Assembly (NCBI GenBank): GCA_903850425.1
Contig: CAINLR010000017.1
Span: forward strand, 1 to 64,000
Source: an uncultured Verrucomicrobia subdivision 3 bacterium
GTDB taxonomy: Bacteria; Verrucomicrobiota; Verrucomicrobiia; Limisphaerales; UBA11358
DNA length: 64,000 nucleotides
Direction: 5' to 3'
The notes beneath the pieces were generated by a model. It was not told the origin of the DNA and searched no databases. It saw only the letters and a program-made list of their open reading frames with translations. The translations under genes and the position numbers were made by a program. This document shows positions 1 through 64,000 of this stretch, one piece after another. Position 1 is the first letter of the stretch. Each line of letters starts with the position of its first letter.

Positions 1-113
1 ATTGGTGGGGATACCGCATCCAGTTGCTCGGTGAAATCTTTCCGGAGCAAAGTAATCGCTTCCATGAGGGACGGCTTGATTCCCTCAGCCAGCATCCATT
101 CTTCAAATAGCAT
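1..113 (-). CDS. partial unknown ORF running off the left edge
   Basis: Reading leftward from an ATG at 113-111 the frame stays open to the window edge, giving about 37 codons that begin MLFEEWMLAEGIKPS. The peptide is rich in charged and helix-forming residues. I do not recognise a family. It lies just after the truncated integrase on the same strand but in a different frame, so it is not a simple readthrough of it. It may be an element gene, a host gene reached by deletion, or chance. Confidence 0.35.
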   Translation of the reverse strand, partial: MLFEEWMLAEGIKPSLMEAITLLRKDFTEQLDAVSPP

Positions 114-124
114 CCCGATTTGAT

Positions 125-787
125 TTACAGACCGGCGCATTGGCCTTGCTCAAGGTTGGCCAGCAGCCGCTGAAACTGGTCAGGTTCCGGTAGTTTGAGT
201 TCGCGCAATTTTACCCCCACTCGTTTCACTTTGCGTGCCGGATCGGGATTGAGTTCGCCTTGTTCCAAAACATGCCGAAGAGTGGCCAGCGTCTGATTAA
301 AATAGTGCGGAGAATAATTGGCGGCGCGAAACTTGGTCGCCCATTCGTTGCACGCATTTTCGGTGATGCGGGTCAATCTTAGTTCAGCCAGACCTGGCCA
401 GGACTTGCGCAGGACCTTGTGGCAGCCACGGCGATATTCCTTGGCGCGCGCTTGCAGGTCGTGGCGTGCCTCCAACTCCGCCTCAAACCGGAGCTGGGCT
501 TCCGCAAAGGTCGTGGGGGCGTTGTCGCTGCGCGGTGCCTTGGAGCGCTGCTCCTTTAAGAAGTCGCCCAGCCGGAGGAGGGCCTTGGAATAGATGTCGG
601 TCCGAAGCTTGCGGCGAACAAGCTTGCCGCCGGCTTTCACTCGCGCATCATACATGCCCGTGCTTATGTATTGCAGCAGGTTTGGACTTTTTGGAAACGA
701 CTTCCATTTCCCGTCCGGGGAAATTCGGGAGGCGTGCCGGCGGCCGCTTTTGGAGGCCAGCTCGGCGGGTGACGTCGGCTTTGGCAT
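125..787 (-). pseudogene. tyrosine recombinase, N-terminal part only (truncated integrase)
   Basis: The 220-residue product has the shape of the N-terminal half of a phage-type tyrosine integrase: a basic arm-binding-like start (residues 1-75, with paired basic residues and a repeated lysine/arginine pattern) and a helical SAM-like core-binding domain (about 90-200, including the NEWATKFR and YFNQTLATLRHVL helices). The catalytic domain with the R-H-R-Y residues is absent: the frame ends after QCAGL. Full integrases are normally 350-450 residues. The start ATG at 787 is well supported because 13-bp tandem repeats and a tRNA fragment lie immediately upstream. It is probably inactive, or regulatory at most. 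That it is a remnant of an integrated element is inference. Confidence 0.75.
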
Positions 788-800
788 GGCAGAATCCTAC

Positions 801-838
801 GGGACACAAAGCCGGGACACAAAGCCTGGATACAATGC
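801..838. repeat. 13-bp tandem direct repeats upstream of integrase
   Basis: GGGACACAAAGCC occurs twice head to tail (801-813 and 814-826), followed by a degenerate third unit TGGATACAATGC (827-838). The array lies between the integrase start and the tRNA fragment, where arm-type integrase or excisionase binding sites are often found. The binding role is inference. Confidence 0.7.
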
Positions 839-888
839 AAAACAGTCCAGTCGTAATAGTTTTGCAAGGAATGAATATTTAATACATT

Positions 889-923
889 GCGCCTGTAGCT
901 CAGTTGGATCGAGCATCTGCCTT
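889..923 (+). pseudogene. 5' half of a tRNA gene, broken in the anticodon loop
   Basis: The sequence reads as an acceptor 5' strand (GCGCCTG), TA, a D-arm (GCTC, loop, GAGC) and the 5' strand of an anticodon stem (TCTGC) running into CTT. This is the usual opening of a bacterial tRNA-Arg-like gene. After 923 nothing pairs with the anticodon stem or acceptor, and no T-arm (TTCRANY) follows before the next gene at 959. It is therefore half a tRNA. The break falls in the anticodon loop, a common crossover place for tyrosine integrases (known for tRNA-targeting elements). The isotype assignment is tentative. Confidence 0.7.
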
Positions 924-958
924 GTCTTAAATTCCCGTTCCTACGACGATTCGTGTCT

Positions 959-2647
959 ATGAAGCCTGCATCCCGCCCTGGTCGCAAATGTCACTTCGCG
1001 CTTGTTCTGGGCGGATTGTTTCTGGTGCTGCTCTTGCCGCTCGCATCGGTGGCGGATTTGCCGCTTGATTTGGGCAAAGAATATCAACCGGCGGGCGATG
1101 AATTCGACGTTGTCGGCAAAGCGGTGGTGCAACTGCTGCAAACCAAAGCCGCCGCGCGATTCGCCACGAATATGTCGGTGTCGGCGGAGGACTGGCAGTC
1201 GCTCGTCACCCCCAAACTTGGGATGGCGGAGCAGGAACGGATCCAAGGGTTTGCCAAAGGCGCTCAGTATGATCGCCAGCGCACGGAAACCAGCGCGAAG
1301 GCATTGCTTGCACGGGTCGAGTCGCTGCATCTGGATCTTTCCAAAGCCGAACTGCCCTTCCACATCGCAACCCCCAGACACTTTGGAAAAATATTCATCT
1401 CCGGTTCGCCGACCGACGGCGGGCTAACGGCTCCGTATCTGGAGAAATTGGAAGTCCTGCTCAATCCTGCCGGGCAGCCGAATCAAGGCGATTTCAAGCT
1501 GATCGTGCGCGGGCTGGAAAAATTCCCCGGCGGCTGGCGCATCAGCGAAGGCATTCAATGGACCTCCTTTCCCACCAATCTGGTGGATGCGAAAACCATG
1601 CGTGAGCTGGGTGTTCTCGAAAAGATTGCCGCCCATAAAGGTCTTAGCGGAGAGGACGACCCAGCGCTTTTGAAACTGGGCGAGGCGTTGGTGTGCTTCA
1701 TCCAGACCGGCGACACGAACCGTTTTGAAAAGGAGGCACTGGTGAATGCCGACCAAATCTGGGCCATGTTTGAAAAGAGCGGACGCAAAGGGCCGTCGCG
1801 GCAGGAAATTGACGAGGAGATCGCTAAACAAAACCGGGAGCAGGTCGGGACCGCCTGCAAGATGATCCAGTTGATGGCCACGGCAGGCATTAACCTGAAA
1901 TCCGCTGACACGCAAATTAAGCAAGCCTCGCTGGAGCGGTGCCAGGCGCAGGGTGAACCCGGGACGGTGGATGATTTGATCGGGGAACAATTCAAGCTGG
2001 TGCTGTCAGTTAAGACGGAAGCGAATGCAAAGAATGGAGTCTTGCTGGCGGGAGATTATGTTCTGGCGGCCAAAACGGTCATGAAGTTGGGCGACGAATG
2101 GAAAGTCATGAATGACGTTCACTGGGAAAAATTGCCTGCGGGCGTGGTGGATGCCAAGACCATCGCCGACATGGAATTTGAGAATTACGTCGCCCAGCAC
2201 GGCACATTGCCGCCTCAATCCGCCGCGCCAGAAATTGAATTCACCACGCTCGCGGGCGAGAAGCCCATGAAGCTCTCCGATCTTCGGGGCAAGGTGGTGG
2301 TCCTGGATTTTTGGGCGACTTGGTGCGGTCCGTGTCAGCAGCCGATGGCCGAGTTGCAGAAGCTCCGGGAAGTTCACACCGGCTGGCAGGACAAAGTGGC
2401 CATCGTGCCGCTGAGCATTGACGATACGATGGATGTCCTGCGCAAGCATGTGGACAAACGCGGCTGGACGAACACTTTCAACGTCTGGGCGGGCGATGGC
2501 GGCTGGCGTTCCAAGGCGGCAAAAGCCTTTCGCGTGACCGGCGTGCCGACGACTTACCTGCTTGATGCGCAGGGCAAAATTGTTTGGGCTGGCCATCCGT
2601 CGGGCATGGATTTTGGCACCGCCGTGGATGCCCTGATCAAACCCTGA
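959..2647 (+). CDS. exported protein with C-terminal TlpA/thioredoxin-like domain
   Basis: The 562-residue product begins with a signal peptide (basic MKPASRPGRKC then a leucine-rich core to about residue 27). A C-terminal thioredoxin fold of the TlpA/ResA/AhpC-TSA type occupies about 425-562, with FWATWCGPC giving the redox pair C456-G-P-C459, and the cis-proline region GVPTTYLLD. The long middle region (about 30-420) is unassigned and seems to hold two related halves, each with an LxxAKTVM/VVQLL-like helix and a 'W...P.GVVDAKT' segment. The likely role is periplasmic disulfide reduction or isomerisation. I chose ATG 959 rather than GTG 953 for the better signal peptide. No Shine-Dalgarno is visible. 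Confidence 0.85.
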   Translation: MKPASRPGRKCHFALVLGGLFLVLLLPLASVADLPLDLGKEYQPAGDEFDVVGKAVVQLLQTKAAARFATNMSVSAEDWQSLVTPKLGMAEQERIQGFAKGAQYDRQRTETSAKALLARVESLHLDLSKAELPFHIATPRHFGKIFISGSPTDGGLTAPYLEKLEVLLNPAGQPNQGDFKLIVRGLEKFPGGWRISEGIQWTSFPTNLVDAKTMRELGVLEKIAAHKGLSGEDDPALLKLGEALVCFIQTGDTNRFEKEALVNADQIWAMFEKSGRKGPSRQEIDEEIAKQNREQVGTACKMIQLMATAGINLKSADTQIKQASLERCQAQGEPGTVDDLIGEQFKLVLSVKTEANAKNGVLLAGDYVLAAKTVMKLGDEWKVMNDVHWEKLPAGVVDAKTIADMEFENYVAQHGTLPPQSAAPEIEFTTLAGEKPMKLSDLRGKVVVLDFWATWCGPCQQPMAELQKLREVHTGWQDKVAIVPLSIDDTMDVLRKHVDKRGWTNTFNVWAGDGGWRSKAAKAFRVTGVPTTYLLDAQGKIVWAGHPSGMDFGTAVDALIKP

Positions 2648-2780
2648 CGCGCTTCGACTTTGTCCAAGGCCGGAATCGCTGTCGCTTTTGCGGCTGAGTT
2701 CTGCACCTCCGGATTCTGTCCTGCAGCCGCGACCGGGTTTTGGTTGTCGGACTGGCGGGAATATTCCACAGTGGATTAAT

Positions 2781-2963
2781 ATGACAAATACGATTCGTTG
2801 GCCGGATGGTGAATTCACGCTGCAAGCCGCCGTGGAGTTGAATACGGGATTTTCCCAAGCCGAGATTCGCAAAAAGCTGGCGGATGGCATCGCCGCGAAA
2901 AAAATCGTCCAAACCAAGAAAGGCAACGACAAAATCAAAGGCACATTTCAAGTGGTGAAATAA
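2781..2963 (+). CDS. small hypothetical protein, helix-turn-helix-like
   Basis: This encodes 60 residues beginning MTNTIRWPDGEFTLQAAVEL. The order of short helix, FSQAEIRKKLADGIAAKKI helix and a lysine-rich beta-hairpin-like end (TKKGNDKIKGTFQVV) resembles a small winged-helix or HTH module, but I cannot name a family. The open frame extends upstream to 2688, but the residues before MTNT look non-coding. It stands alone between the thioredoxin-like gene and the GH28 gene. Confidence 0.5.
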   Translation: MTNTIRWPDGEFTLQAAVELNTGFSQAEIRKKLADGIAAKKIVQTKKGNDKIKGTFQVVK

Positions 2964-3177
2964 CCGTAGGCCGATGAAACGGAATCTGGAGTTTATGCGG
3001 TTGGCGGCAATTGCACCCGCCACGGCTTGATCCTAAGTCAGCAGACCAAGTTCTGGTTGGGTTGCCGCGTTTTGACGAAGGGCCGTGGAAAGCGGACGCG
3101 CAAAAGGCCGATCATTATTTTGTAGCCAGGTGACGGTGTTTTTCGTCATTGTTTGCGACCACCAAAATTCACGAAGC

Positions 3178-4734
3178 ATGAAAAAACCATTTGTCTCCGC
3201 CGGCATCCTTTCCGCTCTATTACTCGGCCTCAGCGCAATCCTGAATGCTGCCGAATCGTCTGGCCAGAATTATTACAACGTCCGCAGTTACGGCGCGGCG
3301 GGCGACGGCAAGAAGCTCGACAGCCCGGCCATTGACCAAGCCATCAACGCCGCCGCCGAAGCGGGTGGCGGAACGGTGTTCGTGCCGGCGGGAACTTATT
3401 TGAGCGGCTCGATTCATTTGAAGAGCAATATCCATCTGCTCATTGATGCCGGCGCGACGATCCTCGGCGCGCCGCAAAGCTTGCATGCCTACGACGAGAC
3501 CGAGCCGTTTCCCGGCATCGCCTATCAGGATGGCGGGCATTGCTATTTTCATAACAGCCTCATTTGGGGCGAAAACCTGACCAATGTTTTCATCACCGGC
3601 CACGGCACCATTAACGGCGGCGGCCTGGACCGGAATCCCAAAATCCTCGACGAGATGTGCGGCTACGGACATTTTCAGACGCCTAACACCACTAACTTTC
3701 CGCCCGTTCGCATCGGCAACAAATCCATCGCGCTGAAACTGTGCCGGAACGTTTTGATCCGCGACATCACGATTTTTCACGGCGGCCACTTCGCGATTCT
3801 CGCCACCGGTTGCGACAATGTGACGATTGATAACGTCACCATTGACACCAACCGCGATGGCATGGACTTGGATTGTTGCCGCAACACCGTCGTCTCCAAC
3901 TGCCGCGTGAATTCGCCGATTGACGATGGCATTTGTCCCAAGAGCACGTATGCGCTGGGGGAGACACGCCTCACGGAAAATCTCACCATCGTCAACTGTC
4001 AGGTCTCTGGCTTCATCGAAGGCACCTTGCTCGACGGCACCATGAAGCCGGCGAAGAACGGTCTGGGGCGCATCAAATTCGGCACCGAAGCCAGCGGCGG
4101 CTTCCGCAATTGCACCGTGGCCAATTGCACCTTCCGCAGTTGCCGTGGCCTCGCGCTGGAAGAAGTGGACGGTGGAATTCTCGAAAATATCACGATCAAT
4201 AATCTGGCCATGACCGACGTGCCGAATTACGCGATTTACCTCACCACCGGCAAACGCAACCGCGCGCCCAAGGTGACGACCAGCAGCCGGATGAAAAACA
4301 TTTTGATCTCGAATGTCATTGCCGATGGCGTGGGGAAAATGAGCGGCATTCAAATCATGGGTTTGCCGGAACAGCCCATTGAAAATGTGCGTCTGGAAAA
4401 CATTCGGCTCACGAACCGCGGCGGCGGCTCCACCAATGACGCGGCCATTCAACCGAAGGAGCTGGGCACCGGTTATCCGGAACCGGACAAGCTGGGCACG
4501 CTGCCGGCTTACGGCATTTTTGCGCGCCACGTTCGCAATCTGGAATTGGCCAACATCACGGTGAATTTTGCCACGAACGATTTTCGTCCGGCGGCTTACT
4601 TTGCCGATATCCAAGGACTGGAAATTGACAACTTCAAGCCGCAGTTAACACGAGGCGTGCCGGCCGCCATCTTTACCGACAATGACATTTTCGATCTCGT
4701 CATCCGCAACTCGCCCGCCTTGAGCGTGAAATGA
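3178..4734 (+). CDS. glycoside hydrolase family 28 (polygalacturonase-like), secreted
   Basis: The 518-residue product has a signal peptide (MKKPFVSAGILSALLLGL, cleavage near residue 25) followed by a right-handed beta-helix starting with the pectate-lyase-like opening NVRSYGAAGDGK. GH28 landmarks are present: NRDG with D227, the paired aspartates D249-D250 in IDDGICPKS, and R298-I-K300. These make up the acid/base and substrate-binding set of polygalacturonases and rhamnogalacturonases. The usual G-H-G histidine, expected between DD and RIK, is not obvious: the matching place reads VSGFIEG. It most likely cleaves pectin-type polygalacturonan outside the cytoplasm; a variant specificity is possible. 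The start at 3178 fits the signal peptide. Confidence 0.87.
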   Translation: MKKPFVSAGILSALLLGLSAILNAAESSGQNYYNVRSYGAAGDGKKLDSPAIDQAINAAAEAGGGTVFVPAGTYLSGSIHLKSNIHLLIDAGATILGAPQSLHAYDETEPFPGIAYQDGGHCYFHNSLIWGENLTNVFITGHGTINGGGLDRNPKILDEMCGYGHFQTPNTTNFPPVRIGNKSIALKLCRNVLIRDITIFHGGHFAILATGCDNVTIDNVTIDTNRDGMDLDCCRNTVVSNCRVNSPIDDGICPKSTYALGETRLTENLTIVNCQVSGFIEGTLLDGTMKPAKNGLGRIKFGTEASGGFRNCTVANCTFRSCRGLALEEVDGGILENITINNLAMTDVPNYAIYLTTGKRNRAPKVTTSSRMKNILISNVIADGVGKMSGIQIMGLPEQPIENVRLENIRLTNRGGGSTNDAAIQPKELGTGYPEPDKLGTLPAYGIFARHVRNLELANITVNFATNDFRPAAYFADIQGLEIDNFKPQLTRGVPAAIFTDNDIFDLVIRNSPALSVK

Positions 4735-4747
4735 TGTTTCCACCCGG

Positions 4748-5116
4748 CTATTTCGTCACCGGCCAACCGGCGGCGACCATGGCTTTGTAACCGCCGATGA
4801 TGGAGTGGACATTGCGATAGCCCATTTTTTGGGCCGCGTCACAACTCATCGCGGAACGAAAACCACCTCCGCAATACATGAGGATCTCCGTGCTGGCGTC
4901 GGGATACAACTTCTCCAGATCGCGTTCGAGAATACCCTTGCCGAGATGCCCCGCTTCGGCGGCACGGCCCGCGCTCCATTCGTGATCTTCCCGCACGTCC
5001 AACAGAACGGCCTTGGGGCGGGCCGCGAGTTTCGCGCGGGCTTCCGCCACGCTGATTTCGCTGACGTGTTGCTTGGCTGCGGCGACGAGTTTGAGAAAAC
5101 CAGGTGAATGATCCAT
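4748..5116 (-). CDS. rhodanese-like domain protein
   Basis: This is a 122-residue single-domain rhodanese. It shows the LLDVRE motif (about residues 38-43), a HEWSAGRAAEAGHLGKG loop and the active-site loop beginning at C82 (CGGGFRS), then the GYKAMVAAGWPV ending. Such proteins carry persulfide sulfur on the active cysteine. There is no signal peptide, so it is cytoplasmic. It converges on the GH28 gene with a 13-base gap. The physiological sulfur acceptor cannot be told from here. Confidence 0.88.
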   Translation of the reverse strand: MDHSPGFLKLVAAAKQHVSEISVAEARAKLAARPKAVLLDVREDHEWSAGRAAEAGHLGKGILERDLEKLYPDASTEILMYCGGGFRSAMSCDAAQKMGYRNVHSIIGGYKAMVAAGWPVTK

Positions 5117-5244
5117 GGGCGTAAATTAAGTCCTTCAGCGTGCCGGTCAAATCAAATTATCACGTCACGCTAGTCGTAATGCCTAGGTTGCAATACGGGT
5201 GAGCGAGCACTTGCATTCACGCGCCGGGTGGGGGAGGTTCAACT

Positions 5245-5454
5245 GTGAACACAGTGCAACACTTGGTGAGCAATTCTAGCGACACTGCCTGTGTGGTTCA
5301 TTTGCTGCTGCGGGAGGGCGACGCTGGCATGGCCCCGCAAGATCCGGAGCGGATGATGGAAGATATTTGGGCGCGGGCCACGCTGATGGGGCCGGTCATG
5401 GAACGCATCCTGCATGAACCACACGGTGAGCCACGTTGGGGTTTGAACGAATAG
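5245..5454 (+). CDS. small hypothetical protein with strong ribosome binding site
   Basis: A 69-residue frame opens with GTG at 5245, seven bases after a run GGGGGAGG (5230-5237). This is one of the clearest Shine-Dalgarno sites in the window and decides the start. The product (MNTVQHLVSNSSDTACV...) has no signal peptide, no clear transmembrane helix and no motif I recognise. The antisense frame is also open, so coding status rests mainly on the ribosome site. Confidence 0.5.
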   Translation: MNTVQHLVSNSSDTACVVHLLLREGDAGMAPQDPERMMEDIWARATLMGPVMERILHEPHGEPRWGLNE

Positions 5455-5596
5455 TCGGCAGTGGTCGTTGGCAAGCTCGTGAATTGTGCCGTTTCTTTCG
5501 GCGGCGCAGTTGGCGGGTTATTTTACTTCAAGCGCGGCGGCTGGCGACTGCATTTATTTCATTCGCAACTCTGCCACTTTGGCTTAACTTCGCCGC

Positions 5597-6520
5597 GTGT
5601 CGGAAAAGAAAAACAACGCGGTCATCGCCAGCGGATTGCTGTTCGTGGTCATTTTATGGGGCGGCAACAATGCCGGCACCAAGTGGCTCGTCGGCGTTGG
5701 GTCGTGGCCGCCGATCTGGACCGGCGGAACGCGCTTCCTCTGCGCGGGAATGCTGCTGTTCGCCGTGCTGCGCTTCACCAACTGGCTGGGGCGATACCAA
5801 CCGCTGACGCCGCCTCTGCGCCGCTCGCTTTGGCTGCGCGGCGGATTGAGTCTGGCCACTTACATCGTGGCTTTTTGCTGGGCGCTGCATCTTACCGCCG
5901 CTTCGCATGTGGCGCTTTATCTTGGGGCGTCGCCCATCTGGGCGCTGCTGTGGGAGGAGCGTCCGCGTTGGAACTGGTCCAGTGCGCGGCGCTACGGCGC
6001 GGCCCTGCTCGCGGTGAGCGGCGTGCTGGTCTTGTTCTGGCCCGCGCTGAAAACGGCGGACATGAATCTGGCCGGTGAATTTTTCGGACTCGCCTCCAGC
6101 CTGCTGTGGGCGAATTACAATCATCAAAGCCGGATTCTCTCGGCCAAAATTCCCGGCGTGCAAATCGCCGCCAACGCCATGTGGATGTCTGGCATCTGGC
6201 TCCTGCCGTTCGGTTTGATTGAAGTCGCCAAACACGGTCTCGTGGTGGATGCGCCGCATCTCGGCGTGCAAAGCCTGTGCATTCTATTTGGCGGCGTGGT
6301 GCCGTATGCCCTCTGGAATTCCGCCCTCCGTCACTGGCGCACGAGCCAGGTGATGTTGTTTAACAATTTCATTCCGCTCACCACGACCACCTGGGTCTAT
6401 TTTACGTTGGGCGAGCCGATTACTTCGACCTTCTGTGCCGCCATGATCCTGATTGTCGCCGGGGTGGCGCTGGGGCAAGCCGACTGGTCGAAAATTCTCA
6501 AGCTGCCCGAAAGTTTTTGA
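5597..6520 (+). CDS. EamA/DMT-family transporter
   Basis: The 307-residue integral membrane protein has about ten hydrophobic helices in two EamA repeats (about 10-140 and 155-295). Typical DMT features are GGNNAGTKW near the first helix, a GGTRF loop, ASPIWALLWEERPRW at the end of repeat one and LGEPIT near the end of repeat two. DMT proteins move small metabolites across the inner membrane; substrate cannot be read from sequence. GTG 5597 is chosen as it opens right at the first helix. The cupin gene follows after 13 bases and is probably co-transcribed. Confidence 0.87.
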   Translation: MSEKKNNAVIASGLLFVVILWGGNNAGTKWLVGVGSWPPIWTGGTRFLCAGMLLFAVLRFTNWLGRYQPLTPPLRRSLWLRGGLSLATYIVAFCWALHLTAASHVALYLGASPIWALLWEERPRWNWSSARRYGAALLAVSGVLVLFWPALKTADMNLAGEFFGLASSLLWANYNHQSRILSAKIPGVQIAANAMWMSGIWLLPFGLIEVAKHGLVVDAPHLGVQSLCILFGGVVPYALWNSALRHWRTSQVMLFNNFIPLTTTTWVYFTLGEPITSTFCAAMILIVAGVALGQADWSKILKLPESF

Positions 6521-6533
6521 CCGCTCAACATTT

Positions 6534-6899
6534 ATGGACATTGCAAATCTCAACGACGTCGTTCCGTCCACCACCAAGGACGGCTCGGAAATCCGCGAAC
6601 TGCTGGCACACCGCAACTCCGCCATCCGCAATCAAAGCCTGGCCGAGGCGCGCGTTGCCGTCGGCAGCGCCACGCAGGAACATTATCATCCCCAGTGCGA
6701 GGAGATTTATTACCTCACGCACGGCGTGGGAAAAATGCGCATCGAAAATGAGCTGCGGGAGGTCAGGGCAGGGGACGCCATCGCGATTCCGCCGGGGTTG
6801 AAACATAAAATCTGGAACACGGGCCAGGAAACTTTGCGCCTGCTCTGCTGCTGCGCGCCCGCTTACGAGGACAGCGACACGATCATCACGGAACAATGA
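6534..6899 (+). CDS. cupin-domain protein
   Basis: The 121-residue product is a single small cupin barrel: motif 1 HYHPQCEEIYYLTHGVGKM (about 43-61, with H43, H45 and E50 in the positions that hold metal in cupins) and motif 2 AGDAIAIPPGLKHKIWN (about 77-93, with the third histidine). It ends in a CCC cluster after the barrel. It is cytoplasmic and could be a sugar-isomerase-like or sensor cupin. It follows the EamA gene closely, so the pair may share a substrate (inference). Confidence 0.85.
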   Translation: MDIANLNDVVPSTTKDGSEIRELLAHRNSAIRNQSLAEARVAVGSATQEHYHPQCEEIYYLTHGVGKMRIENELREVRAGDAIAIPPGLKHKIWNTGQETLRLLCCCAPAYEDSDTIITEQ

Positions 6900-7182
6900 C
6901 GGGGCGGGCCTTCATCGCGAACAGGAATCTCCAGTCCGCAAGGTCGTAAAAGATTTCTGTCTCTTGGCGGCCATTCCAATTTCGGGATTTCGGCTGGTTC
7001 CGACGCGCTTTGGAGTGTTCCGAATCCAAATCATTCGCTTTTTTTATTTTACATTTTTCTGCTGGCGGCTTAAATCCCGCTTGTTTCCAAGACGTGAGTG
7101 GCGATTCCGTCTCACGTCGGCACGGCGAAGGTGAGTGTTTTTGCGGGACAGCGGTTCATTCAAAACGAAAGCGAGGATTGCC
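6900..7182. promoter_or_regulatory. intergenic region with 8-bp inverted repeat before the KAP gene
   Basis: There is no gene here. GACGTGAG (7091-7098) is matched by CTCACGTC (7111-7118) with 12 bases between, and an AT-rich stretch lies at about 7038-7052. The inverted repeat lies 65-92 bases before the KAP start, which suits an operator or a short dispersed repeat. GAGGA at 7172-7176 is a fair Shine-Dalgarno for ATG 7183. Confidence 0.4.
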
Positions 7183-10100
7183 ATGAAAAATTTTGAAGAC
7201 GTCCCCGACCGTCCAAACATTGCCGCGAGCGCCGAGCCGGCGGCGGGCGGCGGTGCGAACCCGGGTGGGACGCTGCGCCAGCGTAAAGTGAACCGCTGGC
7301 GGCTGGGCTGGTTTCTCGCCGCGCTGTTGCTGCTCGTGACCGGCACGTTGTGGTTTTGCTGGCTCCAACCGTCCGCCCCGGTCCCGTTGAACGCCGAATC
7401 CGTTTCCTGGAAAAAATGGCTCTGGTATCCGCACGAGCGGAATGCGGCGAAACGGCTGCCAACCGTTCCTGACAGCGATTTGAAGGGCGCGTTCTTCACG
7501 AACAATCTCGGCTGGGTGGTCGGCAGCGGCGGCGTGATTCTGCACACGCGGGACGGCGGAAAGTCGTGGCAGTTGCAGACGAACATCGCCTGGCCCAAGC
7601 CGTTGGTGCTGCCGGTTCAACATAAATCAACCGTCTCGTCCAAGGGAGTTTTCTTGCCAAAACAGGAGCCTTCCCCAGTTCAAATGAATCTGCCGCCACC
7701 AGCGGCGTTGAACGTGGCGCAAAAAGGTTATGAGGCGGGCAATGCGCCCGCAGGCAATGCGCCCGCAGTCCTGAAGCAAAAAGCATTGAATCAAAAAATG
7801 CCGGACGCAAAAGGCGACTGGCTTCCCGGCGTGCCCAAACTACCAGAGAGCCTTCAGCCGCCTTGGGAGAAAGCGGATTCCGAATCGCCAGCCAACCAGG
7901 GCAAATCGCTTTCAGGCATTTGTTTCGTGGATGCGAAAACCGGCTGGGCAGTTGGTGAAGACGGCGTCATTTTACACACGGCCGACGGCGGCAAATCGTG
8001 GGCGGCGGCAAGCGCCATCACCAATTCCGCCGTTTCTTTTGTCAATCGCCAAACGGACTGGTCGGTGGGTTCGCGCGGAACGATTCTGCACAGTGATGAC
8101 GGCGGGAAACACTGGAACTGCCAGACGTTCAATGCGGCTGTGTTCAAGCATGGCGGCGAACAAATAACCGGCAATTACTCCCGCTGGCCGGCGGCGATGT
8201 TTTATGCGGTGCTGCTGCTGTCGCTGGTTTTTCTCCGCATTGGTTTGTTGAAGCAGACAGCGCCGGAAAAATTTATTCCATCCATCGCGGACTTTGCGGT
8301 ATCGGACCGGCCGCTGACGTCGAAGGATTTCGATGCGTTGAATTTCGGGCCGCTGGCGCAGGGCATCGCGAATTTTTTACGGAACAAGAGCACGGTCGGG
8401 CCGTTGACGCTGGCAGTGGCGGGACCGTGGGGTTCGGGCAAAAGCTCCATCATGGGACTGCTGCGCGAGAAGCTCGTGAGCCAGGGCATCCGTCCGGTGT
8501 GGTTCAACGCGTGGCATCATCAGGACGAAACGCAACTGCTCGCCGCGCTGCTGGAAAACATCCGTTCGCAAGCGGTGCCGCCGTGGTATTCGTGGCGGGG
8601 CGCGGCGTTCCGCGTGCAACTGATCAATCGCCGGATGCACCGCGAATGGCCGATGCTATTCCTGGGCGCGCTGTTCCTCGCCTCGTTCGCGGCGTTGCTG
8701 AATTTGCTGGTGCGTGACGGCCTGTCGTGGGACGCGGTGAAGGACATGGTTCAGAAGCCGGATCTGCTTTCCGCCGGCAAATTCGCGGTGCTCCTGACGG
8801 CGCTGGCGACCGGTTGGAAAATGTTGCAGGGCTTCCAGGCTTTCGGGTTGAACCCGGCCAAGCTGCTGGCCTCGGTGACGGACAAGGCAAAGTTGAGCGA
8901 CCTCGGCGAACAGACCAGTTTCCGCCACCGCTTTGCGCAGGAGTTCGAGGACGTGACGGCCGCGCTGCAACCGCGCACGATGACTGTGTTCATTGACGAT
9001 CTGGATCGTTGCGAACCAGAACAGGTGATGCAAGTGATGCAGTCGCTGAATTTTCTTTCCTCGTCCGGCGAATGCTTTCTCATCATCGGCATGGAGGAAA
9101 ATGCGGTGACGAACTGCGTGGCCATCAGTCTCAAGGAACAGTTCGATTCGCAGCAGGGGCACAAGCTCGACGAGGCGGCCAGCCTGCAACGCCGGTGGGA
9201 TTACGCGCGGCTGTGGATGGAAAAACTCATCCAGATTCGCATCCCGGTTCCAGACCCGAGCGACGATCAATTCCGCACGCTGCTCACCGGCAACATTTCA
9301 CGGTCGGCGGAGGCCGTGCGGCGGAGTAATCTGGTCGCGCAATGGGCGTCCCGGTGGTGGGCGGCGAGCGCGCCCGCGTTGCCGTGGGTCGGACTCTTCG
9401 CGGTGATTCTGGCTGGGTTTTGCTTAACGGGCTTTGAATTGGATCAGTGGCCGTGGCTGAAAGCCCAAATCAGCCGCCCGCCGGAAACGCCGATCGCCGT
9501 GGGCTGGCCGTCCAACAGCATCATTCAGCCGGGCGGATTGATGGCGCTACAACTCACCGTGCCCGAGGGCGTGTCGGGGCGGTCCCTGATGACCAACGCC
9601 AATTTCGAAGCGTGGCTGGCCGGGCAGAAATGGACCGTGAATCTGGAATTCGCCCCGAACCTCATGACGAACCGGTTCCTGTCTGCCGAGGCCGGCAGTG
9701 AAACCAGCCCTGTCATCGCCGCTGTTTCACCCGCCGGCACCGGTCCGGCGACCCGTGTGAACGAAGTGGCGTTGACCTTCAGTCCTGGGCAAAGAAATTA
9801 CGGCGGCTGGTGGCTGGCGCTGCCGTTCCTGATCGTGCTGCTGATTTACGGCTGGAAGAAAATCGCGGAAATTCTGGAGCAGCGTTACAGCGACTCGGAG
9901 GATTTTCGCGGCGCACTGCGCCGCTGGTCGGGCGTGATCCAGGCCGACGCCGGCACGCCGCGCGCGGCCAAACGGCTGATCAACAAACTGCGCTTTTACG
10001 CGATGATGTCGCGGGCGCTGAAATCCGCCAACATGGCGGACATCAATGAAAACGTCGTGGTCGCGTTTGGCGTGAACGAACACCGCCTCAGCCACGGCGT

Positions 10101-10296
10101 CGTCATCCCGGATGAAAAGCTCGGCGGCCTGCTGCGCGCGGAGGCCAGGCTGAATCCCGATGGAGCCGTCAAAAGCATCGCCACTGACTTGCGCGAGTTG
10201 GAAGCGGCGTGGCGGCGGCAGGCGGAAATTTTCCACTACCTGAGTTCCACGGTGAAAACGGAGAACATTTCCACCGGCAAACAATCGGCCGCCTGA
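7183..10296 (+). CDS. membrane KAP-family P-loop NTPase with N-terminal Asp-box (Ycf48/BNR-like) repeats
   Basis: The product is 1037 residues. Residues 1-40 are polar and are followed by a transmembrane helix (about 41-61). The next part has Asp-box repeats (TRDGGKSW about 120; TADGGKSW and HSDDGGKHW about 265-315), with an alanine/proline-rich linker containing a tandem GNAPA. A second helix (about 338-356) precedes a KAP P-loop domain: Walker A GPWGSGKSS (about 413-421), two inserted helices (about 490-510 and 530-550) and Walker B TVFIDDLDRCEPEQ (about 601-614). Further helices lie near 731-752 and 876-893. KAP NTPases are known as membrane-anchored ATPases with helices inside the P-loop fold. 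The Asp-box part would form a partial beta-propeller on the other side of the membrane. Function is unknown. ATG 7183 is favoured by an upstream GAGGA. Confidence 0.82.
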   Translation: MKNFEDVPDRPNIAASAEPAAGGGANPGGTLRQRKVNRWRLGWFLAALLLLVTGTLWFCWLQPSAPVPLNAESVSWKKWLWYPHERNAAKRLPTVPDSDLKGAFFTNNLGWVVGSGGVILHTRDGGKSWQLQTNIAWPKPLVLPVQHKSTVSSKGVFLPKQEPSPVQMNLPPPAALNVAQKGYEAGNAPAGNAPAVLKQKALNQKMPDAKGDWLPGVPKLPESLQPPWEKADSESPANQGKSLSGICFVDAKTGWAVGEDGVILHTADGGKSWAAASAITNSAVSFVNRQTDWSVGSRGTILHSDDGGKHWNCQTFNAAVFKHGGEQITGNYSRWPAAMFYAVLLLSLVFLRIGLLKQTAPEKFIPSIADFAVSDRPLTSKDFDALNFGPLAQGIANFLRNKSTVGPLTLAVAGPWGSGKSSIMGLLREKLVSQGIRPVWFNAWHHQDETQLLAALLENIRSQAVPPWYSWRGAAFRVQLINRRMHREWPMLFLGALFLASFAALLNLLVRDGLSWDAVKDMVQKPDLLSAGKFAVLLTALATGWKMLQGFQAFGLNPAKLLASVTDKAKLSDLGEQTSFRHRFAQEFEDVTAALQPRTMTVFIDDLDRCEPEQVMQVMQSLNFLSSSGECFLIIGMEENAVTNCVAISLKEQFDSQQGHKLDEAASLQRRWDYARLWMEKLIQIRIPVPDPSDDQFRTLLTGNISRSAEAVRRSNLVAQWASRWWAASAPALPWVGLFAVILAGFCLTGFELDQWPWLKAQISRPPETPIAVGWPSNSIIQPGGLMALQLTVPEGVSGRSLMTNANFEAWLAGQKWTVNLEFAPNLMTNRFLSAEAGSETSPVIAAVSPAGTGPATRVNEVALTFSPGQRNYGGWWLALPFLIVLLIYGWKKIAEILEQRYSDSEDFRGALRRWSGVIQADAGTPRAAKRLINKLRFYAMMSRALKSANMADINENVVVAFGVNEHRLSHGVVIPDEKLGGLLRAEARLNPDGAVKSIATDLRELEAAWRRQAEIFHYLSSTVKTENISTGKQSAA

Positions 10297-10513
10297 CGCC
10301 GCGCGGTGATCGGCCGCAAGCTCTCAACCCGCATTCTGAAGTTGGGGACCACGCCCGCCCCGGGCGTCGCTGGCCGCGCCCTCGCGGCCAGCCGGTTGCG
10401 CGTGACGCGGCCATAAACACTCGGAACCTTTCTGTGCGCCCGGGTTTTCCGCGAGGGCGCGGAAAACTGCGCCCGAGGCGGGCGCGCTCCCGTTTCTACT
10501 TCGGAGTTCGGGT
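10297..10513. repeat. cluster of GC-rich palindromes (REP-like)
   Basis: Four perfect inverted repeats lie in 135 bases: ACGCCCG/CGGGCGT (10351-10367), GGCCGCG/CGCGGCC (10372-10389), GTTTTCCGCG/CGCGGAAAAC around AGGG (10444-10467), and GCGCCCG/CGGGCGC (10469-10485). On the minus strand the last is preceded by GGAGCGCG and followed by GCAG, the same head and tail as the repeats at 37186-37359. The cluster sits between convergent genes (KAP NTPase and GH2) and may also end transcription. Confidence 0.7.
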
Positions 10514-13500
10514 TCAATTAGTTCCGCGCTTGGCCGGCCCGGCTGGCGCATCACCGGCGTCAATATCCGGCGAAGCCGTGCGGACGCGTTGGTATTCGAT
10601 GCTGCCGGCATTGTCGTCCGCCAGTTTCGGCCCGGCGTATATCACCGCCAGCTCCGCGAGCGCAGCGGAGTTGTCGTTTCCAAAACCGGAAAGCGCGGTC
10701 AATTTCAAGTATTTTGCCGAAACCGTTTTTCCAAATGGGATTTTCTGCTCATCAAAGGTCGAAGCCAATTGGCCGCTGGCAACTGGCTGCCAGTTCGTCC
10801 CGTCATCGCTCGACTGCAAGGTGAATTCCCGAAGATCGCCCTGATGCTCGCGATGATTCTGGCGTGGCATCAAAACGAGGCCACTCAGCGCGACGGCTTG
10901 TGGAAATGAAATTTTGATTTCGTGCGGATATTTCGGCCCATTGCCGCGCGCATCCGCGCTGCTCCAGAACGTATTCGGATCGCCATCAATCAGCTCATTC
11001 GCCCGCCGACCATCCGCCGTGGCAGTCGCTCCGAGCTGGTGCATGATGCGATTGTCAAACAGCAGCGAAGGAATGGCCTCCGTGCCCAATGCAACTTGCG
11101 GAGTAAAACGAGAGCCGGCCATGTAATCGAGCAGCGAACGTTTCAATTGCCGCGCCACCGGGCTGGCCTGGCTGTTCAGATCAAGCGAACAAACCAGCAG
11201 CTTGCCGGTGCCAACTTTGGCTTCAAAAACCACCCCGAGCTTGTAGTTCCGGTTCCAATCGTCAATCGCGGAAACGATGGGCTTCAGTTCCCGGGAGAGG
11301 TGATCCAGGTTGATGGCGCGGGCATTGCGGACGAGTTCAGTCCATTGCCAGTCGCAGTGCGATTCAGTGGGAAATTTCGCGAGGGCCGGGGAGTTGGTGT
11401 CGCACCAGAGGCCGAGCATGCGGCTCCAAGTCGGCCCCATCAGCGCGTTCCAAAACACCGGCACGCGCGCCAGCGGTGGGCTGCTCCAAGCCAAATCCGC
11501 AAGGCGGGGCTGGAATAATACTTTGCCGCCGGCCAACAGTTCTTTCTCCGCCTCGTCCCACGAACTGGTCACGAGGACATCAGAAATTTTTAGGTCCTCA
11601 AGCTGCGCCGGATAGAGCCAGAAGTTCCAGTAATTTTCAAACGCGGGGCGGGCGACCTGCGTGTCCTGTAGGGTTTCAGTGACAATGTTTGGCTCACTTG
11701 CTTCCGCAGGCGGGCGCAAGGCCGGCCCCACTTTAACGACGAGCCGGTATTTGCCCGGAGCCGACAGCCGGGACAAATCGGCGGCGATCTTTCCGAGTGG
11801 AATGTTTTTGCCGATGGGGATGGTCGCAGCCGGAAAAGCACCGTGCGCGACCTCATTGCCGCCCATATCTCGTATCTCCCAGTTCGCCGTTGCGTTGGTC
11901 AACGTGAGCGCGCCAAAGTTCGCGGTTTCCACCGCCGCTTCCAATTTATCGGCCGTGGTAAACACTCGCTGCTTCAGTCGTGCCAGCGGGACCACCGGGC
12001 CGCAGAATTTATTGAACTCTTCGGCCGTTGTGTAGCCTTTGCTGCCCCAGAACGGATCAAGCAGGCCGACCAACGCAGTGCCCTGGCCGGTGTAATCGTG
12101 CAGGTCGAGCAGTTGAAATCCGGCGAGACCGGGCGTGCGCAGGGCAGCTTCGATTTCTTCCTTGTAGCAGGCGAGTTGGAATTTGCCGGAGGCGAGCGCA
12201 AAATCCTGGTTCCGTTCCAAAAGTCCATGAGCAGCGGCGGAGTCGCGGAAAATTTCGTAATTTCCCGGCTGCATGAAACCGGCGAATTTTTTGATGAGGT
12301 CAAAATCGGGATACGCGACCCATTGGCCGACTTCGTGCGAGACGACCGGCACCTTCACGCCCGCGATGGAATCGCCGTAGTCGCCGCCGAACCAGCCCTT
12401 TTCGCCCCGCACGCGGTTCAACCCGACGCGGCCGATGGCGAGATAATCCGCGCCATCATTGAGCGATTCGTCCGGCGTATCAATCAGGGACCAGCCGGTG
12501 TCCGGCGTGTAAAGCCGGCGCGGATCGGCCGCGCGAAAATGTTTCACCCAATCCGGCAGCACTTGCTTCCAGCGCCCGCCGGCCTCATTGCTCGCCGACA
12601 GCAGCAGGAACGAAGGATGATTGCCGTAGGCTTTGAGGATGCGCTCAGTTTCCGTGTAAAGCATTTTTTCCATCTCGCTGCCGGGAGCGAATTGATTCCA
12701 CATGCCCGGTTCAACTTGCAAATAAACGCCGAGTTCGTCTGCCGCCGTGAACGCCGCTTCGGGCGGACACCACGAATGAAACCGCATGTGGTTCAAACCA
12801 TATTCTCTGCAGGTCTGAAACACCTTCTTCCACGAGGCAACATCCGTCGGCGGATAACCGGTCAGCGGAAAATCGCCGCCGAAATGTGTGCCGCGAAAGA
12901 AGATCGGCTGGCCATTCAATCTGAACTGGTTTCCGTCCGCGCGGAAATCGCGCAGGCCGAAAGTGATTTCGCGCGTGTCGTAAACCGGTTCCGCTCCGTT
13001 CTTGGCATCCAGCGCCAGCACCAGTGTGACCGTTTGCAGCGCCGGGTGAAATTCATCCCACAACTGGGTCTCCTTTCCGACTGCGAAAGTGATGCTCGCC
13101 TTGCCACCGTTGGTTAGCCAACTCGCGGTAAAGCCCAGTGGTTTCATCAGAACCGATGGTTTGAAATGGCCGCTGACCACCGACAAAGTGCCTTGGCCCG
13201 AACGTCCGCTCGCGTTGCCAAGGGCGACGGAAATGCGTGCGACCTTTTTGGCGGCGTCCAGAAAAACTTGCGCGTCTTCAATCCACACCGTCGGCGTGGC
13301 TTGCAGTTCGATCTTACCGACAAGGCCGTTCCACGCGTTAGCGAGCGAGTCCGAGACGCTATGCGCGTCCGGGCGATACGGCAAAATCATCCGGTTGTCC
13401 ACGCGGACGGTCAGGCGATGCGGTCCCGGCGGCACCAGCCCGAAATCAAATTCGTGCGGCGTGCAGAGGCTGAGGTCTGAACCGATTTCTTTTTCATCGA

Positions 13501-13939
13501 GCCAGACGGTGGACTTCCAATGTGGTCGTTCGAGAAACAGCACGATGCGCTGACCGATCCAATTGGGTGGAATTTCGACGTCGCGTTGATACCACGCCGC
13601 GCCGAGGTAATGCCGCACCGGCTGGCACAGAAAGGGAACTTTGACACTACCCGCATTGGTGTAAGCCGCGTAGTCTGCGCGCAGAAACCAGAAATGATCG
13701 TAGAGGGAGAGCACCCACGGTGTCGTCGTGCTGATCGCGTCACCGTAGCCTTGCGCTTCGAGGATGCCCGGAAGTTGGATTTTGTCCGGCAGGTCTTTGG
13801 TGAACCAACGTTCGTTCGTGCCGGCGTCGTTGCGGTCGAGGGCAAAGCGCCATTCGCCCGCGAGCGGCAGGGTTTCAGCCGCGCGGCCAGCTCCGGCAGC
13901 CAAGCCAAGCCACAGCGCGAGAAAAATAAGTCGGTGCAT
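10514..13939 (-). CDS. glycoside hydrolase family 2 enzyme with C-terminal F5/8-type discoidin domain, secreted
   Basis: The 1141-residue product has a signal peptide (MHRLIFLALWLGLAAGAG), a GH2 sugar-binding jelly-roll (about 25-220), an immunoglobulin-like domain (about 220-330) and a TIM barrel (about 330-650). Catalytic candidates are E452 in SASNEAGG (acid/base) and E536 in VSHEVGQW (nucleophile). A long beta region follows, and the last 140 residues form an F5/8 type C carbohydrate-binding domain (ATATADGRRANELIDGDPNT and FTLQSSDDG motifs). It is likely a beta-galactosidase, glucuronidase or related exo-enzyme acting outside the cytoplasm. I chose ATG 13939 over the in-frame GTG 13951 for the signal peptide. 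Confidence 0.87.
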   Translation of the reverse strand: MHRLIFLALWLGLAAGAGRAAETLPLAGEWRFALDRNDAGTNERWFTKDLPDKIQLPGILEAQGYGDAISTTTPWVLSLYDHFWFLRADYAAYTNAGSVKVPFLCQPVRHYLGAAWYQRDVEIPPNWIGQRIVLFLERPHWKSTVWLDEKEIGSDLSLCTPHEFDFGLVPPGPHRLTVRVDNRMILPYRPDAHSVSDSLANAWNGLVGKIELQATPTVWIEDAQVFLDAAKKVARISVALGNASGRSGQGTLSVVSGHFKPSVLMKPLGFTASWLTNGGKASITFAVGKETQLWDEFHPALQTVTLVLALDAKNGAEPVYDTREITFGLRDFRADGNQFRLNGQPIFFRGTHFGGDFPLTGYPPTDVASWKKVFQTCREYGLNHMRFHSWCPPEAAFTAADELGVYLQVEPGMWNQFAPGSEMEKMLYTETERILKAYGNHPSFLLLSASNEAGGRWKQVLPDWVKHFRAADPRRLYTPDTGWSLIDTPDESLNDGADYLAIGRVGLNRVRGEKGWFGGDYGDSIAGVKVPVVSHEVGQWVAYPDFDLIKKFAGFMQPGNYEIFRDSAAAHGLLERNQDFALASGKFQLACYKEEIEAALRTPGLAGFQLLDLHDYTGQGTALVGLLDPFWGSKGYTTAEEFNKFCGPVVPLARLKQRVFTTADKLEAAVETANFGALTLTNATANWEIRDMGGNEVAHGAFPAATIPIGKNIPLGKIAADLSRLSAPGKYRLVVKVGPALRPPAEASEPNIVTETLQDTQVARPAFENYWNFWLYPAQLEDLKISDVLVTSSWDEAEKELLAGGKVLFQPRLADLAWSSPPLARVPVFWNALMGPTWSRMLGLWCDTNSPALAKFPTESHCDWQWTELVRNARAINLDHLSRELKPIVSAIDDWNRNYKLGVVFEAKVGTGKLLVCSLDLNSQASPVARQLKRSLLDYMAGSRFTPQVALGTEAIPSLLFDNRIMHQLGATATADGRRANELIDGDPNTFWSSADARGNGPKYPHEIKISFPQAVALSGLVLMPRQNHREHQGDLREFTLQSSDDGTNWQPVASGQLASTFDEQKIPFGKTVSAKYLKLTALSGFGNDNSAALAELAVIYAGPKLADDNAGSIEYQRVRTASPDIDAGDAPAGPAKRGTN

Positions 13940-14065
13940 GTGCGGGCACACGTTAGCCGCAAAACAGTTGCAATTGAATAACCAAAACTGGCGATTTCAT
14001 CTGGTGCCAGGAGTTGTTCGGTTTGTGTTGATAAACGCCGCGAAAAACGGCATTAGAAACCGCGC

Positions 14066-14344
14066 ATGAATCACAATTCCTATTTTGAAGGCAAAGTTCA
14101 GAGTCTCGCCGTCGGCACCTCCGATGGCCCGGCGACGGTCGGCGTGATCGAACCCGGCAAATATAGTTTCGGCACCGACTGCGTGGAACACATGCACGTC
14201 GTGGCTGGCACGCTGAGGGCCAAACTCCCCGGCGGCGAATGGCAGAGCTACAACGACGGCCAATTTTTCATCGTTCCCAAAGGGGTGAAGTTCGAAGTCG
14301 AGGCGGCCGGCGACGTCGCCTACCTCTGCTACTACAAACGTTAA
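14066..14344 (+). CDS. ppnP: pyrimidine/purine nucleoside phosphorylase PpnP
   Basis: This 92-residue cupin-like protein matches PpnP (formerly YaiE/DUF1255) in length and sequence: NSYFEGKVQSLAV at the start, GVIEPGKYSFGT, the HMHVVAGTLRAKLPG centre and FFIVPKGVKFEVEA before the end YLCYYKR. The family phosphorolyses several nucleosides to a free base and ribose 1-phosphate. It is cytoplasmic. It is transcribed toward cobA-hemD and ends at a strong terminator that reaches the stop codon of that gene. Confidence 0.93.
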   Translation: MNHNSYFEGKVQSLAVGTSDGPATVGVIEPGKYSFGTDCVEHMHVVAGTLRAKLPGGEWQSYNDGQFFIVPKGVKFEVEAAGDVAYLCYYKR

Positions 14345-14363
14345 CCGAATTCAGATTTGGTGC

Positions 14364-14396
14364 CGCCGGAGGAAGCCAATTCGTCCGGCGTTTTTT
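14364..14396 (+). terminator. Rho-independent terminator of ppnP
   Basis: CGCCGGA (14364-14370) pairs with TCCGGCG (14384-14390) around a 13-base loop and is followed by six T (14391-14396). It lies 20 bases after the ppnP stop and overlaps the stop codon of the convergent cobA-hemD gene. Confidence 0.85.
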
Positions 14397-15915
14397 ATTT
14401 CGCCGCCTTGAGCAAACCGGCGATCAAACCATCGGTCGTGTGCTGCTTCGCCTCGAAAGTGGGCGGCAATCCCAGCGCGAGAATTGTCTTGCTCGTCTCG
14501 GGTCCGATGGACGCGAGTTTCAGGCCGGGAAATTTCTTCACCAGCTTCGGCAAGTCAAACCGGGCGTGAAAATGTTCCACGGTCGAACTGCTCGTAAACG
14601 TCACCCAGTCCGCGCCGCTTTCGAGCAGGCGTTCGCTGGCCCCGGTGGGGTCTTCGGTTTCGGGAATGGTTTTGTAAATGGCGATGTCATCCACGATCGC
14701 GCCTGCTTCCTGCAAGGCTTCTGGCAATTCCCGGTTCGCCACTTCGGCGCGCAGCAGGCACATCTTCACGTTCTCGATGTCCTGATATTTTTTGAACGCA
14801 GCGGCCACTTTTTTGGCGGTGAAAACGTCCGGCGTCAAATCCACCTGGAGATGCAGCTCGCGCAACTTCGCCGCCGTGGCCGGGCCGACGGCGGCAATTC
14901 GTGCGCCGCCAAGGTCGCGCAAGTCCTGGAAGCGCCGGAAGAAAATATCGAAAAACGCCGTGACGCCGTTCGCGCTGGTGAAGATCAGCCAGTCGTAGGA
15001 GTTCAATTCCAGCAGGCAATCAATGATGGCGTCTTTTTGCGTCGGCGTCGTGATCTTGATTGTGGGCACAGCGAGCACGTCCGCGCCGAGTTCGGCGAGC
15101 CGTTGCGCGAAAGTCCCGGCTTGTTCCGAGCGCCGGGTGACGACGATGCGCTGACCGAACAGCGGGCGGTTTTCAAACCAGTTCAATTTCCCGCGCAGCT
15201 TCACGACGTCCCCGATGATCGTGAGTGCGGGCGGAACAATTTTTTCCTTCGCCGCGAGCGCCGCAATCGTGGCGAGGCTGCCAGCAACCGTCTTCTGACG
15301 GCCCGTCGTGCCGCGATGAATGACGGCTATGGGCGTCTGTGGTGCCATGCCATTCTTGATGAGCGCGGCGGTCCAATCAGACAATTGCTCCGTGCCCATC
15401 AGCACGACTTTGGTGCCGGGAATCCTGGCAATCTGATCGTAGCGCAAAGCCGTGGCGGCATCCGCGGCATCACTGTGGCCGGTGAAGACGGTGAAGCTCG
15501 AACAATGTTCGCGGTGCGTCAGCGGAATGCCGGCGTAGTTTGGCACCGCGGTGATGGAAGAAACGCCGGGCACGATTTCAAACGGAATTTTTTCCGCCGC
15601 GAGTGCTTCGGCTTCCTCGCCGCCACGGCCGAAAACAAACGGGTCACCGCCCTTGAGCCGCACGACCGTCTTGCCGTCGCGAGCCCGGGCGATAATCAGC
15701 GCCGTGATTTCCGCCTGCGGCATAACCATGTTTTTGCCGCGCGAAATAAATTCAGCGGTGGCGGGGGCGAGCCGGAGCAGTTCGGGATTGGCGAGCGCGT
15801 CATAGATGACCACGTCCGCACGCCGGAGCAATTCCGCGCCGCGCAACGTCAACAAGCCCGCGTCGCCGGGTCCGGCGCCGACGAGGTAAACAGAACCTTT
15901 GGGTTTCACGCGCAT
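14395..15915 (-). CDS. cobA-hemD: uroporphyrinogen-III C-methyltransferase / uroporphyrinogen-III synthase fusion
   Basis: This is a 506-residue bifunctional protein. Residues 1-245 are the SAM-dependent methyltransferase: GSVYLVGAGPGDAGLLTLRG at the start, ADVVIYDALAN, VVRLKGGDPFVFGRGGEE and PGVSS. It makes precorrin-2 toward siroheme and cobalamin. Residues about 255-506 are HemD, cyclising hydroxymethylbilane to uroporphyrinogen III: VVTRRSEQAGTF at its start, DWLIFTSANGV and the closing DWVTFTSSSTVEHF. Fused forms are known in several phyla. No hemA or hemC lies next to it here. It is cytoplasmic. Confidence 0.95.
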   Translation of the reverse strand: MRVKPKGSVYLVGAGPGDAGLLTLRGAELLRRADVVIYDALANPELLRLAPATAEFISRGKNMVMPQAEITALIIARARDGKTVVRLKGGDPFVFGRGGEEAEALAAEKIPFEIVPGVSSITAVPNYAGIPLTHREHCSSFTVFTGHSDAADAATALRYDQIARIPGTKVVLMGTEQLSDWTAALIKNGMAPQTPIAVIHRGTTGRQKTVAGSLATIAALAAKEKIVPPALTIIGDVVKLRGKLNWFENRPLFGQRIVVTRRSEQAGTFAQRLAELGADVLAVPTIKITTPTQKDAIIDCLLELNSYDWLIFTSANGVTAFFDIFFRRFQDLRDLGGARIAAVGPATAAKLRELHLQVDLTPDVFTAKKVAAAFKKYQDIENVKMCLLRAEVANRELPEALQEAGAIVDDIAIYKTIPETEDPTGASERLLESGADWVTFTSSSTVEHFHARFDLPKLVKKFPGLKLASIGPETSKTILALGLPPTFEAKQHTTDGLIAGLLKAAK

Positions 15916-16045
15916 ACTTTAAGCGAGCGGCGACGTTAATCAATGCCAGAGGACGGCGCGTGAGTTTCCGGGCGGGCGGCGCGTGGGCGACAATTTTCCT
16001 GGGCCCGCCCGCTTGGAATAAATTGGTTGTGTGTTAAGGTGAGCC

Positions 16046-16411
16046 ATGTTTTTGGTGACAACGAACAAAGCTCGACGACTCTTATGCCTGAGTTACATCG
16101 GGCACGTGGGGGTGGCGGAACTGGAACGCGGCTATCTGGAGGTGAAGGTCATGCTCGCGGAGTTTGCCAATGGTTTCGAGGTGCTGGTGGATTTATGCCG
16201 CTTGGAAGACATGGATGTCGCGTGCGCGGATATCATCGGAAGAACCATGGAACTGATGGATAAACACGGCGTGGAGATCGTGGTGCGCGTGATTGCGGAT
16301 CCCGGCAAGGACATTGGCCTGAACATCATTTCCATTTTCCACTACCCGAACCATCCGCGCATCGTCACCTGCCAAACCATGCTGGAAGCGGCGCAGGTGC
16401 TGGCCTTGTAA
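16046..16411 (+). CDS. STAS-like hypothetical protein
   Basis: This 121-residue cytoplasmic protein opens at ATG 16046, preceded by a good AAGGTGAG ribosome site. The alternation of short strands and helices (LLCLSYIGHVG, GFEVLVDLCRLEDMD, ADIIGRTMELMDKHGVEIVVRVI) looks like the STAS/SpoIIAA-like fold, but I see no phosphorylatable serine motif. Function is unknown. It ends 75 bases before frr and may be read with it. Confidence 0.6.
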   Translation: MFLVTTNKARRLLCLSYIGHVGVAELERGYLEVKVMLAEFANGFEVLVDLCRLEDMDVACADIIGRTMELMDKHGVEIVVRVIADPGKDIGLNIISIFHYPNHPRIVTCQTMLEAAQVLAL

Positions 16412-16486
16412 AACCGATCAAATCAGGGAGGACCCGGCAAATTTTTGCCACTATACACCCGCAAATCACTTTGCTAGGCTCGCCGC

Positions 16487-17047
16487 ATGTCATCCGATGA
16501 AATCCTACTAGAAGCGGAAGAAAAAATGATCAAGACCGAAACGGTCGTGGTGCATGAATTCGCCGGCGTGCGCACCGGCAAGGCTTCGGCCTCGCTCATC
16601 GAAAACATCCAAGTGGAAGTCTATGGCTCCATGATGCGCCTGCGCGAACTCGCCGGCATTTCCTCGCCGGAGCCGCGCATGTTGGTCGTGCAGCCGTGGG
16701 ATATGACCGGCATTCAGGCGATTGAGAAGGCAATTCAAAAGGCCAATCTCGGCCTCTCGCCGGTGGTGCAGGGGAAGATCATCCGCGTGTCGTTTCCCGA
16801 ATTGAGCACGGAACGCCGCGTGGAATTTGTGAAGATCACCAAGAAGATGGCCGAGGACGCGCGCGTGGCCGTGCGCCATGTCCGCCGCGACGCGATGGAG
16901 CTTTTGAAAAAGGCCGTCAAAGCCAGCGAAACCAGCGAGGAAGATCAGGAGAAGACCGAGAAGGAAATCCAGAAGCTCACGGACCAATACATCGCCAAAA
17001 TTGATGCGCACCTCGCGCACAAGGAAAAAGAAATCCTCACCGTGTAA
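16487..17047 (+). CDS. frr: ribosome recycling factor
   Basis: The 186-residue protein has the full RRF length and signature: FAGVRTGKASASLIENIQVE near the start, the domain II segment with GISSPEPRMLVVQPWD, IRVSFPELSTERRVE, and the coiled-coil ending with VRHVRRDAMELLKK and DQYIAKIDAHLAHKEKEIL. RRF splits the post-termination ribosome together with EF-G. In most bacteria frr stands beside pyrH and uppS-cdsA. Here cdsA follows only after an opposing glycosidase gene. Confidence 0.97.
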   Translation: MSSDEILLEAEEKMIKTETVVVHEFAGVRTGKASASLIENIQVEVYGSMMRLRELAGISSPEPRMLVVQPWDMTGIQAIEKAIQKANLGLSPVVQGKIIRVSFPELSTERRVEFVKITKKMAEDARVAVRHVRRDAMELLKKAVKASETSEEDQEKTEKEIQKLTDQYIAKIDAHLAHKEKEILTV

Positions 17048-17401
17048 GTCCATATCCCGCTGAAATATTTTTTGCGCCGGCCGGCTAATTCAATTTGCCG
17101 GCCGCTTTATTTTGCGTGGCGCTGAATCAATTACTCACTCCTAGAAGTCGGTGCAGCACGCAGTTTAGAGGCGTGCGAAATCTAAGCGGCCAGCCATCAA
17201 TCGTCCATCACTTCCCTGATCTGTGTTCCAGCGCGCGGGCTGGCCGTATCACCATAATTTAATCCACGCCGGTCAAATTCAGTGGTTCGCCGGTGGTTTC
17301 GATTGCGCGTGAAAGCAAATCAACTCCGCCAATGGGCCGTTCACTTTAGCATGATCGCACAAGCGCAAACGGGCACCTATCCAAATCCTCGTTGTTGGCC
17401 A
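17048..17401. other. intergenic region between convergent frr and GH50-like gene
   Basis: Apart from the terminator at 17078-17113 I see no gene. CGGCCAGCC (17187-17195) and GGCTGGCCG (17238-17246) form a 9-bp inverted repeat with a 42-base spacer. No uppS remnant is visible, although uppS would usually follow frr. Confidence 0.5.
17078..17113 (+). terminator. Rho-independent terminator of frr
   Basis: CGGCCGGC (17078-17085) pairs with GCCGGCCG (17097-17104) around an 11-base loop. A T-rich tail (TTTATTTT) starts at 17106. It lies about 30 bases after the frr stop. Confidence 0.85.
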
Positions 17402-19546
17402 TCAGTTGCGTTCCAGTCGCGTTTTGTAAAGCCGCTCGCCAATTTCCCGACTGGCAGAAATCGTTTCCTTGTAAGGGGTGTCGGCGATGTCGAGAAAACC
17501 GATCTGGTAGTTTTCCTCGTCATACACGCGGCCGGTGGTCGGTTCGTCCTGCCATTGAAACCAGTGCGTGCCCACAAATTGCGGATGCCGCAGCGCGCCG
17601 AGCACATAGTCGCGATAGGCCTCCGCGCGCGATGCCTGATTCTCCATCGCCACGAGGCCGGTGTGAAACAGGCCTCGATCCAGGGCACCAAAATGAAATT
17701 CCCCGACGATCAACGGCTTGTCGCCACCGGGAAATTTGAAGTCAGCGAGGCTGCGGCGATACAGATTGTAGCTGACCACGTCGCAATACTTGCCGGCGGC
17801 CTGGGCGGTTTCATCGTTCACCCACGCAAACCGGCAACCGAGATAAAGCTGATGCGGCGCGACTGTCTGGATGGCCTCCCGCACAATGCGGAAATAGGTT
17901 TCGGCGAGCTTGCTACCGAAGGCGACCAGATCCTTCCGGGCTTTGACTTTGTCCGGTGCGGTGCGGCTGGCCAGCAATTCATCCCACGAAGCGTGGCGGG
18001 TTCCCCAGGCCGAATTCAGCGCGCCGATCTCGGAATATTTTGCCTTGAGGTCATTCACGAATTCACGCTTGGCGGCCTGTTCGGGCGGTGATTGCAGGGC
18101 GCCGAGTGCGAGTGCGGTTTCATTGCCCCAGGACATTTCATTGTCGCTGAAGTAGCCGATGCACCAGGGATCATTCGCGCTCGAATTCGTTTTGCTTTCC
18201 AGGGCATGACGCACGGCGGTGGTGAAGCTCGCATCAAACACATCCGGAAACTGGCCCCAATATCCTTCGCTGCCGGCGATCAGCTTGGCGCCGTGCGAAC
18301 CAATGCTGTCGGTGTAAGCCGTGCGACGCCGGAGATAGATGCTGGAATCGGACCAGTTCGCGATGGTGTTCAGCCCCCAACTCCGCAGCCGCAGATGCGC
18401 CGTGTCCGCATACTGCTGCCGCCAGTCATCGCCGTATTTGCGTTTCAAATTGGCTCCGGCAAATGAAAACGTCTGCACATTACGACCCGCGTAATGTCCC
18501 TTGAGGGCGTAACCGCTCGACAAAAATTCGCGCGCTTCCGCCGGCTCGCCCGGGAAATCAGCGAACCACGCAGCGCGTTCTTCAACGGGCGTCGCATCCA
18601 ACATGCGCACACAATCAATGCCGTGGGACCAGAACAAATGGCCAGCCGGATCCACCAGCCACCATTTCCCATCCACTTTCTCCGTGCGGAAAAATCCGGT
18701 GGCCGGCAACTGCGGGCCCTTGGCCAGACCGCCGAATTTATCCCAGTCGGATGGACCGGCATTGGCGGCGAGTTCCGCCGATTCCTCGGCACGACGCTCT
18801 TGCAGCTCGGCCAGCGAATGCACTTTGCCCGGCCAGTCTTTGTGCCGGTATTGGCCGAAGGTATCAATGAACGGGAAAAACGGTTGCGCATCCGTCACCC
18901 AGGCGGTCGGCGGAGTGTGTTGGCCTGCGGCCTGAAGCTCGGAAATCTCGAAACAATGATCCTGTGCCGGCTGGTTCACGAAGATCACGAGTTGAGTGAT
19001 GTTGCTCACATTCAGCGCATCGGATCCGCCGGCGGCCACCGGATAACCCCGCATTCCAAATAGCTGTCCGCCGAGCTTGTTGTCGGCTTCGTGTGCCAAC
19101 CGCACCTTGAGCGTGTTCGCTTGTCCGGGTTTGAGTTCCAGCGATTCCGTCACGCAATGCTTCGTGCCATCGGCCCCCGGATTATCCACGCGGCAATGCA
19201 CGGTAACCCCATTGGTGCCGATGTTTCTCACCTGCAGCCAGACCGCCGCATAAGCCGATAAATCCCAATGCCCGCCCACGGCCGGCAACGTCACGCCCGG
19301 CCACGACTGGTTATGGCCCGTGCGAATATGCAACGCCGTCCTGGTCGCGAAATTTGTCAGCACAACTGTCGCGTCGCTGCACCGGACGGATTTCAGGTCA
19401 AAGCCGTTAGCGAAATCCACCAGCGGCCGCCAGGCGGCCATCGTCAATAACGGACTGAGCCAGATCACCAATGCCAGCCAGCCAGTGCGCTGGCGGATGA
19501 CTGGATAAAATTTCCGGCACAACGGTTTCTGGTCGGGTGCAATCAT
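17402..19546 (-). CDS. glycoside hydrolase, GH50 agarase-like, secreted
   Basis: The 714-residue product has an N-terminal hydrophobic signal or anchor (about 18-37), a beta-sandwich carbohydrate-binding-like domain (about 40-215) and a TIM barrel. Features typical of GH50/GH42-type enzymes are FWSHGIDCVRM, GYFSDNEMSW with E470 as probable acid/base, IVGEFHFGA with E616 as probable nucleophile, and the final GTHWFQWQDEPTTGR and NYQIGFLDIADTPY stretches common in agarase-like proteins. It probably attacks beta-linked galactans; exact substrate is uncertain. It sits on the opposite strand inside the usual frr-cdsA locus, which suggests insertion. Confidence 0.8.
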   Translation of the reverse strand: MIAPDQKPLCRKFYPVIRQRTGWLALVIWLSPLLTMAAWRPLVDFANGFDLKSVRCSDATVVLTNFATRTALHIRTGHNQSWPGVTLPAVGGHWDLSAYAAVWLQVRNIGTNGVTVHCRVDNPGADGTKHCVTESLELKPGQANTLKVRLAHEADNKLGGQLFGMRGYPVAAGGSDALNVSNITQLVIFVNQPAQDHCFEISELQAAGQHTPPTAWVTDAQPFFPFIDTFGQYRHKDWPGKVHSLAELQERRAEESAELAANAGPSDWDKFGGLAKGPQLPATGFFRTEKVDGKWWLVDPAGHLFWSHGIDCVRMLDATPVEERAAWFADFPGEPAEAREFLSSGYALKGHYAGRNVQTFSFAGANLKRKYGDDWRQQYADTAHLRLRSWGLNTIANWSDSSIYLRRRTAYTDSIGSHGAKLIAGSEGYWGQFPDVFDASFTTAVRHALESKTNSSANDPWCIGYFSDNEMSWGNETALALGALQSPPEQAAKREFVNDLKAKYSEIGALNSAWGTRHASWDELLASRTAPDKVKARKDLVAFGSKLAETYFRIVREAIQTVAPHQLYLGCRFAWVNDETAQAAGKYCDVVSYNLYRRSLADFKFPGGDKPLIVGEFHFGALDRGLFHTGLVAMENQASRAEAYRDYVLGALRHPQFVGTHWFQWQDEPTTGRVYDEENYQIGFLDIADTPYKETISASREIGERLYKTRLERN

Positions 19547-19826
19547 AAATCAAAGAAAATCACGTGCGGTGCGCCGATAATGCGCCCGCTCCTGTGGCGG
19601 CGTCAAGGCAATCAAGGACGAGTGAAATCAAGCCACAGGAACGCGGCGACAGCAATAAAAAGACCGCCGGCGAGTCGGTGCCTCCTGATGCTGCGCTCGG
19701 CGGACGGCCACCAAGGACAGCGCTGCGCGCGGTCCCTACCAAGCCCCGAGTCCAGCGGCAGCCGGCCCGCTTTTATTGGCAAATCTCCGTTGGCTTTTCG
19801 CAGGCCGCCTGTTAATTTTCGCGCCC
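19547..19826. repeat. intergenic region with REP-like GC-rich repeat
   Basis: There is no gene in this divergent gap. The stretch about 19676-19745 has alternating short complementary blocks (CGCTCGGCGGACGGCC, CAAGGACAGCGCTGCGCG, GGTCCCTACC) like the dispersed GC-rich repeats elsewhere in the window. I cannot give it a clean stem. It must hold the promoters for the GH50-like gene and for cdsA, but no convincing -35/-10 pair is seen. Confidence 0.4.
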
Positions 19827-20741
19827 ATGTCCACCCCGGCCATCGTCACCGCATCGCCTTCCAAGGCGCAGGTTTTTCTGCGTCGGCTGGCGTCCACGGT
19901 GATGCTTTGGACCGCCATCCTTGCGGCGATGTTCTCCGGCAATCGGTTCATGTCCGAGGGCGTCTTTGTGCTGCTCATCGCGTTTCTGGCGCTGGCCGGC
20001 TTGGTGGAGTTTTACGGTCTCGCGCAGAAGCGCGGGCTGGCCTGCTTCAAAATCTCCGGTGTGATCGGCGGCGTATTGCTGATGGTCGGAACCTTCTTGA
20101 ATGTTACGGGACATCTAGGCACGGCCAACGGCTCGCCCGCCCGGGTCAACGATTTTGAAACCGGCTTCCTGATTCTGTTCGTGCTGGGCTTGTGTTTGCG
20201 TCAGCTTTTTGCGAAGGCAAGTCCGGCTGGTCTCACGGCCATCGCCGTGACGTTGCTCGGCTTGATGTATGTGCCGTGGCTGCTGAACTTCATTCAAAAG
20301 ATCAATTTCTTTCCCGGCGTGGAAGGTAAATATTTTCTTCTTTATTTCATTTTGCTGACAAAATTCAGCGACATGGGCGCGTATGCGGTCGGCTCGCTGA
20401 TCGGCCGACACAAAATGATTCCGCGCATCAGCCCCGGTAAGACGTGGGAGGGATTCGGCGGCGCCCTCGTCGTTTCGACCGGGGCGAGCCTCGGGTTTGT
20501 GCATTGTCTCGGTGCCCACATGGCGGGCATGAACACCGTTCACGCCATCGTGCTCGGCATCCTCTTAAGCTCGACAGCAGTCATCGGCGATTTGATCGAA
20601 TCGCTGTTCAAACGCGAGTGCGGCGCGAAGGATTCCGGCAATGTCCTGCCCGGCATCGGTGGCATCCTGGACTTGCTCGACAGCCTTTTGTTCAACGCGC
20701 CGATCATGTATCTCTACTTGCGGCACGTCCTAGTTCCATGA
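19827..20741 (+). CDS. cdsA: phosphatidate cytidylyltransferase
   Basis: The 304-residue inner-membrane protein has about eight helices. The C-terminal CDP-alcohol signature is clear: SDMGAYAVGSLIGRHKM, ISPGKTWEGFGG, VIGDLIESLFKRE and KDSGNVLPGIGGILDLLDS. It converts phosphatidate and CTP to CDP-diacylglycerol, the precursor of phospholipids. The usual DRxDS reads DLLDS here. ATG 19827 is chosen because earlier codons are non-coding in look. It heads cdsA-dxr-rseP-ispG. Confidence 0.95.
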   Translation: MSTPAIVTASPSKAQVFLRRLASTVMLWTAILAAMFSGNRFMSEGVFVLLIAFLALAGLVEFYGLAQKRGLACFKISGVIGGVLLMVGTFLNVTGHLGTANGSPARVNDFETGFLILFVLGLCLRQLFAKASPAGLTAIAVTLLGLMYVPWLLNFIQKINFFPGVEGKYFLLYFILLTKFSDMGAYAVGSLIGRHKMIPRISPGKTWEGFGGALVVSTGASLGFVHCLGAHMAGMNTVHAIVLGILLSSTAVIGDLIESLFKRECGAKDSGNVLPGIGGILDLLDSLLFNAPIMYLYLRHVLVP

Positions 20742-20755
20742 ACCAAATTATTTTG

Positions 20756-20827
20756 AACAACAAAGAAACAAAGCAACCAAGTTTTGAACAGGTTCTTCCA
20801 ACTTGGTTCCTTGTTTCCTTGGTTGTT
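20756..20827. repeat. long imperfect inverted repeat between cdsA and dxr
   Basis: A 26-base purine-rich arm (20756-20781, ending in CAACCAAG) and a 26-base arm (20802-20827, beginning with CTTGGTT) match at 21 of 26 positions around a 20-base loop. No T-run follows, so it is not a classical terminator. It fills nearly the whole cdsA-dxr gap and could be an mRNA processing site or a dispersed repeat. Confidence 0.75.
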
Positions 20828-20838
20828 ATTTTATCCTG

Positions 20839-22017
20839 ATGAAGAACGTTGTATTACTTGGCTCGACCGGCAGCATCGGCACCAGCACGGTCAAGGTGGC
20901 GCAGGATTTGCCGGATCAAATCCGCCTCCTTGGCCTCGCGGCGGGCGGCAACGCTGAGTTGCTCCTCGAACAAACGCGCCGGCATCATCCCGCCGTCATT
21001 TCGATCAACGATCCGGCCAAGGCGAAGGAACTCCAAAATACTCTCGGCACGAGCTGTGAAGTTTTCTGCGGCAACGACGGCTTGCTCAAACTCGCCACGC
21101 TGCCGGCGGCGGACATCGTTTTGATTGCGATTGTCGGCACCGCAGGCTTGCAACCCGCGCTCGCGGCCATCCGCGCGGGCAAGGACATTGCCGTGGCGTC
21201 CAAGGAAATTCTGGTCATGGCGGGCGAGATCGTGATGAACGAAGCGCGCAAATACGGCGTGCGCGTGCTCGCTGTGGATAGCGAGCATTCGGCTATTTTC
21301 CAATGCCTCGATGGCAAGCCGACGCGTTCGGTCCGCCAGCTTTTGCTCACCGCCAGTGGCGGGCCGTTTCGCGATAAAGCGCTTTGGCCAAAGGAAAAGT
21401 TTTCGGAAATCACCGTCGAACGCGCACTCAAACATCCATCGTGGGTGATGGGCCGCAAGATCACGATTGATTCGGCGACCCTCTTCAACAAAGGACTGGA
21501 AATGATCGAGGCGCGCTGGCTGTTCGACATCGAGATGGCGCGGGTCGGCGTGGTAGTGCATCCGCAAAGCATCGTGCATTCGATGGTGGAGTTTGTGGAT
21601 GGCTCGCTCATCGCGCAGTTGTCCACGCCGGACATGTGTCTGCCCATTCAATACGCGCTGACGTATCCCGAGCGCGCCGCGAGCGACCGCGTGCAAACCA
21701 ATTTCCCAAAACTCGGCTCGCTGACCTTCGAGGAGCCCGACGTGGATCGCTTTCCGGCGATTGAACTGGCGCGCCGGGCCGGGGAAATCGGCGGCACGCT
21801 GCCGGCCGTGTTGAACGCGGCGAACGAGATCGCGGTCGAAGCGTTCGTGAACCGGAAAATCAACTTTCCACAGATCACCGAAATGGTGCGTCGCACCATG
21901 GACGCGCACGCGGTCGTGGCGCATCCGACGCTCGAGCAAATTCTCGCCGCCGATGCCTGGGCGCGGCACGCGGCGTTGGCGTTCAACCTTCAGTTGGTTG
22001 GAAAGGGGACACGCTGA
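20839..22017 (+). CDS. dxr: 1-deoxy-D-xylulose 5-phosphate reductoisomerase
   Basis: The 392-residue protein has the NADPH-binding GSTGSIGTST at residues 8-17, the VASKEILVMAGEIVM helix, the VDSEHSAIFQCLDG metal and substrate site (D and E ligands), LTASGGPFRD, the HPSWVMGRKITIDSATLFNKGLE segment (GHPKWxMGxKIxxDSA in the family) and VHPQSIVHSMVEF. It converts DXP to MEP in the isoprenoid pathway, which fits with ispG two genes on. ATG 20839 matches the family N-terminus. Confidence 0.97.
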   Translation: MKNVVLLGSTGSIGTSTVKVAQDLPDQIRLLGLAAGGNAELLLEQTRRHHPAVISINDPAKAKELQNTLGTSCEVFCGNDGLLKLATLPAADIVLIAIVGTAGLQPALAAIRAGKDIAVASKEILVMAGEIVMNEARKYGVRVLAVDSEHSAIFQCLDGKPTRSVRQLLLTASGGPFRDKALWPKEKFSEITVERALKHPSWVMGRKITIDSATLFNKGLEMIEARWLFDIEMARVGVVVHPQSIVHSMVEFVDGSLIAQLSTPDMCLPIQYALTYPERAASDRVQTNFPKLGSLTFEEPDVDRFPAIELARRAGEIGGTLPAVLNAANEIAVEAFVNRKINFPQITEMVRRTMDAHAVVAHPTLEQILAADAWARHAALAFNLQLVGKGTR

Positions 22018-22099
22018 AGCGTGAATTCCAACTTGAGCGTGAACCCGCGCTCCGCGATTGCGGTTAATTTTTTTCCTGCTATAATCCACTAGATTTTAC

Positions 22100-23536
22100 A
22101 TGACTATTTTGCGTTACATCTTTGTTGCCCTGGAAGTGGTGCTGCTGTTCAACCTGCTGATCGGCGTGCATGAGCTTGGCCATTTTCTCGCGGCCAAGTG
22201 GCGCGGACTGAAAGTGGACCGGTTCGCCATCTGGTTCGGCAAACCGATCTGGAAGAAGAAAATTGGCGGCGTGGAATACGCGCTCGGCTGGATTCCTGCG
22301 GGTGGTTATGTGGCGCTGCCGCAGATGGCGACGATGGAAGCCATCGAGGGCAAAGGCGAGCACGGCGACGAACCGCTGCCGAATGTTTCGCCGCTAAACA
22401 AGATCATCGTGGCCTTCGCCGGGCCGCTGTTCAGCTTTGGCCTGGCGATTGTTTTTGCCGTCGTCGTCTGGGGCGTGGGCAAGCCGAGTAATGAAGCCGA
22501 CAACACCACGATGGTGGGCTGGGTTGCCCCGAAGGACGTGAATGGCAATCCCGGGCCTGCGTGGTCGGCGGGGTTGCGTCCGGGCGATACGATTCTCGAA
22601 GTGGATGGCCACGCGGTGCATCACTTCGCGCCGACCTCCAGCGACAGCGTGACGTGGCGCATTGTCACCAGCACGGGCACGAACATCCCCATCAAATACC
22701 TGCGGGATGGAAAGGAAAACACCATCTATGCCAATCTTTTTCACCGCGAAACGAAATGGTATGAGCGCAAGGCGCTGCGGCAGATTCTCATTTCACCGGC
22801 GGGCAAGGCCACGATTTACGAGGTCGCGACCAACAGCCCCGCCGCGTTGGCCGGGCTAACCACCGGTGATGAAGTCGTCGCCTTGAACGGGGAAAAGATT
22901 TACAACTCGGACGCGGTGGATTATGCGCAGAAAGAGATGAGCAACAGCGTCGTCAAACCGCTCCTCCTCACCATCCGCCGAGGCAACGAACAATTCGACA
23001 AAACGCTGCTGGCGGTGAAGCCGTTGCAACCGACGAACGTCATGGCGCTGCTCGGCATCATGTCCTGGTTGGCGGACACCAACACCACCCTGGTGCATCC
23101 GAGCCCGCTCAAACAGATCAAGGAAAGCGCCGGCCAGATCGCCAGCACCTTCGGCGCGCTGTTCGCGCACAAAGGCGAGATCGGCGTCCAGCAACTGGGC
23201 GGCGCGGTGATGATCATCCGCGTCTATAGCAATCTGTTTGAAAGCGAGGACGGCTGGCGGCGCGTGTTGTGGTTCAGCGTCATTCTCAACGTCAATCTCG
23301 CGCTGCTGAACCTGCTGCCGTTGCCGGTGCTCGACGGCGGGCACATCACCCTGTCGCTCATCGAGGCCATCCGCCGCCGGCCCGTCAGCGTGCGCTTGTT
23401 GAACACCATCCAGAGCGGTTTTGCCGCGTTGCTCATCTGCTTCATGGTTTATATCGCGTTCTTCGACACGGGTGACTGGCTCCGCAGCGCGCACGCTGAC
23501 CGCGTGCAACCGGTCATTTTTGCGCCGGCCAAATAA
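22100..23536 (+). CDS. rseP: site-2 intramembrane zinc metalloprotease RseP
   Basis: The 478-residue membrane protein has HELGH (about residues 22-26) in the first helix, the zinc-binding motif of S2P proteases, followed by the FAIWFGKP strand and an AGGYVALPQM loop. Two PDZ-like domains lie about 150-230 and 235-330 (SAGLRPGDTILEVDG; ALAGLTTGDEVVALNGE). The second metal site NLLPLPVLDGGH is near 405-417. In other bacteria RseP cleaves anti-sigma factors and signal peptide remnants. The position dxr-rseP is conserved in many phyla. Confidence 0.95.
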   Translation: MTILRYIFVALEVVLLFNLLIGVHELGHFLAAKWRGLKVDRFAIWFGKPIWKKKIGGVEYALGWIPAGGYVALPQMATMEAIEGKGEHGDEPLPNVSPLNKIIVAFAGPLFSFGLAIVFAVVVWGVGKPSNEADNTTMVGWVAPKDVNGNPGPAWSAGLRPGDTILEVDGHAVHHFAPTSSDSVTWRIVTSTGTNIPIKYLRDGKENTIYANLFHRETKWYERKALRQILISPAGKATIYEVATNSPAALAGLTTGDEVVALNGEKIYNSDAVDYAQKEMSNSVVKPLLLTIRRGNEQFDKTLLAVKPLQPTNVMALLGIMSWLADTNTTLVHPSPLKQIKESAGQIASTFGALFAHKGEIGVQQLGGAVMIIRVYSNLFESEDGWRRVLWFSVILNVNLALLNLLPLPVLDGGHITLSLIEAIRRRPVSVRLLNTIQSGFAALLICFMVYIAFFDTGDWLRSAHADRVQPVIFAPAK

Positions 23537-23541
23537 ATTTT

Positions 23542-25323
23542 ATGCGCTACTGCGAATCCCCGTTCCTTTACCAGCGGCGCCAGACCCGCGAAATTATCAT
23601 TGGCGACCCGAAGAATGGCGGCGTCATTTTGGGTGGTGATCATCCCGTGGTGAAACAGTCCATGATCACCTGCGACACGATGGACACGACGTTGACCGTG
23701 CAGCAGACCCTGGAGCTGGTCGCCGTCGGCTGCCAGCTCGTGCGCATCACCGCGCCGACCGTGAAGGACGCCGCGAACTTGCAGGTCATCGTCGCGCAGC
23801 TTCGCCAGCAAGGCTGTAATGTGCCGATTGTCGCCGATATTCACTTCAAGCCGGAAGCCGCCATGGAAGCGGTGAAGTGGGTTGAGGTCGTCCGCGTGAA
23901 TCCCGGCAACTACGCCGACACCAAAAAATTCGCCATCAAGGAATACAACGATGAACAATACGCCGAGGAGTTAAGGCGCATTGAAGAAAAATTTGCGCCG
24001 CTGGTCCGCGAAGCGAAGCGGTTGAACCGCTGCATTCGCATCGGCACGAACCACGGCTCGTTGAGCGACCGCATCATGAATCGCTTCGGCGACACGCCGC
24101 TGGGCATGGTCGAAAGCGCACTGGAATTCGCCCACATCTGCCGCCAACAGGATTTCCACAACTTCAAGTTCTCGATGAAGTCCAGCAACCCGAAGGTGAT
24201 GATCGAGTGTTATCGCCTGCTGGTCGCGCGGTTGAACCAACTCGGTGCGGATTGGAATTATCCGATTCATCTCGGCGTGACCGAAGCCGGCGAGGGCGAG
24301 GATGGACGCATCAAGTCCGCCATCGGCATCGGCTCGCTGTTGTGCGACGGCTTGGGCGACACCATCCGCGTTTCCCTCACGGAGGATTCGCCCCGTGAGA
24401 TTGAAGTCTGCGACGACCTGCTCGCGCAGATTCCGCTGCTGTCCAATCACGCCTCCCGCCTCCCGCCTCAGGATTTTCCCTTCGATCCATTTCATTTCGA
24501 GCGCCGAGTCACGCCGGAAATTGAACTGAACGAAAACACCAAGTGCGGCGGCGAACAACTCATCCGCGTCGTCGTCACGCGGGCGACGTTCGACAAAGTT
24601 GCGCCGAAGATTCGTCCGAAGGATGACGTTAAACCGGAGGCCGTTTACGAAGACCTGAACCTTTTTGAAATTGATCCGACACAGGATTTTGAAATCAACT
24701 GCGAGACGCAGCTTGTGACCGTGAAGGACGGCGTGAATCTGCCGGTCATCACCGCGTTCCGCTGGCTCGCGGCAAAATTGAAACGGCTCGGCCGCAACAA
24801 CCCCATTCTCCTCAAGGACTGCATCAACTTTGACTCAGCGCCACTAGAGCCGAAGATCGCCTTGCTCCGCGCCTCGGTCGTCATCGGGGCCTTGTTGGCC
24901 GACGGTATCGGCGATGCCATTCTCGTTCGCGGTGAAGCGGGGGGCGGACAAAGTCTGCGCCTGGCCTACAACATTCTCCAGGCGGCAGGTTGCCGCTCCT
25001 TCAAGACCGATTACGTTGCGTGTCCGAGCTGCGGGCGAACGTTGTTTAATTTGCAGACCGTCACCGCGCGCATCAAGGCGCGCACGGAGCATCTCAAGGG
25101 CGTGAAGATTGCCATCATGGGTTGCATCGTGAACGGCCCTGGGGAAATGGCGGATGCGGATTTCGGCTATGTCGGCGGCGCGCCGAACAAGATCAATCTC
25201 TACGTCGGCAAGACGCCGATCAAATTCAATATTCCCGAAGCCGAGGCCGTGGAACGGCTCGTGGACCTGATCAAGGAACATAACAAGTGGGTCGAGCCGG
25301 AACTGCCGGCGGCAGTGGTTTAA
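23542..25323 (+). CDS. ispG: 4-hydroxy-3-methylbut-2-enyl diphosphate synthase, long form
   Basis: The 593-residue protein is the long type of IspG (GcpE), as in plants, chlamydiae and Bacteroidetes, against about 370 residues in E. coli. The N-terminal TIM barrel begins with VKQSMITCDTMDT and contains VPIVADIHFKP and VRVNPGNYAD. The extra domain fills about 300-440. The C-terminal iron-sulfur domain carries CPSCGRTLFNLQ and GCIVNGPGEMADADFGYVGG. It makes HMBPP from MEcPP using a [4Fe-4S] cluster. It starts 6 bases after rseP, so the two are co-transcribed. Confidence 0.96.
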   Translation: MRYCESPFLYQRRQTREIIIGDPKNGGVILGGDHPVVKQSMITCDTMDTTLTVQQTLELVAVGCQLVRITAPTVKDAANLQVIVAQLRQQGCNVPIVADIHFKPEAAMEAVKWVEVVRVNPGNYADTKKFAIKEYNDEQYAEELRRIEEKFAPLVREAKRLNRCIRIGTNHGSLSDRIMNRFGDTPLGMVESALEFAHICRQQDFHNFKFSMKSSNPKVMIECYRLLVARLNQLGADWNYPIHLGVTEAGEGEDGRIKSAIGIGSLLCDGLGDTIRVSLTEDSPREIEVCDDLLAQIPLLSNHASRLPPQDFPFDPFHFERRVTPEIELNENTKCGGEQLIRVVVTRATFDKVAPKIRPKDDVKPEAVYEDLNLFEIDPTQDFEINCETQLVTVKDGVNLPVITAFRWLAAKLKRLGRNNPILLKDCINFDSAPLEPKIALLRASVVIGALLADGIGDAILVRGEAGGGQSLRLAYNILQAAGCRSFKTDYVACPSCGRTLFNLQTVTARIKARTEHLKGVKIAIMGCIVNGPGEMADADFGYVGGAPNKINLYVGKTPIKFNIPEAEAVERLVDLIKEHNKWVEPELPAAVV

Positions 25324-25347
25324 TACGACAACCAATCAAGGCGCACT

Positions 25348-25710
25348 ATGTCGCGAGGAAACTCCTGGTATTTGACGAGGCTGGCCTTGGAAAATGCGAG
25401 TTCGGCCCAACGGGATACTCACCGCGTCGAGAATCAAGCCGAGCATCATGCGAATGACATCGAACGCTTGTTCATGATCACCGAGGCCTTGTGGATGTTG
25501 TTGAAAAAGGAGCATGGTTACACCGACGAGGTTTTAAGGAATTTAATCCGCGACCTGGATTTGCGCGACGGAACCTTGAACAGTCGCGCGGTGGATAAAA
25601 CGAAATTAGCTGGCCTCGCCTGCCCGGCTTGCGGCAAACGCACGTCTGCCAGGCAGCCGCTTTGCATCTACTGCGGCCAGACCGTCCCCATCGAGCCGTT
25701 TGCGAGATAG
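25348..25710 (+). CDS. hypothetical protein with C-terminal zinc ribbon
   Basis: The 120-residue cytoplasmic protein starts 25 bases after ispG at ATG 25348, with AAGG upstream. The first 85 residues are mostly helical (NQAEHHANDIERLFMITEALWMLLKK). The C-terminus is a two-knuckle zinc ribbon, CPAC at about 96-99 and CIYC at about 111-114. I do not recognise the family. Being last in cdsA-dxr-rseP-ispG suggests co-expression, but no role can be assigned. Confidence 0.7.
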   Translation: MSRGNSWYLTRLALENASSAQRDTHRVENQAEHHANDIERLFMITEALWMLLKKEHGYTDEVLRNLIRDLDLRDGTLNSRAVDKTKLAGLACPACGKRTSARQPLCIYCGQTVPIEPFAR

Positions 25711-25884
25711 CCCTGGGTAGCCAGCGCCAATCGGTGGCGGCAAGCCACCGTGCCGTGATGCAACCCATTCAAGATTTCCGTCATTCTGGCGTTCACCCAA
25801 AGTAACTCCGCAGCCTTGGGCCGGTCTGGCAGACACGACCGCACTCCCCTCAAATAGGGCGTTGCGGCTTAACCTCGCGGCCCG

Positions 25885-26064
25885 TCACGGCCGGACTTCC
25901 ACCCGGTAGAAATGCGCGCCGCCACTGGCGTTGGTGATGGTATAGCTCATGGTCGAACTGTTGGAAGCCTGTCGCCAGTCCGTGACCGGCAGCCAGCCGC
26001 GCAGATTGGTCGAGGTATCCACCTGATACAGCCGGTTCGTGGCGACCGTCCACTGCATCTGCAC
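25885..26064 (-). other. shared C-terminal module, copy 1 (subtilase)
   Basis: The last 59 residues follow the pattern seen in three other secreted proteins of this window: a beta-strand pair (VQMQWTV, RLYQVDTSTNL), a W-L-P-V turn and the ending HFYRVEVRP directly before the stop. Confidence 0.65.
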
Positions 26065-29000
26065 GAGCCGGTTGCTCTGAATCGTTTCACCAGTGACATA
26101 GAACCGCGAGGCGGCGTTGGTCGGATTGGTGCCCGCGATGAACTCGGCATAGTCGGTCATGCCATCATGGTCGGAGTCCGTGAGCTGTGTGCGGTTGGTG
26201 ACCACCGCTCCGAAGTTGGCCATTTCCCAGGAGTCAGGAATTCCGTTTTGATTCACATCCAGAAAATCGTAGTTGCCGGCGAGGTTCAACGTGCCGCCGG
26301 CGTTCAACGTGTTCGCGGTGTCGGCAGGCGTTTGATAGTAGGGCACGTCGCTGAATTGCAGGACATATTGGCCGGCAGCCAGATTGCTGATGGTGACGGA
26401 CGGAGCAATCCCGGACTGGACGGGCACCAGGCCGATCGGCGAGCGCGAAAACAAGGAGTAAGTTCCCTGGCCGAGATTTTTCGTGATGTTGATCGTGCCG
26501 CCCGCCACCACGCCGGTGATGCTGACGTCATCGAACGTCCAGCCGTAGATCTGATCACCGAACGCGTAAGCCTGATAATAGAAAACGACCTGGATGGTCT
26601 TGCCGACCCACGGCGTCAGGTCCAGGGTTTCCTGCTGCCAAGTGTTGGCTACATTGTCGGCGAAATCCACCACCAAAGGCAGATTAAGGCTGGGCGGTAT
26701 GCTGCTGTTGGTGCTGACAAAGACGCCGCCATCTTCCTCATAAAAGCCCGGGAAAGGCTGTCGGCTGAAATCATAGACATTCCAAAAAGTGAGCGTCGCC
26801 GATTTGAGGCCGGAGAGGTCGATGACCGGCGCATACAAAAAACTGCTGGCAAGGATGAAGTTCTGGTTGCCCTTGAGGTCGCCGCCCCACGCATTCGTGC
26901 CGGAATGCGCGCTGGTGGCGAAACCGTTCTGCGGCGGGCCCAGCGTCCAGTTGAGATCGGAGCCGTTGACCGGATCGGGAACCACCGTCCAGCCGGATGC
27001 ACCGCGTTCCAGATTGTCGAACCACGGCGGCGCCGGCGCCTGGAGCGTTTGAAACGTGTAGAGGTTGCCGCCGTTGTCATCCACGGTGGTGTTGCCGGCC
27101 TGATCACGGCTGACGACTTGGTAATAGTAAATCCGGTTCGCGGAAAGTCCGCTGATGGTGACGGCGTGATTCGTGACGAACGCGCTGCTATAGGCCGAGC
27201 GGTCGGGCAGGGGTGATTCGCTGTATTGCACCGAAGAGTCCGCCGGCTTCGAGGTGCGCCAGGTGACTTGGGCGTTGTAATAATCCGTGGTTGCCGCCAC
27301 CAGCGAAATGGCCGGCGGCACGGTGTCAATGGTCGCCGTGGCGGTGACATTGCTGTTGTGCGACAGATCAAAATAGGTCGCCGTGATAGTGTCGCCATTT
27401 TGCGCGCGCAATTGATTGGTGCCCGCCACTCCTGCGACGAGCGTAATGTAACCCTTGAAGAGACCTGGGTGCGTGCTTTCAAACAGCGTCACGGTCGTCT
27501 TATTCGTCCGTGAACTAGCCACAAAGCTGGCCGTCGTCTGGCCCGTGCCCGCCAGATCCGAGTCGCCGACCTGCACCGTCACCACGGCGTTCGTCGAATA
27601 GAAAGCGTGGTCGAGCAGAACCACGCCGGCTCCGTTCGCGCCGGGCGCGAGGAACCTGACGATGTTCCCCAGCAGCGCGACGGCGTTGTTCGGCGAAGTT
27701 CCGTTGGTGGCGATCGCATCAAACGGGAACGTCATGAACACGACGCGGCCCGGGCTGTCCACGCCGTTGTCGGGATAGCTCATGCCGCAGGGCTTCCCGG
27801 AAACCGATTCAAAAATAATGGGCGTGGCGTCGGCGGTGGGCGTGAAGGTGTCGGAGAAATCCGGGCCATAAATATCCCCAAACCCGTCGTCGAAGCTGGG
27901 ATAATTGCCGTAGTTCAGCGTCTGGTTCAGGCCGCCGGCAATCGAGGCGGACGCACCGAGTATCGCCGGCACGCCAAAATCTTCGTCACCCGTCGGATTT
28001 GGCGACGGCGGGTCGGGATTGGGAATGAAGCCGGATACTCGCAACACATTCCGCGCGAAGGGCACGCTGCCTAACTGCGTGAGAATGTTCATCGAAGCCA
28101 TGAAGAACGCGCCGCCACCATTCAAGTAAGTCTGGATCAGGTATTGCTGCGCGGCATTGAGCGTGTTGTTGGTGGCGCTCGGATCAGGCAGGCCAAATTC
28201 ATCCACGCCGTAGTTCACCAGGTCATCCGTAATCCGCCAGATGACTACCGGATAAGGCTGCACGTCGGCGAGTTGGGGATAGCCCCGCGTGTTCACTTTC
28301 CAAAAGGCGTAGCTGACTCCCGCCGCCGAAAGCACATTGGTGTAACTGCTGTCGGGAATCACCGGCGAGCCAACCGCTGCTTCCGCCACGGTGTCATAGG
28401 CATCCACCAGCAACACGGTCGGCGTGGCGACGCCGATGAAGGTAAAATAGCCGCCGGAGTTATTGTTCGTTGTGAGGTTGCTGGCGGCGTCAGTGGAGCT
28501 CACAAGAAAATAGTAGGTCTTTCCCGCAACGAGCCGGGTTAGTTTCACAACATGACTGGTCACCAGCGCGGCATTGGTCACGGCGAGGTTCAGGTTGGAA
28601 CTGTTGGTTCCGTAACGAACGATCGAGTTGGCCGGCTCGCTGGTTTGCCAGGTGATGGTGAGCACCCCGACATCGGTGGTTACCGTCACGGCGCTGATCG
28701 TGGGTGCCACCAAGTCCGCCAAAGCGGTCGCGAGATGTTTGGTGCCACTCGAATCAAAATAGTCCGCTTCGAGCAGATCCCCATTGGCAATCTGTATTTG
28801 TCCCGCGTTGGCAATGCCGGTAACCGTGGCGACGACTCCGGTGAAGGCACCGTAGTTCCCCGCCGCATGCAACACATTGGTCACCGACTTATGCGCGGTC
28901 AGGTTGGTGGCCACTACACTGACCGTGCTGATCGCCGCGCGGGCCGAATCGAGAACCATCATTTGCATGAGGCCCGGTGCCGTGTAGCTGGGTCGGTCGA

Positions 29001-31152
29001 GCAGGATAATCCCCACGCCCGGACGAGTCAGATTGCCTGACGTCACCAAGGCGAAGTCTTGGTCTATGGCGGCTGAACTGGTCAGCGCGTCTTGAACTAC
29101 TTTGCTGGCGCGGACCCGCACGAGATAGTCTCCCGGAACGGGCTGTGAAATATAGACTCCTTCCACGTTGTTGAGTTTGTCCGAGGATGGCGGGTTGGGC
29201 ACGGATTCACCGGCCCCAAACTGATTGCCCCGATAGAGGGTTCCGTCCGGCCCGACGACTTCCAGGTCCAGATCATTCACCAGTGCGGGCAACGCGCCCG
29301 GAAATCCCGGCACATCCGTATAGTCCATGGTGATCTTCAGGGGCTGGTCCGCACCTTGCACAAAGATGTGCTGGGTATAGACCTGACTGTTGGTCAGCAA
29401 CACAGTTTGGTCCAGATATTGATAGTAGCGTGGCGCGGCGGTGTAGTTGGTCGTGATGAGGTTCACGAGATTGATGCGTCCCCAACCTTCATCGTTGTTG
29501 GGAACCGGCCCCGGTCCGCCATTGCTTTGGTCCAGCTCATCTGCTGAGTTGATCAGCGCAGCTTTGACCAATGCTGGTGAGGGAATCGCGTTGGTATGGG
29601 TGATTTGGTAAAACTGCACGAACACCGCCGCCGCGCCCGCCGCGTGCGGGCCGGCCATGCTGGTTCCGCCCATATAGACATAGAGATCATCAATGGCCGT
29701 CCACGCGATGGAAGCCTCGTCTGGCGCGGAGGATGAGGCGGCGGAAGCAATCCAACTTCCGGGCGCCACCAGGTCCGGCTTGATGCGACCGTCGGCGCAC
29801 GGTCCGCGACTAGAGAAATCGGCCATCGTGTCCGGACCGTCGGCATAGAGTCCATAGGTCATGGCCAGCGTGCCCGGAATATTTTGCGAAGCGCCGGTGG
29901 CGATGACATTTTTCGCGCAGGCGGGACTGCCGATCGTCATCGAGCCTGGCCCCGAGTTGCCGGCGGAGAATTCCAAAATGTAGGGTTGATAGCCGGCCGT
30001 GCCGGCGTCCGCGTCGCGCACCAGTTCATCGAATTGCGCACAGTCCGTGTCATACTCGCCCGTCACGTCGTTGCCCCAACTGTTGGAACCGATCTTGGCC
30101 CCGTGCCGCACCGCGTCGCGCGTGAGGGTTTCATCGCTGGGTAGTGGATTCGCTTCGCTGGCGTTGTCGTCAAAAATACGCTCGACGAAAATGTTCGCTC
30201 CAGAGGCGACGCCCAATCCATAGAATGCGCCGGTGTCGGGATCCGTCTCACCCGTTGCCGCGTTGCCGGCGACGATGCCGGCGCAGTGAGTGCCGTGACC
30301 GTAGCCATCGGAGCCATCCGAGATATTCGCGCCGTAATACTGGAAGCCCGTCACGCGACCACGCAAATCCAGGTGCATGGTATTGGTGTTGCCGGAATCC
30401 AGTCCGGTGTCCGCCACGCACACCGTGACGCCGGCCCCATTGAATCCGAGTTGTTGTGTGGTGGTCGGCGTGGCGACCTTGCCGTCATCACCGCCGACAA
30501 TCTTCGAGGCCGCTTCATCCACCAGTTTCCGCTTGGTGGCAGGTTCGATCCAAAGCACCGCGCCGGATTGCGCCAGCGCATCGAGTTGCCCCGGCGACAA
30601 TTCACCGCGCACAATGGTGCCCTGGCGCAAATGGCTTTCGTGTTGGATTGCCGAAAGGTGCGAACGCACGGCGGCGATTTCGGCCGTGGTCGCCGCCGGT
30701 GAAAGCAAAATGTTGAGGCTGATCGTTTGGTTGGACTGACCCGCCAGGCTGGCTGCCGTTATGAGTTGTGGATGAATTTTGTGTTCCTTCCGATACGGCC
30801 CGACCCAGGTGACGAAACTCATCGCCCCGACCGTTGCCGGGGCCACATTGCTCAATTGGGCGATGAAGGCATCGTCGGGCACATACTGGAGCAACTCCAC
30901 GCCTGCTTTGCGCAACTCGGCGCGGCGAGCCGGTGCGAGTGGACCGCTGAACTGGATGAGATAAAGCCCGGAAGCGGCGGCCTTGGCGTGCATTTGAGCA
31001 GCCATCACGGCGCGATTAGTCCCGGAATCAGTCTCAATCAGCTCATGGCGCAAGCGGATATTTTTGGCCGGGGAAATGCCGCTCAAAAGCAGATAGAAAA
31101 ACGCCGCTGCGAGCAGCGGATAAACGGGTGAACCATGACAGCGGGGATGCAC
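25885..31152 (-). CDS. very large secreted subtilisin-family (S8) serine protease, multidomain
   Basis: The product is 1755 residues. It has a signal peptide (about 8-28), a propeptide (about 35-190) and a subtilase domain (about 225-570) with the full triad D248 (VADTGLD), H289 (GHGTHCAG) and S498 (GGTSMAGP). A P-domain-like sandwich follows. Two fibronectin-like domains (about 790-890 and 1290-1375) carry the 'W.TSEPANS.V.YG' pattern. Between them is an alpha/beta region with QYLIQTYLNGGGAFFMASM, like a GATase/ThuA-type domain. A jelly-roll (about 1385-1530), calcium-loop repeats (DVNQNGIPDSWE, DSDHDGMTDYAEF) and a C-terminal module ending FYRVEVRP complete it. The start codon is GTG. It probably digests extracellular protein. 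Confidence 0.9.
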   Translation of the reverse strand: MHPRCHGSPVYPLLAAAFFYLLLSGISPAKNIRLRHELIETDSGTNRAVMAAQMHAKAAASGLYLIQFSGPLAPARRAELRKAGVELLQYVPDDAFIAQLSNVAPATVGAMSFVTWVGPYRKEHKIHPQLITAASLAGQSNQTISLNILLSPAATTAEIAAVRSHLSAIQHESHLRQGTIVRGELSPGQLDALAQSGAVLWIEPATKRKLVDEAASKIVGGDDGKVATPTTTQQLGFNGAGVTVCVADTGLDSGNTNTMHLDLRGRVTGFQYYGANISDGSDGYGHGTHCAGIVAGNAATGETDPDTGAFYGLGVASGANIFVERIFDDNASEANPLPSDETLTRDAVRHGAKIGSNSWGNDVTGEYDTDCAQFDELVRDADAGTAGYQPYILEFSAGNSGPGSMTIGSPACAKNVIATGASQNIPGTLAMTYGLYADGPDTMADFSSRGPCADGRIKPDLVAPGSWIASAASSSAPDEASIAWTAIDDLYVYMGGTSMAGPHAAGAAAVFVQFYQITHTNAIPSPALVKAALINSADELDQSNGGPGPVPNNDEGWGRINLVNLITTNYTAAPRYYQYLDQTVLLTNSQVYTQHIFVQGADQPLKITMDYTDVPGFPGALPALVNDLDLEVVGPDGTLYRGNQFGAGESVPNPPSSDKLNNVEGVYISQPVPGDYLVRVRASKVVQDALTSSAAIDQDFALVTSGNLTRPGVGIILLDRPSYTAPGLMQMMVLDSARAAISTVSVVATNLTAHKSVTNVLHAAGNYGAFTGVVATVTGIANAGQIQIANGDLLEADYFDSSGTKHLATALADLVAPTISAVTVTTDVGVLTITWQTSEPANSIVRYGTNSSNLNLAVTNAALVTSHVVKLTRLVAGKTYYFLVSSTDAASNLTTNNNSGGYFTFIGVATPTVLLVDAYDTVAEAAVGSPVIPDSSYTNVLSAAGVSYAFWKVNTRGYPQLADVQPYPVVIWRITDDLVNYGVDEFGLPDPSATNNTLNAAQQYLIQTYLNGGGAFFMASMNILTQLGSVPFARNVLRVSGFIPNPDPPSPNPTGDEDFGVPAILGASASIAGGLNQTLNYGNYPSFDDGFGDIYGPDFSDTFTPTADATPIIFESVSGKPCGMSYPDNGVDSPGRVVFMTFPFDAIATNGTSPNNAVALLGNIVRFLAPGANGAGVVLLDHAFYSTNAVVTVQVGDSDLAGTGQTTASFVASSRTNKTTVTLFESTHPGLFKGYITLVAGVAGTNQLRAQNGDTITATYFDLSHNSNVTATATIDTVPPAISLVAATTDYYNAQVTWRTSKPADSSVQYSESPLPDRSAYSSAFVTNHAVTISGLSANRIYYYQVVSRDQAGNTTVDDNGGNLYTFQTLQAPAPPWFDNLERGASGWTVVPDPVNGSDLNWTLGPPQNGFATSAHSGTNAWGGDLKGNQNFILASSFLYAPVIDLSGLKSATLTFWNVYDFSRQPFPGFYEEDGGVFVSTNSSIPPSLNLPLVVDFADNVANTWQQETLDLTPWVGKTIQVVFYYQAYAFGDQIYGWTFDDVSITGVVAGGTINITKNLGQGTYSLFSRSPIGLVPVQSGIAPSVTISNLAAGQYVLQFSDVPYYQTPADTANTLNAGGTLNLAGNYDFLDVNQNGIPDSWEMANFGAVVTNRTQLTDSDHDGMTDYAEFIAGTNPTNAASRFYVTGETIQSNRLVQMQWTVATNRLYQVDTSTNLRGWLPVTDWRQASNSSTMSYTITNASGGAHFYRVEVRP

Positions 31153-31382
31153 CTTAGACCGATACTCTTACTCCGCGCTATCGGCAATGATTAATTGGCG
31201 CAAATACGCAATTGGGTGCGGCTTGACACGGTCCTGGCCGCGTTGCGAGCGACGCCGGCGGCGCGGCTGAAGTTGCCGGTGGCGGCCTGGTTGGCGAGTT
31301 GCCGGGCTCTCGGTCCCTCCGCTGGCGCCGGTTCAAGGTTGCGCGGCGCCTGATTTTCTGCAAAAGTCCGGCGACGCGCGCG

Positions 31383-32867
31383 ATGCAAAATTCACCATCT
31401 CATTACCCCAAACATTACTGCGGAGTTTTCGGAATTTTCGGCCACCCGAATGCCGCCGAGCTGACGTATTACGGACTTTATGCCCTCCAGCATCGCGGGC
31501 AGGAAAGCGCGGGCATCGTGACGTGTCACGACGGAAAATTCTTCAAGCATCATGGCATGGGCCTGGTGCCGCAGATTTTCAATGACCCGAAAGTGCTGCA
31601 CGATCTCGTCGGCACCATGGCCGTGGGCCACACGCGCTACTCGACGACCGGGTCCTCGTCGTTGCGCAACGCCCAGCCGCTGACGGTGGATTGCGCCCGC
31701 GGCCAGATCGCCGTGGCGCACAACGGCAACCTCACCAACGCCGCTGTGCTCCGCGACGACCTCGAAAATCGCGGCCTGGTTTTTCAGACCACCGTGGACA
31801 GCGAGATCATCATCATGATGCTTGCCCAACCGCAATTGGGCGGCGTGACGAACTCGCTCGTGCAAAGCCTGCGCCGCATCGAAGGCGCGTATTCGTTGGT
31901 CATCATGACCGAGCGCGAACTCATCGGCGCGCGCGACCCGCACGGTTTCCGGCCCCTGTCCATCGGCCGCACGGCGAACGGCGCGTGGGTGCTGTCCAGC
32001 GAGACCACCGCGTTCGATTTGATCCACGCGCAATTTGTCCGCGACGTGGCGCCCGGCGAAATTGTCATCATCAACGAGAACGGCCTGACCAGCATCCAGG
32101 CTTTTCCCGAACACCAGAAGCGCGCGTTCTGCGTTTTTGAATATGTTTATTTTGCGCGGCCGGATAGCGTGATCAACGGCCATACCGTCTATGAAGTCCG
32201 CAAGGAAATGGGCCGCCAGCTCGCGCGCGAGCACAACATCCAGGCCGATCTCATCATCCCGGTGCCCGACAGCGGCGTCTGCGCGGCGATGGGTTATTCC
32301 GAGCAATCGGGCATTCCCTACGAGATGGCGTTCATCCGCAACCATTACGTCGGACGCAGCTTTCTCCAGCCCACGCAGCTCATCCGCGATTTCAATGTGC
32401 GCGTGAAACTCAACCTCATCGAGTCGCTCGTCAAAGGCAAGCGCGTCGTCATCGTGGACGATTCCATCGTGCGCGGCACAACCTGCGCGACACGCGTCAA
32501 GACGCTCAAAGACGCCGGCGCGAAGGAAGTTCACGTCGCGGTCAGTTGCCCGCCGCATCAATTTCCCTGCGTGTATGGCATTGATTTTCCCGACCGCAGC
32601 AAGCTGATGGCGGCGAACAATACGGTGGACGAGATCCGCCGGTTTCTGAATGCCGACTCGCTGCACTACCTGTCGCAAGCGGGAATGGTCGCCGCCACGG
32701 GGCAGAAAAGAGAATCGTTTTGCATGGCCTGTTACGACGGCAAATATCCGGTGCCTTACGATCCGCTGTTGGACAAGCACATCATCGAACGTCGCCGCCG
32801 CTCCACGCAAACCCTCGGCGAGGCTGCGGCCAAAGAGGACGCGCAAATCAAGCTGCTGCAAGTTTGA
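31383..32867 (+). CDS. purF: amidophosphoribosyltransferase
   Basis: The 494-residue product starts with a short propeptide. Cleavage before C13 (HY-CGVFGIFG) would free the Ntn-type catalytic cysteine. The glutaminase domain has LQHRGQESAGI, VGHTRYSTTGSS and NGNLTN. The phosphoribosyltransferase domain has the PRPP motif VVIVDDSIVRGTT. Cysteines in SCPPHQFPCVYGID and ESFCMACYDG suggest the iron-sulfur type found in Bacillus. It catalyses the first step of purine synthesis. ATG 31383 puts the processing site in the right place. Confidence 0.96.
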   Translation: MQNSPSHYPKHYCGVFGIFGHPNAAELTYYGLYALQHRGQESAGIVTCHDGKFFKHHGMGLVPQIFNDPKVLHDLVGTMAVGHTRYSTTGSSSLRNAQPLTVDCARGQIAVAHNGNLTNAAVLRDDLENRGLVFQTTVDSEIIIMMLAQPQLGGVTNSLVQSLRRIEGAYSLVIMTERELIGARDPHGFRPLSIGRTANGAWVLSSETTAFDLIHAQFVRDVAPGEIVIINENGLTSIQAFPEHQKRAFCVFEYVYFARPDSVINGHTVYEVRKEMGRQLAREHNIQADLIIPVPDSGVCAAMGYSEQSGIPYEMAFIRNHYVGRSFLQPTQLIRDFNVRVKLNLIESLVKGKRVVIVDDSIVRGTTCATRVKTLKDAGAKEVHVAVSCPPHQFPCVYGIDFPDRSKLMAANNTVDEIRRFLNADSLHYLSQAGMVAATGQKRESFCMACYDGKYPVPYDPLLDKHIIERRRRSTQTLGEAAAKEDAQIKLLQV

Positions 32868-32942
32868 TCGGCCCCTTCGCCACGGGCTCAACATGCGTTG
32901 CGGTCTGGACCGGATTCCGGTTTGGTGGCAAATTTTTTTCCC

Positions 32943-34304
32943 GTGACCGACCCCAAACCATCGGTTGAGCCAATGACGCTGCAGGCCGGCATGCACAATG
33001 CCTGGCGGTTTGCCGGCTTCAACGCGCTTTCGTTCCAAATCGTGCTGGGCAGCCCGATGGTGCTTTACGCCAAGTCGCTTCAGGCCAACGCGACGGTGCT
33101 GGGGCTGATCGCCGGCATGATGCCGCTGATGGTCATCTTCCAGATTCCCGCCGCGCAATACATCAATCGCATCGGCTACAAACGCTTCGTGCTGGCCGGC
33201 TGGGGCACGCGCACGATCTTCACGTTCGGCATGGTGCTGGTGCCGCTGGCCACGCCGTTGCTGGATGCGACCACGCGCCTGGTGTTGTTGCTGGCGCTGC
33301 TGTTTGGATTCAATTTGGTGCGCGGCATTTCCAGTTGTGCGTGGCTGCCGTGGATCACGCATTTGATTCCGGAAAATCAGCGCGGCAAATATGTGTCGGG
33401 CGATGCCGCGATGGCAAACCTGGGCAGTTTTCTCACCATCATCGCGGCGGCGGTCTGCCTCGGCGGGCAATCGCGTCCCTGGCAGTTCGCGGTCATCTTT
33501 GCCTTCAGCGCGCTGATGGGCGTGGCAAGCCTGTGGTTTCTCAACCGGGTGCCGGACGTGCCCATCTCCGAAGCCATCCGCTCCTCGAGCCAGCCAGTTC
33601 CCTGGCTGGAAATGCTGCGGCATCCGCCATTCCAAAAACTTCTGCGGTTTGTGATGGTCTGGGCAGTGGCTTACGGCGGCTTCTCCACCTTCACCGTGGC
33701 GTTCCTGAAAACGGAGACCGGACTGACGGAGTCGCGCGTTTTGTTTGTCACCTCCGTGGCGTTTCTCGGCGGGTTGAGCAGCTTGTGGCTGCTGGGACAT
33801 CGGCTGGATCACGTGGGCAGCAAACCCATCTTGAGCTTGAGCCTGAGCTGCTGGCTCGTGGTTCTCGCCGCCTGGATTGCGCTGGCCGGCGGTGTGCTGA
33901 CCGCGCATCTGCCGCTGATTCTCGGACTGCAATTTTTCATGGGGCTTTTCGCCGCCTTGGTTGGCATGGCCAACAGTCGTCTCGCCATGGCCATCATTCC
34001 GGCGATGGGCCGCAACCATTTCTTCGTGCTCTACTCCGTGTTTGCCAGCGTCTCCCTGGGGCTGGCTCCCGTTTTTTGGGGACTCGTCATTGACTTGATT
34101 GGTAACCGGCAAGCCCATTTCCTCGGTCTGAACTGGAATCATTACAGCATCTTCTTCGCGTTGGTCCTGCTGGTGTTTGCCGCCGCGCTCGGGCTGGCGC
34201 GCCGGTTGCACGAGCCCAAAGCCGCCAGCCTCGAAGCCTTGCTCACCGACATCATGGTTGAGTCGCCGCAACGGCTTTGGCTGCGCCTCTGGCCGCGGGA
34301 ATAA
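32943..34304 (+). CDS. major facilitator superfamily transporter
   Basis: The 453-residue inner-membrane protein has about twelve helices. Loops rich in R/K (NRIGYKRFVLAGWGTR after helix 2; LGHRLDHVGSKPIL between helices 8 and 9) match the MFS layout, and PENQRGKYVSGDAAMAN is like the helix 4-5 loop of sugar and peptide permeases. The substrate is unknown. GTG 32943 is the likely start; ATG 32973 is an alternative. A cytoplasmic C-terminal tail follows the last helix. Confidence 0.85.
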   Translation: MTDPKPSVEPMTLQAGMHNAWRFAGFNALSFQIVLGSPMVLYAKSLQANATVLGLIAGMMPLMVIFQIPAAQYINRIGYKRFVLAGWGTRTIFTFGMVLVPLATPLLDATTRLVLLLALLFGFNLVRGISSCAWLPWITHLIPENQRGKYVSGDAAMANLGSFLTIIAAAVCLGGQSRPWQFAVIFAFSALMGVASLWFLNRVPDVPISEAIRSSSQPVPWLEMLRHPPFQKLLRFVMVWAVAYGGFSTFTVAFLKTETGLTESRVLFVTSVAFLGGLSSLWLLGHRLDHVGSKPILSLSLSCWLVVLAAWIALAGGVLTAHLPLILGLQFFMGLFAALVGMANSRLAMAIIPAMGRNHFFVLYSVFASVSLGLAPVFWGLVIDLIGNRQAHFLGLNWNHYSIFFALVLLVFAAALGLARRLHEPKAASLEALLTDIMVESPQRLWLRLWPRE

Positions 34305-34395
34305 ATCGCGCGGCGATCCCGGGGCCCGGGGTGGCGACTAAAAGTTTGCATGTCCCGATAAAATCATTTATTTCATTGCCCCCTAGCCAAATGAT

Positions 34396-36207
34396 ATGAA
34401 CTCAAAATCCAAATTGCTCGGTCTGCTATGGTTGCCTCTGCTCGCGGGCTGTATTTCTGCCCCACACGATGCGGCCGACACCGACCGTCGCGTGGCGACC
34501 TTGCTCGCGCAGATGACGCTCGATGAAAAAATCGGCCAGATGGTGCAGGTGGACTTGCTGGCGCTCAAAGACAAGGCCGACATCCAGAAATATTTTCTCG
34601 GGTCCATGTTGAGCGGCGGCAGTTCGGATCCGGCCGACAACCGGCCGCAAACCTGGTTGCAGGCCGTTAATGAGTATCAATCGTGGGCGCTGAAGACGCG
34701 GCTGAAAATCCCGCTGATTTACGGCGTGGATGCCGTGCATGGCCACAACAATGTTCTGGGGGCCGTCGTTTTCCCACACCATATCGGCATGGGGGCCACC
34801 CATAATCCCGCGCTGGTGGAACAGGCCGAGCATGTCACCGCCATGGAAGTGGCGGGCACGGGCATCCGCTGGGCGTTCGCTCCCTGCATTGCCGTGGCGC
34901 AGGATGAGCGTTGGGGCCGCACTTACGAGAGCTTTGGCGATTCAACCGAGTTGGTGTCCGAACTTGGCGCGGCGTCGGTGCGCGGGCTGCAAGGCAAGAA
35001 TCTAGCCGACTCCACCTCGGTGCTGGCGTGTGCCAAACATTTCATTGGCGACGGCGGCACGCAGGGCGGGGTTGACCAGGGCAATGACGTCTGTGATGCA
35101 GCGACGATTCGCAAACTCTACCTGCCGCCATACAAAGCCGCGGTCGAAGCGGGGGTTGGTTCCATCATGGTTTCCTACAACAGTTGGAACGGCAAAAAAA
35201 TGCACGGCAACAAATATCTGCTCACCGAGGTGCTGAAGGGCGAACTCGGATTCAAAGGTTTCTTGGTTTCGGACTGGGCAGCGATTGACCAGCTTGCGCC
35301 GGACTATAAAACGGATGTGGAGAATTCCATCAATGCCGGCCTGGACATGATCATGATTCCCAACGGACCGGGCCAGCCGAATAACTATGTGGACTTCATT
35401 CAGGATCTCAAGCAATTGGTCGCCCAGAAGCGCGTCCCGATGGCGCGAATTGATGATGCCGTGCGGCGGATTCTGCGCGTCAAATTCCAGATGGGGTCAT
35501 TCGAGCAACCTTATACCGATCCATCGCTGACCGCCCAGATTGGCAGCGCCGAGCATCGTGCCGTCGCGCGTGATTGTGTGCGCCAATCCTTGGTGCTGTT
35601 GAAGAACAATAATCTCGCCGTGCCGCTCGCCAAGAATTTGAAACACCTCGTGGTGGTGGGCGCGGCGGCGGATGACTTGGGCATCCAATGCGGCGGTTGG
35701 ACGATTGGCTGGCAGGGCGAAACCGGCAAGGTGACTCCCGGTGGCACGACTATTCTGACCGCGATCAAAAACACCGTGGCCCCCGGCACCACGGTTACTT
35801 TCTCACCCGACGGCAGCGATGTGAAAGGAGCCGACGCCGTGGTCGTGGTGGTGGGCGAACTGCCTTATGCCGAAATGAAAGGAGATCGTCAGGATCTGAG
35901 TCTGCCAGCCACTGACATTGCGTTGGTGGAAAAGGCCAAGTCGGCTGGCGTTCCGGTCATCACCCTGCTGCTCTCCGGTCGGCCGCTAATTCTTGGAAAT
36001 GCGTTGGACTCCAGCGATGCGTTCATCGCCGCGTGGCTGCCGGGCACCGAAGGGCAGGGCGTGGCGGACGTGTTGTTCGGCGACTACAAACCGACCGGCA
36101 AGCTTCCCCGCCAATGGCTGCGCGACAATGCGGGAGCCGCCACGCAAGCGGTGCAACCCTCCGCCAGTGCGCCGCTCTTTCCATCCGGATACAGTTTGAA
36201 TAATTAG
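34396..36207 (+). CDS. glycoside hydrolase family 3 beta-glucosidase-type lipoprotein
   Basis: The 603-residue product has a lipoprotein signal with lipobox LAGC (about residues 16-19), so it is lipid-anchored. The GH3 (beta/alpha)8 domain covers about 30-380, with LLAQMTLDEKIGQMVQVD, IPLIYGVDAVHGHNN, CAKHFIGDGGT and the nucleophile D293 in GFLVSDWAAI. The alpha/beta sandwich (about 400-600) contains VLLKNNNLAVPL, GGWTIGWQG and the ELPYAEMKGDRQDL acid/base-like segment. It should release terminal sugars from beta-glucans or related glycans. It heads a run of glycan genes. Confidence 0.93.
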   Translation: MNSKSKLLGLLWLPLLAGCISAPHDAADTDRRVATLLAQMTLDEKIGQMVQVDLLALKDKADIQKYFLGSMLSGGSSDPADNRPQTWLQAVNEYQSWALKTRLKIPLIYGVDAVHGHNNVLGAVVFPHHIGMGATHNPALVEQAEHVTAMEVAGTGIRWAFAPCIAVAQDERWGRTYESFGDSTELVSELGAASVRGLQGKNLADSTSVLACAKHFIGDGGTQGGVDQGNDVCDAATIRKLYLPPYKAAVEAGVGSIMVSYNSWNGKKMHGNKYLLTEVLKGELGFKGFLVSDWAAIDQLAPDYKTDVENSINAGLDMIMIPNGPGQPNNYVDFIQDLKQLVAQKRVPMARIDDAVRRILRVKFQMGSFEQPYTDPSLTAQIGSAEHRAVARDCVRQSLVLLKNNNLAVPLAKNLKHLVVVGAAADDLGIQCGGWTIGWQGETGKVTPGGTTILTAIKNTVAPGTTVTFSPDGSDVKGADAVVVVVGELPYAEMKGDRQDLSLPATDIALVEKAKSAGVPVITLLLSGRPLILGNALDSSDAFIAAWLPGTEGQGVADVLFGDYKPTGKLPRQWLRDNAGAATQAVQPSASAPLFPSGYSLNN

Positions 36208-36259
36208 CCGGCTGGCGATAGCGCTTTGCGTGGATTGAACCTGGAAGAGATCATCGCTG

Positions 36260-37138
36260 ATGAATACAATGCGAATTGCCGCCGCCCTCTTGCTCTCGCT
36301 GCTCGGCTTCGATGCCTTTGCCCAGAATAAAGTGATTCGACTTTATGACGGCCCGGCTCCGGGTTCAGAGAACTGGAAACAAACTGAGCAGGAAAACCGC
36401 ACCAATCTCTGGCAGACCCCAGTGGTATTTAATGTCGTCAATCCAACCTTGACGGTCTTTCAACCGGAAGTCGGCAAGGCCAATGGCACGGCGGTTGTGA
36501 TCTGTCCGGGCGGCGCATTTTTTGCCTTGTCCATTGACAGCGAAGGCAACGATGTTGCGCGCTGGCTGACCGCGAAGGGAGTTACCTGCTTCGTGCTGAA
36601 ATACCGGTTGGTGGAGTGCAAGACGACCGATCCGACAATCGAAGTCATGACGCGTGGACCGCTCGATGACGTCGTGGCACCCGTGGTCAAACTGGCGCTG
36701 GCCGACGGCAATGCCGCCATCGGCTATCTGCGCAAACACGCGGCGGAATTTGGCGTCAGCCCGGAGCGCATTGGCATCATTGGCTTCTCAGCAGGCGGGA
36801 CGGTGGCTATGTCGGCGGCGTTAAACTATACCGCAGAAACCCGGCCGAACTTCGTGGCTGCCATTTATGCCGCATATAATTGGGCGATCAAGGGCAGCGG
36901 TGTTCCCGCCGATGCGCCGCCTGCGTTTGTGCTGGCAGCCTCCGATGACCCGCTGGGACTGGCGCCACAGAGCGTCACCATTTATCAGGATTGGATCGCC
37001 GCCGGGAAGTCCGCGGAGTTGCACCTCTACTCCAAAGGTGGACATGGTTTCGGCATGAAGCTGCAACACCAACCTTCAGATCAATGGATCGAACGCTTCG
37101 CCGACTGGCTTGAGGTGCGCGGTTTGATGAAGAGGTAG
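36260..37138 (+). CDS. secreted alpha/beta-hydrolase, BD-FAE/acetylesterase-like
   Basis: The 292-residue product has a signal peptide (MNTMRIAAALLLSLLGFDAFA). The family order is seen: NPTLTVFQPEVGKANGTAVV, CPGGAFFALS (oxyanion loop), GIIGFSAGG with nucleophile S177, an aspartate in LAASDDPLG and a histidine in KGGHGFGM. Such enzymes remove acetyl or feruloyl groups from plant or algal polysaccharide. It lies 52 bases after the GH3 gene and is probably co-transcribed. Confidence 0.9.
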   Translation: MNTMRIAAALLLSLLGFDAFAQNKVIRLYDGPAPGSENWKQTEQENRTNLWQTPVVFNVVNPTLTVFQPEVGKANGTAVVICPGGAFFALSIDSEGNDVARWLTAKGVTCFVLKYRLVECKTTDPTIEVMTRGPLDDVVAPVVKLALADGNAAIGYLRKHAAEFGVSPERIGIIGFSAGGTVAMSAALNYTAETRPNFVAAIYAAYNWAIKGSGVPADAPPAFVLAASDDPLGLAPQSVTIYQDWIAAGKSAELHLYSKGGHGFGMKLQHQPSDQWIERFADWLEVRGLMKR

Positions 37139-37415
37139 CGGAGCATGCCAATCATTATGTCTCTCGCTTTGATAGAGCATTCGCCGGAGCGCGGGTCTAT
37201 GACCCGCAGCGGCTTCGTCAATACCAACACTAAGACTTATTTTCAAGATGCATATGGAGCGCGGCTGGGTCGAAGACCAGCCGCAGCCCCCGTTTTGCTG
37301 CCAAGGTTTCCGAGCTATTCACGCGCTGCGGCTGACCCGGCGGGCACCGCCGCGCTCCGCAAACAGAAATTGAAAACACCGCCTGCTCTAACCAACCGAG
37401 TTCACTGACTATACT
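37139..37415. repeat. array of three REP-like palindromes
   Basis: The gap holds three units with head GGAGCGCG, a variable stem and tail CCGCAGC. Copy A is at 37186-37210 (stem CGGGTC/GACCCG), copy B at 37256-37288 (stem CGGCTGG/CCAGCCG), and copy C at 37325-37359 in inverse orientation. Stems differ between copies but stay paired, so the structure and not the exact sequence is kept. The fragment at 10469-10490 belongs to the same family. Confidence 0.8.
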
Positions 37416-38876
37416 ATGAAATCTCTACTCACTCCGATCACCATGGCCCACACCGTCGGGCGGTTAAGTTCCCTGCTGGCCTGTGTGGCGCTAACAAGCG
37501 TCATGCCAGCCATTGCCGCCCCGTCGTCAACGGTGCCCGCCGAAACTCCCAAACAGCACGACGCCCGCATGGAATGGTTTCGCGAGGCGAAGTTCGGGAT
37601 GTTCATCCACTGGGGAGTCTATTCCGTGCCCGCCGGCGAGTGGAACGGCAATACTGATCACGCCGAATGGATCATGGAAACCGCGCATATTCCCGTCAGC
37701 CGCTACGAACAGTTTGCCAAGGAGTTTAACCCGGTGAAGTTCGATGCCAAGGCGTGGGTGAAAACCGCCAAGGACGCTGGCATGAAATATATTGTCATCA
37801 CTTCGAAACATCACGACGGTTTTGGCCTGTGGCCGTCGGCGATGACAGACTGGTGCATTAAGTCCACACCCTTCCAGCGCGATCCGCTGCGCGAACTGGC
37901 CGATGAATGCAAGAAGGCCGGCATCAAATTCTGCCTCTACCATTCCATCATGGACTGGCACAGCTCCGATTGGGGCACGCGCCGCAAATGGAACGACGTC
38001 GCTACCGGCACACCCGACATGGACCGCTATACCGCCTATATGAAGGGTCAACTAAAGGAGCTCGTGACTAACTATCATCCGGGTATATTGTGGTTTGACG
38101 GTGAATGGGAATCGCCGTGGACGCATGAGCGCGGCGTGGATCTCTATGCTTATCTGCGTGCGATGGACCCGAAGCTCATCATCAACAATCGCGTGGGCAA
38201 GGCGCGCGCCGGCATGGAAGGCATGGACGCCGGCAAGGAACGGGTCGGCGACTACGGCACGCCCGAACAACAGATTCCACCGCGCGGTTTTGGTCCGGGG
38301 GTGGATTGGGAAACCTGCATGACGCTCAACAACCATTGGGGCTATAACAGTCACGACAAACAATGGAAATCGCCGGAAACCATCGTTCACAACTTGTGCG
38401 ACATCGCCAGTAAGGGCGGCAATTATCTGCTCAACGTCGGTCCAACCAGCGAAGGACTGATTCCTCAACCGAGCGTGGAACGGCTCGCCGAAGTCGGCGC
38501 GTGGATGAAAGTCAATGGCGCGGCAATCTACGATTGCGGCCCGACGCCGTTCGGTGCCGAAGCGGGCACATTCAGCACGACGGAGAAGGACAAGGAAGGC
38601 AAACCTAAGTTTGTTTCCGCTTGGAATTGGCGCGCGACCACCAAGCCCGGAAAAATTTACGTTGAAATTTTCAACTGGCCGGCGAATGGCAAACTGGAAC
38701 TAGCCGGACTCCAGAGCAAGGTGAAGAAGGCGTATCTGCTGGCCGAACATAAGAAATTGAAAGTAGAGCAGGGCGCTGCGGGAGTAAGTATCGCCTTGCC
38801 CGTCGAAGCGCCGGACAAACTGGCGTCGGTAGTGTGTCTGGAAATTCAAGGCAAGCTTCCCCAAGTGGTGAAATAG
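37416..38876 (+). CDS. alpha-L-fucosidase, GH29, secreted
   Basis: The 486-residue product has a signal peptide (about 1-35). The GH29 barrel starts with WFREAKFGMFIHWGVYSVPAG, followed by KYIVITSKHHDGFGLW, FCLYHSIMDWH and ILWFDGEWES with the probable nucleophile D228. The second half has LLNVGPTSEGLIPQPS, typical of the end of the barrel, and a C-terminal beta-sandwich. It hydrolyses terminal alpha-L-fucose. The next gene starts 10 bases after it. Confidence 0.94.
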   Translation: MKSLLTPITMAHTVGRLSSLLACVALTSVMPAIAAPSSTVPAETPKQHDARMEWFREAKFGMFIHWGVYSVPAGEWNGNTDHAEWIMETAHIPVSRYEQFAKEFNPVKFDAKAWVKTAKDAGMKYIVITSKHHDGFGLWPSAMTDWCIKSTPFQRDPLRELADECKKAGIKFCLYHSIMDWHSSDWGTRRKWNDVATGTPDMDRYTAYMKGQLKELVTNYHPGILWFDGEWESPWTHERGVDLYAYLRAMDPKLIINNRVGKARAGMEGMDAGKERVGDYGTPEQQIPPRGFGPGVDWETCMTLNNHWGYNSHDKQWKSPETIVHNLCDIASKGGNYLLNVGPTSEGLIPQPSVERLAEVGAWMKVNGAAIYDCGPTPFGAEAGTFSTTEKDKEGKPKFVSAWNWRATTKPGKIYVEIFNWPANGKLELAGLQSKVKKAYLLAEHKKLKVEQGAAGVSIALPVEAPDKLASVVCLEIQGKLPQVVK

Positions 38877-38886
38877 CGTTGCAGCT

Positions 38887-41800
38887 ATGAAATGCAACCT
38901 CATGTCAGCGCTGTTTTGCAGAGCAGCGGTGGTTTTGATCAGCTGTTTAGGTTTACTGCCAACGGCTTTGCCGGCGGCTGATCATGCCGACTGGCAAGAG
39001 AAGATGCGGGGCATTATTCCGCAAGGCTACCTGTGCCAGCACACTGACACGCCGATCACCGTGGATGGGAAGTTGGATGACGCCGCCTGGACGAATGCCC
39101 CGTGGACCAGTGATTTCGTGGACATACAGGGTAGTGCCAAAGCTACTCCCCGCTTTCACACTCATGCGAAGCTACTGTGGGACGACGATTATCTCTATGT
39201 CGCCGCCGAACTCCGCGAGCCCCATGTCTGGGCCACGCTTACCAATCACGACGCGGTGATTTTTCAAGATCCTGATTTTGAGGTGTTCATTGATCCGCTC
39301 GCAGAGACTCAGCCCTACTACGAGTTCGAGATGAACGCGCTTAACACGACCTGGGATTTGCGCCTCAATAAACCCTACCAGGATAAAGGCCAAGCGGAAG
39401 ATGCCTGGGAAATTCCTGGAATCAAAACCGCTGTTCACGTCAATGGCACGTTGAATAATCCCGCCGACACCGATCAAGGTTGGACAGTGGAAATCGCGTT
39501 TCCATGGAAAGTCCTCGCCGCCCGCGCCCGTCATGCGGGGCCGCCGATGGAAGGTGAACAGTGGCGTATCAACTTCTCGCGGGTAGAGTGGCAGATTACT
39601 ACCAATGGTGGCTCTTATCAGAAAGTAGCGAATACCCCGGAAGATAACTGGGTCTGGTCGCCGCAAGGAGTTGTGGATATGCATCGCCCGGAAATGTGGG
39701 GCTTGCTTCAATTCACCCGCCGGCCAATCTCCTCAGGCAACTCGGTCGCCGCCATTCCCGGCAAGTATGCGCGGGAGCTAGCCTTGGATGTTTACTACGC
39801 GCAGCGGGACTTTGAGAATAGCCACCACCGCTGGGCCACCAACTTAGTCGAGCTAGGTTGGAACTCGCCGCTTCCAACTGGAGTAGAAGCACCCGTGCTT
39901 GCGCCGACTGCCGATGGCTATGTGTGTGCCGTAGCTTTCAAGGAGGGCGAAGGTCGGCGCGGGTGGCGCGTTCGCGAAGACCGGATGTTGAAACTGGATG
40001 AACCCATGCCTGTGGAGAGCGAAGTCTTTGTCGCTGCCGCCGTGGAGAAGTTCGGCGAACCCGGTCGGCGCGCGGCTTATTTCCTCTTGGATAATATGCC
40101 TGCCGGCGACCGCCGGAGTTTGAGTCGCGAGTTTCTTTTGGAGAATATCGCGCTCGCGTTTCAGGCGCGGAAGAACTTTCCTTGGGCGGCCGCCGTGCCG
40201 GAGCGGATGTTCTTCAATGACGTGTTGCCCTACGCCTCGCTCGACGAGCCGCGTGATCCTTGGCGGGCCGATTTTTTCCAACGCGCCGGCGTCATCATGC
40301 GCGACTGCAAGACCGCCACCGAGGCCGCCCAGGCATTGAATCGCGAACTCTTCAAGCAGCTTAATGTTCACTACAACCTGGCGCGCAAACGCAATAACCA
40401 AAGCCCCAAGGAATCCATCGAGCAAGGCAAGGCGACCTGCACTGGGCTCGCGATTATTCTGGTGGATGCCTGTCGCGCGGTCGGCGTGCCGGCGCGGATT
40501 GTGGGTGTGCCGGAATGGGCGCAGAAGAATGGCAATCATACCTGGGTGGAAATCTGGGACGGCGACTGGTTTTTCACCGGCGCAGATGAATACGATAAAG
40601 CTGGCCTCAACCGCGGCTGGTTCAATGGCGACGCCGCCGTCACGGCGCGCAGCGCGAATCCGATCAATCAAATCTACGCGAGTAGTTGGCGTCGCACAGA
40701 CCAGTATTTTCCGCTTGCCTGGAATCCCGATTCGCACGAAGTCCCGGCAGTGAATGTCTCCGCGCGCTACGCCGCGTTACAAGCTGATTCGAATCCGGCC
40801 GCAAAGGTGGTGCATGTGCGGTTGCTTGCCAAGGCCGACGGTGCCCGCCTAGCTGCCGTTGTGGAACAACGCACGCCCAGCGGCAACTTGCTTGCTCGAG
40901 ATCACACTCGCGCCGGCACCAGCGATCTCAATGACATGCCCGACTTCAAGCTGCCGGATGATATTGCCCGTGTGACGTTCCGTTTTGTGCTGGACGGCGC
41001 GGCACGGGAAAAGTCTGTAATCTGTGCTTCCTGCATGAGTTCGCACACGCTTGACTTTGCGTGGAACGAACTGACGCCAGTGCCCACGAACCTCCTCGCC
41101 GCCGAGTCATGGTTGTCGCGTGCGGCGGCAGAACGAGGGGCGCCGCCGGAACTCACATTTTCAAAAAGCGAAGCGGAGCGGTTTGTGTCGCTGGTGTGGG
41201 ATGACGTTCATAAAGGTAGAGTTGAATCGGTGGCGAAAGAACTTTCTGCGAAGAACATAGAGATTGGCGACAAGTCTCTAAAGTGGATGGAAAAGACTTT
41301 TGGCGACGCGCCGAATGGCAAACATAGTCTCTGGATCACCTTGCACGGTGGTGGCCAGGCGACTAGCGAAGAGAATGACCTGAACTGGAAAGGCTATTAC
41401 GGCCGCTACGAATTTCCTCCCGGCAGCATCAACGTCGCGCCGCGTGCGCCCGCCAATACTTGGAACATGTGGTTTGTGCCGGAAGTGGATGAGTTGTTCG
41501 ACCGGCTAATTGCGGACATGGTTCTGCAACGCGGCGTGGATCCCAATCGCATCTATCTCATCGGTTATTCGGCCGGCGGTGATGGCGTCTATCAACTAGC
41601 CCCGCGACTGGCCGATCGCTTTGCCGCCGCGACGATGTGCGCCGGCCATCCGAACGATGTGACCCCGGAAGGTTTGCGCAATCTGCCGTTCTATCTCTAT
41701 ATGGGCGGGGCCGATGCCGCCTACAATCGCAACGTGGTCGTGCGCGAGTTCAGTGCCAAGATTGACGCTTTGCAGGCGAACGATCCCGCCGGCTACGAGC

Positions 41801-42228
41801 ATCGCCTGACTGTCTATCCCGGGTTGCCGCACAACATGCAGGGCCGCGAAGCCGAAACGATCCCGCGCATGGCGTCGCATCCACGAAACGTCTGGCCCAA
41901 ACGCGTCGTGTGGAAGCAGAGTTCCAGTGCGTTGCATACTCGGTTCTACTGGCTGGAACGTGCCGCTGAGGCCGTGAAGCCTAATGAGGTTTTTGCTGCG
42001 AACGTCGAAGGCCAGACGATCACGCTCGAAACTCCTGCCAGCGGCAGCGTGACGCTGCGCTTGTCCGACGCACTCTTAGATCTGGATCGTCCGGTGCGCG
42101 TCATGGCCGGGGGGCGGGAAATATTTTCGGGCACGGTGACGCGGTCCTTCGCCGCCATCGTGCAGTCATTGAGTGAACGCGCAGACCCGGAGACCGCGGC
42201 CACGGTGCGACTGCCCCTTTCCTGGTGA
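38887..42228 (+). CDS. three-part secreted protein: CBM9-like, transglutaminase-like and esterase-like domains
   Basis: The 1113-residue product has a signal peptide (about 1-31). Residues about 45-275 look like a CBM9 carbohydrate-binding domain (ITVDGKLDDAAWTNAPWT, FEVFIDP, WTVEIAFPWKVL). Residues about 490-600 form a transglutaminase-like core with C518 (KATCTGLAI) and H551 (NHTWVEIWDGDW). The C-terminal part (about 820-1010) is an alpha/beta-hydrolase with IYLIGYSAGGDGVY (S895) and LPHNM (H982), as in polysaccharide or polyhydroxybutyrate-type esterases. A short beta domain ends the protein. I know no characterised enzyme with this order. The position after GH29 suggests glycoconjugate breakdown. 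Confidence 0.8.
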   Translation: MKCNLMSALFCRAAVVLISCLGLLPTALPAADHADWQEKMRGIIPQGYLCQHTDTPITVDGKLDDAAWTNAPWTSDFVDIQGSAKATPRFHTHAKLLWDDDYLYVAAELREPHVWATLTNHDAVIFQDPDFEVFIDPLAETQPYYEFEMNALNTTWDLRLNKPYQDKGQAEDAWEIPGIKTAVHVNGTLNNPADTDQGWTVEIAFPWKVLAARARHAGPPMEGEQWRINFSRVEWQITTNGGSYQKVANTPEDNWVWSPQGVVDMHRPEMWGLLQFTRRPISSGNSVAAIPGKYARELALDVYYAQRDFENSHHRWATNLVELGWNSPLPTGVEAPVLAPTADGYVCAVAFKEGEGRRGWRVREDRMLKLDEPMPVESEVFVAAAVEKFGEPGRRAAYFLLDNMPAGDRRSLSREFLLENIALAFQARKNFPWAAAVPERMFFNDVLPYASLDEPRDPWRADFFQRAGVIMRDCKTATEAAQALNRELFKQLNVHYNLARKRNNQSPKESIEQGKATCTGLAIILVDACRAVGVPARIVGVPEWAQKNGNHTWVEIWDGDWFFTGADEYDKAGLNRGWFNGDAAVTARSANPINQIYASSWRRTDQYFPLAWNPDSHEVPAVNVSARYAALQADSNPAAKVVHVRLLAKADGARLAAVVEQRTPSGNLLARDHTRAGTSDLNDMPDFKLPDDIARVTFRFVLDGAAREKSVICASCMSSHTLDFAWNELTPVPTNLLAAESWLSRAAAERGAPPELTFSKSEAERFVSLVWDDVHKGRVESVAKELSAKNIEIGDKSLKWMEKTFGDAPNGKHSLWITLHGGGQATSEENDLNWKGYYGRYEFPPGSINVAPRAPANTWNMWFVPEVDELFDRLIADMVLQRGVDPNRIYLIGYSAGGDGVYQLAPRLADRFAAATMCAGHPNDVTPEGLRNLPFYLYMGGADAAYNRNVVVREFSAKIDALQANDPAGYEHRLTVYPGLPHNMQGREAETIPRMASHPRNVWPKRVVWKQSSSALHTRFYWLERAAEAVKPNEVFAANVEGQTITLETPASGSVTLRLSDALLDLDRPVRVMAGGREIFSGTVTRSFAAIVQSLSERADPETAATVRLPLSW

Positions 42229-42297
42229 GCTCGGCTGCCACTGGCTTCGTTGGCAAGTCGGTTCCATGATTCTGCGGGACGGCTTACCGATTGACCG

Positions 42298-42326
42298 CCG
42301 TCACCGAATTGTCACATGGTTGTCAC
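42298..42326 (+). promoter_or_regulatory. three PHO-box-like direct repeats before phoB
   Basis: CCGTCAC (42298-42304), TTGTCAC (42309-42315) and TTGTCAC (42320-42326) recur with an 11-bp period and 4-base spacers, the layout of the PhoB operator (CTGTCAT-like repeats). They end 45 bases before the GTG of the PhoB-like gene, so autoregulation is likely. TGAAAT at 42332-42337 could be the -10. Confidence 0.75.
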
Positions 42327-42371
42327 GCAATTGAAATTGTGTGGCGAATTGCCGCCTGCCATCCTGCTGCC

Positions 42372-43052
42372 GTGAAGCTAAGAATTTTAGTCGTGGATGA
42401 TGAACCGGAAGCGGTCGAACTCGTGGAGTTCAATCTCAAGCAGGCCGGTTACGCCGTCAGCACGGCGGCCGACGGCGCGGAGGCGCTCAAAAAGGCACGC
42501 ACGCAAACGCCTGACCTCATCGTGCTCGACGTGATGTTGCCCGAACTGGATGGCTTTGAGATCTGCAAGACGCTGCGGCTCGACGCGGCCACGGCCAAGG
42601 TGCCCATCATCATGCTCACCGCCAAGGCGGCAGAGATTGACCGCGTGCTCGGCCTGGAGCTGGGCGCGGATGATTACCTCACCAAGCCTTTCAGCCCGCG
42701 CGAACTGATGTTGCGCGTGAAGAAGATCCTCGCCCGCTCCCAGCACCAGGAAGAACCCAAGGAACAAATCCGGTTCGGCGAGTTGCTGATTGATTTGCCG
42801 CGGCATTGCGCCAGTTGGAAGGGCCGTGAAATTGAGCTGACCGCGACCGAGTTCAAGCTGCTGACCATTCTCGCCCAGCGGTCGGGCCGCGTGCAATCGC
42901 GCGACCAACTCCTGCGCGACGTGTGGGAATACGACAGCCTGATTGACACGCGCACCGTGGACACCCACATGCGGCGCCTGCGCGAAAAAATCGGCGCGGC
43001 CGCGAATCATCTGGAAACGGTGCGCGGCGTGGGCTATCGCTTTGTGGAGTAA
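42372..43052 (+). CDS. phoB: PhoB-like response regulator
   Basis: The 226-residue protein has a receiver domain (1-115: ILVVDDEPE, phosphoacceptor D53 in LIVLDVMLP, T/K switch LTAKAAE and YLTKPFSPREL) and an OmpR/PhoB winged helix (about 130-224: IELTATEFKLLTILAQRSG, SRDQLLRDVWEYD, VDTHMRRLREKIG, VRGVGYRF). The GTG at 42372 fits the family N-terminus. The PHO-box repeats upstream and the PhoR-like kinase downstream support a phosphate-response role. The pst and phoU genes are not in the window. Confidence 0.9.
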   Translation: MKLRILVVDDEPEAVELVEFNLKQAGYAVSTAADGAEALKKARTQTPDLIVLDVMLPELDGFEICKTLRLDAATAKVPIIMLTAKAAEIDRVLGLELGADDYLTKPFSPRELMLRVKKILARSQHQEEPKEQIRFGELLIDLPRHCASWKGREIELTATEFKLLTILAQRSGRVQSRDQLLRDVWEYDSLIDTRTVDTHMRRLREKIGAAANHLETVRGVGYRFVE

Positions 43053-43061
43053 TCGTCGAAT

Positions 43062-43140
43062 GATGAGGGATGAATGATGAATAAATCATCGCTCTGCTGG
43101 CGCACAATTCACTTCATCATTCGTCCTTCGTAATTCATCC
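43062..43140. repeat. inverted repeat between phoB and phoR
   Basis: A purine-rich arm (43062-43081, GATGAGGGATGAATGATGAA) is largely complementary to a pyrimidine-rich arm (43113-43140, containing TTCATCATTCGTCCTTCG). The loop is about 31 bases and no T-run follows. It fills most of the gap and resembles in style the hairpin between cdsA and dxr. Confidence 0.65.
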
Positions 43141-43147
43141 TTTCCCC

Positions 43148-44314
43148 ATGTGGTTTGCCCTGACATTGATTCTGTCCGCCGCGCTTGTCCACCTTCATTT
43201 CTGGTGGCGCGGCAAGCTGCGGGCGCAGTCGCGGCAGCAGGCGGCGGACTTGGCCGCGGGCCAGCGCCAACAGCAGCAGCAGAGGCTCGACGCCCAAGCG
43301 CAGCAACAAGTTCTGTTCAACTCCATGCTCGAAGGTTTGCTGCTGCTGGATAAGAACCGCCGCATTAATCTCGCCAATCGCGCGTTTAACAACCTCTTTG
43401 GCCTCAAGCTTGAGTTGCGCGGCAAGACCATCTTGGAAGCGCTGCGCGTGCATGAGTTGGAAGCACTCGTCCAACGTGTGGAGGCCGAGGGGCAGGTGTT
43501 GGAACATGAGCTGAAACTCCCGGAGTTCAGCGAGCGCTGGCTGCAGGTGAACGCCGCGGTCATCACCAACGCCGCCGGCGAACGCGAAGGCACGATCCTG
43601 GTGTTCCACGATCTCACGCGCCTCAAACAGCTCGAACGCCAGCGCGAGGAGTTCGTCGCCAACGTCAGCCACGAACTCCGCACGCCGCTCTCGCTCATCA
43701 AGGGCTACGTCGAAACCTTGCTCGATGGCGCGCGCGACAATCCCGAAGTCGCCGAGCGGTTTCTGAAAATCATCGAGCGCAATGCCAACCGGCTCGATTT
43801 ACTGATCCAAGACTTGCTCGCCATTTCCGCGCTGGAGTCCGGCAAGGTGACCTTGGTATTGCAGCCGACGGATTTGCGCCCGCTGGTGGAAAAAGTTTTC
43901 AACGACCTGCATTCGCGCGCGGAAAACAAAGGCGTAAAACTCCTCAACGAACTCCCGGCCCTGACGGCGAAAGCGGATGTGAACCGCGTGGATCAAGTGC
44001 TGGCCAACTTGGTGGACAACGCGATCAAATATGGTCGCGTGCAAGGTTGCGTCTCCGTAGGCGGCGGCGAGACGGGCGACGGCAAACTGGAAATTTTTGT
44101 GCGCGACGATGGGCTGGGCATTCCGACGGCAGCGCTGGACCGCATCTTCGAGAGGTTTTATCGGGTGGACAAGGCGCGTTCGCGCGATCAGGGCGGCACG
44201 GGGCTGGGGCTTTCGATTGTGAAGCACATCGTGCAAAGTCACGGCGGCGAAGTCCGGGCCACCAGCGAACCCGGCAAGGGCGCGACCTTTTTCTTCACGC
44301 TGCCAAAGGCGTGA
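43148..44314 (+). CDS. phoR: PhoR-like sensor histidine kinase
   Basis: The 388-residue protein has one N-terminal transmembrane helix (about 2-20), a glutamine-rich coiled-coil linker (QRQQQQQRLDAQAQQQ), a PAS domain (about 55-160) and a HisKA domain with phosphoacceptor H175 (ANVSHELRTPLS). The catalytic domain has N-box LANLVDNAIKYG, G1 DDGLGIP, F-box IFERFYRV and G2 GGTGLGLSIVKH. It lacks a periplasmic sensor domain, as in E. coli PhoR, which senses through the Pst/PhoU complex. It follows phoB by 95 bases. Confidence 0.9.
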   Translation: MWFALTLILSAALVHLHFWWRGKLRAQSRQQAADLAAGQRQQQQQRLDAQAQQQVLFNSMLEGLLLLDKNRRINLANRAFNNLFGLKLELRGKTILEALRVHELEALVQRVEAEGQVLEHELKLPEFSERWLQVNAAVITNAAGEREGTILVFHDLTRLKQLERQREEFVANVSHELRTPLSLIKGYVETLLDGARDNPEVAERFLKIIERNANRLDLLIQDLLAISALESGKVTLVLQPTDLRPLVEKVFNDLHSRAENKGVKLLNELPALTAKADVNRVDQVLANLVDNAIKYGRVQGCVSVGGGETGDGKLEIFVRDDGLGIPTAALDRIFERFYRVDKARSRDQGGTGLGLSIVKHIVQSHGGEVRATSEPGKGATFFFTLPKA

Positions 44315-44531
44315 GGTTGGTTCGCGCTCGCACTGAATGCAGCCCGCCGCTTTCACGATTTTTCTGGCCGCGCGGCTTCCGTGCTCTTGACCACCCCGCT
44401 TCAGCCTGGTTTTGCGATCCCGGCCAATACCAGAACTGTTTCAAGGGTTTTCGGTGCTGCGTTTTTACCATTGAATCGGTTGGCTGGCCGGGCGTCAGGC
44501 TACCACCCTCGCTGGCGAGTTGCCTCGCAAA

Positions 44532-44559
44532 TTGACAATGACTTTGCTGACGTTAGGAT
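44532..44559 (+). promoter_or_regulatory. candidate sigma-70-type promoter of the sedolisin gene
   Basis: TTGACA (44532-44537) is followed after 16 bases by TAGGAT (44554-44559). It lies 24 bases before ATG 44583, which supports that start over earlier in-frame codons at 44520 or 44538. Confidence 0.4.
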
Positions 44560-44582
44560 TTGACGTAGCGCTTTCGTCGCCG

Positions 44583-47500
44583 ATGCTAAAATCACGCTTG
44601 AATTTGTTTCGCCGCTTAACCCCCGGCTGGTCGCAGGCATTTTTTTTGGTGGCCGCGCTGGCCGCTTTTAGCGCGGAACCGGGGCGCAAGGTTTTGTCCG
44701 GTCATGTGCCGCAGAACGCCGGCCGGCTATCGGGAACGGGGCGTTTGGCGTCGAGCCGACCGCTCGCCCTCGCCCTCGGTCTGCCGCTGCGGAATCAGGA
44801 CCAGTTGGCGGAACTCCTCCGCCAACTTTACGATCCGGCCAGCACGAACTTTCACCAATTTCTCACGCCGCCCGAATTCACCGCGCGCTTCGGTCCAACG
44901 GAAGCGGATTATGCCACCGTCAAAAATTTTGCGCTGACCAATGGTTTCACGATCACCGGCACGCATCCCAACCGCGTGGTGCTGGACGTGCGGGCTGATG
45001 CCGCCCAGGTCGAGCGCGCCTTTCACGTCGGCCTGCGGACCTTCCGGCATCCGATGGAAGCGCGCGATTTTTTTGCGCCCGACATTGAGCCCACGGTGGA
45101 TGCGGCCGTGCCCCTGTTGCACATTGCAGGCTTGGACAATTATGCGTTGCCCCGGCCCATGAGCGTGGTCACGCCGTTGAGGGCGGCGACCGTGAAGACC
45201 GCACCGCAGGCAGGGTCCGGCGGCGGCGGCACTTACTTGGGGAACGACTTTCGCGCCAGCTATGTGCCGGGCACCACCCTCACGGGCAGCGGGCAGAGTG
45301 TCGCGCTGTTGCAGTTCGATGGTTATTATGCCAGCGACATCAGCGCCTATATTAGTCTGGCGGGGCTGACGAATTATCCCGTGGTGCTCACGAATATCGC
45401 GGTTAATGGCGGCGTTGCCACACCGGGCGGCGGCAACGTCGAAGTGTGTCTCGACATTGAAATGGTGCTGTCCATGGCGCCGGGCGTTTCCAAGATCATC
45501 GTCTATGAAGCGCCCAATGGCAGCACGGCGTGGTCAACCATTTTGAGCCGCATCGCCAATGACAATCTCGCGCGGCAGATCGGCTGCTCGTGGGGCAACA
45601 CGACTCCCGGCGCGAAAGATCCCACCTCCGAAACCATCTTCAAACAGATGGCGGCGCAGGGACAGTCATTCTTCAACGCCTCGGGTGATTCCGACGCGTT
45701 CACAAATGGCATTCCTTTTCCGTCCGAAAGCACGAACATCACGCAGGTCGGCGGCACCATTTTGAGCACCACCGGCCCGGGCGGTGATTGGATGGGCGAA
45801 GTCTCGTGGAATCGGAATAACGGCGTCGGCACCGGCGGCGGCGTCAGCGCCAACTACAGCATTCCCGTTTGGCAACAAGGGCTCAGCATGACGAGCAACC
45901 ACGGTTCCACCACGCTGCGCAATGTGCCGGACGTGGCGATGACGAGCGAAAGCGTGCTCGTCATTTTCAACAACGGCACGACCGGCTCAGCGGGCGGAAC
46001 GAGTTGCGCCGCGCCGTTGTGGGCGGGCTTCATGGCGCTCGTCAACCAACAGGCGGCGGCGGTCGGCCAGGCCCCGGTTGGTTTTATCAACCCCGCCGTT
46101 TACGCCATCGGCAAGAGTTCCCTTTACAATTCCTGCTTTCACGACACCGTGGCCGGTGACAATTACAACGCCAGCAGCCCGACGAATTTTCCGGCGGTCG
46201 CTGGCTACGACCTTTGCACCGGCTGGGGCACGCCCAACGGCACCAACCTGATCAACGCTCTGGTCTGGCCGCCGCCGATATTCCTGACCACGCCCGCCAG
46301 CCGGAATGTGACCAACGGTGCGAATGTCAGCTTCAGTGCCACGGTCGGTGGGGCGGCCCCGTTCACCTGCCAGTGGTTATTCAATGGCGCGACTCTGTCC
46401 GATGGCGGAAATATTTCTGGGGCGAGCAGCAATATTTTGTCCATCACGCCGGCCACAACCAATGACCTCGGCAGCTACCAGTTGGTGGTTTCCAATCTCA
46501 CCGGTGTCAGCACCAGCACTGTGGCACTGTTGAACGTCGGGTTCGCGCCCGTCGTTGCCACGCCACCGACCAGCCAGTTGGTTGTTTCCGGCAGCAATGC
46601 CGTATTCGCCGCGCCGGCGGATGGCTCTTCACCCTTGGCGTATCAATGGCGAAATAATGGAACCAATCTGGCCAATGGCGCTGGGATTTCAGGCGCGACG
46701 AGCGATGTGCTCGCGCTCACCGCCGTCACCACCAACCGCAGCGGCAACTATAGCCTCTACGTGACCAACTTGTTTGGCGTCGTCACCAGCAGCGTCGCGG
46801 TCTTAACCGTGGTGATGCCGGCGTCCATCGCCAGTTCCTCGCTCACCAACCGCACGGTTGAATGCGGCCGACATACCAATACATTTGCCATCACCGCCGC
46901 CGGCACCGCGCCGAGAGCCATTCAATGGAGTCTGGACGGCGTGCCCGTCACCGGCGCGACCAATTCCAGTCTGGCGCTGACCAATCTGCATCTGCCCAAC
47001 CACACGCTTTCTGTCGTCGTCACCAATCTATACGGAAGCGTGACCAGTAATACGTTGGTGACAGTGCGCGATACCTTGGCCCCCGTCATTGCGCTGATTG
47101 GGAGCAACCCGATTTACATTGAGCTCGGCAGCGCGTTCACCGATCCCGGCGCGACGGCGAGCGATCTCTGCGCGGGTTCGCTGGCCGTGGCCACCACCGG
47201 AATCGTCAATGCCAGTGCGGTTGGAACCAATGTGCTCACTTACAAGGCCGAGGACGGGAATGGCAACACCAACACCGCCACGCGCAGCGTCATCGTGCGC
47301 GACACCACGCCGCCGGTGATCGCGTGGAGCATCACGAATCTGTTTTTGGTCGCGGACGCGAATTGCAGCGCGCTGATGCCGGACGTGACCGGAACCAATT
47401 TTGTGCTCGCCAGCGATTTGTCCGGCGCGCTCACCCTGTCGCAAAAGCCCACCAACAACACGGTGTTATTCCTGGGAACCAATCTCGTCGTCATCACGGC

Positions 47501-48596
47501 GAAGGATGCTTCGGGCAACACCGCCACTTCGACCAATAACATCATCGTGTCCGAGCAAACCCCGCCGGTCATTTTGACTGCGCCGCAAAGCCAGACGAAC
47601 ACCGTCGGTGGCCCGGCGAATTTCAGTGTCGCCGCCACGGCTTGCACTCCGCTCGCCTACCAGTGGTTTTACAATGACACGGCGCTCCCGGCCAAAACCA
47701 ACCGCACGCTGACTCTTTCCAGTCTTAATTCCACCGCGGCCGGAAGCTATTTTGTGGTCGTCAGCGCTGCGGGTGGGGCCAGCACCAGCGCCGTCGCCAC
47801 GTTGACGGTTAATTTGATTGCCGCCAACCTGACCTTGATTTCTTCCGCCAATGCTGCGGGTTTCAACGAAAGCGTCAATTTCACCGCCGCCGTTTCGCCG
47901 GCCAGCGCCAGCGGCTTCGTGCAGTTTTTCACCAACGCGGCTGTGTTCGGATTCGTTACCGTGGTCGCCGGCCAAGCCGTCAGCGCGCCGCTCACCTCGC
48001 TGCCGCGCGGCACCAATTTCATCACCGCCATCTATTCGGGTGACGCGACGCATGTGCGCGCCACGAATACGTTCGCGCAAATCGTCACCAATCATCCGCC
48101 CACGGCGACCGCCGCCTTCTACACGCGCTACGCCGGTTTTCCCCTGAGCCTGGCCGTGGCCGAACTGGCGACACACTGGGCGGATGTGGATGGCGATGCG
48201 CTGGCGCTCGCCGGGGCCAGTGTCAGCACCAACGGTGTGGCGCTCACGAACAGCGCTGGCACGCTCGTTTATTTTAATTCCAATAGCGTGCCCGACCAAT
48301 TCGTTTGCACGATCAGCGACGATTGGGGCGGCACCAATGTTCAACTCGTCAACATTGATGTGGTCTTGCCCGCCATCAGCGGCGTCACGGTCACTCCGGC
48401 CGGCGCCGTCTTGCTGAACGCCACGGGTGCCCCTGGCGGCACTTACATTCTGGAACAGACCTTGGATTTGCTTTCCGCCGCCAACTGGCAACCGGTCGCT
48501 ACGAATACCCTCGGCCCGGAGGGTGTCTGGCTGTTCAACGACGCGCAGGCGACTAATTCGCCGCAACAATTCTATCGGCTCAAGCTGGCGCCGTAA
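44583..48596 (+). CDS. large secreted sedolisin (S53) peptidase with Ig-like tail
   Basis: The product is 1337 residues: a signal peptide (about 8-30), a pro-kumamolisin activation domain (about 45-185, with FLTPPEFTARFGPTEADY) and an S53 catalytic domain (about 215-570). E287 and D291 in NVEVCLDIEM, the SGDSDAF oxyanion aspartate and S474 in GGTSCAAP complete the acid-stable Ser-Glu-Asp set. Immunoglobulin-like repeats with 'YQW..N/G' and 'GSYQLVVSN' patterns, a DUF5011-like domain (ELGSAFTDPGATASD), a HYR-like domain and a C-terminal module ending QFYRLKLAP follow. Sedolisins are acidic endopeptidases. A promoter-like TTGACA lies upstream. Confidence 0.9.
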   Translation: MLKSRLNLFRRLTPGWSQAFFLVAALAAFSAEPGRKVLSGHVPQNAGRLSGTGRLASSRPLALALGLPLRNQDQLAELLRQLYDPASTNFHQFLTPPEFTARFGPTEADYATVKNFALTNGFTITGTHPNRVVLDVRADAAQVERAFHVGLRTFRHPMEARDFFAPDIEPTVDAAVPLLHIAGLDNYALPRPMSVVTPLRAATVKTAPQAGSGGGGTYLGNDFRASYVPGTTLTGSGQSVALLQFDGYYASDISAYISLAGLTNYPVVLTNIAVNGGVATPGGGNVEVCLDIEMVLSMAPGVSKIIVYEAPNGSTAWSTILSRIANDNLARQIGCSWGNTTPGAKDPTSETIFKQMAAQGQSFFNASGDSDAFTNGIPFPSESTNITQVGGTILSTTGPGGDWMGEVSWNRNNGVGTGGGVSANYSIPVWQQGLSMTSNHGSTTLRNVPDVAMTSESVLVIFNNGTTGSAGGTSCAAPLWAGFMALVNQQAAAVGQAPVGFINPAVYAIGKSSLYNSCFHDTVAGDNYNASSPTNFPAVAGYDLCTGWGTPNGTNLINALVWPPPIFLTTPASRNVTNGANVSFSATVGGAAPFTCQWLFNGATLSDGGNISGASSNILSITPATTNDLGSYQLVVSNLTGVSTSTVALLNVGFAPVVATPPTSQLVVSGSNAVFAAPADGSSPLAYQWRNNGTNLANGAGISGATSDVLALTAVTTNRSGNYSLYVTNLFGVVTSSVAVLTVVMPASIASSSLTNRTVECGRHTNTFAITAAGTAPRAIQWSLDGVPVTGATNSSLALTNLHLPNHTLSVVVTNLYGSVTSNTLVTVRDTLAPVIALIGSNPIYIELGSAFTDPGATASDLCAGSLAVATTGIVNASAVGTNVLTYKAEDGNGNTNTATRSVIVRDTTPPVIAWSITNLFLVADANCSALMPDVTGTNFVLASDLSGALTLSQKPTNNTVLFLGTNLVVITAKDASGNTATSTNNIIVSEQTPPVILTAPQSQTNTVGGPANFSVAATACTPLAYQWFYNDTALPAKTNRTLTLSSLNSTAAGSYFVVVSAAGGASTSAVATLTVNLIAANLTLISSANAAGFNESVNFTAAVSPASASGFVQFFTNAAVFGFVTVVAGQAVSAPLTSLPRGTNFITAIYSGDATHVRATNTFAQIVTNHPPTATAAFYTRYAGFPLSLAVAELATHWADVDGDALALAGASVSTNGVALTNSAGTLVYFNSNSVPDQFVCTISDDWGGTNVQLVNIDVVLPAISGVTVTPAGAVLLNATGAPGGTYILEQTLDLLSAANWQPVATNTLGPEGVWLFNDAQATNSPQQFYRLKLAP
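48408..48596 (+). other. shared C-terminal module, copy 2 (sedolisin)
   Basis: The last 62 residues have two strands (VLLNATG, TYILEQTLDL), SAANWQPV and the ending QQFYRLKLAP, matching the subtilase, beta-helix and PATR proteins. Confidence 0.65.
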
Positions 48597-48639
48597 TCCA
48601 GCAACTTGCCCGCCGCGCGAAAAAAAGTAACATGGCTGC

Positions 48640-50058
48640 GTGAGCCAGTTTCTCTCGTCGCTCGAAAGCGAAATCCAGTCGCGCGGTTTGCTGCCGCGCG
48701 GCGCGAAAGTTCTCGTCGCCGTTTCGGGCGGCGTGGACTCGCTGGTGCTGCTGCATGCGCTTCATCTGCTGGCGGGCAAGCATGGCTGGAAAATTTTCGT
48801 GGCGCATTTCAATCACCAGCTTCGCGGCCGGGCCAGTGATGCGGATGAAAAGCTGGTCCGCCGGGCTGCCGCGGTTCTGAAGTTGCCGATTGCGGTTGAA
48901 AGTGCGGAGGTCAAAGCGTTCGCCCAGAAGTCAAAATTCTCCATCGAAATGGCGGCGCGTAAACTGCGCCACGAGTTTTTTGCGCGGACGGCGAAACAAC
49001 AAAAGAGTTCCATCGTGGCTCTCGCGCATCATGCGGACGACCAGGTGGAGTTGTTCTTTTTGCGCGTCTTGCGCGGTGCCGGCGGCGAAGGCCTGGCGGG
49101 AATGAAATGGCGTTCACCTTCGCCCGTGGAGCACAAGCTCACGCTGGTCCGACCGCTGCTGGCCTGCACCAAAGCCGGCCTGCGGGCGTTCGCGCGTGAA
49201 AGCAAAATCCGTTTTCGCGAGGATGCGACGAATACCTCCGCCGATTTTCTACGCAACCGAATTCGCCATGAACTCATTCCGCTGTTGCAAACGAGTTATC
49301 AGCCGGGACTGGCCAAAACAATTTTGCGGCTGATGGAAATTGTCGGGGCGGAATCTGACTTTGTTGGCGAAGCGGCGCAGCAATGGCTTAGTGGCCGCGG
49401 ACGGGCGTCGGCTCAAAACAAAAGTCAGAGCCTACTCACGTCGACGGCTACCATTGAAAAACATAGCTTTGCGAGTCTGTCTGTCGCAGTGCAGCGGAAA
49501 GTGGTGCAACGCCAACTGCTGGCGCTGGGTGTGGCGGCGGATTTTGAACTGATCGAGCCGCTCCGCAAAACGCCGGACCACTGGGTCAGCGTGCGCGCCG
49601 GTTGGTCGGTCGCGCGCGATGGAGCGGGGAAGGTTCGGTTGCAGGAACAATTTGAAGCGCAATTCCAAGCCGATGAACTTGCATTTACCTTGCAGGGCAG
49701 GGCAGGGCAGGTGGAACTTGGCGGCAAAGAAATTTGCTGGCGTTTGACGCCGGCCAAGAAATTTGTCCGGCCGCAATCTCAAACCGGCGGGGAAGTTTTC
49801 GACGCGGACCAAATTGGGAACGAACTTATTTTGCGCCATTGGCGGGCCGGCGACCGTTTCCAGCCGCTGGGCTTGCCGTCGCCGGTGAAACTGCAGGACT
49901 TATTCGTGAACGCAAAAATTCCCCGCGCCCGGCGGCACGAACTGGTGGTGGCGACGACGCGGACGGGCGAGATTTTCTGGGTGGAGGGTTTGCGGATGAG
50001 CGAACGCTTCAAGTTGACAGCGGCGACGCGGTGTCAGTTGGTCTGGAAATGGAGCTGA
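48640..50058 (+). CDS. tilS: tRNA(Ile)-lysidine synthase
   Basis: The 472-residue cytoplasmic protein has the PP-loop VLVAVSGGVDSLVLLHAL (about 24-41), the HFNHQLRGR segment (LRG-x(2)S-like), IVALAHHADDQVELFFLRVLRG, and the C-terminal TilS domain (LRHWRAGDRFQPLG and VNAKIPRARR). It changes the C34 wobble base of AUA-reading tRNA-Ile to lysidine. GTG 48640 is the start that matches the family. It is separated by 123 bases from the following redox run. Confidence 0.95.
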   Translation: MSQFLSSLESEIQSRGLLPRGAKVLVAVSGGVDSLVLLHALHLLAGKHGWKIFVAHFNHQLRGRASDADEKLVRRAAAVLKLPIAVESAEVKAFAQKSKFSIEMAARKLRHEFFARTAKQQKSSIVALAHHADDQVELFFLRVLRGAGGEGLAGMKWRSPSPVEHKLTLVRPLLACTKAGLRAFARESKIRFREDATNTSADFLRNRIRHELIPLLQTSYQPGLAKTILRLMEIVGAESDFVGEAAQQWLSGRGRASAQNKSQSLLTSTATIEKHSFASLSVAVQRKVVQRQLLALGVAADFELIEPLRKTPDHWVSVRAGWSVARDGAGKVRLQEQFEAQFQADELAFTLQGRAGQVELGGKEICWRLTPAKKFVRPQSQTGGEVFDADQIGNELILRHWRAGDRFQPLGLPSPVKLQDLFVNAKIPRARRHELVVATTRTGEIFWVEGLRMSERFKLTAATRCQLVWKWS

Positions 50059-50181
50059 ATTCATGGCGCGCGAGCGTGCATTTCCGCCGGGTGGTCTGAC
50101 CGCAAGTCGGCGGCAACTGCGCGGCAATTCTTTTATTTGCGAGTGGTGGAATCCAGTGGTAGCGTTAGCCGCAATTAACCT

Positions 50182-51402
50182 ATGAATAAACATCAGTTGC
50201 CCACCTCGCGCCGCACTTTTCTTAAATCCACGCTGACCCTGCCGGTCGCGCTGGCCGCCGCCCCGTCGCTGCTGACGCAATCCGCCCGCGCCGCTGATGC
50301 GCCCGCCGCCGCCGCCAGCGAACCCTTGCCCCGCCGCCAACTTGGCAAGGATGGTCCGCAGGTCACGATGTTGAGCATGGGTGGCATGATGGCGGCGTTA
50401 AGCCCGGACTACATTGACATCGCCTGGTCCATGGGCATTCGCTATTTCGACACGGCTCATAGCTATCTCAACGGTCGCTCGGAAAAAATCTTCGCGCAGT
50501 GGCTGGCCAAATATCCCGAGCGCCGCAAAGAAATCTTTCTCGTTTCCAAAGACAATCCGCGCCAGGGCCCGGAGCAGATGCTGGAATCCATTGACCAGCG
50601 GCTAGCGGCGTGTGGGACGACTTATCTCGACGCTTTTTACATCCATGGCATTGGCGGCGCGAATCACCTGGGCTGGCCCAAGAGCGACGCCTTCAAAACG
50701 ACGGCGGCGGCCCTGAAGAAATCCGGCAAGGTCAAGATGTTTGGTTTTTCCTGTCATGACGGGATGCTGACAGATTATCTGAACGCGGCGGCGGAGAGTG
50801 GAAATGTTGACATCATCATGCTGGCGTTCAATCCGTTTTATGAAAAAGGCGGCGCCTTCGACAAGGCGCTGGATGCCTGCCACCAAGCCGGCATCGGCCT
50901 CGTCGCCATGAAGACGATGCGCACCACCAAAGACGTGCCGAAGCGACTGCCGGAACTCGACAAACTTGGCCTCACCACGCATCAGGCCGTGCTGCATTCC
51001 GCCTGGAGCGACCCGCGCATTTCCGCCGTCTGCAACATGATTGACAACGTGGATCAGATGACCGCCAGCACCGCCGCCGCGCGCAGTTACAAGGCTCCGC
51101 TCAAATTCGCGCACATGGAATTGCTCAAGGAGACCATCCTGGCCAGCCGCCGCACGATGTGCACCGGTTGTCCATCCTGCGAAGCGTTCGCAAAGCAAAC
51201 TGGCTTTGCGTTCCACGACATTTCCCGCTTCGTTACCTACTACGAGCAGGATGGCAATACCGAGGCGCGGGAATACTACCATGCGCTTCCGGTGGAGGTC
51301 CGCGACGCATCGCAAGTGGATCTCGCTGCGTTGCGCGACGGCTGTCAGTTCAAAACGGACTATCCGGAAATCATGCGCCGCGCCGAACGTTACTTCGCCT
51401 GA
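50182..51402 (+). CDS. Tat-exported aldo/keto reductase paralogue 1 with cysteine cluster
   Basis: The 406-residue product has a twin-arginine signal (TSRRTFLKSTLTLPVAL, AxA near 38). The aldo/keto reductase barrel has RYFDTAHSYLNGRSE (D and Y of the tetrad), DAFYIHGIGG and KMFGFSCHDG. The C-terminal part carries CTGCPSC (C-x2-C-x2-C) and a late DGCQFKTDYPE, as in the AKR group that binds an iron-sulfur cluster; the usual fourth cysteine at +3 is absent. It acts in the periplasm if Tat-exported. The next gene starts 3 bases after its stop and is its paralogue. Confidence 0.88.
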   Translation: MNKHQLPTSRRTFLKSTLTLPVALAAAPSLLTQSARAADAPAAAASEPLPRRQLGKDGPQVTMLSMGGMMAALSPDYIDIAWSMGIRYFDTAHSYLNGRSEKIFAQWLAKYPERRKEIFLVSKDNPRQGPEQMLESIDQRLAACGTTYLDAFYIHGIGGANHLGWPKSDAFKTTAAALKKSGKVKMFGFSCHDGMLTDYLNAAAESGNVDIIMLAFNPFYEKGGAFDKALDACHQAGIGLVAMKTMRTTKDVPKRLPELDKLGLTTHQAVLHSAWSDPRISAVCNMIDNVDQMTASTAAARSYKAPLKFAHMELLKETILASRRTMCTGCPSCEAFAKQTGFAFHDISRFVTYYEQDGNTEAREYYHALPVEVRDASQVDLAALRDGCQFKTDYPEIMRRAERYFA

Positions 51403-51404
51403 AT

Positions 51405-52625
51405 ATGAAAAAGCCCGCTCTCTCCCGCCGCAATTTTCTCCGCAACGCGATGATCGCGCCCGCCGGTCTGGCGCTGGCCTCGTCCCTTTCCGCGAAGGCA
51501 GCGGACGAAGCCAAGCCCGCCGCGCCGGTGGCTGCGCTGGTCCCCACCCGCAAGCTGGGCAAGAACGGCCCGGAAGTGAGCATGTTGAGTTTGGGCGGCG
51601 ATCTGCCGGCTTACAGCGTGGAGCATCTCGATGTCGGCTGGTCGCTCGGCATTCGCTATTTTGACACGGCCTCGATGTATGGCGGCGGCAACGACGAAAC
51701 CAAGGTTCAGGAATGGCTCACGAAATATCCCGAACGCCGCAAAGACCTGTTCTTGGTGACCAAAGATCATCCGCGCACGCCGGAGCAGATGATTGAAATG
51801 GTGGACCGCCGGTTGGAAAAATTGAAGACGAGCTATCTCGATCTTTTTTTTATCCACGGCCTCAATGCACGCGAGTATGGACCGGAGTCTTTGGAATGGC
51901 CGAAAAGCGACACATTGAAAAAAGTCGCGGACAAACTCAAGAGCTCCGGCAAAGTAAAGCTAGTTGGCTTTTCCTGTCACGACGGACAGGCCAACGAATA
52001 CCTGACCGCCGCCGCGCAAGGCGGATTTCTTGACGCCATCATGGTCAAATACACGCCGTTCTTCACGAAGGGCGATGGTTTTGACAAAGCTCTCGATGCC
52101 TGCCACGCGGCGGGCATTGGCCTGATCGCAATGAAAACATTGCGCAACGCCGCCGACTCGCCGAAGCGCCTGCCGGAATTTGACAAGCTCGGCCTCACGA
52201 CGCATCAGGCGTTGCTGCAAGCCTGCTGGAGTGATCCGCGCATCGCCGCCGTTTGCAACCGGATGCAAAATGCGGACAATATTCAGACCAGCGTCGCCGC
52301 TGTGCGCGCCTACAAAGCCCCGCTGAAAATGGCGCACATGGAATTGCTCCGCGAAACGCTGATGGCCAGCCGCCGCGTGATTTGCCCTGGCTGTCCCGCC
52401 TGCGATAAGATGGCCGCAGAATTGGATTTTGCTTTCCACGACATTTCGCGTTTCGTCATGTATTATGAACAAGACGGCGATCTCCGGGCGCGCGAGCAAT
52501 ATCATCAGTTGTTAGCCGCTCATCGCGACGCGTCGGACGTGGACCTCACCGCACTGCGCGACGCCTGCCAGTTCAAAGTGGATTATCCCGAAATCATCCG
52601 CCGCGCGGAACGCTATTTCGCCTGA
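51405..52625 (+). CDS. Tat-exported aldo/keto reductase paralogue 2 with cysteine cluster
   Basis: The 406-residue product starts at ATG 51405 with Tat motif LSRRNFLRNAMI. It has the same layout as the preceding gene: RYFDTASMYGGGNDE, DLFFIHGLN, KLVGFSCHDG, HDISRFVMYYEQDGD and the CPGCPAC cluster. The ends are nearly the same in both (DACQFKVDYPE, RRAERYFA). They are tandem duplicates that have diverged in the mid-region, which may mean different substrates or a heterodimer. Confidence 0.88.
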   Translation: MKKPALSRRNFLRNAMIAPAGLALASSLSAKAADEAKPAAPVAALVPTRKLGKNGPEVSMLSLGGDLPAYSVEHLDVGWSLGIRYFDTASMYGGGNDETKVQEWLTKYPERRKDLFLVTKDHPRTPEQMIEMVDRRLEKLKTSYLDLFFIHGLNAREYGPESLEWPKSDTLKKVADKLKSSGKVKLVGFSCHDGQANEYLTAAAQGGFLDAIMVKYTPFFTKGDGFDKALDACHAAGIGLIAMKTLRNAADSPKRLPEFDKLGLTTHQALLQACWSDPRIAAVCNRMQNADNIQTSVAAVRAYKAPLKMAHMELLRETLMASRRVICPGCPACDKMAAELDFAFHDISRFVMYYEQDGDLRAREQYHQLLAAHRDASDVDLTALRDACQFKVDYPEIIRRAERYFA

Positions 52626-52707
52626 TGCCGCCGCCCTGAACCGGCCAATTAAATGAAACCTGCGGCGTCTGTGTCCGTCTCATGTGGCGGTTCTCGAAAC
52701 TGAATTC

Positions 52708-53871
52708 ATGGCGAACGAAAAAAAATCCGGAGGCGGCAACCGCAAACAGTTTGTCCGCTCCAGAATTTCGCTGGGCGAGCGGATTTCAAGTGTTGTTATC
52801 TTCGTTTTGCTCGCAGGCATTGGCGTCGCGATCGACATCAAAGGAAAACATTTTGACCCGAATCTCTTCGCCGTCCGCACTGAATCGTTGAACTCCACCA
52901 AGGCAGCGGTTGAGGGCAAGGCCGGCACGGCGAGTTCAACCCCGGCAGCCAAATCCGTGGTTGAAACTGCGGTCGCCGAAAAGCCGGCCGTTTCTGAAGA
53001 GGGCGCCGCCGAAGGCGGCGCGGAACCTCCTGGCGGCGCGCCCAAAATCGCGATAAAAAGCGAGCCGCTGGAAATTTCGCTCGCCGGCCTCAAGCCGATG
53101 TCGCCCACGGAATTTTACAACTCCGATAATTTGTTCGAAAAAATTGACGGTCGCGCGCCGGCCTATCAAGGCTTCAACGTCCAACAACTGCGTTGCCGCT
53201 CTTTTAATGTTGTGGCGCTGTCTGGCAGTTATGTGGACGTTTACGAATATCGTTTCGACTCGCCCGTGGACGCGTTCGGCATGTTCGCACTGGAGCGCGA
53301 CCCGAAGGGCCAGTCACTCGACTTTGCGCCTGACGGTTATTCTGGTGAGATGGGTTACTTTTATCGGCAAGGCGCGGTGTATGTCCAAATTATCGCGTCG
53401 GACGTAAAACCAGAAACGCTGGCGCTAGCCAAAGCTGTCGCGCTCAACCGCGCCAAAGCATTACCGGCGGATGATCATGGTCTCGCGGGGCGCCGCAAGC
53501 TGCCCGTTGCCGGCATGATCGCCGACACCGTTTCGTTTGTGCCCGAAAACGCGCAAGGGCAGGCGGTGTTCAAGGACGTGTTCCAAGCCAAATACAAATT
53601 TGAAGACGCGGAGTTGCCGTATTTCGTCATGGTCACCACGCCCGATGACGCGGCCAAGGCGTGGAAATCGTTTCAAGATTTCTGCGGACGGTTCGGCAAA
53701 GCGGAGAATTTGCCGGAGGTGAACGGCGGCAAGATTTTCAGCGCCCAGGTTTTCGGCAAATGGAAAGTGGTCTATCAGCGCGAGGGCGAACTCGGCGGCG
53801 TGTTTGACGCGGGGGATGCTGGCAAGGCGCGGGGGTTCATCGAAAAGTATTTGCGCGGCGAGATTAAGTGA
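52708..53871 (+). CDS. DUF6599-like exported protein
   Basis: The 387-residue product has one transmembrane or signal-anchor helix (about 28-48), a low-complexity alanine/glutamate/glycine linker (about 65-115) and a C-terminal domain with SPTEFYNSDNLFEKIDGRAPAY, SYVDVYEYRFDSPVDAFGMF and a matching second half. That looks like the DUF6599 family (assigned from memory). Its function is unknown. ATG 52708 is preferred to GTG 52684. It sits between the reductases and the DUF362-like gene on the same strand with short gaps (82 and 21 bases), so it is likely one operon. Confidence 0.7.
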   Translation: MANEKKSGGGNRKQFVRSRISLGERISSVVIFVLLAGIGVAIDIKGKHFDPNLFAVRTESLNSTKAAVEGKAGTASSTPAAKSVVETAVAEKPAVSEEGAAEGGAEPPGGAPKIAIKSEPLEISLAGLKPMSPTEFYNSDNLFEKIDGRAPAYQGFNVQQLRCRSFNVVALSGSYVDVYEYRFDSPVDAFGMFALERDPKGQSLDFAPDGYSGEMGYFYRQGAVYVQIIASDVKPETLALAKAVALNRAKALPADDHGLAGRRKLPVAGMIADTVSFVPENAQGQAVFKDVFQAKYKFEDAELPYFVMVTTPDDAAKAWKSFQDFCGRFGKAENLPEVNGGKIFSAQVFGKWKVVYQREGELGGVFDAGDAGKARGFIEKYLRGEIK

Positions 53872-53892
53872 ATAGATTAGCTAACAATTAAC

Positions 53893-54912
53893 ATGAGTGC
53901 CACGAACCCTAAAGGCCCTTCGCCGCCGCCGGAAGATTCCGTCAGTCGCCGCGAGTTTCTCGTTCGCCTCGGCGTCACCGGTGCGCTGATTGCCGGTTCC
54001 GGTCTGGCCGCGAAGAAACTCTGGCAGCCGAAACATTTTGTTCCCGGTTTTGAACAAACCAAAGGTTCGCAGTTGCGTAGCTACGCGCCAGAGGCCAGCA
54101 AAGTGCTCCCGTCACTCGCCATTGCGCACGGCACGGAGCATGAGAAAACCATCCGCGCCGCCCTGGCTGCGCTCGGTGGCATGGGGCGGTTCATCCAAAA
54201 CGGCGACGTGGTGATGATCAAACCAAATGTTGCTTTCGATCGTCCCCCCGCGCTGGCGGCGACGACGCATCCGGATGCGCTGCGGGCGGTGGCGAAGCTG
54301 TGCTTCGAGGCGGGCGCGCACAAAGTCATCATTGCGGACAATCCCATTAATTCCCCAACCGGCTGTTTTCTCAAGAGCGGCATCACCGCCGTTGCCTCGG
54401 AAATGAATCTGGATTTGATGTATCCGGAGACTAATTCTTTCGCGCCACTTTCACTCACGGGCGAGATTTTGAAGGAATGGACTTTCTTCAACACGCCGTT
54501 CAAGCAGGCGACCAAAGTGATCGGCCTCGCGCCGTGCAAAGATCACAATTTGTGTCACGCCTCGATGACGACGAAAAACTGGTATGGTCTTCTCGGTGGT
54601 CGCCGCAACCAATTTCACCAGCACATCCACAGCATCGTTTCCGATTTTGCACTGATGATGAAGCCGACGCTGGTCATCCTCGACGGCATGAGCGTGCTGA
54701 TGAGCAACGGCCCGACCGGCGGGCGGCTCTCGGACGTGAAAGTGATGAACACGATCGTCGCCGGCACCGATATGGTGGCCGTGGACAGCTATGGCTATTC
54801 GCACTTGCTGGAACGTGACATCGCCGAGCTGACTTATTTGCACAAGGCGAATGATCGCGGCCTCGGCCAAATTAATTGGAAGGACACGCTCTACAAAGAG
54901 GTTCAAGCGTGA
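53893..54912 (+). CDS. DUF362-domain Tat-exported protein
   Basis: The 339-residue product has a twin-arginine signal (VSRREFLVRLGVTGALIAG). A DUF362 domain follows, with VVMIKPNVAFDRPPALAATT, KVIIADNP and APCKDHNLCHASMTTKNWYG, then DGMSVLMSNGPTGG. DUF362 proteins often stand with ferredoxin-type proteins. Its stop overlaps the next start (GTGA at 54909-54912), so translation of the two is coupled. The Cys in NLCHASM could be a ligand. Function unknown. Confidence 0.85.
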   Translation: MSATNPKGPSPPPEDSVSRREFLVRLGVTGALIAGSGLAAKKLWQPKHFVPGFEQTKGSQLRSYAPEASKVLPSLAIAHGTEHEKTIRAALAALGGMGRFIQNGDVVMIKPNVAFDRPPALAATTHPDALRAVAKLCFEAGAHKVIIADNPINSPTGCFLKSGITAVASEMNLDLMYPETNSFAPLSLTGEILKEWTFFNTPFKQATKVIGLAPCKDHNLCHASMTTKNWYGLLGGRRNQFHQHIHSIVSDFALMMKPTLVILDGMSVLMSNGPTGGRLSDVKVMNTIVAGTDMVAVDSYGYSHLLERDIAELTYLHKANDRGLGQINWKDTLYKEVQA

Positions 54913-56498
54913 AGTTCAAATTCAATTTTCAAGATTGGCTCAAGCTCCGCAACGTCCGCCGCGTCGCGCAGGTTTTCTTCTTCAGCCTGTTCCTGTTTTT
55001 TGTTTTCGTCACCGACCTGCGTTATCTCAAAGGCTATCCGGTCTCGCTGTTTCTGGAACTTGACCCGCTCGTCGCTTTCGCCACGGCCATCACTACGCAC
55101 ACGGTTTACATGGGGTTGATGTGGAGCTTGCTGTTGATCTTGCCGACACTGTTGTTTGGCCGGATTTTCTGCAACTGGATTTGTCCCTACGGAATTTTGC
55201 ATCACTTCACCGGTTGGCTGCTCGGCAAAAGTCGGGCGGAAGAACGCGAGCGCATCGAGGCCAATCGTTACAAAAAATTGTATTCGCTGAAATACGTCAT
55301 CCTCATCGCGATGATCGCGGCGGCCATCGGCGGCACGCTGCAAATCGGCTGGCTGGATCCCATCTGCCTGTTCCATCGCTCGATGAGCACGGTCATTCTG
55401 CCACTCATTAATTTATTCGTGCCGTCGAGCGTTTACGTCCGCCAATATTTTCATGTCGGCGCGTGGGTGATTGGTTTCATTTTGCTGTTCCTCGTCGGGA
55501 TGAACCTCGTCATCCCGCGCTTCTTCTGTCGCGTGCTGTGCCCGCTCGGTGCGTTTCTGGGCACGCTCTCAACCGTGGCGCTGTGGCGCATTGACCGCGA
55601 TACCACCAAATGCGTGGATTGCGATCTCTGCCTGAAAAGCTGCGAAGGCGCTTCGGATCCACAGACGCAGTTGCGCAAGAGCGAATGTTTTGTCTGCTTC
55701 AACTGCATTGAGGACTGCCCAGAGGACGCGCTCTCATTCAAATTTTTGCCACAACTCAAGCGTGAAGTTACCACGCCGGTCGTCACCGGACGCCGCGCGT
55801 TTCTGGGCACGTTGATCGGGTTGGGTTTTTATGCCTTTGGCCGCACGTCGGGCGCGAGCGCGCGGAACTACGACAAAAAAGTCATCCGCCCGCCCGGTTC
55901 CGTGGAGGAAATAGATTTTCTCGACCGCTGCATCAAGTGCGACCAGTGCATCCGCACCTGCCCGACGAACGTGCTCCAACCCGCGTTGATGGAATCCGGC
56001 CTCGAAGGCATCTGGACACCGATCCTCAACATGAAGCTCGGTGCGTGCGACGTGAACTGCGTCCTCTGCGGCCAAGTCTGTCCGACCGGCGCGATCCAGC
56101 GGATCACCATCGAGGAAAAAACCGGCACCGGGCCGTTTGAAAAGGAAGGGCCGATCAAGCTGGGCACCGCGTTCTTTGATCGCGGGCGTTGCCTGCCGTG
56201 GGCGATGGAAACCCCGTGCGTCGTCTGCGAGGAAGTCTGCCCGGTTTCACCGAAGGCAATTTTTTCCCGCGAAGTGACCATCACCAAACGCGACGGCACG
56301 CCGATCACGCTGCGCCAGCCTTACATGGATCCCGCGTTGTGCATTGGCTGCGGCATTTGCGAACACGAATGTCCCGTCACCGACGAGGCCGCCATCCGCG
56401 TCACGGCCGTGGGCGAAACCCGCTCGCGCGACCGCCGCCTGCTGATGGACGGCGGCGTGACCAGTTCCGTGCGCGATTTGGAAAAACGACCGCGGTAA
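54909..56498 (+). CDS. NapH-NapG-like iron-sulfur fusion (membrane plus periplasmic ferredoxin parts)
   Basis: The 529-residue product has two parts. Residues 1-290 resemble NapH: helices near 17-37, 64-85, 129-150 and 180-200, a GRIFCNWICPYG motif, then CVDCDLCLKSC (about 235) and CFVCFNCIEDCPED (about 260). At about 293-310, GRRAFLGTLIGLG looks like a twin-arginine signal inside the chain. Residues 320-529 resemble NapG/MauM: CIKCDQCIRTCP, CVLCGQVCP, CVVCEEVCP and CIGCGICEHECP. NapGH is known as a quinol-oxidising module that passes electrons to the periplasm. The gene overlaps the DUF362 stop by 4 bases (GTG start). Confidence 0.85.
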   Translation: MKFKFNFQDWLKLRNVRRVAQVFFFSLFLFFVFVTDLRYLKGYPVSLFLELDPLVAFATAITTHTVYMGLMWSLLLILPTLLFGRIFCNWICPYGILHHFTGWLLGKSRAEERERIEANRYKKLYSLKYVILIAMIAAAIGGTLQIGWLDPICLFHRSMSTVILPLINLFVPSSVYVRQYFHVGAWVIGFILLFLVGMNLVIPRFFCRVLCPLGAFLGTLSTVALWRIDRDTTKCVDCDLCLKSCEGASDPQTQLRKSECFVCFNCIEDCPEDALSFKFLPQLKREVTTPVVTGRRAFLGTLIGLGFYAFGRTSGASARNYDKKVIRPPGSVEEIDFLDRCIKCDQCIRTCPTNVLQPALMESGLEGIWTPILNMKLGACDVNCVLCGQVCPTGAIQRITIEEKTGTGPFEKEGPIKLGTAFFDRGRCLPWAMETPCVVCEEVCPVSPKAIFSREVTITKRDGTPITLRQPYMDPALCIGCGICEHECPVTDEAAIRVTAVGETRSRDRRLLMDGGVTSSVRDLEKRPR

Positions 56499-56555
56499 AT
56501 AATCGCCCTTCCGACAGCCCCGTGTTTCATCCGCGCGGGAAGCCGGCGCTACGCT

Positions 56556-56575
56556 GCTTTCGCCCGCCCGAAAGC
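56556..56575. repeat. perfect hairpin between iron-sulfur gene and beta-helix gene
   Basis: GCTTTCG (56556-56562) and CGAAAGC (56569-56575) pair around CCCGCC. Flanks (GCGCTACGCT on the left, GGTGTCGCCG on the right) extend the stem imperfectly. No T-run follows. It may be a dispersed repeat or an operon-end hairpin. Confidence 0.6.
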
Positions 56576-56699
56576 GGTGTCGCCGCTGTCCTCCGCTACT
56601 GAACTCCAAGACGACCAAGCGTTCGGCAAGCCGTAAAGTTATTTTCCAACCTGCGATCTCTGCTTGAGCATCCAGCGTTGGATTCGGTATTTTAACTGC

Positions 56700-58577
56700 A
56701 TGAATCAACTGATTGCGATTGTGCGTTTAGGGCCAGCGTTTTTGTTTTTTGTCGGCTGGTTGGCGCTGACTCCGCAGACCAGTCAGGCCACCATACTGGT
56801 CGTGACCAATCTGGCGAACAACGGTCCGGGCACCTTGCGGACGCTGCTGCCCACCGCGCGCAACGGCGACGTCATCACGTTCGCGGTGACGGGTCTGATC
56901 ACCAACATCAACGGCGGCGGCTTTGTCATCAGCAACAACCTCAGCATCGTCGGCCCCGGTCCGGACGTGCTGACCATCTTGTGCACGAACTGGTATGCCG
57001 GCTTCGTCGTCAATAGCGGTGCCACTTCGAGCATATCGGGATTGACCATTACCCATTGCGGCATCGCCGTCAGAAATTCCGGGAGCCTGACGGTGAGTAA
57101 TTGTGGGTTCACGGGTAATTACGCTTCAGGCGGCAGTGTCAACCTCAGCAACGGTTCATCGGGAGGATCCGGCAGTGGCGGCGGCGCCATTTACAACCTC
57201 GGCGTGCTGATGGCGGTCAACAGCCAGTTCTTTAATAATGGGGCCGGCGGCGGCGGCTGGGGCAGTCCGATTCCGCAGTATGAACTTTACGGACCCAATG
57301 CCTACACCACGGGCGGCAACGGTGGCAACGGTGGCAGCGGCGGCGCGATTTATGATGTTGGCACGGCCAGCTTCCAGAGCTGCACCTTTGGCGGGAATAC
57401 CGCCGGGAACGGTGGTTGGGGCGGTTATGGCGAAAGCGGCACGGGCAGTTACGCGAGCGGCAGCCACGGAGTCAATCCCGGTCCGGGCTATACCGGCGGC
57501 AACGGCGGTGAGGGCGGCCACGGCGGCGCGGTGTTCACCGCCACCGGCGCGAAGTTCGTCAACTGCACCTTTTTCGGCAACACCGCCGGTGCCGGCGGAC
57601 CCGGCGGACCCGGCGGCAATGCCTACCTGCCGAATAATTACTACGCCCCTTATGTCGGTGGCCACGGCGGCAATGCGGGCAACGCCGGCAGCGGCACGAT
57701 TTACTGCACCGGCACCTGCCAAATTGTTGCCTGCACGTTCTTCAACAACTCCGCCGGCTCTGGCGGCAGCGCTGGGAACGGCGGCAATGGCTCAACCGAT
57801 CTCAGCGGCAACGGCGGCAGCGGCGGCAGCGGCGGCAACGCCGGCTACGGTGGCAGCGGCGGCGCGATCTATGGCCCGCGCACCAGCGGAGCCGATTTTA
57901 CCTTCCAAAATGTTTTGATCGCCGGCAACAGTTACGGTTATGCCGGCTCGGCAGGTTCCGCCGGTTCGAGCAGCGGCAGTAATATCATCGGCACTCCCGG
58001 CACCAACGGCCTCGGTTCGGTGGAAGGCACCGGGCCGGATCTGTCGGGCTTCTTTACTTCGCACGGACACAACCTCGTCAGCCTCGGCGATGGCTCCGCC
58101 GGCTTCACGAACAACGTGCGCGGCGACATCGTTGGCAACGGCTCGGCGATTGACGCGATGGTGAATGGCTTGGCCGACAATGGTGGCCCGGTAAACACGT
58201 GCTCATTGCAAGCCGGCAGTCCGGCCTTGGACGCCGGCGATGATGCGTTGCTGGGCAGTCCCTGGTTTCTGACCACCGACGCGCGCGGCTATGCGCGTAA
58301 GTCTGGCGCTCACGTGGACATCGGCGCGTATGAATTCGCGGTGCTATCCACTCCGGTCATCGGCCACGTTTCTATGACAGTTGACGGCGCACAGTTAACC
58401 GTCACCAACACGCCCGGAGTGACGTTCGAGGTGTTCGGCACCACCGACCTCACACTGCCGGCGGCCAATTGGGATGATCTCGGCCCGATGAACGAAGTTA
58501 CGCCCGGAGTGTTCCAATGGACGGACACCAGTTATGGCGATTATGACTCCCGATTTTTCCGGCTGCGAAGTCCATAG
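56700..58577 (+). CDS. secreted glycine-rich right-handed beta-helix protein (choice-of-anchor Q-like)
   Basis: The 625-residue product has a signal peptide (about 1-28). The first domain (VVTNLANNGPGTLRTLL) and the repeated 'NC.F.GN.A..GG' turns fit a right-handed beta-helix of the polymorphic/adhesin type. The middle (about 145-430) is very rich in G, N and S with recurring GGNGGSGGAIY blocks. Near 510-560 the segment GLADNGGPVNTCSLQAGSPA and DIGAYEF match the choice-of-anchor Q domain. The C-terminal module ends FFRLRSP. It is probably surface or extracellular. Confidence 0.85.
   Translation: MNQLIAIVRLGPAFLFFVGWLALTPQTSQATILVVTNLANNGPGTLRTLLPTARNGDVITFAVTGLITNINGGGFVISNNLSIVGPGPDVLTILCTNWYAGFVVNSGATSSISGLTITHCGIAVRNSGSLTVSNCGFTGNYASGGSVNLSNGSSGGSGSGGGAIYNLGVLMAVNSQFFNNGAGGGGWGSPIPQYELYGPNAYTTGGNGGNGGSGGAIYDVGTASFQSCTFGGNTAGNGGWGGYGESGTGSYASGSHGVNPGPGYTGGNGGEGGHGGAVFTATGAKFVNCTFFGNTAGAGGPGGPGGNAYLPNNYYAPYVGGHGGNAGNAGSGTIYCTGTCQIVACTFFNNSAGSGGSAGNGGNGSTDLSGNGGSGGSGGNAGYGGSGGAIYGPRTSGADFTFQNVLIAGNSYGYAGSAGSAGSSSGSNIIGTPGTNGLGSVEGTGPDLSGFFTSHGHNLVSLGDGSAGFTNNVRGDIVGNGSAIDAMVNGLADNGGPVNTCSLQAGSPALDAGDDALLGSPWFLTTDARGYARKSGAHVDIGAYEFAVLSTPVIGHVSMTVDGAQLTVTNTPGVTFEVFGTTDLTLPAANWDDLGPMNEVTPGVFQWTDTSYGDYDSRFFRLRSP
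58395..58577 (+). other. shared C-terminal module, copy 3 (beta-helix protein)
   Basis: The last 60 residues show LTVTNTPGVTFEVFGTTDL, PAANWDDLG and the ending RFFRLRSP, in the same order and spacing as the sedolisin end. Confidence 0.65.
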
Positions 58578-58601
58578 TCTGCAAGCATAATTCGCTTTTC
58601 C

Positions 58602-58829
58602 ATGACCACCCCAACCACCTCCGGTCAACGCCCGCGCACCTGCCGGGCTTGCGGCAAGAAATTTGAATATCCGGTCAAGGGCAGCGCCGCCACGCGCCAT
58701 CATTGCGACGACTGCGTGTCCGTTCCCGCCGAGACGCGGAAAATTCTGGAGCGCCTCAACAACCGCGTGACGCAACTGGAAAACCAACTCCGTCGCCAGC
58801 AGGAAAAACCCGCTGCGCCGACCGCGTAG
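58602..58829 (+). CDS. small zinc-ribbon plus coiled-coil protein
   Basis: The 75-residue cytoplasmic protein has CRAC (about 14-17) and CDDC (about 35-38), a two-knuckle zinc ribbon, then a heptad-like helix (TRKILERLNNRVTQLENQLRRQQ). I do not recognise the family. It starts 24 bases after the beta-helix gene and may be read with it. Confidence 0.65.
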   Translation: MTTPTTSGQRPRTCRACGKKFEYPVKGSAATRHHCDDCVSVPAETRKILERLNNRVTQLENQLRRQQEKPAAPTA

Positions 58830-59235
58830 GCGTTGGTTGCCTTGCCAATTTCCTCCTCGCCCGCCGCGAAACAATGCCACGCGGGTTGCCTTGCCGCCCA
58901 CGGACGTTCCCGGTCGGCGGGAGGCCGTGTTTAGGCCGGAGGCTCCTATTAACTCAATAAAGTTAAGGCTATGGTTGACGGACCAGTTTGGCTGCGGCAT
59001 ATTCGCAACCCAGCACTCGACTCCACCCGCCTGTGGCCAATTCATGCCACATGACAAAGGTGATTGAATGCTGTTGAGTAAGCCCAATCAATAATGTCTG
59101 CCAACCTCGTTACCCAATTACGTCGTCTTGCCCCATGCCTGACGGCGGCCGGTTGGTGAACATACAACCTCCAACACCAAACACCCCCGCCCCAGTAATA
59201 CCGCAATACCTTTTTAACACAACCCCACCCCCTAA
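58830..59235. other. 406-base intergenic region before the PATR gene
   Basis: I see no gene. TTAACT/AGTTAA (58949-58966) is a 6-bp inverted repeat, and TTGACG (58975-58980) with CATATT (58998-59003) at 17-base spacing is a weak promoter candidate about 230 bases before the start. The last 40 bases before ATG 59236 are C-rich with no Shine-Dalgarno. Confidence 0.4.
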
Positions 59236-62200
59236 ATGAAAACACCAAAACTTAACTCTCGATTGATTCTCGCCGCCGGCTTATGCCTGCTGAGCGCGTT
59301 CACGCCCCGCGCGCAGGCCAATGACTGGAACGCCGGCACCGACTATTGGAATAATGCCGTCAACTGGAATGGCGGAATCCCGGACGACTCCGGTGGCTGG
59401 GCCATCGGTAACATCGGCAACAATGGCACGGCCATTGTCAGCAATGCGCCTCCGCACGTCAGCGAGGCTTGGGCCGGCAACAACGGAACGGCCGGCAATA
59501 TCTGGGTGACCAACGGCGGCACTCTCAACGTGGACAACTGGCTGGTCGTGGCGCGCAACGACGCGAACGGCAACACCCCTTTGTCCACCCTCACCGTCAG
59601 CGCCGGCGGGGTGATCAATAAAGGCGGCGATGGTTTCCTGATTTCTGACAACAACAACGGCAACGGACAGATGTTTGTTACCGGCAACGGCATCGTGAAC
59701 GTGACCGGCGGCTGGAACAGCATCGGTAACAGCGCGGCCGGCGGCACGTTGACCTTGCAGGACAACGCCGTTTACAATGCGCTCGGCCGCGACTGGAACG
59801 TTGGCGACTACGGCGCTGGCCGCGGTGTGGTTTACATCAAAGACAACGCCACGCTCAACGTCAATCGCTTCTGGCTCGGCAAAGGCGGCACCTCGGTGGG
59901 TGCGCTGTATCAGACCGGTGGCACGGTCAACGACACCGGCGGTGGCAACGAGTGGACCTTCGGTGGCGATGGCAGCGGAGATACCGCCACCAGCGGCTTT
60001 TACAGCCTCGCCGGCGGCACGTTGACCTGTCCGGATAACTTTCAAGTCGGCCGTTATGGTAAGGGCTTGCTTTATCAGAGCGGTGGCACGAACACCCAGA
60101 GCGGTTGGTGTGATACCGCCCGCAATCCGGGCTCCATCGGCGTCACCTGGCTGACCGGCGGTTTGCTCCAGCATACCGGCACGGGAACGCGCTATTTCGT
60201 CGCCGAGCAAGGTCGCGGCGAAGTGACCGTCTCCGGCTCCGGCATCTTGGATACGGCGGTGAACATTGTCATCGGCGGTGCGGGCATCGCGGTGGGCACC
60301 TTGAATCTTAACAACGGCGGCACACTGCGTGTGCCGGGCGTTGACCACTGGGGTGGCACGTCGTCGTATTTGAATTTGAATGGCGGAACCGTGGTCGCGA
60401 AAGTGTCCAATAGTTCCTTCATGATCGGCAATTTGACCGAAGTTGCCGTTTATGCCGGCAACGCGGTGTTTGATACCGCTGGCAATAACGTGACCGTGGC
60501 TCAGAATTTGATTGGTGCCACTGGCAGCGGCGTGCAAAGCATTGCGGTGACCGATGGCGGTGCGGGTTATTTGACTCCGCCGATTGTCACGATTGACGCC
60601 AGCGGCGTAGGCAGCGGCGCAACGGCCGTGGCCCAGATTAATCCGGTTACGGGCAAAGTCACCAACGTCGTGGTGACCTGCTCCGGTTATGGCTACACTG
60701 GCACTCCTGGCGTTTCCGTAGTGGGTGGCGGGTCTTCGGCTGACGCGACGCTCACGGCAGCGGCTCCGGTCGCTCTGACGGCTGGCGGTCTGACCAAAAA
60801 TGGTAACGGCACACTGACACTTACGGGTGCCAACACCTATACCGGCGCGACGGTCGTGAACGCGGGCACGCTGGTGAACAACACCGCTTCCACCGGTTCC
60901 GGCAGTGTGACCGTTGCCAACGGCGCGGGCTATGGCGTTAAGGTCCTCGTCGCTGGCACTCAGTTGACTAATTCCAGCCTCACTTTGGGCACTTCGGCGG
61001 CGACCTCGTTTGCCTTTGACTTGGGCGGTGACGGCAATCCGGCCGTGGCTCCTTTGGTGGTGACCGGCGTGCTGGCGGTCAATGGCACCAACACCGTGAA
61101 CATTGCCGACGCACTGCCACAGGCGCTTCCGCAGTTTGCGCTGATCAAATATGGTTCCAAAACGGGCGCTGGCAAATTTGTCCTCGGCACCCTGCCTACC
61201 GGCGTTCAGGCGACCTTGATTGATAACACGGCCAACAAGTCCATTGACCTGTTGATCACCAGCGTGGGTCTGCCCCGTTGGGATGGCCGGGTGGCCGGCG
61301 CGGTCTGGGATATCAACACGACGACCAACTGGATCGAACTGAGCACGGGGCTGGCGACGAAGTATAAAGACACCTTCCCGGTTTTGTTTGATGACGCGGC
61401 CCTGGGCAGCACGACGATCAACCTCACGGCCAACGTTCTGCCGGGCGCGATCTCGATCAGCAATTCGACGCTGAACTACATCCTCAACGGCACGGGCAAG
61501 ATCGGCGGCACCGCCGGAATCACCAAACAGGGTTCCAACACGTTCTCGATTGCCAATGCCCTCAATGATTACACCGGCGCAACCGTGATTCTCGGCGGGA
61601 CGCTCGCCGTGACCAACCTCGCCAACGGCGGTGCAGCCAGCGCCATCGGCAAGTCCACTTCTGATCCGGCCAACCTCGTGCTCGCCGGTGGCACTTTGAG
61701 CTACTCGGGACCGGCGGTCACTGTTGATCGTGGTTACTCGGTTCAATCCGCTGCAGGCATCATTGATGCCGAGAGCAACTTTGGTTTGAGTGGTGCGACG
61801 ACCGTCGGGCTCGGCGGTTCAACCATCAAAGCCGGGCCGGCGCAGTTGACTTATACGGGCGCGGGCATCAAGGAACACAACAGCTATCGCATGAACTACG
61901 GAACCGTGCTCTTCGACGGCACCGGCGTGGCGCAGACCAACCACAACCAAGGTGAAATGTGGGTTGGTGCCATCCCCGACACGAGCGCGTCCATGGTGGT
62001 GAGCAACACCATTCTGAACATTGATAGCTGGCTGGCGATTGCGCGGGGCAATGGTAGTGTGGGCAATACCTCCAGCGTCACGCTCTATAACGCCAAAATG
62101 AGATCCGGCGCTTTCTCAATGGGTTACGATGGTGGTCTGGCTGGCAATCTGGAAATGCCGTCCTTCACCTTCAATGGCAACTCCACCTTCACCAATAATG

Positions 62201-63786
62201 GTGACTCTAACATCGGCGAAAGCACTGGCTCCACCGCGACCATGCTGCTGAAAAATACTTCCGCCTTCTATTCGCAAAATCGCGTTCACCTGGGCTGGCA
62301 TTCTGGAGCCACTGCCTTTCTGACCCTCGCGGACTCCAGCACCATGATGGTCAACGCTTGGTTCTCGGTGGCCAACGAAGGCGGCACGGGCACGCTTACC
62401 TTAAAGGATAACAGCAGCCTTTATGTGCTCCAAGACATGAACGTCACGGATGTGAATACCGGGAATGGTGAACTCGACGTTCAGAACAACGCCCAACTCA
62501 TCTTCGGCAGTTGCTTCATCGGCAAAGGTGTCGGCAGTTCTGGCGTGGTGAACCAATCCGGCGGCGCGCTCATCGGCCGGGCCGATGGTAACGAAATGCA
62601 CGTTGGTTTCCACGGTCAAGGCACTTACACCATGAGTGGCGGCAGTATCACATTGAACAATCATTGGTTCGTCGTCGGTCGTTATGCCGATGGCCCGGGC
62701 GAGTTCAACCTAAACGGGGGCATCATCGTTCACAACACCACGGGCAAGCGCGTGCAAATCGGCGAGGACGGCACAGGCGTCCTCAACGTCAATAGCGGCT
62801 CGCTCTCGACGATTGGCAACGAACTGGCCATCGGCCTCAATGCCAGTGGCAACGGCACGGTCAACCTCAACGGCGGTTCCATCACGGCCCGCCGCGTCAT
62901 CGGCATCAATGGCGTCAGTGCGTTTAACTTCAACGGCGGTCTGTTGCGCGCCGGGCCCAACGCCCAGGCCGACTTCATGACCGGCATTGGCAACGCCTTG
63001 GTATTGGTCGGCGGCGCGAAAATTGATACCGACACCAACACGGTCAACGTTGCGCAATCCTTGCTGGATGGCGATGGCCTGGGCGGCGGTTTGACCAAGA
63101 CCGGTAACGGCACCCTGCGTTTGAATGGCGCCAATACTTACACGGGCACCACAACGGTCAGCGCCGGCACGCTCGGCGGCAACGGCACCATCGCCGGTCC
63201 CGTGATGATCGCGGCAGGGGCCACGTTCTCGCCCGGTTCCTCCATCGGCACGCTCACCATCAACAACACGTTGAGCCTCGCCGCCGGCAGCACGACGGTT
63301 TTGGAAGTCAATAATACGACCGCCACGAATGACTTCATAACCGGCACCAGCTTGGCCATCAACAACGGCGGCACTTTGGTGCTGAAAAACCTGAGCGGCG
63401 CACTGAAAGCGGGCGATTCATTCACGGTGTATGGTCCCGGAACCTACAGCGGTTCTTTCAGCAGCGTGGTTTCACAGACTCCCAATCAGTTGGTGACGTG
63501 GGATGTCGATCAGTTGAAAGCGGGTGGCAATGGTAAGATCACAGTCTTCACCGCCGTGGCCGCGCCCGTGACCCTCGCGCCGGTCGTGAGCGGTGGCAAA
63601 TTCAACCTCACCTGGCCCGCGAGCCAAATCGGCTGGCAATTGCAATCCCAAGTCGGCGCCGCGGCGGTGGGCCTGAGCACTAACTGGGTGGTGGTGCCCG
63701 GCTCGACGCTGACCAATCAGGTCAGCCTCCCGGTGGACAGCACGGAACCGACCGAGTTCTTCCGGTTGGTGTTTCCGGCCCAGTAA
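59236..63786 (+). CDS. large secreted protein with autotransporter-associated beta-strand (PATR) repeats
   Basis: The 1516-residue product has a signal peptide (about 1-28) followed by solenoid-like beta repeats rich in G, N and T. Three PATR motifs are clear: GLTKNGNGTLTLTGANTYTG (about 516-535), ITKQGSNTFSIANALNDYTG (about 761-780) and GLTKTGNGTLRLNGANTYTG (about 1287-1306). Two long halves (about 60-400 and 900-1240) have similar strand patterns ('W..VA', 'IG...GGTLTL..N'). There is no C-terminal autotransporter barrel; the protein ends in the short module with EFFRLVFPAQ. It is probably a surface or extracellular structural protein. Confidence 0.88.
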   Translation: MKTPKLNSRLILAAGLCLLSAFTPRAQANDWNAGTDYWNNAVNWNGGIPDDSGGWAIGNIGNNGTAIVSNAPPHVSEAWAGNNGTAGNIWVTNGGTLNVDNWLVVARNDANGNTPLSTLTVSAGGVINKGGDGFLISDNNNGNGQMFVTGNGIVNVTGGWNSIGNSAAGGTLTLQDNAVYNALGRDWNVGDYGAGRGVVYIKDNATLNVNRFWLGKGGTSVGALYQTGGTVNDTGGGNEWTFGGDGSGDTATSGFYSLAGGTLTCPDNFQVGRYGKGLLYQSGGTNTQSGWCDTARNPGSIGVTWLTGGLLQHTGTGTRYFVAEQGRGEVTVSGSGILDTAVNIVIGGAGIAVGTLNLNNGGTLRVPGVDHWGGTSSYLNLNGGTVVAKVSNSSFMIGNLTEVAVYAGNAVFDTAGNNVTVAQNLIGATGSGVQSIAVTDGGAGYLTPPIVTIDASGVGSGATAVAQINPVTGKVTNVVVTCSGYGYTGTPGVSVVGGGSSADATLTAAAPVALTAGGLTKNGNGTLTLTGANTYTGATVVNAGTLVNNTASTGSGSVTVANGAGYGVKVLVAGTQLTNSSLTLGTSAATSFAFDLGGDGNPAVAPLVVTGVLAVNGTNTVNIADALPQALPQFALIKYGSKTGAGKFVLGTLPTGVQATLIDNTANKSIDLLITSVGLPRWDGRVAGAVWDINTTTNWIELSTGLATKYKDTFPVLFDDAALGSTTINLTANVLPGAISISNSTLNYILNGTGKIGGTAGITKQGSNTFSIANALNDYTGATVILGGTLAVTNLANGGAASAIGKSTSDPANLVLAGGTLSYSGPAVTVDRGYSVQSAAGIIDAESNFGLSGATTVGLGGSTIKAGPAQLTYTGAGIKEHNSYRMNYGTVLFDGTGVAQTNHNQGEMWVGAIPDTSASMVVSNTILNIDSWLAIARGNGSVGNTSSVTLYNAKMRSGAFSMGYDGGLAGNLEMPSFTFNGNSTFTNNGDSNIGESTGSTATMLLKNTSAFYSQNRVHLGWHSGATAFLTLADSSTMMVNAWFSVANEGGTGTLTLKDNSSLYVLQDMNVTDVNTGNGELDVQNNAQLIFGSCFIGKGVGSSGVVNQSGGALIGRADGNEMHVGFHGQGTYTMSGGSITLNNHWFVVGRYADGPGEFNLNGGIIVHNTTGKRVQIGEDGTGVLNVNSGSLSTIGNELAIGLNASGNGTVNLNGGSITARRVIGINGVSAFNFNGGLLRAGPNAQADFMTGIGNALVLVGGAKIDTDTNTVNVAQSLLDGDGLGGGLTKTGNGTLRLNGANTYTGTTTVSAGTLGGNGTIAGPVMIAAGATFSPGSSIGTLTINNTLSLAAGSTTVLEVNNTTATNDFITGTSLAINNGGTLVLKNLSGALKAGDSFTVYGPGTYSGSFSSVVSQTPNQLVTWDVDQLKAGGNGKITVFTAVAAPVTLAPVVSGGKFNLTWPASQIGWQLQSQVGAAAVGLSTNWVVVPGSTLTNQVSLPVDSTEPTEFFRLVFPAQ
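63601..63786 (+). other. shared C-terminal module, copy 4 (PATR protein)
   Basis: The last 61 residues contain FNLTWPAS, GWQLQSQVG, STNWVVVPG and the ending EFFRLVFPAQ, in line with the other three secreted proteins. Confidence 0.6.
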
Positions 63787-63844
63787 CAAACTATTGGTGG
63801 CTGGCCTGATCCTGGTCACAATTGTTAATATGGATTGAGTTCAT

Positions 63845-63873
63845 GGGGTGCCTCGTTTGAGGCACCCCTTTTT
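63845..63873 (+). terminator. strong Rho-independent terminator of the PATR gene
   Basis: GGGGTGCCTC (63845-63854) and GAGGCACCCC (63859-63868) pair perfectly around GTTT and are followed by TTTTT. It is 58 bases after the stop codon. Confidence 0.95.
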
Positions 63874-63894
63874 CGCGGCCATGTTCGGCCGCAG

Positions 63895-64000
63895 CTAGGG
63901 CGACTCGGTGCGATAATTGTCCAGGCCGCTCAGCTCGCCAAGTCTGTAGTGTTGCTCAGTATTGTTTCGGCGTTCAGGCGGCATTTCGGATACAGCCGGC
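63895..64000 (-). CDS. partial C-terminus of an unknown gene at the right edge
   Basis: On the minus strand a frame is open from the edge (first full codon 63999-63997) to TAG at 63897-63895, giving about 34 residues with the end LGELSGLDNYRTESP. Coding status is uncertain; no family is recognised. Confidence 0.35.
   Translation of the reverse strand, partial: PAVSEMPPERRNNTEQHYRLGELSGLDNYRTESP

Follow-up and report, generated by a model that had tools for sequence, protein, structure and literature searches.

The closest described relatives of the locus reported here belong to several separate systems. NapH-NapG fusions were described in 2017 by Tooke et al. as dual Sec/Tat polyferredoxins (PMC5449189), and their MLMS-1 PFD combines [4Fe-4S] sites on both the cytoplasmic and the exported side with membrane helices and an internal twin arginine before the last helix; DUF362 is not mentioned in that paper, and the sections drawn on here give no partner genes or function. 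NapGH, the quinol dehydrogenase of periplasmic nitrate reductase, is built from the same membrane and ferredoxin domains and has a probable quinone link. LarB, LarE and LarC alone suffice to make nickel-pincer nucleotide (NPN), the rare nickel cofactor of lactate racemase LarA and its superfamily, and about 15% of genomes are those of NPN makers without LarA, whose NPN-using protein is, according to the authors, yet to be identified (PMC11796402). The families of LarA and of DUF362 are both placed in Pfam clan CL0471 (PMC11770544).

The DNA analysed (the window) is a 64,000-nucleotide stretch from an uncultured bacterium of Verrucomicrobia subdivision 3, in which five genes lie together on the forward strand, coding for two aldo/keto reductases (AKR1 and AKR2), a DUF6599 protein, a DUF362 protein and a NapH-NapG fusion (NapHG):

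50182..51402, + strand: AKR1, aldo/keto reductase of 406 aa with a predicted Tat signal (PF00248, 2e-20); tetrad D90/Y95/K123/H155 conserved in alignment
50209..50214, + strand: AKR1 Tat twin arginine R10, R11 (SRRTF motif); Tat AKRs as a family retain the RR
51160..51180, + strand: AKR1 CTGCPSC motif (C327/C330/C333), with C388 one predicted [4Fe-4S] site
51343-51345, + strand: AKR1 C388, predicted fourth [4Fe-4S] ligand (alignment)
51405..52625, + strand: AKR2, second AKR with a predicted Tat signal (PF00248, 1.4e-22; alignment)
52383-52403, + strand: AKR2 CPGCPAC motif (alignment)
52566-52568, + strand: AKR2 C388 (alignment)
52708..53871, + strand: DUF6599 protein (PF20244, 6e-35)
52783-52839, + strand: predicted single N-terminal membrane helix of the DUF6599 protein, followed by two Mog1/PsbP-like domains placed outside in the model
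53893..54912, + strand: DUF362 protein of 339 aa with a predicted Tat signal (PF04015, 1e-43)
53947..53952, + strand: DUF362 Tat twin arginine R19, R20, both invariant in 40 aligned relatives
54538..54618, + strand: DUF362 signature K216-x-H218-x9-K228-N229-x2-G232-x5-R238-x3-H242
54909..56498, + strand: NapH-NapG fusion polyferredoxin (Fer4_5 and dicluster ferredoxins; NCBIfam matches to both halves)
55791..55796, + strand: internal twin arginine R295, R296 of the fusion, ahead of its final membrane helix; in alignment A4, R295 is invariant

An earlier note on this DNA had reported five same-strand genes, and both the open reading frames and the Pfam families (PF00248 twice, PF20244, PF04015, and Fer4_5 with dicluster ferredoxins) agree with this. 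Its spacings of 82 and 21 bases and its 4-base overlap are also correct, but the first gap is of 2 bases rather than 3. All five genes give dN/dS values of 0.05-0.16 against congeners, and the order AKR1-(AKR2)-DUF6599-DUF362-NapHG recurs within the genus, with AKR2 missing in some genomes and NapHG on a separate contig in three. The cluster is real and conserved, not a product of chance.

The earlier note's own check, whether the genes are scattered in relatives, came out in its favour: of 80 loci drawn from many phyla, 65 have DUF362 adjoining the NapH-NapG fusion, and DUF6599, DUF362, NapHG and AKR all occur together in 20 of the 80. AKR matches at E<1e-60 are found in only four of the 338 genomes of the phylum sample, all four with NapHG adjacent and in the same orientation. 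Many DUF362-NapHG loci lack an AKR, which is therefore not a core component; the conserved core of the module is DUF362-NapHG. Our literature search found no paper on the operon.

The fusion consists of a membrane part with cytoplasmic Fe-S sites followed by a ferredoxin part that is predicted to be exported. Its NapH-like (E 1e-22) and NapG-like (E 3e-25) halves both match NCBIfam models, in line with the earlier description of a membrane Fe-S protein like a quinol dehydrogenase, at scores below the NapG and NapH equivalog cut-offs (88.7 bits against 269, and 80.1 against 234). It differs from NapGH in being a single fused protein, far under these cut-offs, and in that the cluster contains no nitrate reductase gene. 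The twin arginine occupies the same position as in the protein described in the sections of PMC5449189 used here and, judging from domain layout and motifs, the window protein is a member of that polyferredoxin family, predicted to be exported by Sec and Tat; the fusion is not new. What distinguishes it from the published account, as far as those sections go, is its place in a conserved operon.

AKR1 and AKR2 are 60% identical and open with Tat-type RR motifs, in line with their earlier description as Tat-exported reductase paralogues with cysteine clusters; predicted Tat signals are present on nearly all of the AKRs. They belong to the AKR superfamily by PF00248 scores above the cut-off and by the D/Y/K/H catalytic tetrad, which is kept in the main AKR group alongside one added cysteine set of [4Fe-4S] type; some relatives carry two such sets. 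C327, C330 and C388 are invariant in all 11 proteins of alignment A1, and a wider alignment of 42 rows has them in 37. The barrel and tetrad are kept, but the phosphate-binding loop IPGxxR/K is replaced by CN/CSxM, which has no R or K. AKRs with a C-terminal ferredoxin-type cysteine domain share the barrel, the tetrad and the CxxCxx(x)C plus later C(P) motif, whereas those studied here are predicted to be Tat-exported, have one cluster site in most cases and show the altered cofactor loop. We also considered the AKR as an NPN binder and judged this unlikely because the Acidobacteria operons linked to lar genes (see below) often have no adjacent AKR.

The DUF362 protein had been described as a Tat protein of this family, which the Pfam match and the invariant twin arginine bear out at the level of sequence, but its fold was overlooked. 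Its AlphaFold model (pLDDT 92) aligns with LarA-type racemases (LarA and malate racemases) at Z 15-17 (best 17.2, 2.8 A over 207 residues), compared with Z of about 5 or less for unrelated chains, and on this model DUF362 has the fold of the N-terminal, cofactor domain of LarA. Of the 393 residues of the malate racemase chain, the match covers 34-266 only. DUF362 thus resembles the LarA superfamily in this domain (Z 17) and in its linkage to larB/C/E, but it lacks the LarA C-terminal domain, and so the two-domain architecture, has no Lar_N match, is predicted to be exported via Tat and would be the partner of an electron carrier rather than a racemase. Of 90 DUF362 hits, 70 carry the signature listed above, among them almost every strong hit of full length. 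In the best profile alignment, which is weak (E 0.26, or 0.021 for a region picked afterwards), H218 falls on LarA H174 and K228 on LarA K184, although another register would put R238 on K184; K228 and H242 are candidate equivalents of the NPN-tethering K184 and the nickel ligand H200. A global profile alignment of DUF362 with LarA was unsuccessful, and a sequence search against the PDB returned nothing useful.

Besides the fold, gene linkage ties the cluster to NPN biosynthesis. The window genome carries larB-larC-larE, and a search of it for LarA gave no Lar_N (PF09861) match at E<=0.001. The genes larB-larC-larE adjoin the cluster in four congeners, seven Acidobacteria have larE-larC-larB immediately upstream of NapHG, and one Hydrogenedentes locus has larC-larB near the cluster, so that lar genes are found beside it in three phyla overall. 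Within the genus, larC is present in 25 of 25 genomes with the cluster and in 6 of 24 without it (Fisher p=1.2e-8), and across 62 genomes without LarA the presence of DUF362 is associated with that of LarC (30/4/4/24, p=2.8e-9), though relatedness among the genomes, and thresholds that were in part set after looking, mean that these p values overstate the case. Conversely, 36 of 338 genomes have a strong DUF362 without a LarC match, two of them with a DUF362-NapHG pair (G218 and G230), and Bacteroides ihuae has DUF362 and no LarC. On a Parabacteroides plasmid there is a pair resembling DUF362-NapHG in which the signature is preserved; among the records listed in plasmid searches for LarC and DUF362, only one, a large one, had both, which is uninformative for co-occurrence.

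Taken together, these observations support an exported, co-selected and conserved redox module with a quinol-dehydrogenase-like polyferredoxin, and its role is probably periplasmic and quinone-linked. Fold and gene linkage make NPN binding by DUF362 on balance probable. Our preferred reading, to which we give a probability of roughly 0.55, is a quinone-linked periplasmic redox module in which DUF362 carries NPN as a bound hydride carrier. The module would sit at the periplasmic side of the cytoplasmic membrane, where the [4Fe-4S] clusters of the fusion would connect the quinone pool with the periplasm by electron transfer. DUF362 would fold with NPN in the cytoplasm, leave via Tat and keep NPN bound as a hydride carrier akin to NAD, so that free NADPH would not be needed outside. 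In the division of labour that we infer, the [4Fe-4S]-bearing AKRs would handle the substrate as interchangeable partners, and DUF6599, anchored in the membrane, would serve in docking or assembly. The earlier idea of a new electron supply replacing free NADPH is therefore plausible, but the evidence favours NAD-like NPN on DUF362 over Fe-S clusters feeding the AKR alone. The accompanying suggestion of a sugar or aldehyde substrate derived from glycans we have dropped for lack of evidence: nothing points there, and the neighbouring genes examined include no recurring substrate-specific transporter, hydrolase or other substrate clue.

A quinone-linked periplasmic module might also work without NPN. 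The polyferredoxin would then trade electrons with the [4Fe-4S]-AKR or a different partner, DUF362, as a metal or nucleotide protein, would rely on some other cofactor, and the lar genes would serve something else in the same organisms. The LarC-negative genomes with DUF362-NapHG pairs, and the retention of catalytic residues and cluster cysteines in the AKRs, are in keeping with this, but it leaves unexplained the lar genes adjoining the cluster in three phyla, the distribution of larC within one genus and the absence of a LarA match from the window genome, and we regard it as rather unlikely. Glucose-fructose oxidoreductase (GFOR) is exported with NADP bound, and a Tat AKR with tight NADP(H) folded in before export could likewise run a closed-cycle periplasmic oxidoreductase, with the Fe-S proteins as accessories. 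The conserved tetrad of the main AKR group would suit such an enzyme; the lost R/K of the phosphate-binding loop and the many DUF362-NapHG loci without an AKR would not, making it improbable. The linkage to NPN biosynthesis genes and the lack of a recurring transporter or hydrolase could also fit a system for maturation or cofactor repair, acting on NPN or on a cluster, rather than a catabolic or respiratory enzyme. However, LarB/E/C make NPN unaided (PMC11796402), whereas the cluster proteins bear export signals, and we consider this very improbable.

The cluster offers a candidate family for NPN use in LarA-less NPN makers, one whose fold matches, whose operons are linked to lar genes and whose phylogenetic distribution follows theirs. 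More tentatively, and a little short of even odds, exported DUF362 proteins would be the missing non-LarA NPN proteins, acting as net redox enzymes and not racemases, which would carry hydride on protein-bound NPN outside the cytoplasm and exchange electrons with the quinone pool via the polyferredoxin. They would constitute a new class of nickel enzyme and make nicotinamide-type hydride chemistry possible in places without free NAD(P)H; we found no paper in our literature search proposing DUF362 as an NPN protein. The polyferredoxin family, hitherto known mainly by its topology in the published sections used here, would gain a functional frame, and DUF362 and DUF6599 their first.

For DUF6599 itself, which no paper found in our literature search names, the PF20244 score is 120.8 against a cut-off of 27 bits, and with the predicted N-terminal transmembrane helix this upholds the anchored DUF6599-like protein of the earlier note. 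Foldseek returned no match at E<=0.001 for its AlphaFold model (pLDDT 86), and Z values >8 come from a second aligner only, in which the structural matches are 1vr8 (Z 11.6), the PknH sensor (Z 9.4) and PsbP (Z about 6).

The five-gene run described in the earlier note stands as to positions, strand, gaps of 82 and 21 bases and 4-base overlap, except that its first gap is 2 bases rather than the 3 claimed. The run (contig C17 of the window genome, G000, a 6.9 Mb assembly in 197 contigs) and its flanks are:

48640-50058, forward strand: gene resembling tRNA(Ile)-lysidine synthase TilS, immediately upstream (a putative call from sequence)
50182-56498, forward strand: AKR1, AKR2, DUF6599, DUF362 and a NapH-NapG fusion (NapHG)
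59236-63786, downstream: predicted 1516-aa protein with repeated autotransporter-like passenger motifs

Pfam calls the five genes as two aldo/keto reductases (AKRs), DUF6599, DUF362 and one multi-ferredoxin protein, the last being a NapH half plus a NapG half by NCBIfam, both well under equivalog cut-offs. The nearest named relatives of this fusion are Limisphaerales or Verrucomicrobia subdivision 3 metagenome genomes (up to 93% identity), which makes that group the probable source of the window. dN/dS of 0.05-0.16 for all five genes indicates purifying selection.

Within the genus, DUF6599 and NapHG are each present in 23 of 49 genomes, and either one in 25. Most genomes carrying the cluster retain the order AKR1-(AKR2)-DUF6599-DUF362-NapHG, AKR2 being optional; at least one genome carries a divergent form whose AKRs lie downstream, and three have NapHG on a separate contig. 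Beyond the genus, 80 named NapHG loci were found in Planctomycetota, Acidobacteriota, Desulfobacterota, Gemmatimonadota, Kiritimatiellae, Poribacteria, Armatimonadota, Myxococcota, Bacteroidota and others. DUF362 is adjacent at 65/80, a DUF6599-type protein neighbours 49/80, an AKR 27/80 and all four occur at 20/80, counts which include some loci truncated by contig ends. The conserved core is therefore DUF362-NapHG, which DUF6599 and AKR often accompany. Of 338 phylum genomes, 4 have an AKR match below 1e-60, and in all four NapHG adjoins it in the same orientation. A second genus of the class (g3; L226 5198-7945), with small genomes, carries the DUF362-NapHG pair only, without DUF6599 or AKR, alongside LarC. 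A gut Bacteroidota version of the pair is found on Parabacteroides distasonis plasmid NZ_OY725750.1 (L272 1387-3813), where the gene for a DUF362 protein bearing an RR motif at its N-terminus and the full family signature adjoins one for a NapH/NapG-like 4Fe-4S protein; an aldose 1-epimerase is encoded close by.

The AlphaFold model of DUF362 is confident (pLDDT 92), and both Foldseek and VIA-align 2 retrieve LarA-type racemases for it. The predicted match (Z 15-17 over ~207 residues, against ~5 or less for unrelated chains) is limited to the N-terminal, cofactor-binding domain of LarA. DUF362 served as outgroup in a study of the LarA superfamily because the two share Pfam clan CL0471 (PMC11770544). 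Nearly all full-length strong DUF362 members carry the signature K-x-H-x9-K-N-x2-G-x5-R-x3-H. The best profile alignment places H218 on LarA H174, K228 on K184, which tethers the nickel-pincer nucleotide (NPN), and H242 near H200; its E-value is poor, so this possible correspondence is just a lead. The GG needed by an alternative register, with R238 on K184, is absent from divergent members.

The genes for NPN synthesis tend to occur in genomes that have the cluster. In the window genome larB, larC and larE form a run in that order (G000:C66; L269 7021-10335), and no Lar_N/LarA match was found anywhere in its assembly. Within the genus, LarC (PF01969) is present in 25/25 genomes that have the cluster vs 6/24 that lack it (p=1.2e-8). 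Across a sample of 338 genomes it co-occurs with strong DUF362 (172/36/41/89, p=2e-21), as it does with DUF362 among the 62 that are LarA-negative (30/4/4/24, p=2.8e-9). All these p values ignore genome relatedness and use thresholds picked after looking. In g3 the same 18 genomes carry both, and one genome without LarC also has no DUF362. Physical linkage is seen in four congeners, where larB-larC-larE adjoins the cluster ~3 kb or less from NapHG, and in seven Acidobacteria, where larE-larC-larB is directly 5' of NapHG, with DUF362 genes usually downstream; at one Hydrogenedentes locus, larC and larB lie close to the cluster. In a set of 14 control genomes, LarC and DUF362 occur in Synechococcus elongatus and Haloferax in the absence of LarA, and Bacteroides ihuae has DUF362 without LarC.

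Nevarez et al. state that ~15% of genomes have larB, larE and larC but no larA, noted that the cyanobacterial NPN protein was yet to be identified, and anticipated a fold distinct from LarA (PMC11796402). Our results suggest instead a distant relative with the LarA fold, DUF362, a proposal not found in the openly accessible journal papers searched. There are exceptions: two phylum-sample genomes (G218, G230) have DUF362-NapHG without LarC, and the Parabacteroides plasmid pair is another, its signature intact. Either NPN is not universal in the DUF362 family, or other cofactors are in use. Nine phylum-sample genomes have a LarA match and no PF01969 match; LarC detection may therefore be incomplete in some lineages.

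From topology, motifs, fold and linkage we propose a mechanism. Quinol (or quinone) would trade electrons with NapHG, whose clusters would extend to the periplasm; DUF362, folded with NPN and then exported, would perform hydride chemistry through an NAD-like cofactor bound to it; the AKR would bring a cluster of its own and supply a substrate barrel where the locus encodes one; and DUF6599 (two Mog1/PsbP-like domains and a membrane anchor) would dock or assemble components. The predicted Tat signals of the AKRs and DUF362 keep their RR motifs in relatives: R19/R20 of DUF362 are invariant across 40, and almost every cluster AKR bears a signal of the RR-x-F type. DUF6599 has a single N-terminal helix, and the fusion belongs to a polyferredoxin family for which Tooke et al. 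demonstrated dual Sec/Tat insertion with reporters (PMC5449189).

Cluster AKRs retain D90/Y95/K123/H155, and the usual NADP-phosphate loop is altered, with no R or K there. The cysteine clusters noted earlier are borne out as CxxCxx(x)C plus one later cysteine, which would be enough for one [4Fe-4S]. AKRs of Kiritimatiellae and Acidobacteria have an eight-cysteine, two-cluster pattern, and some have lost the tetrad, as if the barrel had turned iron-sulfur carrier. Such losses are seen in eight-cysteine, Tat-type AKRs at three loci (L148 4870-6093, L150 1522-2715 and L114 5635-6852), with H in place of D, N in place of H, or altered K and Y.
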